Assembly (NCBI RefSeq): GCF_009911265.1
Contig: NZ_QXXA01000009.1
Location: 1 to 64,000, forward strand
Direction of reading: 5' to 3'
From: Senegalia massiliensis
GTDB taxonomy: Bacteria > Bacillota > Clostridia > Tissierellales > SIT17
Length of the DNA stretch: 64,000 nucleotides
Under the pieces are notes generated by a model. The model was not told the DNA's origin, did not search any database, and saw only the letters and a list, made by a program, of their open reading frames with translations. Shown here in pieces: positions 1 to 64,000 of this stretch (position 1 is its first letter; every line of letters starts with the position of its first letter). A program made the translations under genes and the position numbers.

Positions 1-63
1 ATCAGGAGAAGCTACTAATATTCCTATTATAATTAATAATAATGCAATAATCCATATTTCCAT
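1..63 (-). CDS. Partial small membrane protein, N-terminus only
   Basis: An ATG preceded by a good Shine-Dalgarno (AAGGAG, 7 nt away) opens a frame that runs off the left edge. The 21 visible residues are MEIWIIALLLIIIG and then ILVASPD, a hydrophobic signal-like or transmembrane segment. The rest of the gene is outside the window, so no function can be given. It lies at the left of the island inserted in comM. Confidence 0.5.
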   Translation of the reverse strand, partial: MEIWIIALLLIIIGILVASPD

Positions 64-201
64 ATCAAATCTCCTTACTATTTTTATTTTCACTTATTAA
101 ATCTGAGTTTTACTCATTTAATATTAAGCAAACTCAATTTTACGTTTTCATACTAAGTAGTTTATAAAGGTAGCCAAGTAAATTAAGTCGGATTACATCC
201 A

Positions 202-636
202 CTATACCGGATTATCTTCCCATTCATATTTTGTTTGATTGAAATGATATATTTTAATTTCGACTTCGTACCAGTCATTTTCTGTCATCACATTGCAACT
301 GAATTTCGTTTGATTATACCCATAAGTTTCATCAATTACCTCAAGAGTATTCTTTTCAACATCTTCTGCTAATTGATTAAATGTAATTTCTTCCCTTTTA
401 TTTTCTTTACAGTAGTAAACATGAGAAAAATCAAAATCAACACCTGATAATGTAACATATGCTTCACCTGTTTGTTCAACTTCATTTTCATTGACGATGT
501 AATACCCATCAGCGAATTTGAAACAAATATAGCCATCTATTTCACAAGATGTAGAAGGTCTTTGTTTTATCGAAGTAATTATTGCATCATTTAAACTCAC
601 TGGTAAATTTATATTTGGCTTAGCAAATTGATTCAT
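202..636 (-). CDS. Hypothetical 144-residue soluble protein
   Basis: I do not recognise a family with certainty. The ATG at 636 is preferred over a GTG two codons earlier because the purine-rich SD (GGGGGGAG) ends 5 nt before it. The protein is acidic, has no membrane segment or signal peptide, and alternates short beta-like stretches rich in Tyr, Asp and Glu, including GEAYVTLSGVDFDFSHVYY. It looks like a small compact fold of the sort found in orphan island genes. The region upstream contains one copy of a roughly 70-bp promoter segment that is repeated before the next gene. Confidence 0.7.
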   Translation of the reverse strand: MNQFAKPNINLPVSLNDAIITSIKQRPSTSCEIDGYICFKFADGYYIVNENEVEQTGEAYVTLSGVDFDFSHVYYCKENKREEITFNQLAEDVEKNTLEVIDETYGYNQTKFSCNVMTENDWYEVEIKIYHFNQTKYEWEDNPV

Positions 637-700
637 ATTCACTCCCCCCTTATGAAAAAATAGTCAAAAAGATATAGAAATTTATTTAGTTCGCTATTTT

Positions 701-768
701 CTACTACTACGTCATTATAAAATTCTATAAATATGTATCAAACTCTTTAGTTAAATATGTATTTTACT
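701..768 (-). repeat. Promoter-containing direct repeat, copy A
   Basis: This segment closely matches 1168-1237. The longest shared block is about 30 bp, around CGTCATTATAAAATTC. Read on the minus strand it holds TTGATA, a 16-nt spacer and a perfect TATAAT, so it is probably the promoter of the 144-residue gene. Two copies in front of two unrelated genes suggest cassette duplication or shared regulation. Confidence 0.65.
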
Positions 769-785
769 TTCTTAAACTAGCTTAT

Positions 786-1127
786 TTATACTAACTTAAA
801 AACTTTATTAATATACGATGCTGTATGAATTATATCTTTAATTGTAACATATAACATTAGAATCATTAAAAAAACTATAAATACAATCTGCATTATCTCT
901 AACAGCGTTCTTTTTTGTGGTTCTTTAAATGTGCCTTTTATAAGCGTTATGACCTTTAATGCTATATAGATGCTGAAAGTTATATGTATAACTCTAAAAG
1001 CTATATATGCATAAGGGATAGTTCTTATTTTTGCATTATTATTTAAAGCCGTAAGTGAAATTAGGAAAATAGTATATATTAATACTGATAATGGACTTCT
1101 TTCTTCTTCATCAAATAAAGTAGCCAT
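786..1127 (-). CDS. Hypothetical three-TM membrane protein, 113 aa
   Basis: The start chosen is the ATG at 1127, seven bases after a strong SD (GGAGGTG). An in-frame ATG 36 bases further upstream has no comparable site. After a short acidic head (MATLFDEEERS) the protein has three hydrophobic stretches: near residues 14-30, 40-60 and 75-100. The last is followed by a charged tail. It is likely an inner-membrane protein. No family is recognised. It shares its upstream promoter segment with its neighbour at 202-636, although the two proteins are unrelated. Confidence 0.65.
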   Translation of the reverse strand: MATLFDEEERSPLSVLIYTIFLISLTALNNNAKIRTIPYAYIAFRVIHITFSIYIALKVITLIKGTFKEPQKRTLLEIMQIVFIVFLMILMLYVTIKDIIHTASYINKVFKLV

Positions 1128-1167
1128 TTCATACACCTCCAAGATATTAAGTTTATGACTCATAATT

Positions 1168-1237
1168 CTACTACCACGTCATTATAAAATTCTATAAATA
1201 TGTATAAAATCCTTTATTTAAATATATGTATTTTATC
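1168..1237 (-). repeat. Promoter-containing direct repeat, copy B
   Basis: Second copy of the segment at 701-768, located upstream of the 113-residue membrane protein gene. On the minus strand it reads TTTATA, 16 nt, TATAAT. The copies differ at scattered positions and by a small indel, so the duplication is not recent. Confidence 0.65.
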
Positions 1238-1306
1238 CTGTATGATATCTGTTAACTATGATTTAGAAAACAATATTTATTAATTTTGAATCTATTTTTA
1301 TAATTC

Positions 1307-1344
1307 AAAAAATCCCTCAATATTATAAATATCATATAAGGGAT
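1307..1344 (-). terminator. Rho-independent terminator after the 499-aa membrane gene
   Basis: On the minus strand an ATCCCT arm and an AGGGAT arm, with further weaker pairing inside, are followed by a run of six T. It lies about 64 bases downstream of the stop codon of the polytopic membrane protein gene. Confidence 0.65.
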
Positions 1345-1407
1345 CAAAAATCTTTCTAGAATATACATGATTCTTCTGACTATTGCAGTTGGTATGCTAG
1401 AATGTGT

Positions 1408-2907
1408 TTAAAGAATACTATTGTAATCTTTTATCTTCTTTTTGAATAAATGGATACCATTAAAAATTAAAAAGAAGAATAAATTTATTATGAATACCCC
1501 ATTCACTATTTTAGTTATAATATTTGTTAACATCTTGTTAGTGAAGTATAAATCTAATGAAAATGGTAAAAAAGTAAGACAATAGGAACTAATAATTAAT
1601 TTTCCTAATATTCTCTTATCAATGTTTTCTAATTTTTTTATATTAGCCTTAGATTGTACAAAAATTTTAATTATTACTTTATAGGTAGCTATCAATATTA
1701 CTATTGATATAATTGGTATTAATATAAAACTTACATGAATTATTAATTTAATAAATTCATTTCCAAATTTATCTATTATTGATAAAACCTCCATTTTAAT
1801 ATTTTCTGGTATTTCAGATAATATTCTGATAGCTAATTTATTAATATATCTTTTGCTTATAATTATATATATTATATATGTTATAGAGGCAAAGATAAAA
1901 AAATCAAAAACTAAAAGTATACAAGTATTTATCTTTTGCCATAAATTTAATGCCACATATTTATTTTTAACTTTTTTGTACTTTAACCGTGTTATATACA
2001 AATATAAGTTAATTTTTAATCTTATATTTGTATATGCTCTTACAAATGAAAAACATGAATAGTTACATGAATAACAGTTGATAACTTTCTCATTTAAAAA
2101 TTTGTTTTTACAATACTTATTTGTCAAGACATCAAATGTATCTTTTAGATAACTTACCGACAATATTACTCCCATAAATAGACTTGCTATCTGAATATAA
2201 TTTGAGAATTGCATGTTTTCATTTTCTAAAATAACTATATTTTGCATTGTTTTAATACTCACAATAATCATAGTAATTAAATTGATAAAATACACAATAA
2301 CTTTTCTTCTCAATATTTTATAATCATCTCTTGTATTAATTATCATAATGATTGAAATAAGAAGAAAACTAAAAATAAAAATACTTGAAAGGCTTGCTTT
2401 CAGTGACTCAGTAGTAATTTCATCTGGTCTCATAACAATCATAAATACTTTAGAAATCTCATATACAAAAATGATGAACAAAATACAAGTTATAAAAAAG
2501 CGCACTAACAATTTAGGAATTGATTGTTTATTGTATATATCGCTAAACATTGCTAAAACAAAATACTTGATTTTTGTAACGGGATTATATAAATATTCAA
2601 AAATATTTGGATAATAAATAATTCCATTAGTTAAAAAGGTTATTCGAAAAATAATGATCAATAAATTTAATATTTTAGCTTTACTATATATATCACTACT
2701 TATGCTTATCTGTAAAACTTTTAGCAATAATATCACTAAAGGTGATACAATAACAGTAATTATACCACTTTGATAGATAATAAATATTGTGTAATAAGCT
2801 ACTACCGATAATATTTTTCTTCTGTTTTGATAGTAACTAATACGAGATTCTAAGTAACACAATATACCTACTAAGAATCTAAAAATATTTTTAATACTAA
2901 TATTCAA
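1408..2907 (-). CDS. Polytopic membrane protein of unknown function, 499 aa
   Basis: The start is a TTG at 2907, seven bases after a perfect AAGGAGG. The protein is very rich in Ile, Leu, Phe, Tyr and Lys and has roughly nine or ten predicted transmembrane stretches spread along its length. In the middle, between membrane segments, there is a Cys-containing loop (NCYSCNYSC) that could bind metal or be redox-active. No transporter signature, ATPase motif or peptidase motif is visible. It lies about 100 bases downstream of the nuclease-like gene, on the same strand, so the two may act together. A terminator follows it. Function is unknown. Confidence 0.7.
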   Translation of the reverse strand: MNISIKNIFRFLVGILCYLESRISYYQNRRKILSVVAYYTIFIIYQSGIITVIVSPLVILLLKVLQISISSDIYSKAKILNLLIIIFRITFLTNGIIYYPNIFEYLYNPVTKIKYFVLAMFSDIYNKQSIPKLLVRFFITCILFIIFVYEISKVFMIVMRPDEITTESLKASLSSIFIFSFLLISIIMIINTRDDYKILRRKVIVYFINLITMIIVSIKTMQNIVILENENMQFSNYIQIASLFMGVILSVSYLKDTFDVLTNKYCKNKFLNEKVINCYSCNYSCFSFVRAYTNIRLKINLYLYITRLKYKKVKNKYVALNLWQKINTCILLVFDFFIFASITYIIYIIISKRYINKLAIRILSEIPENIKMEVLSIIDKFGNEFIKLIIHVSFILIPIISIVILIATYKVIIKIFVQSKANIKKLENIDKRILGKLIISSYCLTFLPFSLDLYFTNKMLTNIITKIVNGVFIINLFFFLIFNGIHLFKKKIKDYNSIL

Positions 2908-3009
2908 TATATTGCCTCCTTATAATCTTCTCTAAGGGTATTGGTCTTTCACATGAATATTATACTGATTACAAAACATATATTAACATTGACAAGCATT
3001 ATTGTAATT

Positions 3010-4668
3010 TTAGAATTTGTATTCTAAATCTAAATCATCTGAAATTATTGTTAGTTCTCCTAGTTTTATTTTTTTATCTATTTCTGTTGTAATATATTCT
3101 ACTTTAGTTTTTAAAGATCTTATTTCCTTAAATAAATCTTTGAGATTTAAAATACCTCTATCTTTATCCCCATATTTATCAAAGAAAAATTGGATCATAT
3201 ATATTGTAATCATATGCATATTTTCTAAGTGAAGTTGATTTCTTTTATCGACTCCTATATATAGGATATCTGGTGATTCTTTGATTTCTCTGACTCTCTT
3301 ATTGTTATCAAAAATATAATATATATTTTTTCTTTCTCTCAAGAATTTCTTATGTTTACTAATCTGTTTTTTAAAAATTTTATTGACAGTGCTTTGAATT
3401 TTTACATGATTTTTGTCTATTTCATTAATATAATGATTATCCTTCCACTTACATTCTATTATAAGTAATTTATTGTGTAAGACATCATACAAAGCAATAT
3501 CAATATCACTTTTTATTTTAGCTTTATCATACATAAATTCATAATATTTTTCTTTGCTAATAACAATATTATTATAAAATTTAACCTTATTAATCATATT
3601 ATCTATTACTGTTTTTGAAACTGTATTATCTCTTTTAATAAAATCAATTTTCTTTCTATAATGACCATTTGCTAAGTTAAAATGAAAATCATTCAACTGT
3701 AATAATGAAGGAATTGTCACTATTTTATTTTTAACATTTATTAATGGAAATTCTATAATACTACCTTTACCTCTAAATGTAAGAAATTCTATGTGGTTTG
3801 TAATTATATGATTGCTTAACATTGTTATTTTTCCAATCTTATTAATTAGCCATTGCTTGTCATAAGACATTAAATAATCCTCTGGTGTAATAGTTTTCTT
3901 CATTTCTACGGAACTATATAACATATTTCTTATTCTTTTTATAAAAGATAGATAATACAAAAATCCAATTACTTTTTTCGTATCCTCAATTTTATTAATA
4001 ACTTTACTTTTTGTTTTTTCACCTAACTTTTTTATATCCTTATACACTAAACTATTACAATGTTCTAACATCTCTTCATCAATATCTATTATAAGTCTAT
4101 CTAATTTTTTTAAATCTTTACGCTTCTTTGGAAGATACTTAAGAGTATACTTTTCTAATCCATCTATAATCATCTTTTGCTCCTTATTAAACTCTTCTTG
4201 TGCGTTGAATCCATGATAGTAGAACACTTCTTCTTTATATTTATTAGTTACTAATGAAGTTATTAATCGATAGCTATTTTTACTTTCTTTTTTTAACTCA
4301 CTCTTAGCAAATGAATTTCCATCTTTTATTTCCTGTAACACTCTGAAATCTTGCATAATAGATCTTAAAATAGGATACTTCTTATTCCTATAATTATTGT
4401 AATCACCTTTATTAACTTCTATATTTAGTTTCTTATCTTTGATATAATCATAAGCATTATGTAATAGCAATGATATAGTATACCTTTTTAAATAATTATT
4501 AATGTTTGCTGGATTAGACTCTTCATAACTCATTTCTAAATCAAGTAATGGATAAATAACTAAATTTCTAATATTATCTCCATATTTTCTAATATAATCT
4601 TCAAATCCTTCATCTATAATGTTCTCTACATGGCTAATTAATTTCCCTCTTAATTCATACTCATTCAA
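3010..4668 (-). CDS. Large protein with a PD-(D/E)xK nuclease-like core, 552 aa
   Basis: The start is a TTG at 4668 with an upstream AGAGGGG. Near the C-terminal third the pattern DIALYD, then a hydrophobic strand LLIIECKWK, gives D390, E405 and K407. This is the arrangement of a restriction-endonuclease-like (PD-(D/E)xK) active site. The N-terminal ~370 residues are charged and helical, match no family I recognise, and may recognise the target or sense something. A polytopic membrane protein gene follows on the same strand. Nuclease activity is inferred from the motif only. A nuclease next to a membrane protein inside an island fits a defence role. Confidence 0.7.
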   Translation of the reverse strand: MNEYELRGKLISHVENIIDEGFEDYIRKYGDNIRNLVIYPLLDLEMSYEESNPANINNYLKRYTISLLLHNAYDYIKDKKLNIEVNKGDYNNYRNKKYPILRSIMQDFRVLQEIKDGNSFAKSELKKESKNSYRLITSLVTNKYKEEVFYYHGFNAQEEFNKEQKMIIDGLEKYTLKYLPKKRKDLKKLDRLIIDIDEEMLEHCNSLVYKDIKKLGEKTKSKVINKIEDTKKVIGFLYYLSFIKRIRNMLYSSVEMKKTITPEDYLMSYDKQWLINKIGKITMLSNHIITNHIEFLTFRGKGSIIEFPLINVKNKIVTIPSLLQLNDFHFNLANGHYRKKIDFIKRDNTVSKTVIDNMINKVKFYNNIVISKEKYYEFMYDKAKIKSDIDIALYDVLHNKLLIIECKWKDNHYINEIDKNHVKIQSTVNKIFKKQISKHKKFLRERKNIYYIFDNNKRVREIKESPDILYIGVDKRNQLHLENMHMITIYMIQFFFDKYGDKDRGILNLKDLFKEIRSLKTKVEYITTEIDKKIKLGELTIISDDLDLEYKF

Positions 4669-5141
4669 TTTAATCCCCTCTCTAAGTTTGTGATCATTTA
4701 ATATTTATTTAAGCAATAAGCATAACAACATATTATCAATCTTTTATTTCATAATTTGCTATTATATTTAAAGATTAAAGAATTTTAGCTAACAAATATT
4801 TATCCTCTTTTTTGTAAAGGTTTTCCTGCGTTCGATATAATTCTATCTACTCCCTTACAATCACTATATACTTATGGATATATTTTCTATTTGTTCAAGC
4901 TATACTTATTTTAACATATCTAATATTTATTTGGTACTATAAATGTCAATAAATGTAGAACTTAGTAATCAAATAAATATAATTACTTGTCTATAGGTAA
5001 CTTTTCTTATATTTTTTATTTATTCGACAAGTATCGACTAACTTTTTAAATACTTTAGGTTATAATATATTTACTATGCATGAAAACATTTCAGAATATG
5101 ATAATAAACCAGTGCAAGGTAATCTTAAAGGAGGGATATTT
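4669..5141. other. Divergent intergenic region, 473 bp
   Basis: This gene-free, very A+T-rich stretch separates the minus-strand nuclease-like gene from the plus-strand basic-protein/PRTase/DprA-like cluster. On the plus strand a perfect TATAAT lies at 5061-5066 without a recognisable -35. Upstream of it are two direct TCGAC repeats at 5024-5028 and 5034-5038, one helical turn apart. No RNA gene or good open frame is visible. Confidence 0.5.
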
Positions 5142-5351
5142 ATGAAGGTTGGATTTAGAAAACCATCTATTAAAAAGTCTATTAAAGCTAGGACAACTGG
5201 TAAGGTAAAACGTAAGATTAAATCTTCCATAGATCCTACGTATGGCAAGAAAGGAATGGGCTGGGTAAAGAATCCTAAGAAAGCTGCTTATAATAAAGTT
5301 TATAAGAAAACAACTTTTGGACTAAGTGATTTATTTAAACTATTTAAGTAA
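5142..5351 (+). CDS. Small basic hypothetical protein, 69 aa
   Basis: The ATG at 5142 follows a perfect AAAGGAGG by seven bases; the frame is open 22 codons further upstream but without a ribosome site. The protein is extremely Lys/Arg-rich, with the segments FRKPSIKKSIKARTTGK and YGKKGMGW. I recall similar small basic proteins in Firmicute phage and island contexts, always hypothetical. The charge suggests nucleic-acid binding. It ends 17 bases before the HAD-PRTase gene and is probably co-transcribed with it. Confidence 0.75.
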   Translation: MKVGFRKPSIKKSIKARTTGKVKRKIKSSIDPTYGKKGMGWVKNPKKAAYNKVYKKTTFGLSDLFKLFK

Positions 5352-5368
5352 ACTAAGGAGGATGTAAA

Positions 5369-6538
5369 ATGAATAAAATATTATTAATTTCATTAGACGT
5401 AATTGATGATTTAAATCATCAACCTTTATTCAAAGACTTTTGTGATTGTTTAAATACAATTATAGAAGAAAAAAATGCAGTTGGTTTTGTAAGTAGATTA
5501 CCTTCAAGAGTAAAAGAAGCAAAAGAAAAGTATGGAGGTATAAATAAATCTTATCATTTTATAACAAGGCAAAAGGCTAAAAAAATGATTAAAGAGCATG
5601 GGAAGAGTTATTTTATATTTTTAGGAAATAGAGATGTTGATTTTTATACAGCAGTTAATGCAAAGATGTTGTTTCTAATTCCAACATGGGTTCGAGAAAC
5701 TGACTATAAAGCTAGAAGATATGGTTTGGAAATAGACAATAGCAAAGAATTACTAGAAATAGTTAGAACAGCTAATAATCAAAACTTTTGGTATGCTTAT
5801 AAGGAATTAGAAGATGGTTCTATAGTAATGTCTTTAATGGATGGGGCTTATAGAGCATATTCTAAATCTGATACAGAAAGAATTTTAATTAAAAAATTTG
5901 AAGAAGTTTTAAAGCAAGGAAACAGAAATACTTTTTTTGAAATACTTTTATACCACTTTTTATCTGCTATTTCTAATGATAATACTTTATTCAGTGATGT
6001 CACTATATGGGGGATATTCCCTTCATCCACAAATAAGTTAAATTCAGAAATGCTTCACTTTAAAGAAACAGTCAGAGAGATGATGAAGTGTCAAGAACCT
6101 CGTAATTTAGATATTCATAATAAAAATGTTTTATTGAGACATACTCCCGTTAAAAAAAGTCAGCATACAAAAGGTAATATTAGATATAAAGATGGGTCTG
6201 ACAAACATTTAAACTCAATATATGTAAATCCGAAATTCAAAAAGAAATTAAAAAATGCTACAGTTTGTATATTTGATGATTTTCTTAACTATGGCAATTC
6301 ATTTGAAACAGCGAGAAACTTGTTGAAAAAAGCTGGAGCTAAAAAAGTTATTTTTGTTGCTTTAGGGAAGTTCAGAAAACCGTATATATATCAAGATTAT
6401 GATATAGAAGGTGATGTAACTACAGATTATTTTAATTTTGAATTAATTAATAGATACGACATCTCTCATCTGTCTTTTGAAATAAATGATGAAGCTAAAA
6501 ATGAAGTTGAAAATTTGCATAAAATATTCAATCTTTAG
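5369..6538 (+). CDS. HAD-like plus phosphoribosyltransferase-like protein, 389 aa
   Basis: The C-terminal part (about 285-350) has a type I phosphoribosyltransferase PRPP loop, FDDFLNYGNSFETA, with the acidic pair D303-D304, followed by a strand and helix as in ComF/Apt folds. The N-terminal half resembles a HAD-like fold: hydrophobic strand ILLISLD at the start, GFVSR near 40, then FLGNRDVDFYTAVNAKM near 85-100. The nucleophile motif is degenerate. A strong SD (AAGGAGG) precedes the ATG. The next gene is a DprA/SLOG-family protein, and PRTase plus DprA-like pairs are to my recollection a recurring predicted conflict module. A substrate cannot be deduced. Confidence 0.75.
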   Translation: MNKILLISLDVIDDLNHQPLFKDFCDCLNTIIEEKNAVGFVSRLPSRVKEAKEKYGGINKSYHFITRQKAKKMIKEHGKSYFIFLGNRDVDFYTAVNAKMLFLIPTWVRETDYKARRYGLEIDNSKELLEIVRTANNQNFWYAYKELEDGSIVMSLMDGAYRAYSKSDTERILIKKFEEVLKQGNRNTFFEILLYHFLSAISNDNTLFSDVTIWGIFPSSTNKLNSEMLHFKETVREMMKCQEPRNLDIHNKNVLLRHTPVKKSQHTKGNIRYKDGSDKHLNSIYVNPKFKKKLKNATVCIFDDFLNYGNSFETARNLLKKAGAKKVIFVALGKFRKPYIYQDYDIEGDVTTDYFNFELINRYDISHLSFEINDEAKNEVENLHKIFNL

Positions 6539-6588
6539 CCTCTTAGCCGAATATTTAGTATATAATAGTATTTAAGGGGTGAAGTAAT

Positions 6589-7743
6589 ATGAACAAATAT
6601 CTAATTGCTCTAAAAGAATTAAAAGTTAATAATGAACTTATATTGAAAATGCTAAAGATCTTTCAATTGATTGATTTCAAGCTTTTATTTGAAGGTAAAT
6701 ATTTAGATATTGAATTTAAACATAATATAAAATTTGATAAATATGCTAATACATTTAGTGATGTACCTAAACTTAATGATGCAATTAAAAAGGCTAAAGA
6801 AATTATAGCTCTTAGCAAAGAAAATAAAATAAAAATTACAAATATAAAAGATAAAAAATATCCTTATAATTTAAAATTAATAGATAACCCTCCTGCAATT
6901 CTTTACTATAAAGGAAGAGCTTTTTATAAAAAGCATAGAAAAAGTATTGCATGTGTAGGTACAAGATCTATAACTAGTTTTGGTATTAATGCATCAGAAG
7001 CGATTATACCAAGTTTAGTAAAAGAAGGTTTTACCATAATAAGTGGTTTAGCTATTGGTATTGATACAGTCTCCCATAAAATATGCTTAGACAATGGGGG
7101 TACTGCTATAGCAGTTTTAGCACATGGATTAGATGCAATATATCCAAAAAGCAATAAAGACCTATACAATAGAATTTTAGAAAATAATGGTTTAGTAGTT
7201 AGTGAATATCCTATTGGAACTAAACCAGATAAATTTAGATTTGTAGAAAGAAATAGATTAGTAAGTGGCTTGTCTAAAGGTACTATAGTATTTGAGACAA
7301 AAGAAAAAAGTGGAACTATGCATACTGTAAATTACACACTTGAACAAGATAAACCCGTTTTTTGTCCTTTACCTCAAGAAGCAGGATTGACTACTACAGC
7401 ATTAATTAAATTAATTCAACAAGGCAAAGCAATTAGCATTCCTTCTCAAAATGCTTTTGAAAGAGTTGTTTTAGGTACAGGATATAAAATAAAAGACAAA
7501 GATAAAGTTAATAAATTAAAAAAGAAATCTGCTTCTAATATCATAAATTCTTCTAAAATTGATTATAAAGAACTAGATAAAGCCTTTAATTTTGATGAAA
7601 AGAAGTATTCAGGAATTAGAGTTGATAAAGATTTATATTTAAAGTATAGAGAAGTTCTTAAAGAGAATAACTTGACAAATAAAGAAATGTTTAATGCATT
7701 TATGCTATCTGTTATTAATAGTAATTCAAGCAATAAAAAATAA
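6589..7743 (+). CDS. DprA/Smf-like (SLOG fold) protein of the island, 384 aa
   Basis: The central Rossmann-like domain (about 115-290) carries DprA family motifs in order: CVGTRSITSFG, IISGLAIGIDTVSH, GTAIAVLAHGLDAIYP, SEYPIGTKP, FVERNRLVSGLS and EKSGTMHTVNYTLEQ. In bona fide DprA this domain binds single-stranded DNA and loads RecA. Here the C-terminus lacks the usual winged helix and ends instead in a Lys-rich linker and a short helical segment. It follows the PRTase gene by 50 bases on the same strand and precedes the recombinase. It is more likely an island-specific nucleotide or DNA sensor than the host transformation DprA, which is expected beyond comM outside the window. Confidence 0.85.
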   Translation: MNKYLIALKELKVNNELILKMLKIFQLIDFKLLFEGKYLDIEFKHNIKFDKYANTFSDVPKLNDAIKKAKEIIALSKENKIKITNIKDKKYPYNLKLIDNPPAILYYKGRAFYKKHRKSIACVGTRSITSFGINASEAIIPSLVKEGFTIISGLAIGIDTVSHKICLDNGGTAIAVLAHGLDAIYPKSNKDLYNRILENNGLVVSEYPIGTKPDKFRFVERNRLVSGLSKGTIVFETKEKSGTMHTVNYTLEQDKPVFCPLPQEAGLTTTALIKLIQQGKAISIPSQNAFERVVLGTGYKIKDKDKVNKLKKKSASNIINSSKIDYKELDKAFNFDEKKYSGIRVDKDLYLKYREVLKENNLTNKEMFNAFMLSVINSNSSNKK

Positions 7744-7770
7744 AATATTAGCCTTCGGGCTTTTATTTTT
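7743..7770 (+). terminator. Short hairpin with TTCG loop after the DprA-like gene
   Basis: AGCC and GGCT arms close a TTCG tetraloop at 7750-7761, followed by a T-rich tract (TTTTATTTTT). The stem is short, so it probably terminates only part of the transcripts of the DprA-like gene and separates it from the recombinase. Confidence 0.6.
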
Positions 7771-7780
7771 AATATTGTAT

Positions 7781-7794
7781 CGAACATACGTTTA
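7781..7794 (+). promoter_or_regulatory. LexA (SOS) box before the recombinase gene
   Basis: CGAACATACGTTTA matches the Gram-positive LexA consensus CGAACRNRYGTTYG at all positions but the last, and it fits the clostridial form GAACNNNNGTTY exactly. It ends 17 bases before the ATG of the serine recombinase, where a bound repressor would block initiation or early elongation. The inference is DNA-damage-induced excision of the island. Confidence 0.7.
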
Positions 7795-7811
7795 AGAAAG
7801 GAAGATAATAT

Positions 7812-9494
7812 ATGACTACTGCTGCAATATATGCACGTAAAAGTAAAGCAACAGATAAAGGAGAATCAACAGAAAATCAAATAAATAGAGGTATATCTTT
7901 ATGTAAGCTTCGTGGATGGGACTATACTATATATGAAGATTATGATGTATCGGGGAAAACATTAGATAGACCTGAGTTTACTAAAATGATGAAAGATGCC
8001 CATGAAGGTAAAATTAATAATATTATATGTTATAAACTTGATAGGATATCCAGAAGTGTTAATGACTTCTCTAATTTAATAGAGGAACTTAATTCTATTG
8101 ATGTAGGATTTGTATGTATTAAAGACAACTTTGACACTTCTACGCCAATGGGTAGAGCCATGATGTATATTACCAGTGTGTTCGCTCAACTTGAACGTGA
8201 AACCATAGCTGAACGTGTAAAAGATAATATGGTGGATCGTGCAAAAATGGGAAAATGGAATGGTGGGCCTATTCCCTATGGTTTTGATACTGAGAAAAAG
8301 AAAATAAACTATAAAGGTAAAGATAAAAAAATATCTAAATTAATAATAGATGAAAAACAAGCTGCAATAATAAAAGAATTTTATCAATGGTATTTAGAAT
8401 CAGATGGATCTATAAGAAATAATGTAGTAAGAGCAAATGAAAAAGGATATAGGACAAGCAATAATGCTTATTGGAGTCATAACCAGATGTCTAGATTGCT
8501 CCAAAATCCTTTATATTGTATTGCAGATGATAATGCTTATACTTACTTTAAAAACTCAACACAAGTAGATATAGTAAATGATAAAGAGGAATATAATGGT
8601 GAACATGGTCTTATGTTTTATAATAGAAGAAAACAACATAAAAAAACATCCAAACAAAGGGATGAACAAGATTGGATTCTTACTATTGGTGAACATGAAG
8701 GTTTTATTCCAGGAGAAATATTTACTAAGGTACAAAGAAAATTAAATCTAAATAAAAATAAAGCACCACGTTCTGGCCAAAGTGAAAGATCTCCTTTAGT
8801 TGGGCTTATTAAATGTGGTAGATGTGGATCTAGTATGAGTGTATTTGCTGCACCTAAAACTACAGGTGATGGTAATAAAAAGTATTACTACTATTTTAGA
8901 TGTTTGACTCGTGAACAAAAATCAAAGACTCTATGTGATAATAAAAACATAAGAGCTGATATATTAGAGGACCAAGTTATAGAGTATATAAGCAAAATTG
9001 GAGAAAATCCTGATGTTATAAATGAAATCTTTGAGAAAGCAAACAATAAAATTGATGATAATAGGATACCTTTAATAGCTAAAAGAAATGAACTACAAAA
9101 ACAAGTAGATGAAATTGAAACTAAAATAGATAATTTAGTTGATGCTTTAAGTTCTGATGCACTTCCCCAAATTGTTATTAAGAAAAGATATAAAAAATTA
9201 GAGCAAGAAAAAGAAGATTTATTGAAAGATATAAGTTCTATTAATTTTGAGCTGGATAATAATACTCAGGAAAATATTAACCTGGATAAAGTAAAAGAGT
9301 ATCTATTAGATTTCAAAAACACCTATGAGTATTTAGATGTGAATGAGAAAAGAAAGATGTTGCAATCTATAATTAAAGAAATTAAAATTGATAGAGAAAA
9401 AGTTTTTATGAAGCTATATTTTGACATTCAAGATGAGGACGAACAAGCTTTTTGCTTACGCAAGGACATGGATTCATACTTGCAACAAGCATGA
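7812..9494 (+). CDS. Large serine recombinase (integrase) of the comM island, 560 aa
   Basis: The N-terminal resolvase domain begins AAIYARKS with catalytic S11 and continues through [13 protein letters not shown] and [16 protein letters not shown]. The middle is a recombinase domain (GPIPYGFD, then a helical DNA-binding part). It is followed by a zinc ribbon (KCGRCG and two later Cys near 375-395) and a coiled coil near 420-500, the standard layout of large serine integrases. SD is AAAGGAAG. The last eleven codons ([11 protein letters not shown]) and the stop lie in DNA that is the complement of comM, so the gene spans the attachment site. It would catalyse integration into, and with a directionality factor excision from, comM. 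Confidence 0.95.
9445..9475. other. Attachment junction (island/comM boundary)
   Basis: comM-like coding (minus strand) is intact up to its MNPCPC codons, whose last codon is 9460-9462, and then changes to unrelated sequence with a stop at 9406. In the family a Gly follows this Cys, so the crossover lies at or next to 9459. A small imperfect palindrome TTGC-TTAC-GCAA sits at 9452-9463. The exact core dinucleotide needs the other end of the island, which is outside the window. Confidence 0.75.
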
Positions 9495-10515
9495 AATTTG
9501 ATGGATATGTATAAGTAGCATTCACTCTAGATATTGTCACTACATTATCTTCCATAGGCTGACGCAATACTTCTAATGTTGATTTTCCAAATTCAGGTAA
9601 TTCATCTAAAAATAATACACCATAATGCGATAAAGAAACTTCTCCTGGTGAAGGTATTCTTCCTCCACCTACTAAAGATACTCTTGATATAGTATGATGA
9701 GGAGCTCTAAATGGTCTTTTTTCTATAAGTCCAATACCCTTTTCTAGACCTGCTATGCTATAAATTTTAGTCACTTCTAGTGCTTCTTTAAAAGACATCT
9801 TAGGTAAAATTGTTGGAAGTCTTTTGGCAATCATTGTTTTTCCAGATCCAGGAGGGCCAATAATTAATATATTATGTCCTCCTGCAGCTGCAACTTCCAT
9901 TGCTCTTTTTAATGTTTCTTGTCCTTTAATATCTTTAAAATCATAAAATGAATCTTCTTTCTTTCTATCATTTATTTTAGTAGTTTTCCAAGGTTTAATG
10001 TTTTCTAATCCATTTAAATAATTAACTAATTGTTTTAAATTTTTAATAGGTATTATTTCTATATCTTTTACAACACCACATTCTTCTTTATTGTCAAATG
10101 GTATAATCACCTTTTTTATTCCAAGAGAAATAAGTGAAATAATCATTGGTAAAGCTCCATCAATTTTAGTTACTTCTCCATCTAATGCTAATTCTCCAAT
10201 AAAACATGTATTAGATAAATCATCTTCATTTATAATACCCATACATTTTAATATTCCTGAAGCTATAGCTAAATCCATTTGCGATCCTTCTTTTCTTGTA
10301 TTTGCAGGGGATAAATTTATTGTAATTCTACTTAGTGGAAACTTAAATCCACTATTATTTATAGCAGTTCTCACTCTATCTTTAGATTCTTTTATCGATG
10401 CATCAGGTAATCCTACAATATTAAAACTTGGCATTCCATTTGATAAATCTGTTTCAACTTCTACAATATTTCCATTTAATCCTTGAAGTACACATGTTTT
10501 TGTTTTTGATAGCAT
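9460..10515 (-). pseudogene. comM: comM (YifB, Mg-chelatase-like ATPase), 5' part cut by the island
   Basis: The intact 352 codons start at the ATG at 10515 (SD AAAGGAG eight bases upstream). They contain the N-terminal Lon-protease-like S5 fold domain ([10 protein letters not shown]), Walker A GPPGSGKT, Walker [10 protein letters not shown] and the block MNPCPC. ComM family members are about 500 residues, so the last ~150 residues, including the C-terminal Mg_chelatase_C domain, are missing. Seventeen foreign codons follow to a stop at 9406. ComM is a hexameric helicase that promotes branch migration during transformation; this fragment cannot be functional unless the island excises. It has no terminator at its new end. 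Confidence 0.93.
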
Positions 10516-10623
10516 TTTCAAATCTCCTTTTAATCATATACATCTATAATTCAATAAATTCTTAAAAATTCCTTTTTTTATTTTTGTAATTTTAATATCA
10601 ATTATGATAAGCTTAATTATGAT

Positions 10624-10667
10624 AAAAACAAGAAAAAATATAGTTAACTATATTTTTTCTTGTTTTT
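10624..10667. terminator. Perfect palindromic terminator
   Basis: A 44-base perfect inverted repeat with arms ending in AAAAACAAG/CTTGTTTTT. The stop codon of the RibD-C-like gene (10644) is in its centre. It ends transcription of that gene and separates it from comM. Confidence 0.8.
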
Positions 10668-11567
10668 ATATATTAACTTTTGCCTCATATATAAGAAATT
10701 ATTTTGATGTATATGTATAGATATAATATCAATTCCTGGATAATCATTTTTAGAGTATGGATTTTTATTTAAAATTAAATTTCCTCCAGAATACAAACCA
10801 GAATAATTTATAAACATTTCATTTAATAGCTTTTCTTTTAATAGCACTGAAATAAATCCAGGTGATTCTACTAATATCTTATGTAATCCTGCCTCTTTTA
10901 ATTTTTTTAACATATTATAAATATTAAATTCATTAGTATGTTCTTCATATAGTACTTTAATTTTTTTATTGTTTTTTAATTTATCCTTATCATTATTAAT
11001 TTCAATTTCTTCTACTTGATTTTCTATTCTTTGTGAAATATATTTACATCCTTCTTTTGTAGTTAATATAATTGTAGGAATATCTTCTTCTTTCATTATC
11101 TTATGGTTTAGATTCATTTTACCACTTCTACTTATTATTATATTCCAAGGTATTCTTTTATCTTTATTTAAGCTTTTCATTCTTATATCTTCTAATTTTT
11201 CATCATATATATGACCTGTTATATTTGTTTCAACTTCTAAAGTTTTACTCCCAAAAATAATACCATCGCTATAAGTTCTAAGCAAATTTAATACCCATAA
11301 ATCAGCTAATCCTCCATTTGGATCTAAAAAATTTCCTTTAGAAATTTCATTACTTTTAGTTTGATCTTCAAAACCAATCTTACCATCTAATGTCATAATT
11401 AAACTTCCATATAAATATGGTAATTTATCTATAGAAGGAATATCAAAATCTCCATATATTTCTTCTATATATTCATGAGCACTTTTATTTAATGAATTAT
11501 TATTTATTGGAAATATTCTGTTTAATTTTATGCTTTCTTTTGGAAATTTTATTCTTTTAAGTTTCAT
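10644..11567 (-). CDS. RibD C-terminal domain (dihydrofolate-reductase-like) protein, 307 aa
   Basis: The sequence has the RibD_C fold signatures LYGSLIMTLDGKIG near residue 50, then a helix with SDGIIFGSKTLEVE, and near the C-terminus KILVESPGFISVLLKEKLLNEMFINYSGLY. This domain uses NADPH to reduce pyrimidine or pterin-like substrates. No RibD deaminase domain is attached, and no riboflavin genes are nearby, so it is a stand-alone reductase of unknown substrate. A Lys/Asn-rich insertion lies near 190-210. It lies between comM and yraN, where such a gene is not standard. Confidence 0.85.
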   Translation of the reverse strand: MKLKRIKFPKESIKLNRIFPINNNSLNKSAHEYIEEIYGDFDIPSIDKLPYLYGSLIMTLDGKIGFEDQTKSNEISKGNFLDPNGGLADLWVLNLLRTYSDGIIFGSKTLEVETNITGHIYDEKLEDIRMKSLNKDKRIPWNIIISRSGKMNLNHKIMKEEDIPTIILTTKEGCKYISQRIENQVEEIEINNDKDKLKNNKKIKVLYEEHTNEFNIYNMLKKLKEAGLHKILVESPGFISVLLKEKLLNEMFINYSGLYSGGNLILNKNPYSKNDYPGIDIISIHIHQNNFLYMRQKLIYKNKKKYS

Positions 11568-11734
11568 ATAATCACATCCTAATTATTGTATTAATTCAAT
11601 TATAATAATTGCCGAGGAAATAGTCAAATTTAGCTATTTATATTGATTTTTAGACAATTTTTAATATGTAATTTATAAATATTATTGAAATACTTGTATC
11701 GTATATTATATGTAAATACACAAAGAATAAAAGT

Positions 11735-12160
11735 ATGATAATAAAATTTTTTATATATGGATTTTTAGGATTATTAGTAGAGATTTTTTTTACAGGTATT
11801 CATTCATTTGTATCTAATGACTATACTCTCATCGGTCATACTTATATTTGGATGATTTTTATATATGGTTGGGGAGCTCTTCTAGAAAAAATACATGATT
11901 TAATAAGAGATAAAAATTTTATTTTAAGAGGAGGTATATGGGTAGTTTTAATATTATCTATAGAATTTATAACTGGAATTTTGCTTAAGAAACTAATAGG
12001 TGTATGTCCATGGGATTATACAGGAAGTTCACCTTATCAAGTTATGGGAGTAATAAGACTTGATTATATACCATACTGGTTTGTATTAGGTTTGGTTTTT
12101 GAAAAAATACATGATTCTTTAGATGCTTTTATATTTAAACTTAAAATGACTCCAGATTAA
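11735..12160 (+). CDS. ABC_trans_CmpB-type membrane protein, 141 aa
   Basis: Four hydrophobic segments are visible, plus the conserved block CPWDYTGSSPYQVMGVIRLDYIPYWFVLG, which is typical of the putative ABC-transporter permease family PF06541 (CmpB-like). Family members are common single-gene membrane proteins in Clostridia with no proven transport role. No ATPase gene is adjacent. It is convergent with yraN and both share a terminator. The start at 11735 has only a weak purine-rich site upstream (AAAGAATAAAAG). Confidence 0.8.
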   Translation: MIIKFFIYGFLGLLVEIFFTGIHSFVSNDYTLIGHTYIWMIFIYGWGALLEKIHDLIRDKNFILRGGIWVVLILSIEFITGILLKKLIGVCPWDYTGSSPYQVMGVIRLDYIPYWFVLGLVFEKIHDSLDAFIFKLKMTPD

Positions 12161-12180
12161 CATTAAAGAGTCATTTTAAG
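12140..12180. terminator. Bidirectional terminator between the CmpB-like gene and yraN
   Basis: Arms CTTAAAATGACTC (12140-12152) and GAGTCATTTTAAG (12168-12180) are perfectly complementary, with a 15-base loop. The stop codons of both convergent genes lie within it. Confidence 0.8.
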
Positions 12181-12532
12181 TCCAAAAAGCGTTTGTTATA
12201 TGATTTATTTTATTTTCATTTATATAGTATTCTAGTATATCAAATCTAAATTGAGTATCATACATTTTATTATACTTACTATATAACTTTGCAGTATTTA
12301 TTATTTTTCTTTGCTTTTTAGAATTAACTGCTTCATAGGGATTTCCATATTTTAGATTTATTCTAGATTTAACTTCTATAAAAACTACTACATCATTATC
12401 CTTTGCTATTATATCTATTTCACCTATTTTTGTAGTGAAATTTTTCTCTAAGATTTTATAATTTTTATTTATAAGATATTTAATTGCTTTCTCTTCTCCA
12501 ATATTCCCCTTAATTTTATTATGTTTTTTCAT
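12176..12532 (-). CDS. yraN: YraN family (UPF0102) endonuclease-like protein
   Basis: The start is set at 12532, where GAAGGG lies five bases ahead; a further-upstream ATG would overlap the previous gene by 47 bases. The resulting 118 residues match the usual family length. The order KGNIGEEKAIKYLINKNYKILEKNF, then TKIGEIDIIAKDNDVVVFIEVKSR gives the PD-(D/E)xK type nuclease core (E, D and ExK). It overlaps the FlhB-like gene by 14 bases, implying translational coupling. Physiological role is not settled in the literature known to me. Confidence 0.9.
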   Translation of the reverse strand: MKKHNKIKGNIGEEKAIKYLINKNYKILEKNFTTKIGEIDIIAKDNDVVVFIEVKSRINLKYGNPYEAVNSKKQRKIINTAKLYSKYNKMYDTQFRFDILEYYINENKINHITNAFWT

Positions 12533-12797
12533 TTTTACCCTTCTTTTCATCAATTTCATATACAAACACCAAAATGCTCGCTATAGCTTCATAGAAATCT
12601 ACTGGTATCTCACTACCTATTTCTAAGTTATAAAGCTTATTAGCTAAATTATCATCTTTATTTATATATATATCTGATTTCTCCGCCTGTGAAATTATAT
12701 TTGTTGCTACAACCCCTTTACCTTTTGCAATAATCCTTGGAACTTTATCTATATCAGCTCTATATCTAATTGCTATAGCTACATTTCTTTTTTTCAT
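12519..12797 (-). CDS. FlhB C-terminal-like protein (EscU/YscU/HrcU family)
   Basis: Ninety-two residues resembling the cytoplasmic part of the flagellar export switch protein FlhB: AIRYRADIDKVPRIIAKGKGV, then DNLANKLYNLEIGSEIPVDFYEAIASILVFVYEID. The membrane part of FlhB and the NPTH autocleavage site are absent. This corresponds to B. subtilis YlqH, which has the same neighbours (rnhB, ylqG). AGGGTG precedes the ATG. No flagellar genes are nearby, so its role remains unclear. Confidence 0.85.
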   Translation of the reverse strand: MKKRNVAIAIRYRADIDKVPRIIAKGKGVVATNIISQAEKSDIYINKDDNLANKLYNLEIGSEIPVDFYEAIASILVFVYEIDEKKGKNEKT

Positions 12798-12800
12798 TTT

Positions 12801-14186
12801 TCACACCCTAGCATCAAAAATATAATTATTAAAATCCAAATCTTCTAATGGCTCAAAATGAACTTCTTTTTTTTGAATATTTACTTTTATAATTTTATTT
12901 TTTATTTTTATAGAATCTAAGTATGTATCTAATATGTTTTTATTTTCATTTATATAATCGGCAACTTCTTTATTGTTACAATTAAAATTAATGATATTTT
13001 TACCATTTGCCACTTCATAAATTATATCTAATTTTTCTAAATAAACTGTATTTAAAGATAAATATATTTTAATTTTATCTTTATTTAATTTACCTTTATT
13101 TTTATTAAACATATAAATTTTATCTAAAATATCTTTATTTTTAATGTTAATAGGCATGTATAAAAGGGTCATATTTTTGTTTATTTCTTTCAAAAATTTA
13201 AGCTCTTCATTCATATCATTTATTTTATTAGTTAAATTTTCATTTTCTTTTGCTTTAGTTGATAATTCCTTTATTACTTTTGATATTTCATTATAGTAGT
13301 CTTTTATAATATTTCTATCTACATTTTGATCTATATCTTTTTTTATTATATTATTAAATTTATCAATTTTAAACTTTTGTTCTATATTTAATATATCTTC
13401 TATTCTTTTGTCAATGTTTTTAAATTCAGGATAATCTTTAATGGTATTTTTTATTTCTATAATATTATTTGATAGAAAATTTTTACCTTCAATTATATCC
13501 ATAGTAAGTTTTAAATTTTTTATATTTAAATCCATATTATTTTTAATTAAAAATAATATGGATTTAATTGTATTTTCTTTTATATTTAATTTATTATTCT
13601 CCATTTGATTATCATGAAAAAAACTTTTTAAAATATATTTTTCATTATTGGATAATTTAACGTTGCCATTAATTAAACTCACTAAATCTTGCTTTGATAT
13701 ATCATTTATATCCACAATATTTAAAGATTCATTAAAAGAGTTTTCTTTTGTATTTTTGGATAATATTTCCAACGAATTTATATTTTTAGATATATGTCTT
13801 ATAGTCTCTTTACTTATATTCATATCTAAATTTATAATTCCTTTTACCAAAGTTATATTATTGTTATTTTTTGATAAATTATATTCATTTAAAATTTTGT
13901 CTATTAAACTATCTGAATTTTTTTCATCATTATTTAAAATAGGTTTTAAATATGTTGTCTCTCCTACTTTTTCTTTCACTATGAAATTCATATTTTCACC
14001 AGCTTTTACATCTACTGGTATTTCAGTCTTAGCTTTTATAAGTTCGCCATTTGCCAATTTCAAAATCAAACTATTATCTAACTTTTCTACAAGCTTAGCA
14101 TTAATTATAGCGTTTTTAATAAGCATATCTTTATTTAAATTATTTATAGTTTGATTAACTACTGAATATAATTCACTGATTTTCAT
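12801..14186 (-). CDS. YlqG-like hypothetical protein, 461 aa, Asn/Lys-rich
   Basis: By position (between rnhB and the FlhB-like gene) it corresponds to B. subtilis ylqG. The N-terminal ~90 residues form a small beta-rich part (SLILKLANGELIKAKTEIPVDVKAGENMNFIV). The centre is a low-complexity helical stretch full of Asn, Lys and Ile. The last ~110 residues are again ordered (KIKIYLSLNTVYLEKLDIIYEV). The layout is reminiscent of FliK-type hook-length proteins, which would fit the adjacent FlhB fragment, but this is an inference from architecture only. Confidence 0.7.
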   Translation of the reverse strand: MKISELYSVVNQTINNLNKDMLIKNAIINAKLVEKLDNSLILKLANGELIKAKTEIPVDVKAGENMNFIVKEKVGETTYLKPILNNDEKNSDSLIDKILNEYNLSKNNNNITLVKGIINLDMNISKETIRHISKNINSLEILSKNTKENSFNESLNIVDINDISKQDLVSLINGNVKLSNNEKYILKSFFHDNQMENNKLNIKENTIKSILFLIKNNMDLNIKNLKLTMDIIEGKNFLSNNIIEIKNTIKDYPEFKNIDKRIEDILNIEQKFKIDKFNNIIKKDIDQNVDRNIIKDYYNEISKVIKELSTKAKENENLTNKINDMNEELKFLKEINKNMTLLYMPINIKNKDILDKIYMFNKNKGKLNKDKIKIYLSLNTVYLEKLDIIYEVANGKNIINFNCNNKEVADYINENKNILDTYLDSIKIKNKIIKVNIQKKEVHFEPLEDLDFNNYIFDARV

Positions 14187-14196
14187 ATAATCACCA

Positions 14197-14802
14197 TCAT
14201 AAAATATTTTTTAAAAAAGTCATTCTATGGATAGGAGTAGGACCTATTTTTTTCAAAGCCTCTCTATGCTCTTTTGTCCCATATCCCTTATTTTTTTCAA
14301 ATGCATAACCAGAATATTTATTAGCTAAATCAATTAATATTCTGTCTCTATATACTTTAGCAATAATAGATGCTGCAGCGATACCATGACATTTGGAATC
14401 TCCTTTTACAATATTTCTTTGTTCAATATCTATATCAAGTTTTTCTGCATCTATAAGTAACATATCAGGTCTTATATAATTACCTTCTTTTGTCTTCAAA
14501 TTTTCTATAGCCTTTTTCATAGCCAAATGAGTGCTTTTTTTAATATTTATTTTATCTATTGTCTGATTATCTACTGAACCTATTCCTACTGCAATTGCAT
14601 TTTTATATATTATATCATATAGTTTTTCTCTGTTTTTAGGAGTAACTTTTTTAGAATCCTTTACTCCTTCTATAATTAAATCTCTAGGCATTATTACAGC
14701 GCATGCTACTACATCACCTGCAAGACAGCCCCTTCCAACTTCATCAATGCAAGCTATATATTCATAGCCTTCATTCCATATTTCTTTTTCAATTTTTAAC
14801 AT
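14197..14802 (-). CDS. rnhB: Ribonuclease HII
   Basis: Removes ribonucleotides and RNA primers from RNA-DNA hybrids. The 201 residues have the RNase HII motifs CIDEVGRGCLAGDVV with the catalytic Asp-Glu pair, KDSKKVT, then DMLLIDA and SIIAKVYRDR with the other metal-binding Asp residues, and the C-terminal HRMTF. Length is normal. It sits between rbgA and the ylqG-like gene, as in Bacillus, and is transcribed with them. Confidence 0.97.
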   Translation of the reverse strand: MLKIEKEIWNEGYEYIACIDEVGRGCLAGDVVACAVIMPRDLIIEGVKDSKKVTPKNREKLYDIIYKNAIAVGIGSVDNQTIDKINIKKSTHLAMKKAIENLKTKEGNYIRPDMLLIDAEKLDIDIEQRNIVKGDSKCHGIAAASIIAKVYRDRILIDLANKYSGYAFEKNKGYGTKEHREALKKIGPTPIHRMTFLKNIL

Positions 14803-14818
14803 ATAAACACTCCAATCA

Positions 14819-15664
14819 CTAGCTTGGTCTTTCGAGTGTAATATTACCTATTATACCACTTCTAAATTCATCTAATATTATATTAGCTACTCTAGTATAA
14901 TCAATCTCTGCTCCTTTTAATATAGCTCCTCTTTTTAAAGCTATTTTTTCCATAACTTCAAGGGCGGACTTTTCTTTTATTTCTATATCGTATCTTTTTT
15001 CTAATTTAAATGGAGCTATTTTAATTAATTTTTCTACTAACTTTAAAGCTAATGTCTCTATATCCATTATTTCATCTTTAATAGCACCAGTAAATGCTAA
15101 ATTCCTTGCAACTTCTTGTTCTTCAAATTTAGGCCATAATATTCCAGGAGTATCTAATAACTGAATATTCCCTTTTAATTTAATCCATTGTTTACCTTTC
15201 GTTACACCTGGTTTATCTCCAGTTTTAGCACTTTTTCTACGAGATAAAGAGTTTATTAATGTTGACTTACCTACATTTGGTACTCCAACTATCATAGCTC
15301 TTATAGGTTTATTTTTAATACCTCTATCTAATTGTCTTTCTTTCTTTTCTTTTATAACAATTTCTGTCTGTTTTACAAGTTCCGAAATACCTTTATTTTT
15401 TATAGCATCTATTAATAAAGTATTTATACCCTTTTTATTGAAATAATTTATCCATTCTTTATTTATATTAGTATCACTAAGATCCGATTTATTCATTACC
15501 ACAATTCTAGGTTTATCACCAATTAATTTATCTATTTCAGGATTTCTACTACTCAATGGTATTCTAGAATCTATGATTTCATATACTACATCTACTAGTT
15601 TCAAATTCTTTTGTATTAATTCTCTTGTCTTTTTCATATGTCCTGGAAACCAATTTATATTCAT
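14819..15664 (-). CDS. rbgA: Ribosome biogenesis GTPase RbgA (YlqF)
   Basis: The start at 15664 (MNINWFPGHM) is chosen because GGGGTG lies upstream and the family begins with this motif; an earlier in-frame start would add 18 unrelated residues. It is a circularly permuted GTPase: G4 NKSDL comes before G1 GVPNVGKSTL and G3 DTPGI. A C-terminal helical domain follows. RbgA is required for late 50S assembly. It lies 61 bases downstream of rplS, so an assembly factor and a 50S protein are coupled. Confidence 0.95.
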   Translation of the reverse strand: MNINWFPGHMKKTRELIQKNLKLVDVVYEIIDSRIPLSSRNPEIDKLIGDKPRIVVMNKSDLSDTNINKEWINYFNKKGINTLLIDAIKNKGISELVKQTEIVIKEKKERQLDRGIKNKPIRAMIVGVPNVGKSTLINSLSRRKSAKTGDKPGVTKGKQWIKLKGNIQLLDTPGILWPKFEEQEVARNLAFTGAIKDEIMDIETLALKLVEKLIKIAPFKLEKRYDIEIKEKSALEVMEKIALKRGAILKGAEIDYTRVANIILDEFRSGIIGNITLERPS

Positions 15665-15724
15665 CAAAACACCCCAATAATTATTTATATTAAATAATGG
15701 GACTGTTTCCAGTCCCATAACTTA

Positions 15725-16072
15725 TTAATAATTTCTTTTTTCTTTTACTTTTGCTCTCTTACCAGTTCTTTCTCTTAAGTAATATAACTTAGATCTTCTT
15801 ACTTTACCTCTTCTAGTTACTACTAGTTTGTCAATTTTAGGTGAATGTAATGGGAAAGTTCTTTCTACTCCTACACCATAAGAAATTCTTCTTACAGTAA
15901 AAGTTTCTCTATTGCTTCCGCCTTGTCTCTTTATTACAGTACCTTCAAAAACCTGAACTCTTTCTCTATTACCTTCTTTAATTTTATAATGTACTTGTAC
16001 TGTATCTCCAGAATTAAATTTAGGTAATTCATTATTAACTTGTTCTTGTTCGATTCTTTTAATAATTTCCAT
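15725..16072 (-). CDS. rplS: Ribosomal protein bL19
   Basis: The 115 residues have the bL19 core [23 protein letters not shown], then [18 protein letters not shown] and [16 protein letters not shown]. It sits at the 30S/50S interface. GGGAGG precedes the ATG. It has its own promoter and a likely L19 leader, separate from trmD, with which it is co-transcribed in Bacillus; here dapA/asd/dpa genes have come between. Confidence 0.97.
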
Positions 16073-16137
16073 TTATATAACCTCCCTTCTTCCTAGACGT
16101 TCATATTAAAATTAATAGAGGACCGTCCGTGTTACCC
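16073..16137 (-). promoter_or_regulatory. Probable L19 autoregulatory leader
   Basis: The ~65-base untranslated leader between the predicted start of transcription and rplS contains ACGGACGGTCC and, further on, GAACGTCTAGGAAG, which can pair in part. These blocks resemble what I recall of the Rfam L19 leader of low-GC Firmicutes. Its role would be feedback by L19. A covariance-model search is the decisive test. Confidence 0.5.
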
Positions 16138-16142
16138 ATGTT

Positions 16143-16171
16143 ATTATAGCATAATATAAAACATATTACAA
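16143..16171 (-). promoter_or_regulatory. Sigma-A promoter of rplS
   Basis: On the minus strand TTGTAA, a 17-nt spacer and a perfect TATAAT. The expected transcription start falls just before the L19 leader. Confidence 0.75.
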
Positions 16172-16205
16172 CTTATTTTTTATTTCTGTTTTAAATATAT
16201 TATAC

Positions 16206-16233
16206 ACTTTAATATATCTTAATACATATTATA
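16206..16233 (+). promoter_or_regulatory. Sigma-K-like promoter of dpaA-dpaB
   Basis: AC at 16206, 17 nt, then CATATTATA, which fits the mother-cell sigma-K pattern AC-N16/17-CATANNNTA. It lies about 35 bases before the dpaA start. Dipicolinate synthase is a sigma-K regulon member in Bacillus, so position and function agree. In A+T-rich DNA a chance match is possible. Confidence 0.6.
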
Positions 16234-16269
16234 TATAGAACTGTAAAAAAGTTTTTTGGAGGTATATTG

Positions 16270-17142
16270 ATGTTTAATAAAAATATTTCTATAATAGGTG
16301 GAGATAAAAGAAGTATAGAATTAATCAAATTAATTTCTCAAGAAAATACAGTTAAAATCTACGGGTTTGATAAATATGATGAAAAGTTAGATATAAAAGA
16401 AAGTAGAACCTTAGAAGAAGCTATAAAAGAATCAGACATAATAATTTGTCCTTTACCTTTTCATAAAGAGAACAAGTATATTTATTCACCTTTTTCAAGT
16501 GAAAAAATCGAAATTAACTCCCTATTAAAGCTTATAGATAAAAAACAAATATTATTTGGAGGAAAATTTAATAGTGAATTTATTAAAGAATGTAAAGCTA
16601 AAAATATAAATATTCTTGATTATTTTGATAGAGAAGAACTAAAAATAATGAATGCAATTCCAACTACTGAAGGTGCTATTGCTATTGCTATTAATAATTT
16701 GCCTATAACTATACATAATTCTAATACATTAATATTAGGTTACGGTAGAATAGGTAAAATATTATCTAGAATTCTATATGGTTTTGGAGCCAATACAAAT
16801 ATAGTTACACGTAATAAATCTGATATGGCTTGGATTAATGCAAATGGTTACAATGCTATAGATATTAAAAACTTAAATGAAAATCTATCAAATATAGACA
16901 TTATATTTAATACTATTCCTACTACCATATTAAAAGAAAAGCAATTAATTAAATTAAATAAAAACACTTTAATAATTGACATTGCATCTTATCCAGGTGG
17001 AATAGATTTTGAAAAAGCTAAAGAATTAAATTTAAATGTTAAATGGGCTTTAGGAATACCTGGAAAAGTGGCTCCAACTACTGCAGCAAAGATTATACTT
17101 GATACTATCTACAATATTATTTCTGAAATGGAGGATTTCTAA
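16270..17142 (+). CDS. dpaA: Dipicolinate synthase subunit A
   Basis: The ATG at 16270 follows TTGGAGG. The 290-residue product has an N-terminal Rossmann part (ISIIGGDKRSIELIKL) and a second nucleotide-binding segment near 155 (TLILGYGRIGKILSRIL), as in SpoVFA. With DpaB it oxidises the dihydrodipicolinate precursor to dipicolinic acid in the mother cell during sporulation. dpaB starts at the very next base. The sigma-K-like promoter upstream fits late expression. Confidence 0.93.
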   Translation: MFNKNISIIGGDKRSIELIKLISQENTVKIYGFDKYDEKLDIKESRTLEEAIKESDIIICPLPFHKENKYIYSPFSSEKIEINSLLKLIDKKQILFGGKFNSEFIKECKAKNINILDYFDREELKIMNAIPTTEGAIAIAINNLPITIHNSNTLILGYGRIGKILSRILYGFGANTNIVTRNKSDMAWINANGYNAIDIKNLNENLSNIDIIFNTIPTTILKEKQLIKLNKNTLIIDIASYPGGIDFEKAKELNLNVKWALGIPGKVAPTTAAKIILDTIYNIISEMEDF

Positions 17143-17721
17143 ATGTTATTAAAAAATAAAAAAATAGGTTTTGCAATAACAGGATCTTTTTGTAACTTTC
17201 AATATGTATTTCCGCAAATAAAAAAATTGTCAGAAGAAGGGGCAGATATATACCCAATTATTTCAAAATCAGTTGATATCTATGATACAAGATTTGGGAC
17301 TTCAAAAGAATGGAAAGAAAGACTTATAAATATTACAGGTAAGGAAATTATAAAAAATATAGTAGAGGCAGAACCAGTAGGACCAAAACTAGATTTAGAT
17401 TTATTAATTGTTGCACCAGCTACAGGGAATACAACAGCAAAAATTGCCAATGCAATAACTGATACTTCTGTTACAATGGCTGTAAAAGCACATTTAAGGA
17501 ATAATAAACCTGTAGTCCTATCTATAGCTACAAATGATGGATTAGGAGCTAATCTTAAAAACATTGGATTTCTAATGAATACTAAAAATATATACTTTGT
17601 TCCATTTAGCCAAGATGCTCCTCTAAAAAAACCTAAATCATTAGTATCACATTTTGATAAGATTATACCTACTATTCAAGAAGCATTAAAAGGTAATCAA
17701 ATACAGCCCATTTTATTATAA
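17143..17721 (+). CDS. dpaB: Dipicolinate synthase subunit B
   Basis: A 192-residue flavoprotein-type subunit: KIGFAITGSFCNFQYVFPQI at the N-terminus and DLLIVAPATGNTTAKIANAITD in the middle, the latter shared with flavin-dependent decarboxylases such as CoaC. It is SpoVFB by family and by adjacency to dpaA, whose stop codon is immediately before its ATG. A terminator follows. Confidence 0.93.
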   Translation: MLLKNKKIGFAITGSFCNFQYVFPQIKKLSEEGADIYPIISKSVDIYDTRFGTSKEWKERLINITGKEIIKNIVEAEPVGPKLDLDLLIVAPATGNTTAKIANAITDTSVTMAVKAHLRNNKPVVLSIATNDGLGANLKNIGFLMNTKNIYFVPFSQDAPLKKPKSLVSHFDKIIPTIQEALKGNQIQPILL

Positions 17722-17766
17722 AAACCTAAAAAAAGAATCTATTAAATAGATTCTTTTTTAGGTTAT
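17721..17766. terminator. Bidirectional terminator between dpaB and the aspartokinase gene
   Basis: Long inverted repeat with arms AACCTAAAAAA-AGAATCTAT and its complement (one extra A in the left arm), loop TAA. The stop codon of the minus-strand aspartokinase gene (17758) lies inside it. Confidence 0.85.
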
Positions 17767-18753
17767 AAATATTTTATAAAGATTATTAATATGATAATCT
17801 AAATTTTTATTTTCAACTATAAATGTTATTTTTTCATTATCACATATAACTTGTAATTCTTCTTTTTCTTTCTTATTACTATTTAAATAATCACATATAT
17901 TTTTAGTTATTTCTGCCTTATATTCTTCACTAAATAATATGGATATAAAGCTTCTATTCTCTTCATTTCTTACAGCTATACCTATGACTTTTTTCATATT
18001 ATTATCATTATAATTAGTAATAAGTGTGCCTAGAGTATTTGAAAAAATTGAACAAACTCTAATAGGAATATTGTACTTTTCACCTATCATAACTGCTCTA
18101 GGATGAACTACACAAGCACCATTAGATGCTAGCTTATACATATTGTTATATGATATTTTTTCAATATATTTTGTATTTTTTATTAAATTAGGATCTATAA
18201 AAGCTACTCCATCTACATCAGTAAATATATCAACTCTTTTAGCATTTAAATACGCTCCTAAAGCTACAGCAGTAGTATCACTTCCACCTCTTCCTAATGT
18301 TGTAATTTCATTATTTTTAGTCTTACCTTGAAACCCAGCTACTACTACAACTTTATTTTTATTTAGATATTTCTTAATTTTAGTTGTATCTATATCAATA
18401 ATTTTACTTTTTGTAAAATTATCATCTGTTAATATACCTGCTTGATAACCTGTCAACACCTCACAATCTACGTTTTCAGTTTCTAGCAAATGACTAATAA
18501 TTGAAGCAGATATTATTTCACCACATGACATAATTAAATCTTTTATTTTTGGATTAATATTTTTGTTTATTTTTTCCAATTGGTTAATAAGTGTATCTGT
18601 AGCATATGAATCTCCTTTTCTACCAATAGCTGAAACTACTATGACTAATTTATTGTTATTACTAATACACTTTTTAACATGGGATAAGAAGCTTTTTTTG
18701 CTATATATATCCTTAAGTGAAGTTCCTCCATATTTTTGCACTATAATATTCAT
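17758..18753 (-). CDS. dapG: Aspartate kinase, short form (DapG-like)
   Basis: Catalyses phosphorylation of aspartate, the entry to the lysine/diaminopimelate/dipicolinate pathway. Kinase motifs are QKYGGTSL at the N-terminus, SAIGRKGDSYATD, LTGYQAG, TLGRGGSDTTAVALG and DGV. At 331 residues it is shorter than the usual ~400: after the kinase part there is only about 85 residues, in which one degraded ACT-type domain can be fitted rather than two. Allosteric inhibition may be reduced. The neighbours asd, dapA and dpaAB suggest it serves dipicolinate supply. Confidence 0.88.
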   Translation of the reverse strand: MNIIVQKYGGTSLKDIYSKKSFLSHVKKCISNNNKLVIVVSAIGRKGDSYATDTLINQLEKINKNINPKIKDLIMSCGEIISASIISHLLETENVDCEVLTGYQAGILTDDNFTKSKIIDIDTTKIKKYLNKNKVVVVAGFQGKTKNNEITTLGRGGSDTTAVALGAYLNAKRVDIFTDVDGVAFIDPNLIKNTKYIEKISYNNMYKLASNGACVVHPRAVMIGEKYNIPIRVCSIFSNTLGTLITNYNDNNMKKVIGIAVRNEENRSFISILFSEEYKAEITKNICDYLNSNKKEKEELQVICDNEKITFIVENKNLDYHINNLYKIFIT

Positions 18754-18763
18754 ATAATCACTC

Positions 18764-19777
18764 CTAATATTTTAGAATTCTGTCTATTAGAAGTTCTGCA
18801 ATTTGTATTGCATTAAGGGCTGCTCCTTTTCGTAAGTTATCTGAAACTACCCAAATATTAAGTCCATTTTTAATAGTGAAGTCTTTTCTAATCCTTCCTA
18901 CATATACATAATCTGTTTCTTCTGCAGTAATTGGTATAGGATACAAATTGTTTAGAGGATCATCTAAAACTTTAATTCCTTTAAACTTACTTAGTAGTTC
19001 TTTTACAGACTCTGGATCTATTTTTTTCTTAGTTTGAATATTTATAGATTCACAATGCCCTTTAATAACAGGAATACGAACTGCAGTTGCAGAAACCTCA
19101 ATATTTTTATCTAATATTTTTTTTGTTTCATTAACCATTTTCATTTCCTCTTTGGTATATCCATTTTCTATGAAATCATCTATATGAGGTAGAGCATTAA
19201 ATGATATTTGATATGGATATATAGAATTAGAAATATCATTCCCAGCTATATAATCCTTTACTTGATCATTTAATTCGTCAATTGCTTTTTTTCCAGAACC
19301 TGATACAGATTGATAAGTTGAAACTACTATACGTTTAATATTATAACTATCATGTATAGGTTTTAAAGCAACTAACATTTGTATTGTGGAACAATTTGGA
19401 TTTGCTATTATCCCTTTATGAAAATCTATATCATGAGGATTTATTTCAGGAATAATTAATGGTACTTCTTTATTCATCCTAAAACAACTACTATTATCAA
19501 TAACAATACACCCTTCATCAATTGCTATAGGAGCTAATTTTTCACTTATCTCTTTATTTACACAAAAAAATGCAATATCTATACCTTTAAATGCTCCTTT
19601 ACCTGCTTGTTCTGTTATTAAATCTTCATCTTTAAATTTAATCTGTATTCCACTTCCTTCTTCGCTTCCTAATAATTTTAATTTATTTATAGGAAAGTTT
19701 CTTTCTACAAGTAATTCCATAACCTTCTTACCTACTGCTCCTCTGGCGCCCACTATTGCTACATTAAATTTTTTCAT
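18764..19777 (-). CDS. asd: Aspartate-semialdehyde dehydrogenase
   Basis: Reduces aspartyl phosphate to aspartate semialdehyde with NADPH. The N-terminus has the dinucleotide loop VAIVGARGAVGKKV, and the active-site Cys is in IIANPNCSTIQM near residue 129. Later come the substrate-binding stretch RIPVIKGHCESI and the family C-terminus. Full length at 337 residues. The aspartokinase gene follows by 10 bases, making a two-gene unit. Its start is divergent from dapA. Confidence 0.96.
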   Translation of the reverse strand: MKKFNVAIVGARGAVGKKVMELLVERNFPINKLKLLGSEEGSGIQIKFKDEDLITEQAGKGAFKGIDIAFFCVNKEISEKLAPIAIDEGCIVIDNSSCFRMNKEVPLIIPEINPHDIDFHKGIIANPNCSTIQMLVALKPIHDSYNIKRIVVSTYQSVSGSGKKAIDELNDQVKDYIAGNDISNSIYPYQISFNALPHIDDFIENGYTKEEMKMVNETKKILDKNIEVSATAVRIPVIKGHCESINIQTKKKIDPESVKELLSKFKGIKVLDDPLNNLYPIPITAEETDYVYVGRIRKDFTIKNGLNIWVVSDNLRKGAALNAIQIAELLIDRILKY

Positions 19778-19859
19778 TTTTTCCTCCTTATTTTAAATCT
19801 CAAGATATTAATATAATATTCAATTCTATGTAAAAAGGTTAAATACTATCGAAATAAGA

Positions 19860-19886
19860 ACATATTTATAATTAATACATAAAATA
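19860..19886 (+). promoter_or_regulatory. Sigma-K-like promoter of dapA
   Basis: AC at 19860, 16 nt, then CATAAAATA, again the AC-N16/17-CATANNNTA pattern seen before dpaA. It is about 55 bases before the dapA start, on the correct strand. Confidence 0.55.
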
Positions 19887-19941
19887 AATAATATATCAAT
19901 TCTTTATCAATTTAAAATACTGTATTGAAAGGAGATTTTCA

Positions 19942-20814
19942 ATGAATTGGGGAAGATTTATTACAGCTATGGTTACACCTTTTGATGAAAATTTAAATGT
20001 TAATTATGATATGGCGATATTACTTGCTAAAAAATTAATTAAAGATGGAAATACATCATTGGTTATAACAGGTACAACAGGAGAAGCACCTACGCTTACA
20101 AACGAAGAGAAATTTAAATTATACAAAGAAATAAAAGAAAATGTCAATGTTCCAATTATAGCGGGTGTTGGTACAAATTCTACTCAAAAAACTATTTATA
20201 ATGCTAAACTAGCAAAAGATGCTGGAGTAGACGGATTGCTAATTGTTACACCATATTATAATAAGCCAAATCAAGAGTCACTATATTCTCATTTTAAAAA
20301 AATAGCTACAGAAATTGATCTACCTATAATGCTCTATAATGTACCTGGTAGAACAGGTTGTAATATGTTGCCTGAAACAGTAAAAAAACTATCTGAAATT
20401 GATAATATAGTTGCTTTAAAAGAGGCAAGTGGAAATATAACTCAAATATCTGAAATAATAAAAAACACTCCAGAAGATTTTAAAGTTTATTCAGGAGATG
20501 ATATTTCATTTCTGCCATCAATGTCTGTAGGAACATATGGAGTAGTAAGTGTGTCTTCACATATTGTTGGAAAAGAAATGAATGATATGATAAACTCTTT
20601 TATCAAAGGGAATGTTATTAAATCACAAAATATACACTTAAAGCTGTTGAATATTTTCAAAAAATTATTTATAACAACAAATCCTATTCCAGTAAAAGCA
20701 GCATTAAACATAATAGGGATCAACGTAGGAGGAGTAAGATTACCACTAACTAATTTAGGAGAACTTGAAGAAATAATTATAAAAGAAGAACTTGAAAAAT
20801 TAAATATAATATAA
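19942..20814 (+). CDS. dapA: 4-hydroxy-tetrahydrodipicolinate synthase
   Basis: Condenses pyruvate and aspartate semialdehyde; the product feeds both lysine/peptidoglycan and dipicolinate. TIM-barrel motifs are visible: TGTTGEAPTL, GVGTNSTQ, YNVPGRTG with the catalytic Tyr, and the Schiff-base Lys in VALKEASGN near residue 161. Full length. GAAAGGAG precedes the ATG. The sigma-K-like promoter and the dpaAB genes nearby suggest a role in sporulation. Confidence 0.97.
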   Translation: MNWGRFITAMVTPFDENLNVNYDMAILLAKKLIKDGNTSLVITGTTGEAPTLTNEEKFKLYKEIKENVNVPIIAGVGTNSTQKTIYNAKLAKDAGVDGLLIVTPYYNKPNQESLYSHFKKIATEIDLPIMLYNVPGRTGCNMLPETVKKLSEIDNIVALKEASGNITQISEIIKNTPEDFKVYSGDDISFLPSMSVGTYGVVSVSSHIVGKEMNDMINSFIKGNVIKSQNIHLKLLNIFKKLFITTNPIPVKAALNIIGINVGGVRLPLTNLGELEEIIIKEELEKLNII

Positions 20815-20816
20815 TT

Positions 20817-20874
20817 AAAAACATAATAAAAAATAATGAATAAAATTTTATTCATTATTTTTTATTATGTTTTT
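20817..20874. terminator. Bidirectional palindromic terminator between dapA and trmD
   Basis: Perfect 58-base inverted repeat centred at 20845/20846, made almost only of A and T, with T runs on both sides. The last codons of trmD lie in it. Confidence 0.8.
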
Positions 20875-21564
20875 TTCTTTTTCTGATAAATTTATTTTTT
20901 CTAGCAAATCAGGCCTATTTTTATATGTCAGTTTCAAAGATTCATTCTTTCTCCACTCATTAATTTTCTTATGATTACCAGATAACAATATATCTGGTAC
21001 TTTATTACCTTTAAATTCTCTAGGTCTAGTATATTGAGGCGCTTCTAATAACCCATTATAATGAGATTCATCTTTAAATGACTCTTCACTTTTTAATACT
21101 CCAGGAATTAATCTTACAACAGAATCTATAACTGCCATTGCTGGTATCTCTCCACCAGTAAGTACATAATCACCTATGGAAATTATATCAGTCACATAAT
21201 CATCTATTATTCTATTATCTATACCTTCATAATGCCCACATAAAAAAATTAAATGTTCTTCCTTTGAAAAATCATTTGCTAAACCTTGATTAAATACCTT
21301 TCCTTTAGGAGAAAGATAGATAACCCTACTATTATCCTCTTTAACACTTTGAATAGCTCTATATATAGGTTCTGGTTTCATTACCATACCCGGTCCTCCA
21401 CCATAGGGATAGTCATCTACTTTTTTATGTTTATTGTTAGAAAAAGATCTTATATCAATATAATTTATATCTACTATATCATTATCTTTAGCTCTTCCAA
21501 TAATACTCTCGTCTAATACAGAAGTAAACATACTTGGGAATAAAGTTAATACATCTATTTTCAT
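20848..21564 (-). CDS. trmD: tRNA (guanine-37-N1)-methyltransferase
   Basis: Methylates G37 next to the anticodon and so prevents frameshifting. The trefoil-knot SPOUT motifs are present: LFPSMF, YPYGGGPGMVMKPEP, LCGHYEGID and SIGDYVLTGGEIPAM. Length of 238 residues is normal. Its ATG overlaps the rimM stop by four bases. The final residues, encoded in the shared terminator, are low-complexity. Confidence 0.97.
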   Translation of the reverse strand: MKIDVLTLFPSMFTSVLDESIIGRAKDNDIVDINYIDIRSFSNNKHKKVDDYPYGGGPGMVMKPEPIYRAIQSVKEDNSRVIYLSPKGKVFNQGLANDFSKEEHLIFLCGHYEGIDNRIIDDYVTDIISIGDYVLTGGEIPAMAVIDSVVRLIPGVLKSEESFKDESHYNGLLEAPQYTRPREFKGNKVPDILLSGNHKKINEWRKNESLKLTYKNRPDLLEKINLSEKEKNIIKNNE

Positions 21565-22058
21565 TCCAGCAACCCCTCTATAGGATTTATAATAATCTTT
21601 TTATTTGCTAAATCAATTTCTTTGATGAATTCTTTTACTGCTGGAATAAGATATTCTTTATCCTTGTTTTCACTTTTCACAACATATACATCATTTGCAC
21701 CAGGAGTTAAAACATCTTTTACAATACCTACTTCTAATCCTTCTAAAGTAAATACTTTTAAACCTTTTATTTGAAATATAAAGTAACTATCCTCTTCTAA
21801 ATCAACCAAATTGTCTTCAGAAATATATATATATTTATCTTTAAATTTTAAAACATCATTGATGTTAGAATACTCTTTTAACTTTACTATGGGAAAGTTC
21901 TTTTTATATCCTACTTTCTGTATATAATAAGAGTCATCATCAATGTATATTTCTTTTAAATCACTAAATCTTTTAGGATCATCAGTTAATGGTAAAACTT
22001 TTAATTCTCCTCTTATTCCATGAGTATTAATAATTTTTCCAACTTTTATATTTTTCAT
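21561..22058 (-). CDS. rimM: 16S rRNA processing protein RimM
   Basis: Assists maturation of the 30S head. N-terminal beta barrel with VGKIINTHGIRGELKVLPLTD and a C-terminal PRC-barrel with VKDVLTPGANDVYVV and YLIPAVKEFI, both diagnostic. 165 residues. Overlaps trmD by four bases and follows khpA after a hairpin. Confidence 0.96.
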   Translation of the reverse strand: MKNIKVGKIINTHGIRGELKVLPLTDDPKRFSDLKEIYIDDDSYYIQKVGYKKNFPIVKLKEYSNINDVLKFKDKYIYISEDNLVDLEEDSYFIFQIKGLKVFTLEGLEVGIVKDVLTPGANDVYVVKSENKDKEYLIPAVKEFIKEIDLANKKIIINPIEGLLE

Positions 22059-22096
22059 ACTTCTAACCTCTCTTTCAGAAGCAAATATATTTATTT

Positions 22097-22126
22097 AAAA
22101 AAGAGATTAGTTAAACTAATCCCTTT
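22097..22126 (-). terminator. Hairpin with T run between khpA and rimM
   Basis: On the minus strand GATTAG/CTAATC arms with extra AAAG/CTTT pairing, followed by TTTTTT. It starts at the khpA stop codon and may reduce transcription into rimM-trmD. Confidence 0.6.
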
Positions 22127-22352
22127 ATATAATCTCTACAACTACTCTTTTATTTTCTTTTATAGCAGCTGCTTTTACAACAGTTCTTATAGCTTTAGCT
22201 ATTCTACCTTGTTTTCCAATTATTTTACCCATATCATCTGGGGCTACCTTCACTTCAATAATAACTGATTGTGATCCTTCAACTTCATTTACCTCTACTG
22301 AATCCGGATCATCTACAAGTGATTTTGCAATCATTTCTACTAAATCTTTCAC
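22125..22352 (-). CDS. khpA: KH-domain RNA-binding protein KhpA (YlqC)
   Basis: 75-residue single KH domain with the GKIIGKQGRIAKAIR loop that contacts RNA (GxxG). It forms a heterodimer with KhpB in Gram-positives and affects cell elongation and small-RNA biology. Its position between rpsP and rimM is the conserved one. Confidence 0.93.
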   Translation of the reverse strand: MKDLVEMIAKSLVDDPDSVEVNEVEGSQSVIIEVKVAPDDMGKIIGKQGRIAKAIRTVVKAAAIKENKRVVVEII

Positions 22353-22373
22353 CTTTTCACCCCCTAAAAGCTA

Positions 22374-22643
22374 TTATGCTTTTTTGGACTCTTCAAACTT
22401 GTCAAGAACACCATTGTTTTTGAAAAGACTATTTACAGTATCTGTTGGTCTTGCACCATTACTTAACCACTTAACTGCTTTTTCATCATCTATTTTAACT
22501 TCTTTAGGTTCTGAAATAGGATTATAATAACCAATTTCTTCAATAAATCTCCCATCTCTTGGAGAACGAGAATCAGCAACTACAATTCTATAGAAAGGTC
22601 TTTTTTTAGCTCCCATTCTTTTTAATCTTATTTTAACTGACAT
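22374..22643 (-). CDS. rpsP: Ribosomal protein bS16
   Basis: The ATG at 22643 is selected because a perfect AGGAGG lies eight bases upstream; an earlier in-frame GTG overlaps that site. The protein begins [26 protein letters not shown], the bS16 signature, and has 89 residues. It lies directly downstream of ffh. Confidence 0.97.
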
Positions 22644-22676
22644 ATATTTCACCTCCTTTAAAAGTTATATACTTTA

Positions 22677-24023
22677 TTATTTGAAAAATGGCAAGTTCAT
22701 ACTTCCCCTTTTTTTCATGCTTTTTTCCATGCTAGAAAACTTCTTCATCATCTTTCTAGTTTCTTTGAATTGCTTTAACAGTCTATTTACATCTTGTATA
22801 TTAGTTCCACTTCCATTTGCAATTCTTTTTCGTCTACTACCATTAATAATAGATGGATCTGTTCTTTCATTTTTTGTCATTGACTTAATTATAGCTTCTA
22901 TTTTAACTAATTCTTTATCATCTACATTCAAATTCTTCATTTGCTTCTTATTCATACCTGGAATCATTTCTAAAATTTGACTTAATGGTCCCATGCTTTT
23001 CATTTGCTCCAATTGATCTAAAAAGTCATCAAAAGTAAATTGCTGATTTCTTAATTTACTTTCAAGTTCCATGGCTTTTTTTTGATCAATATTTGCTTGA
23101 GCCTTTTCTATAAGTGATAAAACATCTCCCATACCAAGAATTCGTGATGCCATTCTGTCTGGATGGAAGGGTTCTAGATCATCTAATTTTTCACCCATAC
23201 CAACAAATTTAAGAGGTTTACCAGTTACTGCTCTAATAGATAATGCTGCTCCCCCTCTTGCATCACCATCAAGCTTTGTAAGTACTACTCCATCAATATT
23301 TAACTTGTCGTTAAAGCTTTCAGCAACTGAAACTGCATCTTGTCCTGTCATTGCATCTACTACAAGTAATATTTCATTAGGATTTATACTTTCTTTCATG
23401 TTTCCTAATTCATCCATTAATCCTTCATCTATATGAAGACGTCCAGCTGTATCTATAATAACTAAATCATTTCCATTTTTATTTGCATGTTCTAATCCCG
23501 CTTTTGCTATATTTACTGGGTCTTGTTTATCTCCCATGGTAAATACAGGGATTTTAGCTTGTTCCCCAACAACTTGAAGTTGCTTTATTGCTGCAGGTCT
23601 ATATATGTCACAAGCTACTAATAACGGATTTTTGCCTTTCTTTTTAAGTAAATTTCCTAATTTACCTGATAATGTTGTCTTACCAGCACCTTGAAGACCA
23701 CAAAGCATTATGACAGTAGGAGGATTGTCAGCAAAATTTATTTTACTTTCTTTTTCTCCCATTAAGTTTGTAAGTTCTTCATTTACAATTTTAATAACTT
23801 GTTGACCAGGAGTAAGACTCTCCATAACTTCATGTCCTACAGCTCTTTCTTTAACTTTGTTTACAAAATTCTTTACAACTTTAAAGTTAACATCTGCTTC
23901 GAGAAGTGCTAATTTTACTTCTCTCATTGCTGCCTTTACATCTTTCTCATTTAACTTTCCTTTTCCTTTTAATTTTCCAAGAGTTTTTTGAAGCTTTTCA
24001 CCTAAACTTTCAAAAACCATCAT
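22677..24023 (-). CDS. ffh: Signal recognition particle protein Ffh
   Basis: SRP54 GTPase that binds 4.5S/6S RNA and signal sequences. The N-domain helices come first, then the G domain with GLQGAGKTTLSGKLG, DTAGRLH and TKLDGDARGG. The C-terminal M domain is Met-rich (PGMNKKQMKN) and has the RNA-binding motif NGSRRKRIANGSG. Two adjacent ATGs are possible starts; the second (24020) has better spacing from AGGAGG. It overlaps ylxM. Confidence 0.97.
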   Translation of the reverse strand: MMVFESLGEKLQKTLGKLKGKGKLNEKDVKAAMREVKLALLEADVNFKVVKNFVNKVKERAVGHEVMESLTPGQQVIKIVNEELTNLMGEKESKINFADNPPTVIMLCGLQGAGKTTLSGKLGNLLKKKGKNPLLVACDIYRPAAIKQLQVVGEQAKIPVFTMGDKQDPVNIAKAGLEHANKNGNDLVIIDTAGRLHIDEGLMDELGNMKESINPNEILLVVDAMTGQDAVSVAESFNDKLNIDGVVLTKLDGDARGGAALSIRAVTGKPLKFVGMGEKLDDLEPFHPDRMASRILGMGDVLSLIEKAQANIDQKKAMELESKLRNQQFTFDDFLDQLEQMKSMGPLSQILEMIPGMNKKQMKNLNVDDKELVKIEAIIKSMTKNERTDPSIINGSRRKRIANGSGTNIQDVNRLLKQFKETRKMMKKFSSMEKSMKKRGSMNLPFFK

Positions 24024-24394
24024 TTCACCTCCTGAGTTACAAGTAATTGTTTAACAATACCATTTATTTCTTCAAATATTTCTTTATTTTCACTATTTAT
24101 GATATCGGAGCTGTTTTTTAGTCTATATAATAAACAATTTAATTCTTCTGTTTTTTTTCTATTAATCTCAAACCTTTTTACTAAACCTAATGTATCTTCA
24201 TATTTATACAATACGGACTCTGCTCTTTTTACTAAATCATATGCTCCCTGTCTACTAATTTCTAATTGTTCTCCAATTTCGGTCAATGTTAAATCATGTA
24301 TATAATACAATTCAATTGCTTGAAATTGTCTAGAGCTTAAAAGTTTCCCATAAAAATCAAATAATAAACCTATCTCCACTATCTTTTCAAACAT
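24020..24394 (-). CDS. ylxM: YlxM family SRP-associated helix-turn-helix protein
   Basis: 124 residues with a sigma-70 region 4-like helix-turn-helix: LTEIGEQLEISRQGAYDLVKRAE. It is always located just upstream of ffh in Firmicutes and is thought to bind the SRP or its RNA. Here its stop codon overlaps the ffh start, indicating translational coupling. I saw no SRP RNA gene in the window. Confidence 0.93.
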   Translation of the reverse strand: MFEKIVEIGLLFDFYGKLLSSRQFQAIELYYIHDLTLTEIGEQLEISRQGAYDLVKRAESVLYKYEDTLGLVKRFEINRKKTEELNCLLYRLKNSSDIINSENKEIFEEINGIVKQLLVTQEVK

Positions 24395-24489
24395 AAAATC
24401 AACCTTTTCATTAAAATAACTGAATACATCTGTAAAGTAATTAACTTGACAGATGTATTGTATAATATTTTTTTATATTTGTCAAACAT

Positions 24490-25485
24490 TTAATCCGGAA
24501 AAATTGCATTTACAAAATTATCTCTATCAAACTCTTGTAAATCATTAATTCCTTCACCTACTCCAACAAGCTTTATAGGTACATTTAATTCAGATTGAAC
24601 TGCAAAAATAACCCCACCTTTTGCAGTACCATCAAGTTTTGTAAGTGCTATACCTGTAACATTACATGCTTCTTTAAAAACTTTTGCTTGCATAACTGCA
24701 TTTTGTCCTGTTGTAGCATCAACTACAAGTAATATCTCTTTTGTCGCATCAGGATATTCTCTATTCACTATACGAACTATTTTATTTAATTCATTCATTA
24801 GATTTTTTTTGTTATGAAGCCTTCCAGCAGTATCACAAATTAAAATATCTGTCTTTCTTGCCTTGGCTGCTTGTACGCCATCAAATATAACTGCTGCTGG
24901 ATCAGATCCCTCTTTATGTGATATTAAATCAACATTAGATCTATTAGTCCATTCATTTAATTGCTCTATTGCTGCTGCTCTAAATGTATCACCTGCTGCA
25001 ATAAGAACTTTTTTTCCATTGTTCTTGAACTTATATGCTAATTTTCCAATTGTAGTAGTTTTCCCCACTCCATTTACTCCTACAACTAATATTATAGAAG
25101 GTGAAGGCTCTATATTCAACTTAGAATCCCCTTCTACATCTTCTAGTCTTTCTTTTAATTCTTCTTTAAGTACATCTTTAACATCTGTAGCTTCAGTTAG
25201 CTTTCTTTCTTTAACCTTATCTTTAACATTTTCTATTATAGTTTCAGTTGTTTCAAATCCAATATCTGCCATTATAAGCACTTCTTCAAGTTCTTCAAAT
25301 AGTTCTTCATCAATTTTGTGATAATGTTTAATTATATCATCTACTTTATCAGTTATGCCTTTTCTTGTTTTTTCTAAACCTTCTTTTAACCTACCAAAAA
25401 AACCTTTTTTTTCTTGTTGTAAATCTTCTTTCTCTTCTACTTTTTCTGATTCTTCTTTGTTTTTATTAAATAAATTATCAAACAT
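24490..25485 (-). CDS. ftsY: Signal recognition particle receptor FtsY
   Basis: The short acidic N-terminal part (NKNKEESEKVEEKEDLQQ) is followed by N and G domains: GVNGVGKTTTIGKLA, DTFRAAA, DTAGRLHNK and TKLDGTAKGG. 331 residues, a normal Gram-positive length without the long A domain. It docks Ffh-ribosome complexes at the membrane. It is 13 bases downstream of smc. A 95-base gap separates it from ylxM. Confidence 0.97.
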   Translation of the reverse strand: MFDNLFNKNKEESEKVEEKEDLQQEKKGFFGRLKEGLEKTRKGITDKVDDIIKHYHKIDEELFEELEEVLIMADIGFETTETIIENVKDKVKERKLTEATDVKDVLKEELKERLEDVEGDSKLNIEPSPSIILVVGVNGVGKTTTIGKLAYKFKNNGKKVLIAAGDTFRAAAIEQLNEWTNRSNVDLISHKEGSDPAAVIFDGVQAAKARKTDILICDTAGRLHNKKNLMNELNKIVRIVNREYPDATKEILLVVDATTGQNAVMQAKVFKEACNVTGIALTKLDGTAKGGVIFAVQSELNVPIKLVGVGEGINDLQEFDRDNFVNAIFPD

Positions 25486-25498
25486 ATTTCTCCTCCTA

Positions 25499-28400
25499 TT
25501 AACTTGCTTTTTCTTCTAGTAACTCTGATAATTTCACTGATAATAATCTACTTATTCCATGTTCCTCCATAGTAACACCATATAATGAATCTACAGATTC
25601 CATAGTTCCTTTTCTATGAGTAATAACTATAAATTGAGTCTTCTCAGAAAATTCTCTTAGATATTCTGAAAATCTTATTACATTTGCATCATCTAAGGCT
25701 GCTTCTATTTCATCTAATACACAGAATGGAGTAGGTTTAAGCTTTAAAATTGCAAATAATAATGAAATAGCTGTAAGAGATTTTTCTCCTCCAGAAAGTA
25801 AATTTATATTTTGAAGTTTTTTACCTGGAGGTTGAGCAATTATTTCAATATCACTTTCTAAAATATTATCTTCGTTAACTAGATATATATCCGCTTTTCC
25901 TCCTCCAAACAACTTTTCAAATATACTTTTAAAGTTTCTATTTATCACTTTAAATTTTTCTACAAATACTTCCTTCATTTTATCTTCCATATCTCTAATA
26001 ACTTTTTCAAGATTTACTTTTGCTTCTTTTAAATCTTCTTTTTGAGTATTTAAAAACTCATATCTTTCAGATATTTCTTTATATTGTTCTATAGAATCCA
26101 TATTTATATTACCTAATTTTTTTATCATTATCTTATAATTTTTTATCTCTTTTTGAACCTCAGTAACATTTTGTATTTCTTTCTTATATTCCAATGCCAT
26201 TTGATAAGTTAATTCATATTCTTCCCATAATTTATTATTAAAGTTTTCTAAACTAGTTTCACACTTAGTCATTTTTACATCTATTTTATTAATACTTTTT
26301 TGTAAAGATGATATGTTTTCATTCATTTTCTTTAGAGTTTCTTGTTCTTTATAAAAATTATCAAGATATAATTTTTTTTGATTTTTAGATTCTACTAATA
26401 TTGAATTTGACTTATTAAGCTTTTCTTTAAGCTCTATCCTTTTTTTATCTATATCATCTAATAACTTTTCGGTATCTTTTATATCATGTTCTTTAGTTTT
26501 TATTTCTTTTTTTATAGTTTCATTCTTAGTTTTTAATGAGTCAATATCTAAATTTAATCTTTTCAAAGTATTAGAAACTTCTTTTTGTCTTTGTTCAAAT
26601 GATGCTAATTCAACTTTAAGTTTAGTTATATCATCATTTAACTTTTTAACCTTTTCCTTTTTATCATTAAAATCCTTTAAATCAATTTCTACACCTTGTT
26701 TAGTAAAACTATTTTTAGATTCTAATTCTTTTATTGTTTTTTTAGTTTCCATAATTCTATTTATAGAGTTCTCTTTTTCCAACTCTAAATTATTTAATTC
26801 TTTAGAAAATCTTTCTATTCTATATTCAATTTCATCCCTTTGTTCTTTTAAATTGTCTTGCCTATTTTTCTTGCTATTTATATCTATTTTTAGATTATTT
26901 ATACTTTCATTTAAATTCTCTAATTTTTCTTCTTCTTTGTGTATTTGTTTCTTTAGATCAGAATACTTCTGAATAATTTCATTATATTTTTTCTCATTAC
27001 TTTTTATATTATTTTTTAATTCTTCAATTTCTCTATCTCTTCCTATTAAACTTGTAGAACTATTATTTTTGTAATCTCCTCCAGTCATTGATCCACCAGG
27101 GTTTATTACATCTCCTTCTAAGGTTACTATTTTATAGGAATTATTACACACTCTTGATACATATATACCTACTTTTAAATTTTCTACAACTATAACTCGT
27201 CCCAATAAATATTCAAATATATTTGTATATTCTTCATCATAACTTATCAATTTGGAAGCTAAATCATATACTCCATCTTGAGACAATATTTTTTTCATAT
27301 CATTATTAATTCTTCTTCCTTTTATAGAATCTAGTGGTAGGAATGTTACTCTTCCTAATTTATTATTTTTTAGATAATCAATAAATTTCTTAGCATCTTC
27401 TTTTGATTCTGTAATAACATTTTGTAATGAACCTCCTAATGCTATTTCAATTGCCTTTTCATATTTTTTTTGAGTAGTTATTAGTTCTGCTACTACACCT
27501 TTTAATCCCTTTGAAAAAGATGAGTTTTTTTTGCAAGCTAATAAAATATTTTTTACACCTTTATAATAGCCATCATATCTTTCTTTTATATTATTAAGCA
27601 TTTTAAGTCTTGATTTATTAGAATCAATTTTCAACTTTAAATCATTAATATGTTTTATATATTCATCCATATATCTTTTGCTTTTTTCTCTATCTATTAA
27701 AAGTTTGTTTTTCTCAATTTCTAAATTCTTTATTTTTTTTGTACATATATTTAACTCTGATCCAATATTATCATTTTCTGTTATAATAGAATCCTTTTTT
27801 CTATCTAACTCTTCTTTTTCTTCCAATATACCTTTTATTCTTTTATCAATATTTTTAATAAAAGATTCTATTGTGTTAATTTTACCTCTTTTTTCTGTTA
27901 TATTATTTAAAATATCTATAATATCAGTTTTTTTCTTTTCAATATTTTCCTCAGAAGATTTTATATAGGATTCATTTTGATTTAATAATCTATTTATTTC
28001 ATCAGATTTTAATTTTAGAGAAGAAATATCTGTATTAATATTTTCTTTTTCTTTTTCTAAGTCTAATAATTCATCTTGTTTTTCATCTGTTAATTCTATA
28101 TTTTCTTCTAATTCTAAATCTAATCTTACAATATCTTTATTTAAAAATGAAATTTTTTCTTTCTTTATCTTAAAATCAGTTTCTTCTTTTTCTATATTTC
28201 TTTGAAGAGTCTGTTTCTGATTCTGAATATTTTCTATTTCATTATCTATTTCTTCAATTAGGCTTTTTGATTTTTCAAATTTTATTTCTATTTGCTTTCT
28301 ATTTTCTTCATTATCAGAATACTGATTTAATACTAATTCTTTTTGAGCTTTAAGATGCTCTACTTCATCATTAAGCCTATTAATTTCTCTAACAAATAAA

Positions 28401-29083
28401 TTAACTTCTAAAGACTTTAATTTTGATTTTAGTTGTAAATATTTATTAGCCTTATCACTTTGATCTTTCAAAGAATCTATATTTGTTGAAAGTTCTTCTA
28501 TAATATCATTTATTCTAATTAAGTTATCATTGGTTTTGTCTAACTTTTTTTCTGATTCTTTCTTTCTTGACTTATACTTTACAATCCCAACTGCTTCCTC
28601 AATTAAATTTCTTCTATCTTCAGTTTTACTTGATAATATCTCTTCTATCTTACCTTGTCCTATTATAGAATAACCATCAGTTCCTACACCTGTATCCATA
28701 AATAATTCTTTAACATCTTTTAATCTACTTGATGTTTTATTTATATAATATTCACTTTCTCCTGAACGATATACTCTTCTTGTAATACTTACTTCCGAAT
28801 AATCAACTGGTATCTCTTTATTTTTATTATCCAAAGTAAGAGTTACTTCACTAAAACCTAATGCTTTCCTTTTAGATGTTCCAGAAAATATAACATCTTC
28901 CATTTTACTGCCTCGCAATGACTTAGCACTCTGTTCTCCTAAAACCCATTTTATAGCATCAGATATATTACTTTTTCCGCTACCATTAGGTCCTACAACA
29001 CCTGTTATTCCCTTTTCAAAATCAATTGTAGTTTTATCTGCAAATGATTTAAATCCTTGTAATTCTATCTTTTTTAAATACAT
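25499..29083 (-). CDS. smc: Chromosome partition protein SMC
   Basis: 1194 residues. N-terminal Walker A GPNGSGKSNISDAIKWVLG is followed by a long coiled coil and the hinge near 510-680, with the Gly-rich GGSMTGGDYK block at its end. A second coiled coil leads to the C-terminal signature NLLSGGEKSLTAISLLFAI and Walker B CVLDEIEAALDDANV. With ScpAB it loads at parS sites and organises the chromosome. It sits between the radical SAM gene and ftsY, the normal clostridial order. Confidence 0.98.
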   Translation of the reverse strand: MYLKKIELQGFKSFADKTTIDFEKGITGVVGPNGSGKSNISDAIKWVLGEQSAKSLRGSKMEDVIFSGTSKRKALGFSEVTLTLDNKNKEIPVDYSEVSITRRVYRSGESEYYINKTSSRLKDVKELFMDTGVGTDGYSIIGQGKIEEILSSKTEDRRNLIEEAVGIVKYKSRKKESEKKLDKTNDNLIRINDIIEELSTNIDSLKDQSDKANKYLQLKSKLKSLEVNLFVREINRLNDEVEHLKAQKELVLNQYSDNEENRKQIEIKFEKSKSLIEEIDNEIENIQNQKQTLQRNIEKEETDFKIKKEKISFLNKDIVRLDLELEENIELTDEKQDELLDLEKEKENINTDISSLKLKSDEINRLLNQNESYIKSSEENIEKKKTDIIDILNNITEKRGKINTIESFIKNIDKRIKGILEEKEELDRKKDSIITENDNIGSELNICTKKIKNLEIEKNKLLIDREKSKRYMDEYIKHINDLKLKIDSNKSRLKMLNNIKERYDGYYKGVKNILLACKKNSSFSKGLKGVVAELITTQKKYEKAIEIALGGSLQNVITESKEDAKKFIDYLKNNKLGRVTFLPLDSIKGRRINNDMKKILSQDGVYDLASKLISYDEEYTNIFEYLLGRVIVVENLKVGIYVSRVCNNSYKIVTLEGDVINPGGSMTGGDYKNNSSTSLIGRDREIEELKNNIKSNEKKYNEIIQKYSDLKKQIHKEEEKLENLNESINNLKIDINSKKNRQDNLKEQRDEIEYRIERFSKELNNLELEKENSINRIMETKKTIKELESKNSFTKQGVEIDLKDFNDKKEKVKKLNDDITKLKVELASFEQRQKEVSNTLKRLNLDIDSLKTKNETIKKEIKTKEHDIKDTEKLLDDIDKKRIELKEKLNKSNSILVESKNQKKLYLDNFYKEQETLKKMNENISSLQKSINKIDVKMTKCETSLENFNNKLWEEYELTYQMALEYKKEIQNVTEVQKEIKNYKIMIKKLGNINMDSIEQYKEISERYEFLNTQKEDLKEAKVNLEKVIRDMEDKMKEVFVEKFKVINRNFKSIFEKLFGGGKADIYLVNEDNILESDIEIIAQPPGKKLQNINLLSGGEKSLTAISLLFAILKLKPTPFCVLDEIEAALDDANVIRFSEYLREFSEKTQFIVITHRKGTMESVDSLYGVTMEEHGISRLLSVKLSELLEEKAS

Positions 29084-29096
29084 ATTATCTACCTCT

Positions 29097-30170
29097 TTAT
29101 GAACAAATTATATTATGTTTACATAAATATTTTTTTATGAAACATTTTTCATCTAATAAATATTTTTCATTTCCATCATTAATTTCTATTTTATCTACAT
29201 TATTAGTTTCTATTATTTTTATATTATATTTCTTTTTTAGTTTCTTTAAGTTTTCACCTTTATAACCTACAAATTGTGAAAGACTTTTACTATTTAATTT
29301 TATAATTAATTTTTTTGTATTAAATGTTTTTTCAATTAACATTAGTTTTATTATTTCTCCATATACTTTTGATTCAATAATTTGTCTTATTGATGGGTGT
29401 AAAGGACCAGCAACTACATCTTGTTCAAAGGATATATTTTTTGTAGGTTGAAGACCTATCCTTATTACTGGAATATCAAAATATTTAAAAAGCATCAAGT
29501 AATCTTTTATATAATCTATAGTATCTTCAAGCGTAAATGGTTTGTATATTTTTTTTATATATAAAGATTCTAAATATGTTTGTCTTATTATTAAAGTAGG
29601 GTATATCCTTACAAAGTCTGGCTTTAGTTCTATGAATTTTTTTACAGTGTGTAGTGATTTATTATATGTATCACCTACTAATCCTACCATCATTTGTAGC
29701 CCTAGTTCAAATTTATTAGTTTTTATAATATCTACAGCTCTATAAACATCATCGACAGTATGTCCTCTATTGCTTGATTTAAGAACTTCTTTATCTAAAG
29801 ATTGTACACCTAATTCTATTATATCAACATCATAGTCTTTTAAATTTTCTATAATTTCTTTATCAATATAATCAGGTCTTGTAGATAATCTTATTTTATC
29901 TATTTTTCCTTCTTCTTTATAATTTTTAGCAATATTTAAAAAAGATCTTTGTACTTTTAAATCTAACCCTGTAAAACTTCCTCCAAAAAATGCAATTTCC
30001 TTTAGTACACTATCACTTATAGTATTTAAATGTTCTTCTATAATATCAATTATTTGTTGAGAAGTTATTTCAGTATCTAATCCAGTTATTTTTCTTTGAT
30101 TACAAAAAACACAATCATGAGGACATCCTCTATGAGGTATAAATATAGGTATTATATAATGATTTTTCAT
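29097..30170 (-). CDS. Elp3-like radical SAM protein, 357 aa
   Basis: The iron-sulfur cluster motif is C16-x3-C20-x2-C23 (GCPHDCVFCNQ). Next come IAFFGGSFTGLD, RLSTRPDYID and ELGVQSLDKEVL, the pattern of the Elp3/oxygen-independent coproporphyrinogen oxidase type of radical SAM proteins. No acetyltransferase domain is present. This gene between rnc and smc is common in Clostridia but its substrate is not known to me. Its ATG overlaps the rnc stop by four bases. Confidence 0.88.
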   Translation of the reverse strand: MKNHYIIPIFIPHRGCPHDCVFCNQRKITGLDTEITSQQIIDIIEEHLNTISDSVLKEIAFFGGSFTGLDLKVQRSFLNIAKNYKEEGKIDKIRLSTRPDYIDKEIIENLKDYDVDIIELGVQSLDKEVLKSSNRGHTVDDVYRAVDIIKTNKFELGLQMMVGLVGDTYNKSLHTVKKFIELKPDFVRIYPTLIIRQTYLESLYIKKIYKPFTLEDTIDYIKDYLMLFKYFDIPVIRIGLQPTKNISFEQDVVAGPLHPSIRQIIESKVYGEIIKLMLIEKTFNTKKLIIKLNSKSLSQFVGYKGENLKKLKKKYNIKIIETNNVDKIEINDGNEKYLLDEKCFIKKYLCKHNIICS

Positions 30171-30883
30171 TTATTATTAACCTTCTTCAAAGCAAATTTA
30201 GCAGCATTTTGCTCAGCTTCTTTTTTGCTATTACCTTTTCCTGTTCCTAAAATCTTACCATTATTTGAAACTTCTACATAAAATTTTTTATTATGATCTG
30301 GACCTTCTTCTTTTACCACATTGTATTTTATATTACTATTTGAATCTTGTTGTATTATCTCCTGAAGTTCAGTTTTATAATCAAGAAGCATTTCTCCGTT
30401 AACAGCATTTATTATCGTTTCAAGTAAATTATTTAATATAAATTTTTTTGACGCTTTCATACCACCATCTAAATATATTGCTCCTATTACAGCTTCAAAA
30501 GCATCAGATAATATACTTATTCTAGTTCTTCCACCAGTAGCTTCTTCACCTTTTCCTAACAGCATAAATTCACCTAAGTTTAATTTTTTTGATATTTCGG
30601 CTAATGAAGGTTCACATACTGTTAATGCCCTTATTTTTGTTAATTCACCTTCAGGAAAATTTTTATATTTATTAAAAATGTAATCACTTATAACTAACCC
30701 TAATACTGAGTCACCTAAGAACTCTAATCTTTCATTATATAATATTTTTTTACTTTTAAATTCATTTGCATATGAACTGTGAGTTAATGCTTTATTTAAT
30801 AATGTAATGTCACTAAACTCATAATTTATTCTTTCTTGAAATTGCTTTAATTTTATTTTTCTTAATTTTGACAAATCCTTCAT
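30167..30883 (-). CDS. rnc: Ribonuclease III
   Basis: Cleaves double-stranded RNA, including rRNA precursors and antisense duplexes. The catalytic signature is NERLEFLGDSVLGLVISDYIF; a second acidic site is in DAFEAVIGAIYLDGG. A C-terminal double-stranded RNA-binding domain (GTGKGNSKKEAEQNAAKFAL) follows. 238 residues. A 46-base palindrome lies just upstream of its SD (CTGGAGGG) and may be a self-cleavage site. Confidence 0.97.
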   Translation of the reverse strand: MKDLSKLRKIKLKQFQERINYEFSDITLLNKALTHSSYANEFKSKKILYNERLEFLGDSVLGLVISDYIFNKYKNFPEGELTKIRALTVCEPSLAEISKKLNLGEFMLLGKGEEATGGRTRISILSDAFEAVIGAIYLDGGMKASKKFILNNLLETIINAVNGEMLLDYKTELQEIIQQDSNSNIKYNVVKEEGPDHNKKFYVEVSNNGKILGTGKGNSKKEAEQNAAKFALKKVNNK

Positions 30884-30904
30884 ATAATCCCTCCAGTCTA
30901 TTGA

Positions 30905-30950
30905 TATACTTAAAATTATTTTAGAAAATTCTAAAATAATTTTAAGTATA
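30905..30950 (-). repeat. 46-base near-perfect palindrome before rnc
   Basis: Arms 30905-30926 and 30929-30950 are complementary at all 22 positions, with AA in the centre. It lies 22 bases upstream of the rnc start. On the minus strand no T run follows it, so it is not a typical terminator. In RNA it would be a ~20-bp hairpin at the 5' end of the rnc message, the kind of structure RNase III cuts. Confidence 0.75.
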
Positions 30951-30953
30951 CCT

Positions 30954-30959
30954 ATTATA
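30954..30959 (-). promoter_or_regulatory. Possible -10 element of the rnc operon
   Basis: TATAAT on the minus strand, placed so that transcription would begin at the edge of the palindrome. No good -35 is seen at the right distance (TATATT), so this is tentative. Confidence 0.4.
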
Positions 30960-30986
30960 GTTTACTATATTTCTCTAATATAATGC

Positions 30987-31018
30987 AAATAGAAGGTAGC
31001 ATTAGCTACCTTCTATTT
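30987..31018 (-). terminator. Terminator of the fatty-acid operon
   Basis: Perfect stem AAATAGAAGGTAGC/GCTACCTTCTATTT with a four-base loop. The fabF stop codon at 31013 lies inside it. Confidence 0.75.
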
Positions 31019-32254
31019 TTCATATTTTTTTAATAAAATTGTAGCATTATGTCCTCCAAACCCAAGTGAGTTTGATAAAGCATATTTCACATCACAATTA
31101 ATAGCTTTATTAGGAACATAATTCAAATCACATTCTTCATCTTTCTCATTCAAATTCATAGTTGGTGGTATAATGTTATTTTTTATTGCAAGTGATGATG
31201 CTATTGCTTCTATTCCACCTGCTGCACCAAGCAAGTGTCCTGTCATAGATTTAGTTGAACTTATTTTTATATCATAAGCTTTATCGCCAAATAAATTCTT
31301 AATTGCTAAAGTTTCAAACTTATCATTATAATGAGTTGAAGTTCCATGAGCATTAATATAATCAATTTCATCCTTATCAATATTCGCATCATTGATTGCA
31401 ATCTCCATTGCTCTTCTTGCTCCACTTCCATCTTCTAAAGGCGTTGTTATATGATTTGCATCACATGTAGAACCATATCCCACTACTTCTGCATATATAT
31501 CAGCACCTCTATTTTGTGCATGTTCCAAAGTTTCTAATATTAATATAGCTGCCCCTTCTCCCATAACGAAACCATCTCTATTTTTGTCAAATGGTCTACT
31601 AGCTTCTTTAGGATTATCATTATTGGTAGACAATGCTTTCATTGATGAAAATCCTGCTAAAGCTATAGGAGTAATAGATGCTTCAGTTCCACCACTTATT
31701 AGAATATCAGCATCTCCTCGTTCTAATTTTTTAAATGCATCTCCTAATGCGTTAGTAGAAGAAGCACATGCTGTTACAATAGTTTCATTAGGACCTTTAG
31801 CATCAAAAGCAATTGCTACTTGTCCTGCAGCCATATTTCCAATCATCATAGGTATAAAAAATGGACTTATTCTTTTAGGTCCTTTTTTAATTAACTTTTC
31901 ATTTTGAGTTTCAAATGTTTCTATTCCACCTATTCCTGAACCTAAAATAACTCCAAATCTTTCCTTATCAATACTATCTAAATTAATTTTAGAATCTTGA
32001 ATTGCAATCTTAGATGCTGCAACAGCAAATTGAGAGTATCTATCCATTCTTTTTGCATCTTTTTTGTCTATATAATTCACAGGATCAAAGTCTTTAACTT
32101 CTGCAGCTATTTTAGTAGGATAATCTTCAGTATCAAATTTTGTTATATAATCTACACCACTTTTACCATTAATTAATGATTCCCAGAAAGTATCTTTGCC
32201 GATACCAATAGGACTAATAACTCCAATTCCTGTTATAACTACTCTATTATTCAT
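31013..32254 (-). CDS. fabF: Beta-ketoacyl-ACP synthase II
   Basis: Elongating condensing enzyme. The active-site Cys is in [12 protein letters not shown], with the catalytic His residues in [12 protein letters not shown] and [12 protein letters not shown]; the C-terminal [10 protein letters not shown] is typical. 413 residues, full length. Last gene of the FapR-controlled operon, 60 bases after acpP. Confidence 0.97.
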
Positions 32255-32314
32255 AATATTCCTCCCAAAAGAGTTTCTAATATTAAGGTCCCGCTTTAAC
32301 GGGACCTATATATA

Positions 32315-32542
32315 TTATTTGTTGTTATTTATATAATCTACTGCATCCTTTACCTTTGAAATCTTTTCAGCATCTTCATCAGGTATTTCTATATCAAACT
32401 CTTCTTCAATAGCCATAATTAACTCAACAACATCTAATGAATCGGCATCTAAATCCTCTTGGAAAGATGACTCCATTTTTATTTCGTCTTTTTCTACATC
32501 TAATTGTTCAGCAATAATATCTTTTAATTTTTCTAATACCAT
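32315..32542 (-). CDS. acpP: Acyl carrier protein
   Basis: 75-residue acidic four-helix protein with the phosphopantetheine attachment site [10 protein letters not shown] (Ser35). It carries the growing acyl chain for the Fab enzymes encoded around it and donates acyl groups to PlsX. The spacer before fabF is only 60 bases and contains a GC-rich hairpin (GGTCCCG/CGGGACC). Confidence 0.97.
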
Positions 32543-32561
32543 TAATTACACCCCCTTTCAA

Positions 32562-33305
32562 TTATATTGATAATCCACCATCTACAACGATAGTTTGACC
32601 AGTAATATATTTTGATAAATCACTTGCTAAAAATAAAGCAGCATTTGCAACATCAGTTGCTTCTCCAAACGAATTTAAAGCTATACCTTTTAGATATTCA
32701 TCTTTTATTTTTTCGTTTAGTTTGTCAGTCATATCTGTTTTTATAAATCCAGGTGCTATAACATTTACCCTTATATTTTTTTTACCTACTTCTTTTGCAA
32801 TTGATTTACTAAAACCTATTATACCTGCTTTAGAAGCAGCATAATTTGATTGTCCAGCATTCCCCATTATTCCAACAACTGAACTAATATTTATTATACT
32901 CCCATATTTCTGTTTTATCATTTTTCTTATGATAGACTTAGTAACATTAAAAGTTCCTTTTAAATTAATTTCTAGACAATCATCCCACTCTTTTTCAGAC
33001 ATCCTCATAAGTAAATTATCTCTTGTAATACCAGCATTGTTAATTAATATATCAATTTTATCAAATTTATCACATGATTGTTTAATTAAGTTATTTGCCT
33101 CATTAACATCTGAAATATCTGCTTTAATTGCAAAAGCAGTTCTACCCATTTTCTCTATTTCTTCTACTACTTCTAATGCTTTTGTTTCATTATTAGAATA
33201 ATTAATAATAACATTAGCACCATTTCTAGCCAAAGTAAGTGCTATCTCTTTACCAATACCACGAGAACCTCCTGTTATTATAACATTTTTATTATCAATT
33301 TTCAT
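32562..33305 (-). CDS. fabG: 3-oxoacyl-ACP reductase
   Basis: Short-chain dehydrogenase: NADPH loop TGGSRGIGKEIA, NNAGITRD, and the catalytic Ser-Tyr-Lys set in INISSVVG and NYAASKAG. The C-terminal substrate loop ends VVDGGLSI. 247 residues. It performs the first reduction in chain elongation. The neighbours fabD and acpP are 20 bases away on either side. Confidence 0.97.
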   Translation of the reverse strand: MKIDNKNVIITGGSRGIGKEIALTLARNGANVIINYSNNETKALEVVEEIEKMGRTAFAIKADISDVNEANNLIKQSCDKFDKIDILINNAGITRDNLLMRMSEKEWDDCLEINLKGTFNVTKSIIRKMIKQKYGSIINISSVVGIMGNAGQSNYAASKAGIIGFSKSIAKEVGKKNIRVNVIAPGFIKTDMTDKLNEKIKDEYLKGIALNSFGEATDVANAALFLASDLSKYITGQTIVVDGGLSI

Positions 33306-33324
33306 TTAGATCACTCCCTTTATT

Positions 33325-34251
33325 TTATACTAAATTATCTAAATCAGCCATTTTACTTATATTTTTTATATTAACTTTTATTTTTTTCATTTTGGCTGTT
33401 TTCTTGATAAATGCTGAAAGTGATTTTCCAGGTCCAATCTCAATAAAATTTGTCACACCATCATTTAACATTTTTTCTATTGATTGTTCCCAATAAACTG
33501 ATTTATACACCTGTTTAACTAATAAATCTTTTATATTGTTATCTTCAACATAATCAGCAGTTACGTTTGATATTACATCTACCTCAGGTGATTCAACTGA
33601 TACTTTTTCTAAATCTTTTTCTAACTTTTCACCTGCTGGTTTTAATAGTGAAGAATGAAAAGGTGCACTAACAGGTAATAACACTGCTTTCTTAGCTCCA
33701 TATTTCTTTGCCATTTTTACAGCCTTTTCTATTGTATCCTTTTCTCCTGTAATTACTATTTGACCAGGGCAATTATAATTAGCAGCTTCTATAATACCTT
33801 CATCTTTTAAGTCATTTATTAGTTTCTCTGTATCTGAAATACTCATTCCAATTAAAGCTGCCATTTTTCCTTCACCTTCAGGTACAGTTTCTTGCATATA
33901 CTTTCCCCTTTTTTGTACTAATTTTACTGTATCTGAAAAACCTATAGCTCTTGCATATAAAAGTGCATTGTATTCACCTAAACTAAGCCCCGCAGTTACA
34001 TCTGCTTTTAATCCTTTTTGCTCTAAAACTTTTAGTATTGCATAAGAAGTAGTTAGTATTGCTGGTTGAGTTATTTCAGTAAGTGATAGTTCTTCCATTG
34101 GTCCATTAAAACACAATTCAATAATATCGAAATCTAATTCTTCATTTGCCATATCAAATACTTCTTTAGCTACTTCAAAATTATCATAAAAATCTTTTCC
34201 CATCCCTACATACTGCGAGCCTTGACCGGGAAAAACAAATGCGGTTTTCAT
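33325..34251 (-). CDS. fabD: Malonyl-CoA:ACP transacylase
   Basis: Transfers malonyl from CoA to ACP. Motifs: FVFPGQGSQYVGMG at the N-terminus, nucleophile Ser in TAGLSLGEYNAL, and the catalytic His in SAPFHSSLL. 308 residues. It lies between fabK and fabG in the operon. Confidence 0.97.
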   Translation of the reverse strand: MKTAFVFPGQGSQYVGMGKDFYDNFEVAKEVFDMANEELDFDIIELCFNGPMEELSLTEITQPAILTTSYAILKVLEQKGLKADVTAGLSLGEYNALLYARAIGFSDTVKLVQKRGKYMQETVPEGEGKMAALIGMSISDTEKLINDLKDEGIIEAANYNCPGQIVITGEKDTIEKAVKMAKKYGAKKAVLLPVSAPFHSSLLKPAGEKLEKDLEKVSVESPEVDVISNVTADYVEDNNIKDLLVKQVYKSVYWEQSIEKMLNDGVTNFIEIGPGKSLSAFIKKTAKMKKIKVNIKNISKMADLDNLV

Positions 34252-34267
34252 AAATATTCACCTCTCG

Positions 34268-35206
34268 CTAAAATTTATATAATTTTCCCTTTATATCTTC
34301 AACTTCAGTTATTATATCATCTATAATCTCTTTACAACTCTTTATATCTTTAATAAGACCACTACTTTGTCCTGCCATCACTGAACCTGAAGTCACATCT
34401 CCATCAATAGCTGCTTTCTTAAGAGATCCTACTGTCAATTTATCAATTTCATCTTTATTTTCAATATCTTTTTCTAAATTAATTATTTTTCTTGAAAGTT
34501 TATTTTTTATTATCCTTACAGGATGTCCTGTAATTCTTCCAGTAACTATAGCATCTCTATCTTTAGAATTTACAATTTTTTCTTTGTATTGGTCATGAGC
34601 AATACACTCATTAGAGCATACAAACCTAGTTCCAATTTGTACACCTTCTGCTCCCAAGGAGATAGCAGCCATAAACCCTCTACCATCTGCTATTCCTCCA
34701 GCTGCTATAACAGGTATATCTACATTATCTACAACTTGAGGCACTATGGCAAATGTTGTAAGTTCACCAATATGCCCTCCAGCTTCAGTTCCTTCAACGA
34801 TTACAGCATCCGCACCTAACTTTTCCATTCTTTTTGCAAGTGCTACAGAAGGAACTACTGGAATAACTTTTGTTCCTACATTTTTTAATTTATCTATATA
34901 TTTACCTGGATTACCTGCTCCAGTAGTAACAACACTTATTTTCTCATCATATAACATTTCCATAATACTATCAGCATGTGGGGATAAAAGCATAACATTA
35001 ACCCCGAATGGTTTATCTGTCATTTCTTTAGCTTTAAGTATTTCTTGTTTTACAACTTCTACTGGAGCAGCACCACAACCAATTATCCCAAGACCACCAG
35101 CATTTGAAACAGCAGCTGCAAGTTCTGCAGTAGCTACCCAAGCCATCCCACCTTGTATAATTGGATATTTCACTCCTAATAATTTAACTAATCTATTTTC
35201 AAACAT
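34268..35206 (-). CDS. fabK: Enoyl-ACP reductase II (FMN-dependent)
   Basis: The protein is a TIM-barrel flavoenzyme of the nitronate monooxygenase/FabK family: YPIIQGGMAWVA, VEGTEAGGHIG, IPVIAAGGIADGRGF and LGAEGVQIGTRF. Its place within the fab operon argues for FabK rather than a nitronate oxidase. It performs the last reduction of the cycle and confers triclosan tolerance in other species. 312 residues. Confidence 0.93.
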   Translation of the reverse strand: MFENRLVKLLGVKYPIIQGGMAWVATAELAAAVSNAGGLGIIGCGAAPVEVVKQEILKAKEMTDKPFGVNVMLLSPHADSIMEMLYDEKISVVTTGAGNPGKYIDKLKNVGTKVIPVVPSVALAKRMEKLGADAVIVEGTEAGGHIGELTTFAIVPQVVDNVDIPVIAAGGIADGRGFMAAISLGAEGVQIGTRFVCSNECIAHDQYKEKIVNSKDRDAIVTGRITGHPVRIIKNKLSRKIINLEKDIENKDEIDKLTVGSLKKAAIDGDVTSGSVMAGQSSGLIKDIKSCKEIIDDIITEVEDIKGKLYKF

Positions 35207-35222
35207 ATAAACCTCCTAATAT

Positions 35223-36218
35223 TTATGACGTCCATTTAAGAAGTGTAGCGCCCCATGTTAATCCACCACCAAAACCAACTAATATTACATTATCTCCATC
35301 TTTAATTTTTTTACTTCTTACAGCTTCATCTAATGCTACTGGTATAGAAGCAGATGACATATTACCATATTTATCTAAATTCATACATACCTTATCTTTA
35401 TCAATTTTAAGCCTCTTTGAAGCTGATTCAATAATTCTCATATTAGCTTGATGAGGTATTAAATGATCTATATCTGATATACTAAAACTTATATCATCCA
35501 TTACTTTTTTTGAAGATTGTGCCATAGTTTTCACTGCAAATTTAAATACAGAATTGCCTTCCATTTTTATAAAATGTAATTTTTTCTTTACAGTTTCTTC
35601 AGTAGACGGATTAAGTGAACCTCCTGCAGGTTGAGTTAGAAGTTCTCCTCCAGAACCATCTGCACCAATATCCATTGATAATATACCTTTACCTAAATCT
35701 ACACTAGAAACAACTACTGCACCTGCACCATCTCCAAATAATACACAAGTATTTCTATCTTCCCAATCTACAATTTTACTTAAATTATCAGCACTAATTA
35801 CCAATATATTCTTGTAAAGTCCTGACTTAACAAATGCATATGCATTTGTTAAACCATAAATAAAACCAGTACATGCAGCTTCCAAATCAAATGCAGCCGC
35901 ATTTTTAAGCCCTAATTGTTCTTGTACTATACAAGCTGTAGATGGAAAAGCCATATCCGGTGTAACAGTAGTTACTATTACCATATCTATATCTTGAGAA
36001 TTTAGACCAGAGGAAGCTATAGCTCTTTCTGCTGCTATTTTTGCCATATAAGATGTTGATTTATCTTTTTCTAGAATTCTTCTTTCTCTTATACCAGTTC
36101 TAGTAGTTATCCATTCATCTGAAGTATCCACTATTTTTTCTAAGTCTTTATTAGTAACTATATTCTGAGGAACATAACTTCCAGTACCAATAATTCCAAT
36201 GCCAAATTCTCTTTCCAT
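35223..36218 (-). CDS. fabH: Beta-ketoacyl-ACP synthase III
   Basis: Starts fatty-acid synthesis by condensing an acyl-CoA with malonyl-ACP. Active-site Cys is in DLEAACTGFIYG near residue 113, His in LIPHQANMRI and Asn in NLDKYGNMSSASIP. 331 residues. It starts one base after the plsX stop. Confidence 0.97.
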   Translation of the reverse strand: MEREFGIGIIGTGSYVPQNIVTNKDLEKIVDTSDEWITTRTGIRERRILEKDKSTSYMAKIAAERAIASSGLNSQDIDMVIVTTVTPDMAFPSTACIVQEQLGLKNAAAFDLEAACTGFIYGLTNAYAFVKSGLYKNILVISADNLSKIVDWEDRNTCVLFGDGAGAVVVSSVDLGKGILSMDIGADGSGGELLTQPAGGSLNPSTEETVKKKLHFIKMEGNSVFKFAVKTMAQSSKKVMDDISFSISDIDHLIPHQANMRIIESASKRLKIDKDKVCMNLDKYGNMSSASIPVALDEAVRSKKIKDGDNVILVGFGGGLTWGATLLKWTS

Positions 36219-36219
36219 T

Positions 36220-37215
36220 TTAATCCTCCATTTTCAATATCTCATTTTCTATAATTTCTACAACATTATTTTCAGTAAATATTTTAGCTTGTTTTATTGC
36301 ATTTTTAAAAGCTTTAGAATCTGAACTTCCATGAGCCTTTATTACTCCACCTTTAACACCTAGTAATAACGCTCCACCATATTCACTATAATCTATTTGT
36401 TTTTTAAAACTTTTAAGCCCATCCTTTAATAAAAAAGCTCCTAATTTAGTTTTAATATTTTTCATAAACTCTTTTTTTAAAGATGAGAAAATTGTAGAAG
36501 CTAATCCTTCTGTTAACTTTAGTATTGTATTCCCAACAAAACCATCACAAACTAAAACATCACAATAGCCTTTTGGTATATCCCTTACTTCAATATTTCC
36601 ATAAAAATTTATATTGCTTTCAGCAAGTAAATTATAGCTTTCTTTTGTTAGTTCATTACCTTTTTCTTGCTCTTCACCAATATTAACAAGACCTACAGTA
36701 GGATTTTTTCTACTTAAAACCTTATCAGCATAAATTGAACCCATTATAGCAAATTGTTCTAAATTTTTTGGTTTTGAATCTACATTTGCTCCTGCATCAA
36801 TTAGTAATGACACTCCTTTTTCAGTAGGATATACAGGAGATAAAGCTGGTCTATCTATCCCTTTAATTCTTCCAACAATAAATAATCCTCCAGCAAGTAA
36901 TGCACCTGTACTACCTGCAGAAACAACTGCATCTGCTTGTTTTTCCTTTACTAATTTTAATGCTTTAACCAAAGAAGAGTCTTTTTTTCTTCTTATGGCC
37001 TTTACAGGTTTTTCAGTATTCTCTATAACTTCACTTGCATTTATGATCTCAATTTTATCTTTATCATAATTATATTTATCTAATTCTTTTTTTATCATAT
37101 CTGAGTTGCCAACAAGAATAACTTTAACATCAAACTCATTTACTGCATCTACACTTCCCTTAACAGTCATACTAACACCTTTGTCGCCACCCATTGCATC
37201 AATTGCTATTTTCAT
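36220..37215 (-). CDS. plsX: Phosphate acyltransferase PlsX
   Basis: Converts acyl-ACP to acyl-phosphate, the donor for the first step of phospholipid synthesis. Begins [13 protein letters not shown], contains [16 protein letters not shown] and ends with the family fold ([18 protein letters not shown]). 331 residues. Follows fapR by ten bases, as in Bacillus. Confidence 0.97.
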
Positions 37216-37225
37216 ATAAACACTC

Positions 37226-37783
37226 CTATTCCATAGATACTAAAATAAATTTTCCTCTAAAAACCTGCTTTTGAGATTCATATATAAATACATGAACAAA
37301 ATATTTATTTGCCCTTTGTCTTACTACCTCAGCTTTGGCAATTAATTTACTACCAGATTTTACTGGTTCATTGTATTTAATATTTGCTACACCTGTAAGA
37401 GCTACTTCTGCATCTATTACAGCCATTGCTATAGACTCTGCTTGAGCAAATATATGATGTCCTCTTACAATATCAGTTTTTTCAAAAGCCATGTCTTTAG
37501 TTGTTTCAAGAATTGATATTCCAGTATTACCAAGCTCTAAATCAATAAGTTCACCTACTATTTCTTTACCTCCAATAGATCTAACTTTTGTATGATTTTT
37601 TTCAGCTACATTCTTTACTCTTTCCCTAAGCTCTGGAATCCCAAGTTCCAATCTATCAAGTCTTATGGTTTGAATGCTTACATTAAAAACTTCAGTTAAC
37701 TCTTCATCAGTCCAAAAAGGATCTTCAATTAATTTTTCTTTTAATTCTTTTTGCCTCTCCTTTTTTGGTTTACGCTTTTTCAA
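37226..37783 (-). CDS. fapR: Fatty-acid biosynthesis repressor FapR
   Basis: An N-terminal helix-turn-helix ([30 protein letters not shown]) is joined to a hot-dog fold domain ([30 protein letters not shown]) that binds malonyl-CoA. Malonyl-CoA releases the repressor. The start is taken as the TTG at 37783, since GAGGTGA ends five bases before it and an earlier GTG is part of that site. The operator lies just upstream, so the gene is autoregulated and controls the fab genes that follow. Confidence 0.95.
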
Positions 37784-37810
37784 TACTATCACCTCAAGTT
37801 ACGACTTGAA

Positions 37811-37829
37811 ATTAGTACCTGTTACTAAT
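37811..37829 (-). promoter_or_regulatory. FapR operator
   Basis: ATTAGTACCTGTTACTAAT matches the FapR consensus palindrome known from Bacillus essentially completely. It covers the expected transcription start of the promoter at 37834-37862, so a bound repressor would block initiation. Confidence 0.9.
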
Positions 37830-37833
37830 AGTA

Positions 37834-37862
37834 AGTATATATTAACAAACTATTTTTTTCAA
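37834..37862 (-). promoter_or_regulatory. Sigma-A promoter of the fapR-fab operon
   Basis: Minus strand TTGAAA, 17 nt, TATACT. The start would fall in the FapR operator. Confidence 0.75.
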
Positions 37863-37952
37863 GTATTAATTTCAATTATTTTTTATTTTTAACACTTATT
37901 ATTATGACTTCATCTTAATATATTATAACAAATTTATCAAAAACACATAACA

Positions 37953-38008
37953 CTTATCTACCTTTTTTTTATAAAAAAAAGGTAGATACATATGTATCCA
38001 CCTTTTTA
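37953..38008 (-). terminator. Terminator after rpmF, with an extra alternative arm
   Basis: On the minus strand AAAAAGGTGGATACAT pairs with ATGTATCTACCTTTTT, followed by a T run (hairpin about 37977-38008). The next bases contain a second copy of the left arm (AAAAAAAAGGTAGAT), which could pair with the same middle arm. rpmF transcription probably ends here, before the fapR promoter. Confidence 0.75.
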
Positions 38009-38188
38009 TTAATTTACTTCTTTAACCTCTTTATTTTTGTAATATCCACAAGCAGAGCATACTCTATGTGGTAATTTTGGCTCATGGCATTGAGGACATT
38101 CCATCAAATTAGGTCTTGTAGCCTTAGAATTTGATGCTCTTCTCATATCTCTTTTTGATTTTGATGTTTTACGCTTTGGTACTGCCAT
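38009..38188 (-). CDS. rpmF: Ribosomal protein bL32
   Basis: The ATG at 38188 follows AAGGAGGT. It begins [17 protein letters not shown], the bL32 signature, and has a zinc ribbon (CPQCHEP...CSACGYY, four Cys). 59 residues. It lies 13 bases after the YceD-type gene, the conserved pair. Confidence 0.97.
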
Positions 38189-38201
38189 TAAAAACACCTC
38201 C

Positions 38202-38708
38202 TTATTTATCCATTAATCTTTTCAGTTTAGCCAACCGAGGATCAATATTGTCATCTTCACAATTACAATCACCCTTATTTAAGTCCTTTCCACAATGAGG
38301 ACATATACCTTTGCATTTATCATCACAAATAGTTTTCATAGGTAAAGATAGCAATATAGAAGATATAATAGGTTCCTTTAAATTTAATATATTACCTTTT
38401 TCTAAAATCAATTCATCTTCTGATGAACCTTCTTGATCATTCTCATATACTATTTTATAATCAAGCATAGCAACTTCATTTTTAGTAATATTTTTTAAGC
38501 ATCTAGCACAGCTAGTTGTATATTCAAAAGAAACCTTAGCCTGTAGATATATACCGTCATCTGTATTGAATATTCCTCCATTAACTTCTACAGGTCTATT
38601 AAATTTAATATCGTTACCCTCAGTCTTAATCTCATTAATTTCAAATATATCATCTAATTCAATCTGATAATCGCTTCCGTTTATAAGATTAGATAGGTTA
38701 ACTTTCAT
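38202..38708 (-). CDS. YceD/DUF177 family protein
   Basis: The start at 38708 is favoured by AAGAGGTG six bases away. The 168-residue protein has the DUF177 core, with a Cys pair in [11 protein letters not shown] and a C-terminal Cys cluster ([23 protein letters not shown]) that probably binds metal. It is always next to rpmF. In E. coli and plants the homologue affects 23S rRNA maturation. Confidence 0.92.
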
Positions 38709-38792
38709 TTTATTCACCTCTTATTATGACCAACCCTAATTATATTAATTTATAATAACTTTGTCAAGTTATTATGTTTACAGTTTTAAATA

Positions 38793-39983
38793 TTAAACTA
38801 AAGATTTTGTATCTCTTGCTATCATAAGTTCTTCATTTGTTGGTATAAGAAGAATTTTAACTTTACTTTCTTCTTTATTTAATTCTGTTTCTTTACCTCT
38901 AACTTTATTATTATCTTCATCTATATCTATTCCTATGAATTCTAATCCTTTACAAATTTCTTGTCTAGTTTCAACTGAATTTTCACCTAATCCAGCAGTA
39001 AATACTAATACATCTATTCCCTTCATTATAGCAGAATATGCACCTATATATTTTTTAACTCTCATATTAAATTTTTCAAGTGCTAATTGTGATCTGTGAT
39101 TTCCTTCACTAGCTGCACCTTCAATATCTCTAAAATCACTACTTACGCCTGATATTCCTAATACTCCAGATTTTTTATTTAACATTGTATTAACTTCATC
39201 AATAGTCATATTTTCTTTCTCCATTAAATATACTATTATAGCTGGATCTATATCTCCACTTCTAGTTCCCATAGCAAGACCTTCTAATGGAGTGAATCCC
39301 ATACTAGTCTCAATTGACTTACCATTTTTTACAGCAGCAACACTTGCACCATTTCCTAAGTGACAAGTAACAATTTTTAAATCTTTAATATCTTTTCCTA
39401 ACATATCTGCTGCTCTATTCGCTACATATTTATGTGATGTTCCATGAAAACCATATCTTCTTATACCATATTTCTCATACATTTCATAAGGAATAGGGTA
39501 TATATAAGATGATTCAGGCATAGTTTGATGGAATGCTGTATCAAAAACTGCAACCATAGGTGTATTTGGCATCAATTCCTGACAAGCTTTTATTCCCATA
39601 ATATTTGGTGGATTATGTAACGGTGCAAGCTCCGAACATTCTTCAATTGCTTTTAATACCTTCTCATCTATTACTACAGATTCTGAGAACTTTTCTCCTC
39701 CATGAACAACTCTATGACCTACTGCATTTATTTCATCCATAGAATGTATAGCACCATGATCTGAATCTACTAAAGCATTTAAAACAATCTCTATTGCTTT
39801 CTTATGATCACTCATAGGCTTTTCAATTAATACATCCTCTTTCCCTGTAGGTTGATGCTTAACTCTTGCTCCTTCAATTCCAATTCTTTCAGCTAACCCC
39901 TTAGCAAGAACTTCTTCATTTGACATATCTATTAATTGATATTTAAGTGAAGAACTACCACAATTAATTACTAATACTTTCAT
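38793..39983 (-). CDS. ackA: Acetate kinase
   Basis: Makes ATP from acetyl phosphate, a main energy step in anaerobic fermentation. The ASKHA fold motifs are [44 protein letters not shown] and FTAGLGENS. The ATG at 39983 has AGGAGG six bases upstream. 396 residues. No phosphotransacetylase gene lies beside it. Confidence 0.97.
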
Positions 39984-40184
39984 ATTCATCCTCCTAAAAA
40001 ACTTTTTTATATTTTAATGTTATTATAAAACATTTAAAAAATCAACTAGATATAAATTATAATTTGTATATCAAGCTTAATAACTATTATAATATAAAAT
40101 AAGACTTAATCAAATATATTTTAATGAAAAAATCAAATTATTATACCTGTATTGATTAAAATAAACATAATAAAGGAGAAAAAA

Positions 40185-41408
40185 ATGAAAATTGTTGGTC
40201 TTGTTACTGAATATAACCCTTTTCATAATGGTCATAAATACCATCTAGAACAATCTAAATTAGAGACAAATTGTAACTATAGTGTAGCTGTGATGAGTGG
40301 AAATTTTGTTCAAAGAGGAGAACCTGCTATATGTGATAAATGGACTCGAGCTAAGATGGCAATAGACTCTGGAGTTGATTTAGTATTAGAATTACCTACT
40401 TTATACTCTACTATGAGTGCTGAATATTTCTCATATGGTGCTGTTAAATTATTAGATTCTTTAAATGTTATAGATTATATATCTTTCGGAAGTGAGACAA
40501 ATGATTTAGAATCTCTTATAAAAATTTCAAAAGTATTAGAATCTGAACCTAAAAATTTTAAATATCATTTAAAAAAATATTTAAATAAAGGGATGTCTTT
40601 TCCTAAAGCTAGAAGTGAAGCTTTAAAAAATATCTTTGATGATTATAAAATTGATAACATAATAAATAATCCTAACAATATATTAGCAATAGAATATATA
40701 AAGTCATTGATAAACTTAAATAGCACAATAAAACCTTACTCAATTAAAAGAATAGTTTCAGATTATAATGAAATTATTCTAACTGGAAATATATCGAGCG
40801 CTACTGCAATAAGAAGATCTTTAATTGCTAAAGGTATTTCAGATAAGAAAACATGTTATTCTTTACCTATTAATAGTAAAAAAGATATATCAAAATACTT
40901 AGCAAATTATAGTTCTTTCAATCAATTAATTAACTTTAATGATATTCTAATATATAAATTAAGAACTATAGATAAGGATTGCTTAAAAGAATTTATAGAT
41001 ATAGAAACTGGTCTTGAAAATAGAATAATAGAGGCTGCAAATAAATTTGATAATATAATGGATATAATAAAAAATATTAAGACTAAAAGATATACTTATA
41101 CTAGAATCCAAAGAATTTTAATTCATATACTATTAGATATTAATTATAAAAAAGATCAAATTTATAATTTTCCACTTTATATCCGTGTTTTAGGCGCTAA
41201 CAAAAAAGGTTTTGAAATACTTAAAAATATAAAGTCTAATTCAAATTTGCCTATCATAAATAAGGTAGCTGACTTCAGAAAAAGTAACGCAAACAAAATG
41301 TTTGATTTAGATATAAAAGCATCAAATATATATTTTATAGGATTAAATAATAAAACAAATATAAAAAATAATTTTGATTTTTATATTTCTCCTTATATTA
41401 GAACATAA
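40185..41408 (+). CDS. tmcAL: tRNA(Met) cytidine acetate ligase TmcAL (YlbM)
   Basis: Begins MKIVGLVTEYNPFHNGHKYHL with the HxGH nucleotidyltransferase motif; also MSGNFVQRGEPA and ISSATAIRR. It activates acetate with ATP and acetylates C34 of elongator tRNA-Met. The ATG at 40185 has AAAGGAG ahead. ~407 residues, full length. It is divergent from ackA, a source of acetate-related metabolites, and precedes ylbJ. Confidence 0.94.
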   Translation: MKIVGLVTEYNPFHNGHKYHLEQSKLETNCNYSVAVMSGNFVQRGEPAICDKWTRAKMAIDSGVDLVLELPTLYSTMSAEYFSYGAVKLLDSLNVIDYISFGSETNDLESLIKISKVLESEPKNFKYHLKKYLNKGMSFPKARSEALKNIFDDYKIDNIINNPNNILAIEYIKSLINLNSTIKPYSIKRIVSDYNEIILTGNISSATAIRRSLIAKGISDKKTCYSLPINSKKDISKYLANYSSFNQLINFNDILIYKLRTIDKDCLKEFIDIETGLENRIIEAANKFDNIMDIIKNIKTKRYTYTRIQRILIHILLDINYKKDQIYNFPLYIRVLGANKKGFEILKNIKSNSNLPIINKVADFRKSNANKMFDLDIKASNIYFIGLNNKTNIKNNFDFYISPYIRT

Positions 41409-41458
41409 TTGTATATTAAATTAAATATAATTAAATAGATGTAAAATGGAGGGCGCTT

Positions 41459-42727
41459 ATGAATTATTTATTCTATTTAATTATATTTTTATTTTTCTAT
41501 ATTATAATTAAAAGAAGATATTTATTTAAATTTAAAAATTTATTATATCCTTTTATATTTATTGTACTTATAATATTAACAGTGTTATACCCTAAAAATT
41601 CTATAGATGCCGCATTAAGAGGGATAGATGTTTGGTTTTTTACTGTACTACCTTCTCTTCTACCTTTTTTTATAATTTCTGAAATAACTATTCAATTAGG
41701 ATTTGTGAATTTTATAGGTACATTAATTAGTCCTTTAATGCGTCCCTTATTTAATATTCCAGGTGAGGGAGCTTTTGTATTTGCAATGAGTGTAACTTCA
41801 GGATATCCAGTGGGAGCTAAATTAATTTCTAAATTAAGATTAGAGAATAAGATTTCTCAAGTAGAAGCGCAAAGGCTTGCTTCTTTCGCTTCTACTTCCG
41901 GACCTTTATTTATAATAGGAGCTGTCTCTATAGGGATGTTTAATAATGAGAGATTAGGATTCCTTTTAATATTATCTCATTACCTTGGATCTATTACATT
42001 AGGTTTAATATTTAGATTCTTTAAATATAATGTTAAGTCATGCCAGATAAGTATGAATTATAAAAAGAACTTAAAAGATTCTTATAATAATCTTTTAAAA
42101 AACAAAAGTATTGGTAATATTATGTCTGATGCAATGCAAGATGCAATGAATACAATACTAATAATTGGTGGATTTATTATTTTTTATTCAGTAGTTATAG
42201 AATCATTAAATTCGCTTAATATTGTTTATTATATTATGAAGTCATTTGAAAATATAGGTGTTTTTATTGAAGAGGATATTATTAAGGGATTTTTATTTGG
42301 AATTATAGAAATAACTAATGGTACCAAAATTCTTTCACAATCAATAGAAAGCAACAGTTTACATATTTATGTTCTAGTTAGTATATTAATAGGATGGAGC
42401 GGCATCTCTATTCATAGTCAAGCATTAAGTTTTTTTTCTAAAATAGATATAAATAACAGAATATATCTATTTTCTAAGTTAATGCATGGTTTATTTGCTG
42501 GAGCTTTTACAATAATTCTTTATAAACCTCTAATGATTAAATCAATAAGTGTTTTTAATTATTCTTCTAAAATTAAAAACAGTTCAAATTATTTTGGAAA
42601 TTTTTTTGACCATATATATATATCATTTAAAATAATTCTATTCATACTTTTTCTATTAACTATATCTTCACTTATATCTTCTATACTTTATAATATATAT
42701 AAAGTCATATTAAAAGGACCTAAATAG
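41459..42727 (+). CDS. ylbJ: Sporulation integral membrane protein YlbJ
   Basis: 422 residues with about eight transmembrane segments and the nucleoside-recognition (Gate) type motifs VWFFTVLPSLLPFFIISE, SGYPVGAKLIS, ASTSGPLFIIGAVSIGMF and EITNGTKILS. In Bacillus it is made in the mother cell under sigma-E and is required for spore formation. GGAGGG precedes the ATG. It is 50 bases after tmcAL. Confidence 0.93.
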   Translation: MNYLFYLIIFLFFYIIIKRRYLFKFKNLLYPFIFIVLIILTVLYPKNSIDAALRGIDVWFFTVLPSLLPFFIISEITIQLGFVNFIGTLISPLMRPLFNIPGEGAFVFAMSVTSGYPVGAKLISKLRLENKISQVEAQRLASFASTSGPLFIIGAVSIGMFNNERLGFLLILSHYLGSITLGLIFRFFKYNVKSCQISMNYKKNLKDSYNNLLKNKSIGNIMSDAMQDAMNTILIIGGFIIFYSVVIESLNSLNIVYYIMKSFENIGVFIEEDIIKGFLFGIIEITNGTKILSQSIESNSLHIYVLVSILIGWSGISIHSQALSFFSKIDINNRIYLFSKLMHGLFAGAFTIILYKPLMIKSISVFNYSSKIKNSSNYFGNFFDHIYISFKIILFILFLLTISSLISSILYNIYKVILKGPK

Positions 42728-42737
42728 GTCCTTACAT
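42713..42737. terminator. Bidirectional terminator between ylbJ and the coiled-coil gene
   Basis: Stem AAGGACCTA/TAGGTCCTT at 42714-42733. Both convergent genes end inside it. Confidence 0.75.
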
Positions 42738-43175
42738 TTCGTTTAATTCATTTCTATTTTGATCAACTGTCTTAAGTAGCTCTTCTAATTGACTTTGTAC
42801 AGTTTTTAATAATTCATCAGCGTATTCTCTACCACCTAGTCTTATATCTTTAGCATTACTTTGTGCTTTTTGAATAATTTCATCTGCTCTTGCCTGAGCT
42901 CTTTTAGTTATTTCATCTCTTTCAACCATTTCTTCTATATGTAACCTTGCTTCTTTTGTAACTGTCTCTGCCTCTTTCTGTGCTTCAGCAAGTATTCTTT
43001 GTCTTTCTTCTCTAATCCACTCTGCTTGCTTTATTTCATCTGGTAACTTAGATCTTATTTCATTAAGAATGTCTAAAACTTCATGCTTGTCCACCATCAC
43101 TTTACCCGATAAGGGTATACTTGAGCTTTCTTCTAATATCTCTTCAATTTCATTTAATAATTTTAATAAGTCCAT
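42732..43175 (-). CDS. DivIVA/F0-b-like coiled-coil protein, 147 aa
   Basis: After a short N-terminal region the protein is a continuous charged helix rich in Glu, Ala, Arg and Lys (REERQRILAEAQKEAETVTKEARLHIEE). There is no membrane segment. Similar proteins next to coaD in Clostridia are usually called ATPase or DivIVA-like. Function is unknown; the helix suggests a scaffold role. Its start codon overlaps the coaD stop. Confidence 0.8.
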   Translation of the reverse strand: MDLLKLLNEIEEILEESSSIPLSGKVMVDKHEVLDILNEIRSKLPDEIKQAEWIREERQRILAEAQKEAETVTKEARLHIEEMVERDEITKRAQARADEIIQKAQSNAKDIRLGGREYADELLKTVQSQLEELLKTVDQNRNELNEM

Positions 43176-43657
43176 TATATATCACCCTTCAACTTTTTAT
43201 TTAGATTATATTCTACTATTTCTGGAACTAATTTACTTATATCTCCATTAAATTTAGCTATTTCTTTTACTACAGAAGAACTTAAAAAAGAGTATTTGCT
43301 ACTTGTCATTAAAAAGAAGGTTTCCAATTCTTCATCTAACATAGTATTAGTAAGAGCCATTTGAAACTCATACTCAAAATCAGAAAGTGCTCTTAGTCCT
43401 TTTAAAATAATTGAAACATCCTTACTTTTAGCATAATCTATAAGCAATCCAGCAAAGCTATCTATTTCTACATTTTCAATATCTTTAGTTGTATTCTTTA
43501 ATAACTCAACTCTCTCTTCAACATTAAACAATGAATTTTTTGAAGGATTATTTAAAACTGTCACTATTATTTTATCAAACTTTTTACTTGCCCTTTTTAT
43601 AATATCTAAATGTCCGTTAGTTACTGGATCAAAACTACCTGGATATATTACTGTCAT
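43175..43657 (-). CDS. coaD: Phosphopantetheine adenylyltransferase
   Basis: Transfers AMP to 4'-phosphopantetheine in CoA synthesis. Begins [22 protein letters not shown] with the HxGH motif, and has [16 protein letters not shown] near the C-terminus. 160 residues. Follows rsmD by two bases, as in most bacteria. Confidence 0.97.
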
Positions 43658-43659
43658 AA

Positions 43660-44211
43660 TTATGCCTCCTGTATTTTAAAGAAAGATATGGATGTTTCTC
43701 CATAATTTCTTATATTTATATTATACTTTTCATTAAAAATATTAAGATTTAAATCTTTTTCGTGTTCAGCTATTATTACTCCATCTTCAGTTAATAAATC
43801 ATATTTTTCTATAAGTTTTATACTTTCAATAATTAAATTTTTATTATATGGTGGATCTAAAAATATATAATGAAACTTAATATCTTTATCTCTAAAAATA
43901 TTAAGAGCATTAGTATAATTCATTTTATAGACCTCTGATTTATTTTTAAAATTAGTTTTTTCTAGATTTTCTATTATAGTCTTATAACTATTAATTTCAT
44001 TATCTATGAAAAAGCATTTTTCTGCTCCTCTGCTTAAAAATTCTATACCAATTGATCCACTTCCAGCAAACAAATCTAATACAATGTCATCTGAATACAC
44101 ATTTATTATATTAAATAATGTTTCTTTCATTTTGTCTGTAGTTGGTCTAGTATTAGTTCCTTTTGGAGCTTTTAATTTATGTCCTTTAGCAGTTCCTGTT
44201 ATAACTCTCAA
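43660..44211 (-). CDS. rsmD: 16S rRNA (guanine-966-N2)-methyltransferase
   Basis: Starts with [14 protein letters not shown] if the TTG at 44211 is used, which has GGAGG seven bases before. The SAM-binding motif is [20 protein letters not shown] and the catalytic motif is FLDPPYNK. 183 residues. Methylates G966 in the 30S P-site. Confidence 0.95.
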
Positions 44212-44399
44212 AATCAAACCTCCAGTATTACCTTATTTCTAATTTAGCTTTACTTTATTTTAGCATATAAATTAAATTGATACAAAGTAAATTTAAAATA
44301 GAATAATTTTATTAAAAAAGGTTAAAATAAATAAGTATTAAATATTATTTCCATTTCAAAATACTTTCAACTATGATTATATTTTTCATCTATCTTATC

Positions 44400-44440
44400 A
44401 CAAATTAAAAGAAAGAAGTTTTTTCTTTCTTTTAATTTGT
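44400..44440. terminator. Inverted repeat downstream of recG
   Basis: Eighteen-base perfect arms, ACAAATTAAAAGAAAGAA and its complement, with a short loop. A T-run follows on the plus-strand side only, but the arms are T-rich on the minus strand. It probably ends recG transcription. The remaining 44218-44399 shows nothing recognisable. Confidence 0.6.
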
Positions 44441-44452
44441 TTTTTAGTTTTA

Positions 44453-46513
44453 TCAATTAAAAGAAATATCATTCAACTTTTCAGATATAAGCTTATAAAC
44501 CTTATTTTTTATTTTTATGTTTTTAGTCAATTCTAATTTTGGATCTTCTGTTAATATATCTTGTGAAATCTTTTGTGCAATTTTCAAAATTTTAATATCT
44601 GTAAATATATTTGCTAGTTTAAATTCTGGAATACCATGCTGTCTTACTCCAAAAAATTCACCAGGCCCTCTTAATTCTAAATCTTTTTCTGAAATTATAA
44701 ATCCATTAGAAGTCTTTTCCATAATTCTCATTCTTTCTCTTGCAATTTTATTTTTACCTTTATTTATTAATATACAATATGATTTATACTCTCCTCTGCC
44801 AACTCTACCTCTTAATTGATGAAGTTGAGCAAGACCAAACCTTTCAGAATTTATTACAATCATAATATTTGCATTAGCAACATTTACTCCCACCTCAATT
44901 ACTGTGGTAGATATTAATACTTGTATAATATTCTCTTTAAACTGTTTCATTATTTCATCTTTTTCTTTAGGTTTCATTTTACCATGAAGTAAACCTATTT
45001 TATATTTATTTCCATACAATATTTTTAGTTCTTCATACGTTTCAGTTGCAGATTTAACATCTAAATTTTCAGATTCTTCTACTAAAGGACATACAATATA
45101 CGCTTGCCTACCTTTAGCTATTTGCTTTTCTAAAAATTCAAATGCTCTATTTTTTTTATCATCACTTACTGAATAAGTATCAATCTTCTTTCTTCCAGGA
45201 GGCAATTCATCTATTATAGATATATCTAAATCTCCATATAAAATCATTGCTAGTGTTCTAGGAATTGGAGTTGCACTCATTACTAACACATCAGGAGTGA
45301 TTCCTTTTTCTGTTAATTTAGCTCTTTGCCTTACACCAAATCTATGTTGTTCATCAGTAATTGTAAGTCCTAACTTTTTGAAATTAACACTATCTTGGAT
45401 TAGAGCATGAGTTCCTACTAATATATCTACTTCACCATTTTCAACCATTTGCAATATCTGTTCTTTTTTCTTCTGAGTTAAACTTCCAACTAGCAACTCG
45501 CAATTTACACCAAAGTTATGTAGCAACTTATTAATTTCTTCATAATGTTGAGTGGCTAATATTTCAGTCGGTGCCATCATAACTGATTGATAACCAGAGG
45601 TTTTAGCTTTTAAGATAGAAAGTATTGCAATTATTGTTTTACCTGAGCCTACATCTCCTTGAACTAATCTATTCATTATTTTATCTGATTCCATATCACC
45701 TTTTATCTCTTCGAAAACTTTTAATTGTGCATTGGTCAACTTAAAAGGTAATGAATTTAAAAATTCATTACTTTTATCTTCTTTAGTAAATACTATTCCT
45801 TTATTATTTTCATTCAATCTTGACTTAACTAAGAATAATCCTAATTGTAGAATAAGGAATTCTTCAAATACTATACGATATTTAGAAGCTTTATATTTTT
45901 CTCTACCCTCTGGAAAATGTATATTTTTAATAGCTTCTTCAATAGAAATTAAATTTAAATCTTTCCTCATATCTAAAGTGAAAATCTCATCTATATTATC
46001 TAATTGAGTTTTTAGTGATGTTTTAATTAATTTTATAATTTCATTATTCCTTAATTTATTTGTTAAAGGATATATTGGCATTATAGTATTTATATTATTA
46101 TTACTATCACTTAAATTAGAGTATATAGGATTTTGAATTTGCACATTGCCATATGATATATCTACTCTACCATTTACTTTAATCTTATCTCCTATTTTAA
46201 AAATCTTATCTATATATGGCTTATTAAAAAAAACCATATAGCAAATCCCAGTTTCATCCTTTATAGGTATTTTTGTTATAGTAATATTTTTTCTTGGTCT
46301 TAATGTAATAGAGGAACCTGAGACTGTTACTTCTAAAGTAACTTTTTCTTTATTAATTAAATCTTTAATTTTTTTCATCTTTCTTCTATCATCATATTCA
46401 CGTGGAAAATAATAAATTAAATCATTTATAGTGTAAATACCTAATTTATTCAATTTTGCAGCTCTTTTTGGACCTACTCCTTTTAAATATTGTATAGAAC
46501 TGTCCAAACTCAT
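44453..46513 (-). CDS. recG: ATP-dependent DNA helicase RecG
   Basis: Remodels stalled replication forks. The start at 46513 (MSLDSSIQYLKGVGPKRA) has AGAGGTG ahead. A helix-hairpin and OB-type wedge domain at the N-terminus is followed by the two helicase domains: RLVQGDVGSGKT, TDEQHRFGV, MSATPIPRT and the later QLRGRVGRG. 686 residues, normal length. Confidence 0.97.
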   Translation of the reverse strand: MSLDSSIQYLKGVGPKRAAKLNKLGIYTINDLIYYFPREYDDRRKMKKIKDLINKEKVTLEVTVSGSSITLRPRKNITITKIPIKDETGICYMVFFNKPYIDKIFKIGDKIKVNGRVDISYGNVQIQNPIYSNLSDSNNNINTIMPIYPLTNKLRNNEIIKLIKTSLKTQLDNIDEIFTLDMRKDLNLISIEEAIKNIHFPEGREKYKASKYRIVFEEFLILQLGLFLVKSRLNENNKGIVFTKEDKSNEFLNSLPFKLTNAQLKVFEEIKGDMESDKIMNRLVQGDVGSGKTIIAILSILKAKTSGYQSVMMAPTEILATQHYEEINKLLHNFGVNCELLVGSLTQKKKEQILQMVENGEVDILVGTHALIQDSVNFKKLGLTITDEQHRFGVRQRAKLTEKGITPDVLVMSATPIPRTLAMILYGDLDISIIDELPPGRKKIDTYSVSDDKKNRAFEFLEKQIAKGRQAYIVCPLVEESENLDVKSATETYEELKILYGNKYKIGLLHGKMKPKEKDEIMKQFKENIIQVLISTTVIEVGVNVANANIMIVINSERFGLAQLHQLRGRVGRGEYKSYCILINKGKNKIARERMRIMEKTSNGFIISEKDLELRGPGEFFGVRQHGIPEFKLANIFTDIKILKIAQKISQDILTEDPKLELTKNIKIKNKVYKLISEKLNDISFN

Positions 46514-46578
46514 ATTATCACCTCTAAACCATAAAATAAAACTCAGTAAATACATTTTTAATGTATTAAATAACTCAT

Positions 46579-46612
46579 AATAAAAAGAGATAGAAAACTA
46601 TCTCCTTTTATT
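46579..46612 (-). terminator. Terminator after fakA
   Basis: Minus-strand stem AAAGGAGATAG/CTATCTCTTT, followed by TTATT. The fakA stop is inside. recG downstream may use read-through. Confidence 0.65.
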
Positions 46613-48218
46613 CAACAGATACTAAATAGTAGTATAAAGGTTGACCTCCATATATAGTTTCAATATCTACACCATTAAACTCAGTTTGAAGTTTTTCAGC
46701 TAAATTATTCGCTTTATTCTCATCTATTTCTTCACCATAGAACAGAGAAATTATATCATTATCTTCTGTTACTATTTCCTTTAACAAGTCAATAGTAACT
46801 TGATCTATGTCTTTACCAACGGTTTTAATATCTCCATCAGATATGCCCATTATATCATCTTTTTTTATTTCTTTATCATTTATATTTGTATCTCTTACTG
46901 CATAAGTCACTTGACCAGTCTTTACATTATTTATAATTTCTTTCATATTTTCCAGATTATCATTTAAATCTATTTCTTCATCAAATACAAGCAATGCAGA
47001 AATTCCTTGAGGAATGGTTTTAGTAGGTAATACTTCTATATTTCTTTCACTTAACTCTCTTGCTTGATTTGCAGCTAATATAATATTACTATTATTAGGT
47101 AGTATTATAATATTTTCTCCATCTACTTTATCAATAGCAGATAATATATCTTCTGTACTTGGATTCATAGTTTGTCCACCTGTTATAACATGATCCACAT
47201 TTAAATCTTCAAATACATTTTTTATGCCTTCTCCCATAGAAATTGCTATAAAGCTATATTTTTTTATTTCTTTAGCTTTACCATTTACAATTCTATTTTC
47301 ATGTTGATATCGCATATTATCAATCTTAATATCTATTAATTCACCATTTTTTAAAGCTTCTTCTAAAACTTCTCCAGGATTATTTGTATGAATATGAACT
47401 TTAATCATTTCATCAGAACCTACAACTAACATTGAATCTCCATATTTAGATATATAGTTTCTAAACTCAGTAGGTTCCATATCTGTCTTCTTAATTATAA
47501 ATTCAGTACAATATCCAAACTTTATCTCAGTGTCATTATCATGAGCTTCATGAATTTGAATTTCTTTTTTTTCAAAATCTTCATTACTCAATTCTACTAT
47601 TTTACCTGATATAGCTTCTAGAGCACCTTTTAATATATATATAAGTCCTTTTCCTCCAGCATCAACTACTCCTGCCTTCTTAAGAACATCTAACATTTCT
47701 GGTGTTCTTCTTAATGCATCTTCTCCTGCTATTATTACTTGTTCTAAAAATGATATTATATCTTCTTCTTTTCCTATTAATTCTTCAGCTTTTTCAGCAG
47801 ACTCTCTAGCAACTGTCAAAATAGTACCTTCTATTGGTTTCATTACAGCCTTATATGCCGTTTCAGTTGCATGTTTAAATGCATTAGCTAAGATAGGTAC
47901 ATTTATTTTTTCTTTGCCTCTAAGCCCTTTACTAAACCCTCTAAGTAGTTGTGATAATATAACTCCAGAGTTCCCACGTGCCCCCATCAAAGAACCACTT
48001 GAAGCCGCTTTTGCTATTTCATCTATTGTATCTGCATTATTATTTCTTATATGTTTTATTGCTGACTGCATAGTAAGCGACATATTGATTCCTGTATCAC
48101 CATCTGGCACAGGAAAAACATTCAATTCATTTACTACCTCTTTATTTTTATCTAATTTATTAGCAGCATTAATAAAGGCTTTTTTAGCAATCGTGCTGTC
48201 TAAATATTCAATTTTCAA
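46608..48218 (-). CDS. fakA: Fatty acid kinase / DAK2-domain protein FakA (YloV)
   Basis: The N-terminal DhaL-like domain has FPVPDGDTGINMSLTM and GARGNSGVILSQLLRG, the ADP/Mg-binding residues. The middle and C-terminal part (GYCTEFIIK, DEMIKVHIHTNNPGE, SMGEGIKNVF) match the YloV family. It phosphorylates fatty acids bound to a FakB (DegV) partner, feeding PlsX-type chemistry. 536 residues. No DegV gene is seen here. Follows asp23 by 18 bases. Confidence 0.92.
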   Translation of the reverse strand: MKIEYLDSTIAKKAFINAANKLDKNKEVVNELNVFPVPDGDTGINMSLTMQSAIKHIRNNNADTIDEIAKAASSGSLMGARGNSGVILSQLLRGFSKGLRGKEKINVPILANAFKHATETAYKAVMKPIEGTILTVARESAEKAEELIGKEEDIISFLEQVIIAGEDALRRTPEMLDVLKKAGVVDAGGKGLIYILKGALEAISGKIVELSNEDFEKKEIQIHEAHDNDTEIKFGYCTEFIIKKTDMEPTEFRNYISKYGDSMLVVGSDEMIKVHIHTNNPGEVLEEALKNGELIDIKIDNMRYQHENRIVNGKAKEIKKYSFIAISMGEGIKNVFEDLNVDHVITGGQTMNPSTEDILSAIDKVDGENIIILPNNSNIILAANQARELSERNIEVLPTKTIPQGISALLVFDEEIDLNDNLENMKEIINNVKTGQVTYAVRDTNINDKEIKKDDIMGISDGDIKTVGKDIDQVTIDLLKEIVTEDNDIISLFYGEEIDENKANNLAEKLQTEFNGVDIETIYGGQPLYYYLVSVE

Positions 48219-48236
48219 AATTACTTCCTCCTAACT

Positions 48237-48593
48237 CTACTTTTGAACTCTAACACTTTGGACATGGATATTTACTTTATCTACATTCATGCCAGTTAAG
48301 CTTTCTATGTTATATTTTACTTTATCAATAATATTGTTTGCTACAACTGAAATCTTAATTCCAAATTGTACTACTATATATAAGTCAATTATTAATTTAT
48401 TATCATCAGAATATACTTTTACACCTTTAGTTAAATGTTCACGTCTTAATAATTCGACCAATCCATCCTTAGCATTTTTAATTGCCATACCCACAAGTCC
48501 GTAGCACTCCATAGCTGACATCCCAGCAATAGAAGCTAATACATTATCATCGATATTAATAGCACCATATTGATTATTAATTTTTCCAGGCAT
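48237..48593 (-). CDS. Asp23/YloU family protein
   Basis: 118-residue Asp23 domain protein: GAINIDDNVLASIAGMSAMECYGLVGMA, and VDLYIVVQFGIKISVV type core. Family members associate with the membrane and cell envelope stress, and the gene is always next to fakA (yloU-yloV). Its start is divergent from rpmB. Confidence 0.92.
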   Translation of the reverse strand: MPGKINNQYGAINIDDNVLASIAGMSAMECYGLVGMAIKNAKDGLVELLRREHLTKGVKVYSDDNKLIIDLYIVVQFGIKISVVANNIIDKVKYNIESLTGMNVDKVNIHVQSVRVQK

Positions 48594-48695
48594 CTTTTAG
48601 CCTCCTTTTATACTTTACTATATATATATTTTACATTATTATTCTACAATCTTCAACTTGACATTCAGTTAAAAATGAAATTTTAAAACTTTGTA

Positions 48696-48725
48696 TTGCA
48701 ATACTGATTATATTTGTGTTAAAAT
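48696..48725 (+). promoter_or_regulatory. Sigma-A promoter of rpmB
   Basis: TTGCAA, 18 nt, TAAAAT. It precedes the rpmB start by about 55 bases. A short CTTCT/AGAAG hairpin lies in the leader right before AGGAGG. Confidence 0.65.
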
Positions 48726-48781
48726 ATTGATGTTTAGTAAATGGCTTCTTGAACCATTAGAAGTTAGGAGGTGTTTTATAA

Positions 48782-48973
48782 ATGGCTAAATACTGTGAAG
48801 TATGTGGAAAAGGTAAAGTAAGTGGAAATAATGTAACATTCTCTAAGCATCACACAAAGAGAACTTGGAGTCCGAATATTAGAAAAGTGAAAGCAATAGT
48901 AGACGGTACACCTAAAAGAATAAATGTATGTACTAGATGTTTAAGATCTGATAAAGTACAAAGAGCATTATAA
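48782..48973 (+). CDS. rpmB: Ribosomal protein bL28
   Basis: 63 residues beginning MAKYCEVCGKGKVSGNNVTFSK, the bL28 signature, with a Cys pair at the start and another Cys near the end (NVCTRCLRSDKV), so it is a zinc-binding form. Own promoter and terminator. Confidence 0.97.
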   Translation: MAKYCEVCGKGKVSGNNVTFSKHHTKRTWSPNIRKVKAIVDGTPKRINVCTRCLRSDKVQRAL

Positions 48974-48979
48974 TACATG

Positions 48980-49005
48980 ATGGCTTCCTAAGGAAGCCAT
49001 TTTAT
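48980..49005 (+). terminator. Terminator of rpmB
   Basis: Stem ATGGCTTCC/GGAAGCCAT with a three-base loop followed by TTTTATATT. Confidence 0.85.
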
Positions 49006-49022
49006 ATTATTTAAATTTTGCT

Positions 49023-49202
49023 TTACCACATTTTAAAAAATGACCATCCAAGAATTAAACACAATATTCCTAATGTTAAAAGCCAAATAGCTACAGGTAC
49101 TACTTGAATAATAATTATCATACCCATAACACCTAAAACAATACCTATTATTTTATTATATTTATTCCTATGACAATGATATTTTCTCATAAATTTTCTC
49201 AT
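49023..49202 (-). CDS. Small single/double-TM protein, 59 aa
   Basis: A short gene with a strong SD (GGAGGG) before the ATG at 49202. The product starts MRKFMRKYHCHRNKYNK, a basic head, and continues with two hydrophobic stretches (IIGIVLGVMGMIIIIQVV, then AIWLLTLGILCLILGW), ending FFKMW. I recall similar small membrane proteins in sporulating Clostridia, without a function. It lies where spoVM is found in Bacillus, but is not SpoVM. Confidence 0.7.
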   Translation of the reverse strand: MRKFMRKYHCHRNKYNKIIGIVLGVMGMIIIIQVVPVAIWLLTLGILCLILGWSFFKMW

Positions 49203-49275
49203 AATATAACCCTCCTATAAGGATGTTATATTACAGTATATTAATCTTATTCTTATTTAGTTACAAATAGAAAGT

Positions 49276-49920
49276 TTAATCATTGGATAATATAACTAGA
49301 CCTTTACCAGATTTAATCTTAATACTTGCTTTATCTTTTTTAATCTTATTACTTATACCAAGTGTAGATGATTTTTTTATATATAAATTATCAGATTCAT
49401 ATTCAAAACCTTTAAGTTCTACTCCTGATAAGTCATCAAATATTGGTAATAATGATACATATTCATATTTTCCACTATCTATTATAATTTCATCTTTTAT
49501 AGGTATTATTTCATTATTGTTATCTATCAACTTCACATTAATATTTTTATCTAAAACATGAAATAGCAACATAATATTAGACAAAGAATGATCCATTCTA
49601 GTTCCAAGGGCTCCTATTATAATTATTTCTTTAGGATTATATTCTATTGCTAAGTCAATGGAAAGTTCTAAATCCGACTTATCTTTTATTGGAGAAAATT
49701 CACATATATTCACTTTTTTTCTTTTATAAAAATCTAATATATTTCTTTCTAATGTGTCAAAATCACCAGCTAAAATATCAGGCATTACATCTAAATCATA
49801 TAAATACTTACCTGCTCCATCTGCTGCAATAATAATATCACATTCATTTATAATTGATTTAGCAATATCTTCCTTTATGAATTTTCCTCCACCTATTACA
49901 AGGATTCTAATAATAAACAC
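49276..49920 (-). CDS. thiN: Thiamine pyrophosphokinase
   Basis: Converts thiamine to thiamine pyrophosphate. Motifs: DIIIAADGAGKYLYDLDVMPDILAGDFDTLE, then DKSDLELSIDLAIEY and IIIGALGTRMDHSLSNI. About 214 residues. The start is uncertain: the GTG at 49920 overlaps the only SD-like sequence (AGAGGTG). Last gene of the prpC-prkC-rsgA-rpe row, behind a palindrome. Confidence 0.92.
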   Translation of the reverse strand: MFIIRILVIGGGKFIKEDIAKSIINECDIIIAADGAGKYLYDLDVMPDILAGDFDTLERNILDFYKRKKVNICEFSPIKDKSDLELSIDLAIEYNPKEIIIIGALGTRMDHSLSNIMLLFHVLDKNINVKLIDNNNEIIPIKDEIIIDSGKYEYVSLLPIFDDLSGVELKGFEYESDNLYIKKSSTLGISNKIKKDKASIKIKSGKGLVILSND

Positions 49921-49930
49921 CTCTATTCTT

Positions 49931-49958
49931 AAAAAGACTCTTAGCTAAGAGTCTTTTT
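49931..49958 (-). terminator. Palindrome between rpe and thiN
   Basis: Perfect 28-base inverted repeat AAAAAGACTCTTAG/CTAAGAGTCTTTTT. The rpe stop lies inside it. It could attenuate transcription into thiN. Confidence 0.7.
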
Positions 49959-50610
49959 GTATCAATTTTTGTTTATATTTTTTAGTTTCTAATTCAATAT
50001 CTTTTGCTTTAAATATGCCAGATCCAACTACAAATATATTTGCTCCCCAGCTTTTAAGTTCTTCTATATTGTCTAATTTAACGCCACCATCAACTTGTAT
50101 ATCAATATCTAAATTATTGTCGTCTATAATAGCTCTTAGCTCCATAACTTTTTCTTTCATTTCTTTTATAAGACCTTGTCCACCAAAGCCTGGGTTTACA
50201 GTCATTATTAAAATCATATCTATATCATTTAATAAATGCTTTATTGTTTCAATAGGAGTTGCTGGATTCAAAGAAACTCCTGCTTTTAATCCTAATGATT
50301 TAATTTGAGTAATTGTCCTATGAAGATGTATAGATGCTTCTTGATGTACAGTTATTATATCGGCTCCAGCATCTTTAAAGTCTTCAATAAACCTTTCTGG
50401 TTTTTCAATCATAAGATGTACATCAAAAGGTTTATTTGTTATCTTTCTCAATTTTTTAATAACAGGAGCTCCAAAAGTTATATTTGGTACAAATAATCCA
50501 TCCATTACATCTAAATGAATATAATCAGCTCCACCTTCAACAGTTTTAAGTATATCTTCTTTAATATTACTAAAATCTGCCGAAAGTATTGATGGTGAAA
50601 TTTTATACAT
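49945..50610 (-). CDS. rpe: Ribulose-phosphate 3-epimerase
   Basis: TIM-barrel epimerase of the pentose phosphate pathway: SPSILSADFSNI, HLDVMDGLFVPNITFG, NPGFGGQG and VDGGV, with metal-binding His and Asp residues. 221 residues. Follows rsgA directly, as in Bacillus. Confidence 0.97.
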   Translation of the reverse strand: MYKISPSILSADFSNIKEDILKTVEGGADYIHLDVMDGLFVPNITFGAPVIKKLRKITNKPFDVHLMIEKPERFIEDFKDAGADIITVHQEASIHLHRTITQIKSLGLKAGVSLNPATPIETIKHLLNDIDMILIMTVNPGFGGQGLIKEMKEKVMELRAIIDDNNLDIDIQVDGGVKLDNIEELKSWGANIFVVGSGIFKAKDIELETKKYKQKLIQKDS

Positions 50611-50611
50611 A

Positions 50612-51487
50612 TTAATACCTCCTAGATTTTTTTATCTCAGATAAAAAAGATAAATAATTTTCATATCTTTCTTTACTTATTTTACCCTCTTTAACGGATT
50701 TTTTAACATTACAGCCTGGTTCTTTATTATGTTTACAATCATTAAATTTACAGTATAAACTTTCCTCATTAATTTCAGGAAAAAAGATTTCTAAGTTTTC
50801 TTCTTTTATAAAGCTTAAGTCCAAAGAACTAAACCCAGGAGTATCAACTACAAATCCTCCAAAACTAAGTTCAAGTAGGCTTGAGCTTCTTGTAGTATGT
50901 TTTCCTCTTTTAGTTTTAGCACTTATATCTCCTGTTTGTAATTTCAGATCAGGTTCTATCTCATTTAAAAGAGAAGATTTTCCTACTCCTGAAGGACCAG
51001 CAAAAACAGAAATATTGTCTTTTAATATTTCCTTTAAATCATTTATGCCTTCTTTTGATTTTGTACTAGTCTTTATTATTTTATATCCAGTATTTTCATA
51101 GATTTTAAGAATGTATTTTAAAACATCATCAGAAATTAAATCAATTTTATTAAAAACTATAATCGCATTTAATTTTTCTTTTTCTGATAAAATAAGAAAT
51201 CTATCTAATAACCATAAATTAGGTTTAGGGTTTTTTAGAGAAAATACTATAATTGATTGGTTTACATTTGCAACTGGTGGTCTTATTAATTCTGTATTTC
51301 TTGATTTAATCTCCATTATATATCCTGTGTTATCAATGTCATTTAAATCAATTAAAACATTGTCTCCAACTAAAGGTTTTATTTTTTCTTTTCTAAATAG
51401 TCCTCTAGCTTTACATTCAAAAACTCCTCTATCTGTATCTACATAATATAATCCACCAATCCCTTTAATTATTATACCTTCTATCAT
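50612..51487 (-). CDS. rsgA: Ribosome small-subunit GTPase RsgA
   Basis: The start at 51487 (MIEGIIIKGIGG) has AGGGGG upstream; the longer frame would run into prkC. OB fold at the N-terminus, then circularly permuted GTPase motifs NKIDL before AGPSGVGKSSLLN, DTPGF, and a C-terminal zinc site CKFNDCKHNKEPGC. 291 residues. It helps 30S maturation. Next to prkC, a link known from Bacillus. Confidence 0.96.
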   Translation of the reverse strand: MIEGIIIKGIGGLYYVDTDRGVFECKARGLFRKEKIKPLVGDNVLIDLNDIDNTGYIMEIKSRNTELIRPPVANVNQSIIVFSLKNPKPNLWLLDRFLILSEKEKLNAIIVFNKIDLISDDVLKYILKIYENTGYKIIKTSTKSKEGINDLKEILKDNISVFAGPSGVGKSSLLNEIEPDLKLQTGDISAKTKRGKHTTRSSSLLELSFGGFVVDTPGFSSLDLSFIKEENLEIFFPEINEESLYCKFNDCKHNKEPGCNVKKSVKEGKISKERYENYLSFLSEIKKSRRY

Positions 51488-51497
51488 TTCATTCCCC

Positions 51498-53432
51498 CTA
51501 GAATGTCTCTTCTTTAGTAATAGCTTCTTTGCCATCATAATATACTATTATAGTTGTTTTTCCTTGGGATGTAATATCTACGCTAAATTTTTCTTCTGAT
51601 GTATTTAAAGTAGAATCATAAACTTTCTCTCTTTGTTGACCTTTAATTTTAAATACTTCAACTTTAACGTCTTTATCTTCATCACTCTCTGGAAGTTTAA
51701 ATTCAAATTTCTTTGTAACATCTTTAGGCTCTGGCTCAGATTCTTTTCCTTTACTTATTACAATATCTACTTTAGTTTGTTCTTCTACTTCTTCCCCAGA
51801 GTTATAACTTTGTTCAAAAATTATTCCTTCTGGTACATCTTCATTAAATTTATAATCAATTTTCCCTAGTTGTAAATTATATGCTCTCAAACTATTTTTA
51901 GCAGAATCTACATTTGAACCAATAAGTGCAGGAACTGTAGTCGTTTTTGTTTCAGGTCCTTTGCTCACCACATAATTTACTTTAGTTTCTTTACCTACTT
52001 CTTCGCCTGGTTCCGGTGATTGACTAATAACTATATTTATAGGTAATTCACTAAACTCTTGAGTTACTTCACCTTCTTCTAAATCTGCATCATTTAACAA
52101 AATTCTAGCATTATTAGAATATTGTCCTGTGATTTTAGGAACTGTGACAGTTTCTATACCTTTACTCAGAACAACTTCCACTGTACTACCTTCTACGATT
52201 TTTCTACCTTCGCCTTTACTTTGTTCTATTACTACTCCTTCTTCATATTCATTACTAAACTCCTCTTTAGAAACTAACAATTCAATTCCTTTTTCTTCTG
52301 CTTCTAATTTAGCTTCTTCTAATGTCTTACCTACAAAGTTAGGTACAGAAACTTCATCATTATTAAGTATTCCATTAAGAAAAAAGAAACTTGCTAATGC
52401 TCCGGCAGTAATTAAAAATGCTAGTAAAATCGCCAATAATGCTATGCTTTTTTTCTTTTTAGGTTTTTTATTTTTTTTAGGTTTATCACTATTAGTATTT
52501 TTTTCTCTTCTAGTAGTTTTAATATTATTTTCCTTTAATTTATTTTCATCTATAGATGGTAATACTTGAGTTGCATTTTCTTCAAAATCTTTAAATGCAA
52601 TAACATCTGAATTTATATTTGATTTTGCAAGTTTCATGTCATCTAACATTTCCGTAACATTATCATAGCGTAAAGATTTATCTTTTTGAGTAGCTTTTCT
52701 TATTATTTTATCAATATTTATAGGTATACTATTATCAATTTCACGAGGAGATTTTATTTCGTCCTGAATGTGCTTAAGAGCTACAGAAATTGGACTTTCA
52801 CCATCAAAAGGTAATTTACCTGTTATCATTTCATACATAACTATACCTAAAGAATAAATATCTGATTTTACATCAGTATATACCCCTTTGGCTTGTTCAG
52901 GAGAAGAATAATGAACTGAACCAATTACACTATTAGTTTGAGTTATAGTAGAACTAGTTACAGCACGTGCTATTCCAAAATCTGTCACTTTTATTTGGCT
53001 TTCTTCTGTTATCATGATATTTTGTGGTTTTATATCCCTGTGTATAATATTATTTTTATGTGCATGCTCTAATGCTCTAGCTATTTGAATAGTAATATTC
53101 AATGTTTTTTTAGGGTCAATTTTATTATTATCTTTAATATATTGCTTAAGTGTCTTTCCATTTATATATTCCATTACTATATAATAAATATCATCCTCTT
53201 TACCTACATCATAGATATTCACAATGTTAGGATGTGATAAACTTGCTGCTGCTTGAGATTCCCTATTAAACTTATCTATAAATTCTTTATCATTTACAAA
53301 TTCTTGTCTCAAAACTTTTATTGCAACAAATCTGTTTAGGAGTTTGCACTTTGCCTTATATACTAAAGCCATACCTCCTCCACCAATTTTTTCAACAATT
53401 TCATATCTATTACCTAAAATTTTTCCAATCAT
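51498..53432 (-). CDS. prkC: Serine/threonine kinase with PASTA domains PrkC
   Basis: Kinase domain (about 1-270): IGGGGMALVYKA, VAIKVL, HRDIKPQNIMI and DFGIA. A Lys-rich linker and one transmembrane helix near 328-350 follow. Then come three extracellular PASTA repeats, each ending SKG, which bind muropeptides or lipid II, and a last ~90-residue Thr/Glu-rich domain. 644 residues. It regulates cell-wall growth and spore germination; its phosphatase is the gene just upstream. Confidence 0.96.
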   Translation of the reverse strand: MIGKILGNRYEIVEKIGGGGMALVYKAKCKLLNRFVAIKVLRQEFVNDKEFIDKFNRESQAAASLSHPNIVNIYDVGKEDDIYYIVMEYINGKTLKQYIKDNNKIDPKKTLNITIQIARALEHAHKNNIIHRDIKPQNIMITEESQIKVTDFGIARAVTSSTITQTNSVIGSVHYSSPEQAKGVYTDVKSDIYSLGIVMYEMITGKLPFDGESPISVALKHIQDEIKSPREIDNSIPINIDKIIRKATQKDKSLRYDNVTEMLDDMKLAKSNINSDVIAFKDFEENATQVLPSIDENKLKENNIKTTRREKNTNSDKPKKNKKPKKKKSIALLAILLAFLITAGALASFFFLNGILNNDEVSVPNFVGKTLEEAKLEAEEKGIELLVSKEEFSNEYEEGVVIEQSKGEGRKIVEGSTVEVVLSKGIETVTVPKITGQYSNNARILLNDADLEEGEVTQEFSELPINIVISQSPEPGEEVGKETKVNYVVSKGPETKTTTVPALIGSNVDSAKNSLRAYNLQLGKIDYKFNEDVPEGIIFEQSYNSGEEVEEQTKVDIVISKGKESEPEPKDVTKKFEFKLPESDEDKDVKVEVFKIKGQQREKVYDSTLNTSEEKFSVDITSQGKTTIIVYYDGKEAITKEETF

Positions 53433-53446
53433 ATTCTCTCCCCTTA

Positions 53447-54184
53447 TTATTTAACAAACTTTATTATAACAGCCGTAGAATTATCATAACCACCATTTTC
53501 ATTAGCAATATTTACAAGAGTTTCACAAACTTCTTGAATTTCAATAGAATTATTAATAACTTCTCTTATTTCATCTTCATTTATCATATTAGTTAAACCA
53601 TCAGTACAAAAAAGTATTACATCATTTTTTTCTAAACAATAGCTAAAAATATCAATATCGGCATTTTTATCAGTCCCAAGTGCTCTAGTAATTATATTTT
53701 TTTGAGGATGATTTATAGCTTCTTCCTTTGTTATGCTACCTTTTTTTAATAGTTCAGCTACAAGTGAATGGTCTTCAGTTATTTTTTTTATAGTATCACC
53801 ACGTAAAATATATGCTCTACTATCACCAATATGGCCAATATAGAGTATATCATTTATAATAGCTCCCATAGTTACTGTAGTACCCATACCCTTATATTCT
53901 TTATTTTTTTTAGCAGTATTATAAATCTCTTCATTACTCAGTTCTAGTGTCTTTCTTATAAACTTTTCAATATTATATTTTTCTTCCATAACTCTATTAA
54001 AATAAATATCAACATTGTTTTTAATAACTTCAACAGTTATACTACTAGCTATTTCTCCACCATTATGTCCACCCATACCATCTGCAACAGCAAAAACTGG
54101 AAGAGAATCATTGTAGTTTATATAGTAGGAATCTTGATTCGATTTTCTAACTTTTCCTACATCTGTACAAGCACCATACTTCAT
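53447..54184 (-). CDS. prpC: PP2C-type protein phosphatase PrpC (Stp)
   Basis: Starts MKYGACTDVGKVRKSNQDS at 54184, with AGGGGG upstream. PP2C metal-binding motifs: VADGMGGHNGGE, GDSRAYI, FCTDGLTNM and GGYDNSTAVII. 245 residues. It reverses PrkC phosphorylation; the two genes are 14 bases apart. Confidence 0.96.
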   Translation of the reverse strand: MKYGACTDVGKVRKSNQDSYYINYNDSLPVFAVADGMGGHNGGEIASSITVEVIKNNVDIYFNRVMEEKYNIEKFIRKTLELSNEEIYNTAKKNKEYKGMGTTVTMGAIINDILYIGHIGDSRAYILRGDTIKKITEDHSLVAELLKKGSITKEEAINHPQKNIITRALGTDKNADIDIFSYCLEKNDVILFCTDGLTNMINEDEIREVINNSIEIQEVCETLVNIANENGGYDNSTAVIIKFVK

Positions 54185-54194
54185 AAAAATCCCC

Positions 54195-55226
54195 CTAATC
54201 AAGATTTAATATATCATTTCTTAGTTGACCACAAGCAGCATTAATATCAGAACCCATTTCTCGTCTAATAGTTGCTTTTACCCCTCTTTTAGTTAATAAC
54301 TTTAAGAAGTGTTCTGCATAGTTTGAAGTTTCTAAACTACTTTCTTTTATAGGATTTAGTGGAATAATATTAACATGTGCAAGCATTCCACTTAATAAGT
54401 CCGAAAGTTTATTTGCATCAATTTCTTTATCATTTATATCTTTAATCAAAGTATATTCAAATGTAACTCTTCTATTAGTCTTTTTTATATAATATTTACT
54501 AGCATCTATAACTTCATCAATACTATATTTATTAGCTATAGGCATTATTTTCTTTCTATCATTATCAAATGCAGAATGGAGTGATATAGATAATGTTATA
54601 GGTATATTTTCTTCTGATAATTTATAAATTTGTTCTACCAATCCGCAAGTTGATAATGTTATACTTCTCATGCTTAAATTTAGACCATCTTTATTATTAA
54701 TAATTTTCATAAAATCAATTACATTATCATAATTATCTAGTGGTTCGCCTGTCCCCATAAGAACAATATTACTAATTTCTTCAGAAATATCTTTTTTTAT
54801 TTTATAAACTTGATCTAATATTTCAGATACACTTAAATTTCTTATTAGACCTTGCTTAGTAGAAGCACAAAATTCACATCCCATTTTACACCCTACTTGA
54901 GTAGACAAACAAAGTGAGTTTCCATGTTTATACTTCATTCTTACACTTTCAATTATATTTCCATCTTCTAAAACAAACAAGTATTTTATAGTGTTATCAA
55001 CATTAGATTTAAACTTTTTGAATATATTTATATTTCCAATATAATATTCTTTTGACATTTTTTCTTTTAATTTTTTAGAAAAAACTGTTATTTCATCTAT
55101 ATTGTTTGCATTTTTTTCATGTATCCACTTAAATAATTGCATTGCTCTAAATTTTTTTTCATCTAAAGTATCTATTATACTCTCTAACTCACTTAAATTT
55201 AAAGACTTTAAATCTATTTTTTCCAA
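54195..55226 (-). CDS. rlmN: Dual-specificity rRNA/tRNA adenine-C2 methyltransferase RlmN
   Basis: Radical SAM enzyme that methylates A2503 of 23S rRNA and A37 of tRNA. Cluster motif CKMGCEFCAS, then VLMGTGEPLDNYDNV, RSITLSTCG and the final Cys in NAACGQLR. 343 residues. Overlaps the upstream frame of prpC slightly; its true neighbours are prpC and rsmB. Confidence 0.97.
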   Translation of the reverse strand: MEKIDLKSLNLSELESIIDTLDEKKFRAMQLFKWIHEKNANNIDEITVFSKKLKEKMSKEYYIGNINIFKKFKSNVDNTIKYLFVLEDGNIIESVRMKYKHGNSLCLSTQVGCKMGCEFCASTKQGLIRNLSVSEILDQVYKIKKDISEEISNIVLMGTGEPLDNYDNVIDFMKIINNKDGLNLSMRSITLSTCGLVEQIYKLSEENIPITLSISLHSAFDNDRKKIMPIANKYSIDEVIDASKYYIKKTNRRVTFEYTLIKDINDKEIDANKLSDLLSGMLAHVNIIPLNPIKESSLETSNYAEHFLKLLTKRGVKATIRREMGSDINAACGQLRNDILNLD

Positions 55227-55282
55227 ATATATTCTCCTATCTTTATATTAATTTGAAAATATTATATCATATTTAATATTAT

Positions 55283-56623
55283 TTATCTTATACGTTTTAT
55301 TTTCGCAATGAAAAACCCATCAGTTCCATGAATATTAGGTAATAAAGTTATATGTCCTTCTTCTAGTTTAGATTTATCTTCAAAATATAAATTATCAATT
55401 TTTTCTAATTTATAATTTATATTATTTTTTAAAAATTTATTAACCACTTCAATATTTTCTTTTTTAGATATGGTACATGTGCTATATATTAGTATACCAC
55501 CTTTTTTTAAATATTTTGAAGCTATTTCAAGAATATTTAATTGAATATTTGATAAGTCCTCTATATCTTCTTTACTTTTATTCCACCTTATATCTGGTTT
55601 TCTTCTTAAAAGCCCTAATCCAGAACAAGGTGCATCTACTAAACAATAATCCATAGAATCTTGAATTTTTTTATCAAATTTAAGTGCATCGAAATTTTCA
55701 GTATTAATTATATCTATTCCAAGTCTTTTAGAATTTTGTTCAATAAGATTTAATTTGTGTTCAAATATATCTCTAGATAATATTGACCCTTTGTTATTCA
55801 TTAATTCAGCAATATGAGTAGATTTACCTCCAGGTGCGCTACAAACATCAATCACATTACTTCCCTCTTTAGGATTCATTATTTGAGCTACAAGTTGAGA
55901 AGATTCATCTTGTATTGTAAAAAAACCTTTTTTAAATTCTTCTAAACCTGTTATGTTTTTAGGTTTATGAACTACTAGTCCATCCTTAGAATATTTAGTT
56001 CTTTCTGTTTTTATATTATAGTCCATAAATTTATTCATTAAACTCTCTCTATCAATTTTTAATCTATTTACCCTTATTATTAATGGAGGTTTCTCATTAT
56101 TGAAACTTAGTAATTTTTCAGTAAAATCTTCATTATAATCATCAATAAAATGTTTAACCATCCACTTTGGATGAGAATATTTAATAGAAAGATAATCTAC
56201 TAGTTTTGTTGATTTATCTGGTAAAAACTCTTTGTTTTTATTTCTGGATATATTTCGTAAAATCCCATTGACAAATCCTGAAAGTCTTTTCTTATTTTTA
56301 TTCTTTGCAATTTTAACTGCTTCATTACAAACAGCACTCTCAGGTATATTTTTCATAAAATAAATCTGATAAACTCCTGTTCTTAATATTTGTAATATAA
56401 TATTATCAATTTTATTTATTTTCGTATTAGAAAATTGTGAAATTATATTATCAATATAAAGTTTGTTTTCTAACACACCATACACTAACTCTCTAACAAA
56501 ATTTTGTTCTCTTATATCCTCTAATAATTTAACTTTTTTATTTATTTCAATATTTGAATATGCTTTTTCATTTTCAATTAATTCAAGAATTTCAATTGCT
56601 ATCTTTCTAGCGTTATTTTTCAT
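55283..56623 (-). CDS. rsmB: 16S rRNA (cytosine-967-C5)-methyltransferase RsmB
   Basis: A NusB-like RNA-binding domain at the N-terminus (about 1-130) is followed by a SAM methyltransferase: VIDVCSAPGGKSTHIAELM, DAPCSGLGLLRRKPDIRW and STCTISKKEN with the two catalytic Cys. The start at 56623 has GGAGG ahead. 446 residues. Confidence 0.96.
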   Translation of the reverse strand: MKNNARKIAIEILELIENEKAYSNIEINKKVKLLEDIREQNFVRELVYGVLENKLYIDNIISQFSNTKINKIDNIILQILRTGVYQIYFMKNIPESAVCNEAVKIAKNKNKKRLSGFVNGILRNISRNKNKEFLPDKSTKLVDYLSIKYSHPKWMVKHFIDDYNEDFTEKLLSFNNEKPPLIIRVNRLKIDRESLMNKFMDYNIKTERTKYSKDGLVVHKPKNITGLEEFKKGFFTIQDESSQLVAQIMNPKEGSNVIDVCSAPGGKSTHIAELMNNKGSILSRDIFEHKLNLIEQNSKRLGIDIINTENFDALKFDKKIQDSMDYCLVDAPCSGLGLLRRKPDIRWNKSKEDIEDLSNIQLNILEIASKYLKKGGILIYSTCTISKKENIEVVNKFLKNNINYKLEKIDNLYFEDKSKLEEGHITLLPNIHGTDGFFIAKIKRIR

Positions 56624-56650
56624 GTAAACCTCCAATAATTATTATACTTT

Positions 56651-56675
56651 AAAAAAAGGGGTTAATCCCCTTTTT
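56651..56675 (-). terminator. Terminator between the DUF116 gene and rsmB
   Basis: Minus-strand stem AAAAAGGGG/CCCCTTTTT with a five-base loop and a run of seven T. Confidence 0.8.
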
Positions 56676-56681
56676 AAAATT

Positions 56682-57428
56682 TTATTCACCTATAAAAAAT
56701 TTTATAGCCTCTTCTAGTTTATCTATACTTACTCTTGTATCTATACAGGGACCATTAGGTCTATCATTAAGCACACCTAATACTGGTAATCCTTTCATAT
56801 CACTTATCCCACTAGATAAATCTCTCTCACAAGCTACTGCTACTATAGCTTTAGGCTTTACATCCATAATCCATTTTCTAGCTAATGTTCCTCCTGTAGC
56901 AACTACAACATTAATATCATATTTTTCTTTTAATCTAAGTATTTCATCTACATCACATTTGCCGCATTTTCTGCAATTATTTATATCATTAGTTATTTTA
57001 AATTGACATTTAGAATTTTGAATACAATGTGGTAATAATATTAACAAATTTTCTTTTTTTATTTTTATGTTTTTTGTTTTAATAAGCAAATTATTTATAT
57101 TAGTATACATTAATCTAATTTTATTTTTATCTACCTTTGTAACTTTTGCTGTAAATATTAATAGTGGATAAAAAAATGATATGGAATAGTATAGAATTTT
57201 TGCTTGAATATTACTTAAATTATTATTTTGAAATAATTTTTTTGATAATATTATTATGGTTAATACACTAATTAATATAAATAAAAATATTGAACCAAAA
57301 ATTAACATTGATATTTTAACTAAAGTAATATTTTCACTAAATCCAATCCATAATGATAGAATTAATATAAATAATGTTGCTAACATTATATATAAAAGTA
57401 CTTTTATATAACTCTTTTCTTCATTCAA
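56682..57428 (-). CDS. DUF116 family membrane protein, 248 aa
   Basis: Two N-terminal transmembrane segments (about 10-65) precede a cytoplasmic domain with a Cys cluster (PHCIQNSKCQFKI, NNCRKCGKCDVDE), VVVATGGTLARKW and VACERDLSSGI. The Cys arrangement suggests a metal or iron-sulfur site. The gene is conserved in Clostridia between fmt and rsmB; its role is unknown. Confidence 0.88.
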   Translation of the reverse strand: MNEEKSYIKVLLYIMLATLFILILSLWIGFSENITLVKISMLIFGSIFLFILISVLTIIILSKKLFQNNNLSNIQAKILYYSISFFYPLLIFTAKVTKVDKNKIRLMYTNINNLLIKTKNIKIKKENLLILLPHCIQNSKCQFKITNDINNCRKCGKCDVDEILRLKEKYDINVVVATGGTLARKWIMDVKPKAIVAVACERDLSSGISDMKGLPVLGVLNDRPNGPCIDTRVSIDKLEEAIKFFIGE

Positions 57429-57443
57429 AGTATCACATCCAAC

Positions 57444-58370
57444 TTATTCACCTAGTATAGTTCCAACTTCTATTTCATTTCCTCTAATATATTCACTTAC
57501 TTTTATTTTTTTCTTCCCTGGAAATTGAACTTCTTTTATTATAATAGTACCATTTTTCACTTTTACAAATATACCTTCATTATTCACATCAGTTATTTGT
57601 CCTAACTTCCCACTATATAATTTTTCATCAATATCAACTTTATAGATTTTAAACTTCTCTCCTTTATAATAACTATAACTACCTGGAAATGGATTTGTTC
57701 CCCTCACTAAATTTTTTATTTTTTCTTTAGTTTCAGCCCAATCTATTTTTCCAATTGTCTTATCCATCTTAGGAGCATATGAAGATAAATTATCATCTTG
57801 AGGTATTGGTTTTAAATCTTCAATTTTTTCTAATGTTTTTACTATTAATTCTGCTCCCATATTCATCAAATTATCATGAAGCTCTCCTACAGTTAATTCA
57901 TCATCTATTACAAGTTTTTCTTTTAAAAGCATATCTCCTGTATCCAGTCCTTTTTCCATAATCATAGTTGTAACCCCAGTCTCTTTCTCACCATTAATTA
58001 TAGCCCAATTAATAGGAGCTGCTCCTCTATACTTAGGTAAAAGTGAAGTATGAACATTTATACAACCATATTTAGGTATGCTTAATATTTCTTCTTTTAG
58101 TATCTGTCCATATGCAACAACTACTATTACATCTGGGTTTAGTTTGTTTATCCTCTCTATAGATTCTAAACTATTTACATTCTTTGGTTGAAAAACTTCT
58201 AAATCTAATTTATTAGCTTTATTTTTAACTGGAGTAGGTAATAGTTTTTTTCCTCTACCTTTTCTTTTATCAGGTTGAGTTATTACCAAATCTATAGAAT
58301 GATTTTCATTATATAACTTTTCAAGTGATGGCACAGACAAATCTGGTGTACCCATAAATATTATATTCAT
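57444..58370 (-). CDS. fmt: Methionyl-tRNA formyltransferase
   Basis: Formylates initiator Met-tRNA. Motifs: IIFMGTPDLSVPSLEKL, VAYGQILKEEIL, NVHTSLLPKYRGAAPINWAI with the active-site His, and DTGDMLL. A C-terminal OB-type domain follows. 308 residues. Its stop is two bases from def in the usual def-fmt pair. Confidence 0.97.
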   Translation of the reverse strand: MNIIFMGTPDLSVPSLEKLYNENHSIDLVITQPDKRKGRGKKLLPTPVKNKANKLDLEVFQPKNVNSLESIERINKLNPDVIVVVAYGQILKEEILSIPKYGCINVHTSLLPKYRGAAPINWAIINGEKETGVTTMIMEKGLDTGDMLLKEKLVIDDELTVGELHDNLMNMGAELIVKTLEKIEDLKPIPQDDNLSSYAPKMDKTIGKIDWAETKEKIKNLVRGTNPFPGSYSYYKGEKFKIYKVDIDEKLYSGKLGQITDVNNEGIFVKVKNGTIIIKEVQFPGKKKIKVSEYIRGNEIEVGTILGE

Positions 58371-58372
58371 TT

Positions 58373-58822
58373 TTATTCCTCTTCTTTTTCTAATTTATCA
58401 ATATATAGTACTCCATCTAAGTGATCAATCTCATGACATAATGCACGAGCAAGCAATTCTTCAGCTTCAACAATTACTTCTTTTCCTTCTTCATTTTGAT
58501 ACTTAACCTTTACCTTTTCAGGTCTTTTAACCTTCCCTGATTCATCAGGTATACTAAGACATCCTTCAATATCTATTACTTCTCCTTGTTCATGCACTAT
58601 TTCTGGATTTATTATTTTCATAAGCCCTTCACCTATATCTATAACTATAGCTCTTTTTAAAATGCCAACTTGTGGTGCAGCAAGCCCTATACCCTCTTCT
58701 TTATACATAGTTTCTACCATATCATCTAATAATGTTAAAACTCTATCATCTATTTTTTCGATTTTTCTTGCCTTTTTTCTTAATATTGGATCTCCTACAA
58801 ATCTTAATTGTCTTATTGCCAT
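58373..58822 (-). CDS. def: Peptide deformylase
   Basis: Removes the formyl group from nascent proteins. The three metal motifs are [15 protein letters not shown] and HEIDHLDG. 149 residues, type I form. Co-transcribed with fmt. Confidence 0.97.
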
Positions 58823-58841
58823 TTTTATTCCTCCTATTTAA

Positions 58842-61319
58842 TTACATTATTGAATTTGGATTTATATCTATACTTATTTTTACTTTATCTATTGGTATAT
58901 TATATTTATTTTTTATACATACCCAGTAGATTATATTTTTTATCACCTTTAGTTCTTTATCACTTGACTTTATAATCATCTGCCATCTATATTTATTTTT
59001 AATCTTAGGAATAGGTGAAGGCATTGGTTTTGATATATTATTAGATACATCAAAATCCTTATTCTTATATCTTATATTTTTTATTATAGCATCTGAGATA
59101 TATTTTGTAATCTTCTCTAATTCTCTTACATCTAATCCAGAAAACACTATTGAAATTATATTTACATAAGGAGGATAATTAAATATTTTTCTTAATTTTA
59201 TCTCCTCTTTATAAAAACCTATATAATCATGACTTCTAGCATATATTATACTATAGTGATTTGGGTCATAGGTTTGAACAACTACGTTACCTTTTCTCTC
59301 TCCTCTACCAGACCTTCCTGCAACTTGAGTAAGTAATTGAAATGTACGCTCAGAAGCTCTATAATCAGGTAAGTTTAAAGTTAAATCAGCTGCTATTACC
59401 CCAACCAATAAAACATTTGGAAAATCAAGCCCTTTAGAAATCATCTGTGTTCCTATTAAAATATCTATTTCTTTATTTTTAAATCTATCTAATATTTCTT
59501 CATGACTATTCTTTTTACTAGTGGTATCAATATCCATTCTTTCTACATTTATATTTTCAAATGTTTTCTTAACCATCTCTTCTACTTTTTGTGTTCCAAT
59601 ACCAAAATATCTTATATACTTACTTTCACACTTAGGACATACTTCAACTGGCTTTTTTGCAAAACCACAATAATGACATTTTAACCAATTTTCCTTTTTA
59701 TGAAAAGTCAAGGAAACATCACAACTTGGACATTTTTCAACATAACCACACTCTCTGCATGATATAAAAGTTGAGAAGCCTCTTCTATTTAAAAATAAGA
59801 TTATTTGTCTTTCATCCTTCAAATTAGTTATTATATCATTATATAGTCTATTACTAAAAATAGTTTTGTTTCCATTTTCTAATTCTTCTCTCATATCTAT
59901 AACATCTACATTAGGCATTTCTTGTTTATTTGCTCTTTTATTCATTTGGAGTAACTCATATTTGCCCATTTCCGCCAAATAATAAGTATTTATAGATGGT
60001 GTAGCTGAACCTAATACAAGTATTGCATTTTCTAATTCAGATCTTTTTTCTGCTACTTTAATCGTATCATATTTTGGATTAATACTAGATTTATAACTAT
60101 TTTCATGCTCCTCATCTATTATTATTATACCAAGATTTTTAAAAGGTGCAAATATTGCCGATCTAGCTCCAATTACAATATCAACCTTATTTTCTTTTAT
60201 TTTCCTCCATTCATCATATCTTTCTCCTAAAGATAATCCACTGTGTAAAACTGCAACATTATTGCCAAATCTACTTACAAATCTCTCTACAGTTTGTGGA
60301 GTTAAAGAAATCTCTGGTATTAATACTATTGCCTGCTTTTGTTTCTTAATTACATTTTCTATAAGCTGTATATAAACCTCTGTTTTACCACTTCCTGTTA
60401 CACCATGTATCAAAAACTTTTTACTTTTTTCATTGCTTATAGAATTATTTATTCTATTATAACATTCAGTCTGCTCTTTATTTAATTCCATGTTTTCAGT
60501 TTTTTTATAGTTCTTATCTAAAACTTGTCTTGGACTTTCTTTATCTATAATAGATATTAAATTTTTAGATTCTAATGATCTAATTGTACTATAAGAGGAA
60601 CCTACTAAATTAGTTAAATCTTTTAATTTTATTTCTTTATAATCTTTTAGAAATAAAATTACTTCTTTTTGTTTTTTTGCTAATTTATTTAACCCTTTTA
60701 ATATCTTAGGAATATCTAAGTTTTTAAATAGTTTCACAACAACTTTTTCATATTTTTTATTTATATCTTGTTCAATTTTATTTTCTACTTTTATAATATT
60801 TTTTGATTTTAATGATTTCAAACTTGAATTGATATTACTTATTTCAAGTGCTTTCTTTAATTCTTCAAATTCTATACCATTATTATCAAATAAAAATTTT
60901 ATAATTTTCTTTTGATTTTTAGATTTAATATTTGTTATGTTTATATTTTCATCAACAACATAAATATATTGTTTTACTTTTTTAGTTATACCTGTAGGCA
61001 TTATAGTTTTAAAAACTTCAATATATTGAGCTAAATATTCTCTTCTCATCCACAAACCCAATTCTATAAGATTAGAAGAAAGAATAGGTTCTTTATCAAC
61101 AATTTCTACAATATCTTTTAATTTATTTTTATTAAAAGATATTGTATTTTTCATCTTTATTACAAGTCCTTGTAATAACATATTCCCCATCCCAAAAGGC
61201 ACTATAACTCTCATACCAATCTTTAAATTGTCTTGAAATTCTATTGGTATTCTGTAAGTATAAAGGATATCTGTTTGAGTACTATTATTATCTACTATTA
61301 TTTCTGCATACAAATCCAA
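58842..61319 (-). CDS. priA: Primosomal replication restart helicase PriA
   Basis: N-terminal DNA-binding part, then helicase motifs LIHGVTGSGKTEVYI, IIIDEEHENSY and VLGSATPS. A zinc-binding insert (CRECGYVEKCPSCDVSL, later CHYCGF and CPKCESKY) and the QVAGRSGRG motif follow. 825 residues. The start is a TTG at 61319 with AAAGGCTG ahead. It reloads DnaB at broken forks. Confidence 0.96.
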   Translation of the reverse strand: MDLYAEIIVDNNSTQTDILYTYRIPIEFQDNLKIGMRVIVPFGMGNMLLQGLVIKMKNTISFNKNKLKDIVEIVDKEPILSSNLIELGLWMRREYLAQYIEVFKTIMPTGITKKVKQYIYVVDENINITNIKSKNQKKIIKFLFDNNGIEFEELKKALEISNINSSLKSLKSKNIIKVENKIEQDINKKYEKVVVKLFKNLDIPKILKGLNKLAKKQKEVILFLKDYKEIKLKDLTNLVGSSYSTIRSLESKNLISIIDKESPRQVLDKNYKKTENMELNKEQTECYNRINNSISNEKSKKFLIHGVTGSGKTEVYIQLIENVIKKQKQAIVLIPEISLTPQTVERFVSRFGNNVAVLHSGLSLGERYDEWRKIKENKVDIVIGARSAIFAPFKNLGIIIIDEEHENSYKSSINPKYDTIKVAEKRSELENAILVLGSATPSINTYYLAEMGKYELLQMNKRANKQEMPNVDVIDMREELENGNKTIFSNRLYNDIITNLKDERQIILFLNRRGFSTFISCRECGYVEKCPSCDVSLTFHKKENWLKCHYCGFAKKPVEVCPKCESKYIRYFGIGTQKVEEMVKKTFENINVERMDIDTTSKKNSHEEILDRFKNKEIDILIGTQMISKGLDFPNVLLVGVIAADLTLNLPDYRASERTFQLLTQVAGRSGRGERKGNVVVQTYDPNHYSIIYARSHDYIGFYKEEIKLRKIFNYPPYVNIISIVFSGLDVRELEKITKYISDAIIKNIRYKNKDFDVSNNISKPMPSPIPKIKNKYRWQMIIKSSDKELKVIKNIIYWVCIKNKYNIPIDKVKISIDINPNSIM

Positions 61320-61365
61320 TCATATCAGCCTTTCAAATTATTATATATATAGTATAACAGATTAT

Positions 61366-61401
61366 AGATAAAAAATTGAAGCTAAGGCTAGCTTCAATTT
61401 T
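61366..61401 (-). terminator. Terminator after coaBC
   Basis: Minus-strand stem AAAATTGAAGCTA/TAGCTTCAATTTT, four-base loop, then TT. The coaBC stop lies in the first arm. The 80-base gap to priA holds nothing else. Confidence 0.75.
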
Positions 61402-62587
61402 AATTAATATTATCTAATATTATATTTGCTAAATCTTCTTTTCTCATCAAAGGATATTCAACTTTAGAACCATTATTTTTAAACAATATAACCTTATTGT
61501 TATCTGATTTAAACCCAGATTCTTTTTTAGATATATCATTTGCAACAATCATATCTAAATTTTTCTTTTTAAGTTTTTCTAAAGCATATTTTTCTAAATC
61601 ATTAGATTCAGCAGCAAAACCTATAATTTTTTGTTCTTTTTTAATTTCACCACATTTTTTCAAAATATCTGGATTCCTAACAAACTTTATCTCCAAATCT
61701 TCATTAGATTTTTTCAATTTACTATCACTATATCTAACTGGTCTATAATCAGAAGGAGCAGCTGACTTTATTAATATATCACTCTCATCAAAGTATTTTA
61801 GCACTTGTTCATACATGTCTTTAGTAGATATAACATCTATCACTTTCACATTTTTAGGTTTGTCTAAGTGTGTAGGCCCACTAATAAGAACTACATCTGC
61901 ACCTCTTTTTTCTGCCATTGCTGCTATTTTATACCCCATCTTTCCACTAGAGTGATTAGTAAGATATCTTACTGGATCTATAGACTCAATAGTTGGACCT
62001 GCTGTAACAAGAATTTTTTTACCAACTAAATCTTTATTGAAATTTAAGTAATTATTAACATACTGTACTATTTTTTGAGGATCAGCAAGTTTACCTGGAC
62101 CAACATCTCCACAAGCAAGTCTACCTTCACCTGGAGATATAAATTCATATCCTAACTTCTTCAACTTTTCCATGTTTTCTTGAAAGATAGGATTTAGATA
62201 CATACCTGTATTCATAGCTGGTGCAAATATGACTTTAGCCTTTGTAGCCATTATAGTAGTTGATAACATATCATCTGCTATTCCATTTGCAATTTTTCCA
62301 ATTATATTAGCTGTTGCTGGAGCTACTAAAAACACATCTGCTTTTTGTGCCAAACTGATATGTTCTATATCCCATTGTTGTGGTTCTTTAAACATACTAT
62401 CTGTGACAGGATTTTGACTCATAGATGAAAAAGTTAAAGGTGATACAAATTTTGTAGCTGAATTTGTCATTATTACATCTACATTAGCTTTTAATTTTCT
62501 TAATCTACTTACAATATCACAAGCTTTATATACAGCTATTCCACCTGTAACCCCTAACACAACATTTTTACCGTCTAACAATTTCAT
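61400..62587 (-). CDS. coaBC: Bifunctional phosphopantothenoylcysteine decarboxylase/synthase CoaBC
   Basis: Start at 62587 (MKLLDGKNVVLGVTGGIA). The N-terminal CoaC flavoprotein has the active-site His in IEHISLAQKAD, PAMNTGMY and the redox Cys in RLACGDVGPGKLA. The C-terminal CoaB part has VTAGPTIESIDPVRYLTNHSSGKMG and AAPSDYRP. ~395 residues. GAGGTG is close to the ATG. Two steps of CoA synthesis. Confidence 0.97.
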   Translation of the reverse strand: MKLLDGKNVVLGVTGGIAVYKACDIVSRLRKLKANVDVIMTNSATKFVSPLTFSSMSQNPVTDSMFKEPQQWDIEHISLAQKADVFLVAPATANIIGKIANGIADDMLSTTIMATKAKVIFAPAMNTGMYLNPIFQENMEKLKKLGYEFISPGEGRLACGDVGPGKLADPQKIVQYVNNYLNFNKDLVGKKILVTAGPTIESIDPVRYLTNHSSGKMGYKIAAMAEKRGADVVLISGPTHLDKPKNVKVIDVISTKDMYEQVLKYFDESDILIKSAAPSDYRPVRYSDSKLKKSNEDLEIKFVRNPDILKKCGEIKKEQKIIGFAAESNDLEKYALEKLKKKNLDMIVANDISKKESGFKSDNNKVILFKNNGSKVEYPLMRKEDLANIILDNIN

Positions 62588-62597
62588 CACCTCTATA

Positions 62598-62816
62598 TTA
62601 TTCTTTAGTAAATTCATTCATATCATCAGGTCTAGTATATGTGATTTTATCTTCTGCAAATTCATGAAGTGCTATACTAACTGGTTTATTAGTAGTTATA
62701 TCAATATGTGGTTTATTACCATCAACCAATTGCCTTGCTCTCTTTGAAACTAATAACACTAAAGTATATCTACTATCAACTTTTTTCAAAATATCATTTA
62801 CCGATGGATATAACAT
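62598..62816 (-). CDS. rpoZ: RNA polymerase omega subunit
   Basis: 72 residues beginning MLYPSVNDILKKVDSRYTLV and SKRARQLVDG, the omega signature, with KPVSIALHEFAEDKI. It lies one base after gmk in the standard gmk-rpoZ pair. Confidence 0.95.
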   Translation of the reverse strand: MLYPSVNDILKKVDSRYTLVLLVSKRARQLVDGNKPHIDITTNKPVSIALHEFAEDKITYTRPDDMNEFTKE

Positions 62817-62817
62817 T

Positions 62818-63420
62818 TTAAGCCTCCTCTATATTCTTTATTAAATGTATTTGTCTATTTACTTTACATTTTTCTGCTTTAATTATGGAATTAATATTAT
62901 CAACTGCAGAATCTACAGTATCATTTAATACCCCATAATCATATTTAAACACATACTTTAATTCTTTATATGCTGCATCTAACCTTTTTATCATTGCTTC
63001 TTTTGTTTCTGTTGCCCTTTTTTCTATTCTATTTTTAAGTTCTTCCATTGATGGAGGAAGTATAAATATAAAAACACCATCAGGATATATTTCCTTTATA
63101 GAAAGCGCACCTTGAATATCAATTTCTAACAATACATCTTTACCTTCCTCAAGCATATCAAATACATATTCTTTTGGTGTACCATAATAATTACTATATA
63201 CCTCTGCATGCTCTAAAAACTCATTATTTAAAAGCATCTCTTGGAATTTATCTTTAGATATAAAAAAGTAATTAGTACCATCTACCTCTCCTTTTCGTGG
63301 CTCTCTTGTGGTTGCAGAAATAGATAAATTTAAATCTAATTCCTTTAATAATTCTTTACATATTGTGCCTTTTCCAGCTCCAGATGGACCAGAAATAACA
63401 ATTAATAATCCTTTAGACAT
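62818..63420 (-). CDS. gmk: Guanylate kinase
   Basis: Phosphorylates GMP. P-loop ISGPSGAGKGT, then TTREPRKGEVDGTNYFF and the adenine-binding lid IEKRATETKEAMIKRL. 200 residues. Upstream neighbour is remA. Confidence 0.97.
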   Translation of the reverse strand: MSKGLLIVISGPSGAGKGTICKELLKELDLNLSISATTREPRKGEVDGTNYFFISKDKFQEMLLNNEFLEHAEVYSNYYGTPKEYVFDMLEEGKDVLLEIDIQGALSIKEIYPDGVFIFILPPSMEELKNRIEKRATETKEAMIKRLDAAYKELKYVFKYDYGVLNDTVDSAVDNINSIIKAEKCKVNRQIHLIKNIEEA

Positions 63421-63438
63421 GTAATTCTCCTTTCAAAC

Positions 63439-63696
63439 TTAGTCATCTTTTTCTTTGTTTCCTTCTAATCTATTTGATATAGTTTCTGGTTGAATTGCTG
63501 ATAATATTACATGTTCGCTATCTGTTATAATAACAGATCTTGTTCTTCTACCATGTGTAGCATCTATTAACATACTTCTTTCTCTCGCATCTTGTATTAC
63601 CCTTTTTATAGGAGCCGATTCCGATCCTACAATTGCAACTATTCTATTCCCTGAAACAATATTTCCAAAACCAATACTAATTAATTTCAAACTCAA
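63439..63696 (-). CDS. remA: RemA-like extracellular matrix regulator (DUF370)
   Basis: 85 residues: [51 protein letters not shown]. In B. subtilis RemA activates biofilm and osmoprotection genes as a ring-shaped DNA-binding protein. The start is a TTG at 63696 with AGGAGC upstream. Gene order yicC-remA-gmk is conserved. Confidence 0.92.
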
Positions 63697-63711
63697 ATAA
63701 ATCGCTCCTAT

Positions 63712-64000
63712 CTACTCAATATTTTGAACTTGTTCTCTTATTTTTTCTAATTCACTTTTTATTTCAACAACATATTTAGTTATTTCAATATCTCCAACCT
63801 TTGAACCCATTGTATTTGCTTCTCGATTCATCTCTTGAATTAAAAAATCTAATTTACGGCCTATAGCATCATCTAAGTTTAAAGTTTCTATTAATTGTGT
63901 TATGTGACTATCTAGTCTAACAATTTCTTCTGTTATATTAGCTTTATCAGCAAAATATGCCACCTCATTAGCAAGTTTAGATTCATCTACTTCAACAGAG
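63712..64000 (-). CDS. yicC: YicC family endoribonuclease-like protein, C-terminal part
   Basis: The frame is open to the right edge; the visible part is ~95 residues (about one third of the ~290 in the family), starting in SVEVDESKLANEVAYFADK and ending NIE. The stretch ANITEEIVRLDSHITQ and the block GRKLDFLIQEMNREANTMGSK are characteristic. Members cleave RNA and are adjacent to remA and gmk. The start lies beyond the window. Confidence 0.95.
   Translation of the reverse strand, partial: SVEVDESKLANEVAYFADKANITEEIVRLDSHITQLIETLNLDDAIGRKLDFLIQEMNREANTMGSKVGDIEITKYVVEIKSELEKIREQVQNIE

Follow-up and report, generated by a model that had tools for sequence, protein, structure and literature searches.

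The closest described relatives of the locus are two-gene systems that join a phosphoribosyltransferase (PRTase) to a relative of DprA. According to passages of PMC9122126, one such DprA-PRTase pair protects Escherichia coli against phages T7 and lambda, and the parts of a review (PMC12593503) that deal with ShosTA describe a toxin-antitoxin pair whose action runs through purine metabolism and DNA damage: as reported there from Pu et al. 2025, ShosT works as both PRTase and pyrophosphatase and upsets purine metabolism, ShosA binds DNA and counteracts ShosT, and T7 Gp0.7 is a trigger. Passages of PMC10732053 list ShosTA among the systems activated by a Gp32-like SSB and suggest that protein-DNA complexes arising as phages replicate may be what it responds to. 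PsyrTA and RqlHI likewise combine a PRTase toxin domain with a DprA-like antitoxin, and the related PRTase domain of RqlH is genotoxic without its DprA relative RqlI (as stated in part of PMC4670107).

The window, a 64,000-nucleotide stretch of Senegalia massiliensis (assembly GCF_009911265.1, contig NZ_QXXA01000009.1, positions 1 to 64,000), carries near its start the three open reading frames (ORFs) and the gaps that a first-pass annotation had delimited, with 17 bp between a small leader ORF and the PRTase gene and 50 bp between the PRTase gene and the DprA-like gene, all on the same strand (Table 1). The PRTase and DprA-like genes very probably constitute an anti-phage toxin-antitoxin system of the ShosTA type, which a serine-recombinase element inserted in comM carries as cargo. 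The locus adds an ordinary but well-supported case to ShosTA, distinguished by a variant tail on the antitoxin. The first-pass annotation had proposed a PRTase and DprA-like pair of the phage-conflict kind, and the pair does correspond to a named system in PADLOC and the PDB; the accompanying idea of nucleotide second-messenger signalling does not agree with the toxin-antitoxin action, through purine metabolism and DNA damage, that those parts of the review describe.

Table 1. Features of the ShosTA locus and its surroundings (window coordinates).
Feature	Position	Strand	Remarks
Upstream stretch of leader ORF, perhaps promoter region	4884..5075	+	92% identity over 192 bp to G000:C23:6252-6443
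69-aa basic leader ORF	5142..5351	+	prophage-associated family; not a ShosTA component
Spacer, 17 bp, with ribosome-binding site AAGGAGG	5352..5368	+	common to the C23 leader copy
ShosT, 389 aa: HAD-like N-terminus (~residues 1-140) and C-terminal phosphoribosyltransferase domain	5369..6538	+	
PRPP loop of ShosT, FDDFLNYGNSFETA, residues 302-315	6272..6313	+	invariant residues in alignments A1 and A3
ShosA, 384 aa, DprA-like (SLOG) antitoxin	6589..7743	+	PADLOC, DNA_processg_A, pairing; PDB matches do not separate ShosA and plain DprA
ShosA C-terminal tail, ribbon-helix-helix-like, replaces winged helix	7609..7728	+	NF050811 E 0.012; predicted fold
Large serine recombinase of the element	7812..9494	+	last codons in comM-derived DNA
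Probable crossover core, ~8 bp, within comM	9461..9468	.	region covered by both junction alignments to intact comM
5' part of interrupted comM/yifB	9461..10521	-	

The first-pass annotation had left the PRTase and DprA-like proteins to be checked by HMM search, and PADLOC names them ShosT (PDLC03962, E 3.4e-42) and ShosA (PDLC03961, E 4.5e-82), with the second ShosT and ShosA models, followed by PsyrT/PsyrA, also matching at weaker scores; given these profile E-values, the assignment is not due to chance. When a profile built from eight ShosT homologues was compared with the PDB, three distinct sequences were matched at E <= 0.01, all of them ShosT or ShosT_PRPP (8zvb, 9w2p and 9w2q, about 2e-21), and the solved chains were matched along the N-terminal region and near the PRPP loop. 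Identity to the relatives is only 23-37%, and the Pfam Pribosyltran match is sub-threshold (22.8 bits, cut-off 26.3). The PRPP loop reported in the first pass is present, and the motif proved to be kept among homologues, a point on which that reading had been staked: D303, D304, G309, S311 and E313 are invariant in both A1 (7 sequences) and A3 (8 sequences), two alignments that overlap in the window ShosT and the relative L158. The ShosTA of E. coli and P2-like phages shares the ShosT-type PRPP loop, the N-terminal region and the adjacent DprA-like gene, but its solved ShosT chain is 432 aa long and has the loop DDF..EGNAHETAR, in which DD, G and E are kept and A replaces S311; the window further differs in its ribbon-helix-helix-like ShosA tail, its serine-recombinase element in comM and its prophage leader ORF. 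Unlike PsyrTA/RqlHI, the window ShosT has no RecQ helicase match, and the PsyrT match covers only residues 286-334.

The N-terminal ~140 residues of ShosT look HAD-derived, as had been suggested in the first pass, and this part of the suggestion gains from a motif-IV-like stretch (GNRDVDFYTA) and from a Hydrolase_6 match, below cut-off, in the N-terminus of the homologue L160 (E 0.0058), though not from Pfam, where the N-terminus of the window protein has no match. An active HAD domain did not hold up: at the aligned position of the motif-I nucleophile, Asp is absent from all eight ShosT homologues, which have S, A or P there, and phosphatase activity of this domain is therefore unlikely.

For ShosA, DNA_processg_A is a strong match (E 2.6e-66, residues 77-281) and the only one in Pfam at E <= 0.1, with no winged-helix match. 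The protein thus shares the DprA core domain with housekeeping DprA, of which a C-terminal winged-helix domain is typical, and the first-pass observation that RNR-x3-GLS and SGT are kept while the winged-helix tail is missing was confirmed (RNR-LVS-GLS and SGT). The NCBIfam model for plain DprA (TIGR00732) scores 212.3 bits, above its cut-off of 191.15, and the PDB ranking places plain DprA 3uqz first, followed by 8zva (named DprA) and 9vzo (named ShosA), with E-values of 1.9e-37 for 3uqz and 1.5e-29 for ShosA in the single-protein search and 2.1e-56 and 1.8e-54, respectively, in the profile search, a result weakened by the host's own DprA, which serves as outgroup in the profile (A2). Because the PDB slightly prefers plain DprA, the name ShosA rests on PADLOC and the partner gene; sequence alone could call the protein DprA. 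The entry number of 8zva adjoins those of the ShosT entries.

These DprA-like properties, a domain above the NCBIfam cut-off and nearer to 3uqz than to solved ShosA, together with the insertion in comM, next to the host's own dprA (see below), would also suit a competence or recombination pair made of a second DprA and a ComF-like PRTase. Such a pair is very improbable here, as the host has its dprA and a separate PRTase, in a frame of ~221 aa, elsewhere, and the window PRTase matches the ShosT models and solved ShosT, while ComF is reached only at E 0.07.

The assignment to ShosA leaves a C-terminal tail of ~45 residues, which has no Pfam match and a weak RelB/ParD match (NF050811, E 0.012, far below cut-off) and whose pattern, judged by eye and with this match, fits a ribbon-helix-helix unit. 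The tail is also found in Paenibacillus taichungensis (L161) and in a remnant in genome G209 (see below), and is missing from the other ten ShosA proteins aligned (L046 stands outside the alignment). ShosTA would thereby gain a variant antitoxin with a probable, predicted DNA-binding tail.

Related ShosT loci were examined at 13 places, six in opened plasmid records, two in viral contigs and five, all full length, in named genomes. The first-pass annotation had made co-occurrence of the pair outside this island a check, and a DprA-like gene adjoins ShosT on the same strand in 12 of the 13. The remaining locus, L158, is identical to L047 (G017) and starts at a contig edge 26 bp before ShosT, with no DprA gene downstream; the sole DprA match of that genome (39% identity), next to comM on a different contig, is probably the host's own. 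The dprA-like gene comes first in nine loci, from Bacilli and the two viral contigs, and ShosT comes first in L044 (Bacteroidota), L046 (Streptomyces), L162 (Flavobacteriales) and the window. Pairs on plasmids of Gram-positive bacteria (Lactobacillaceae, Staphylococcus saprophyticus) are full-length homologues with an adjacent DprA, but they have the dprA-like gene first and a tail-less ShosA that ends near residue 300. PHROG 27844/30500 match ShosT over its full length (2.2e-88) and ShosA including most of the tail (2.8e-114), but that library annotates no function for them and the phage collection gave no match to ShosT by tblastn; single-sequence scans for relatives of ShosT and ShosA found none. 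A retron with a PRTase effector was considered and rejected, there being no reverse-transcriptase match among the nine proteins scanned of an element that continues beyond the contig end.

Within the order, ShosT is rare, with a match at E <= 1e-5 in 3 of 249 genomes (own genome and the G209 remnant counted). A search with PDLC03962 across the phylum matched 391 of 398 genomes; since this model also catches common PRTases, the phylum count was not used as a distribution, and of 35 genome-contig loci, 30 (L163-L192) with PRTases of 270-305 aa scoring < 31 bits, presumably PurR-like, were set aside, leaving the full-length L158-L162. The G209 remnant is a 197-aa ORF (L048:5963-6556, G209:C5) in which ShosT residues 1-138 (50% identity) stand in frame with ShosA tail residues 318-380 (60%), either the remnant of an internal deletion or a retained mini-regulator, and it adjoins a 64%-identical recombinase in comM. 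This relative, without most of both proteins, indicates that the pair can be lost and is what would speak for a decayed system in the window as well; decay is improbable there, as both frames are intact and full length and the motif residues are conserved.

The element is integrated in comM, of which the N-terminal part lies on this contig and the C-terminal part on contig C16 of the same assembly, where the other element end is found (G000:C16 ~4125-4132). Both junctions match the uninterrupted comM of a genome of the same genus (G160) at 94-95% and overlap by 8 bp, an overlap also found on the intact comM of G155 and lengthened to 37 bp on that of the less similar G159, where the left alignment is longer. 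As the window starts at a contig end, the middle of the element lies outside the sequence examined. The gene is split at the same point in G209 and elsewhere along its length in G158, and unsplit in the four other genomes tested; the G158 insert holds a phage portal gene, and the portal model used there has no match in G209. Related recombinases of G209, G231 and G238 occupy the same comM site, with the slot beside the recombinase filled by the ShosT-ShosA remnant in G209 and by other genes in G231 and G238. The window locus extends ShosTA to a comM-integrating element. A further related recombinase, in G213, had no comM match in the stretch fetched. Beside the G238 recombinase lies a minus-strand cluster (L208:1164-5788) with a 549-aa protein and, by eye, a P-loop ATPase-like protein, possibly an unrelated defence cluster. 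In the window, the last recombinase codons (9461-9494) are read from comM DNA, and the C-terminus would therefore differ in the excised element. The 3' part of the split comM is immediately followed by the host's own dprA (L040:4644-5729, G000:C16), and a DprA relative has thus arrived with the island in the neighbourhood of dprA. Among the island proteins other than ShosTA, PADLOC matched nothing except HTH models for a regulator (L040:3691-4176).

The position of ShosTA beside a recombinase in a mobile element, and the presence of ShosT relatives in 34 of 72,556 plasmid records (six of the 34 opened), would also be expected of a module serving addiction alone, which would hold the element in the cell and have no role in phage defence in this host. 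This reading is rather unlikely; the protection of E. coli by a homologous DprA-PRTase pair (in the passages of PMC9122126 cited above) argues against it.

For the preferred reading, a ShosTA defence system, family identity, pairing, the PRPP loop, the integration site and leader sharing were observed, and the family is the model from which toxicity, neutralisation, defence and trigger would be carried over. ShosT would bind PRPP through its C-terminal PRTase domain and, if uncurbed, would upset purine nucleotides, cause DNA damage and stop the cell, while ShosA, as a DNA-binding DprA relative, would counteract it. The ribbon-helix-helix-like tail may add operator binding and hence autoregulation. 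Phage infection would disturb the balance of ShosT and ShosA so that the infected cell stops before phage release, and the pair may in addition counter loss of the element. The leader ORF would belong to the expression context of the element, outside the toxin mechanism.

An in-frame ATG at 5076 would lengthen the 69-aa leader to 91 aa; the start at 5142 is favoured because of the ribosome-binding site (AGGAGG) that precedes it and the conservation of the family. The first-pass annotation had noted this basic protein as tightly linked to the PRTase gene, and the short gap to ShosT, with possible translational coupling, would fit a three-gene system in which it is a needed third component, for example a DNA-binding partner. 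The comparison with relatives makes this highly implausible: no copy of the leader family was found at any of the other 13 ShosT loci (upstream sequence is informative at 11, as L158 and L194 start within 26 bp of the first gene), and the family is present in 50 of 248 genomes searched within the order, this one included, far beyond the distribution of ShosT, as well as in 90 of 50,697 phage records and 18 of 72,556 plasmid records, and it precedes unrelated genes elsewhere, including one in the same genome. The true ShosTA system is now separated from a small conserved prophage leader, itself a lead worth keeping.

The leader family has no Pfam or NCBIfam match and matches five PHROGs of unknown function, four over the whole leader at the model start and one partly; no description of it was found in the open-access literature, searched with family peptides and related wording. 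Of 102 matches examined, 71 stand alone (<=75 aa) and 31 are longer, with L049 and L149 being the same site. In 57 of 93 loci, one of the first two genes after the leader encodes an integrase or large serine recombinase; some of the other 36 loci end before the second gene, and 8 loci in which the leader is stored on the minus strand were excluded from the count. All 57 of these genes resemble integrases annotated in the opened phage records or the window recombinase, which is itself the third gene after the leader. In four annotated phages that were opened, the leader lies between repressor-type regulators and the integrase. Across 86 moderately diverged pairs, mean pS is 0.42 and mean pN 0.06, and the leader protein is under strong selection. 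A family member with 56% identity also appears in the annotation of a Citrobacter freundii plasmid (L199:3501-3713), in the midst of resistance-gene cassettes of a class 1 integron.

The second copy in the host genome (G000:C23:6821-7030) encodes a protein identical to the window leader, with synonymous changes only (pS 0.21, pN 0 over 69 codons), and the two share 96.4% DNA identity along 250 bp. This similarity starts at the ribosome-binding site and breaks off no more than three codons from where the next gene, an unrelated cargo, starts. The similar stretch farther upstream (Table 1) has a leader distance of 51 bp in the window and 362 bp on C23, with a differing stretch between; it may act as a promoter region, and a promoter-consensus scan gave 24 sites, no more than shuffled sequences (mean, 32.2). 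On C23, the cargo is a 401-aa protein with, by eye, membrane segments and an SNase-like region, followed by a tyrosine integrase; the cargo scans, which count family members without naming them, gave one SNase match among 56 proteins. The anatomy of the two copies is that of a shared leader with exchanged cargo. Swapping confined to the downstream side was rejected, since among 21 close leader pairs (pS <= 0.25; 93 loci cut to 77 by dropping near-identical ones) similarity is missing downstream in 5 and upstream in 11. Enrichment of the cargo in defence genes was also unsupported, with PADLOC matches in 6 of 18 cargo proteins (two of them weak, an HTH match and PtuB at E 0.0006) and in 4 of 18 controls from the same hand-picked loci (among them an HTH match and a TnpB-like match that was counted as Cas12f), L109 and L111 having been dropped beforehand for want of a usable control.

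Tentatively, the leader may represent an uncharacterised, strongly selected prophage family that stands alone before, or is N-terminally fused to, changing genes between repressor and integrase, in which a shared expression module and recombination anchor, formed by the conserved ORF or by the leader together with promoter and ribosome-binding site, would let temperate elements exchange lysogeny-expressed cargo, including ShosTA. The leader could mark lysogeny-expressed accessory genes in such elements.

Elsewhere near the locus, a 552-aa protein (3010-4668, minus strand) has IECKW, a PD-(D/E)xK-like motif by eye, and weak Card1/DUF234 matches, with no PADLOC or plasmid match. A dispersed repeat of 70-80 bp occurs at 690-768 and 1166-1235 and again on G000:C23 (~1363-1429 and ~4762-4842), at 82-91% identity.
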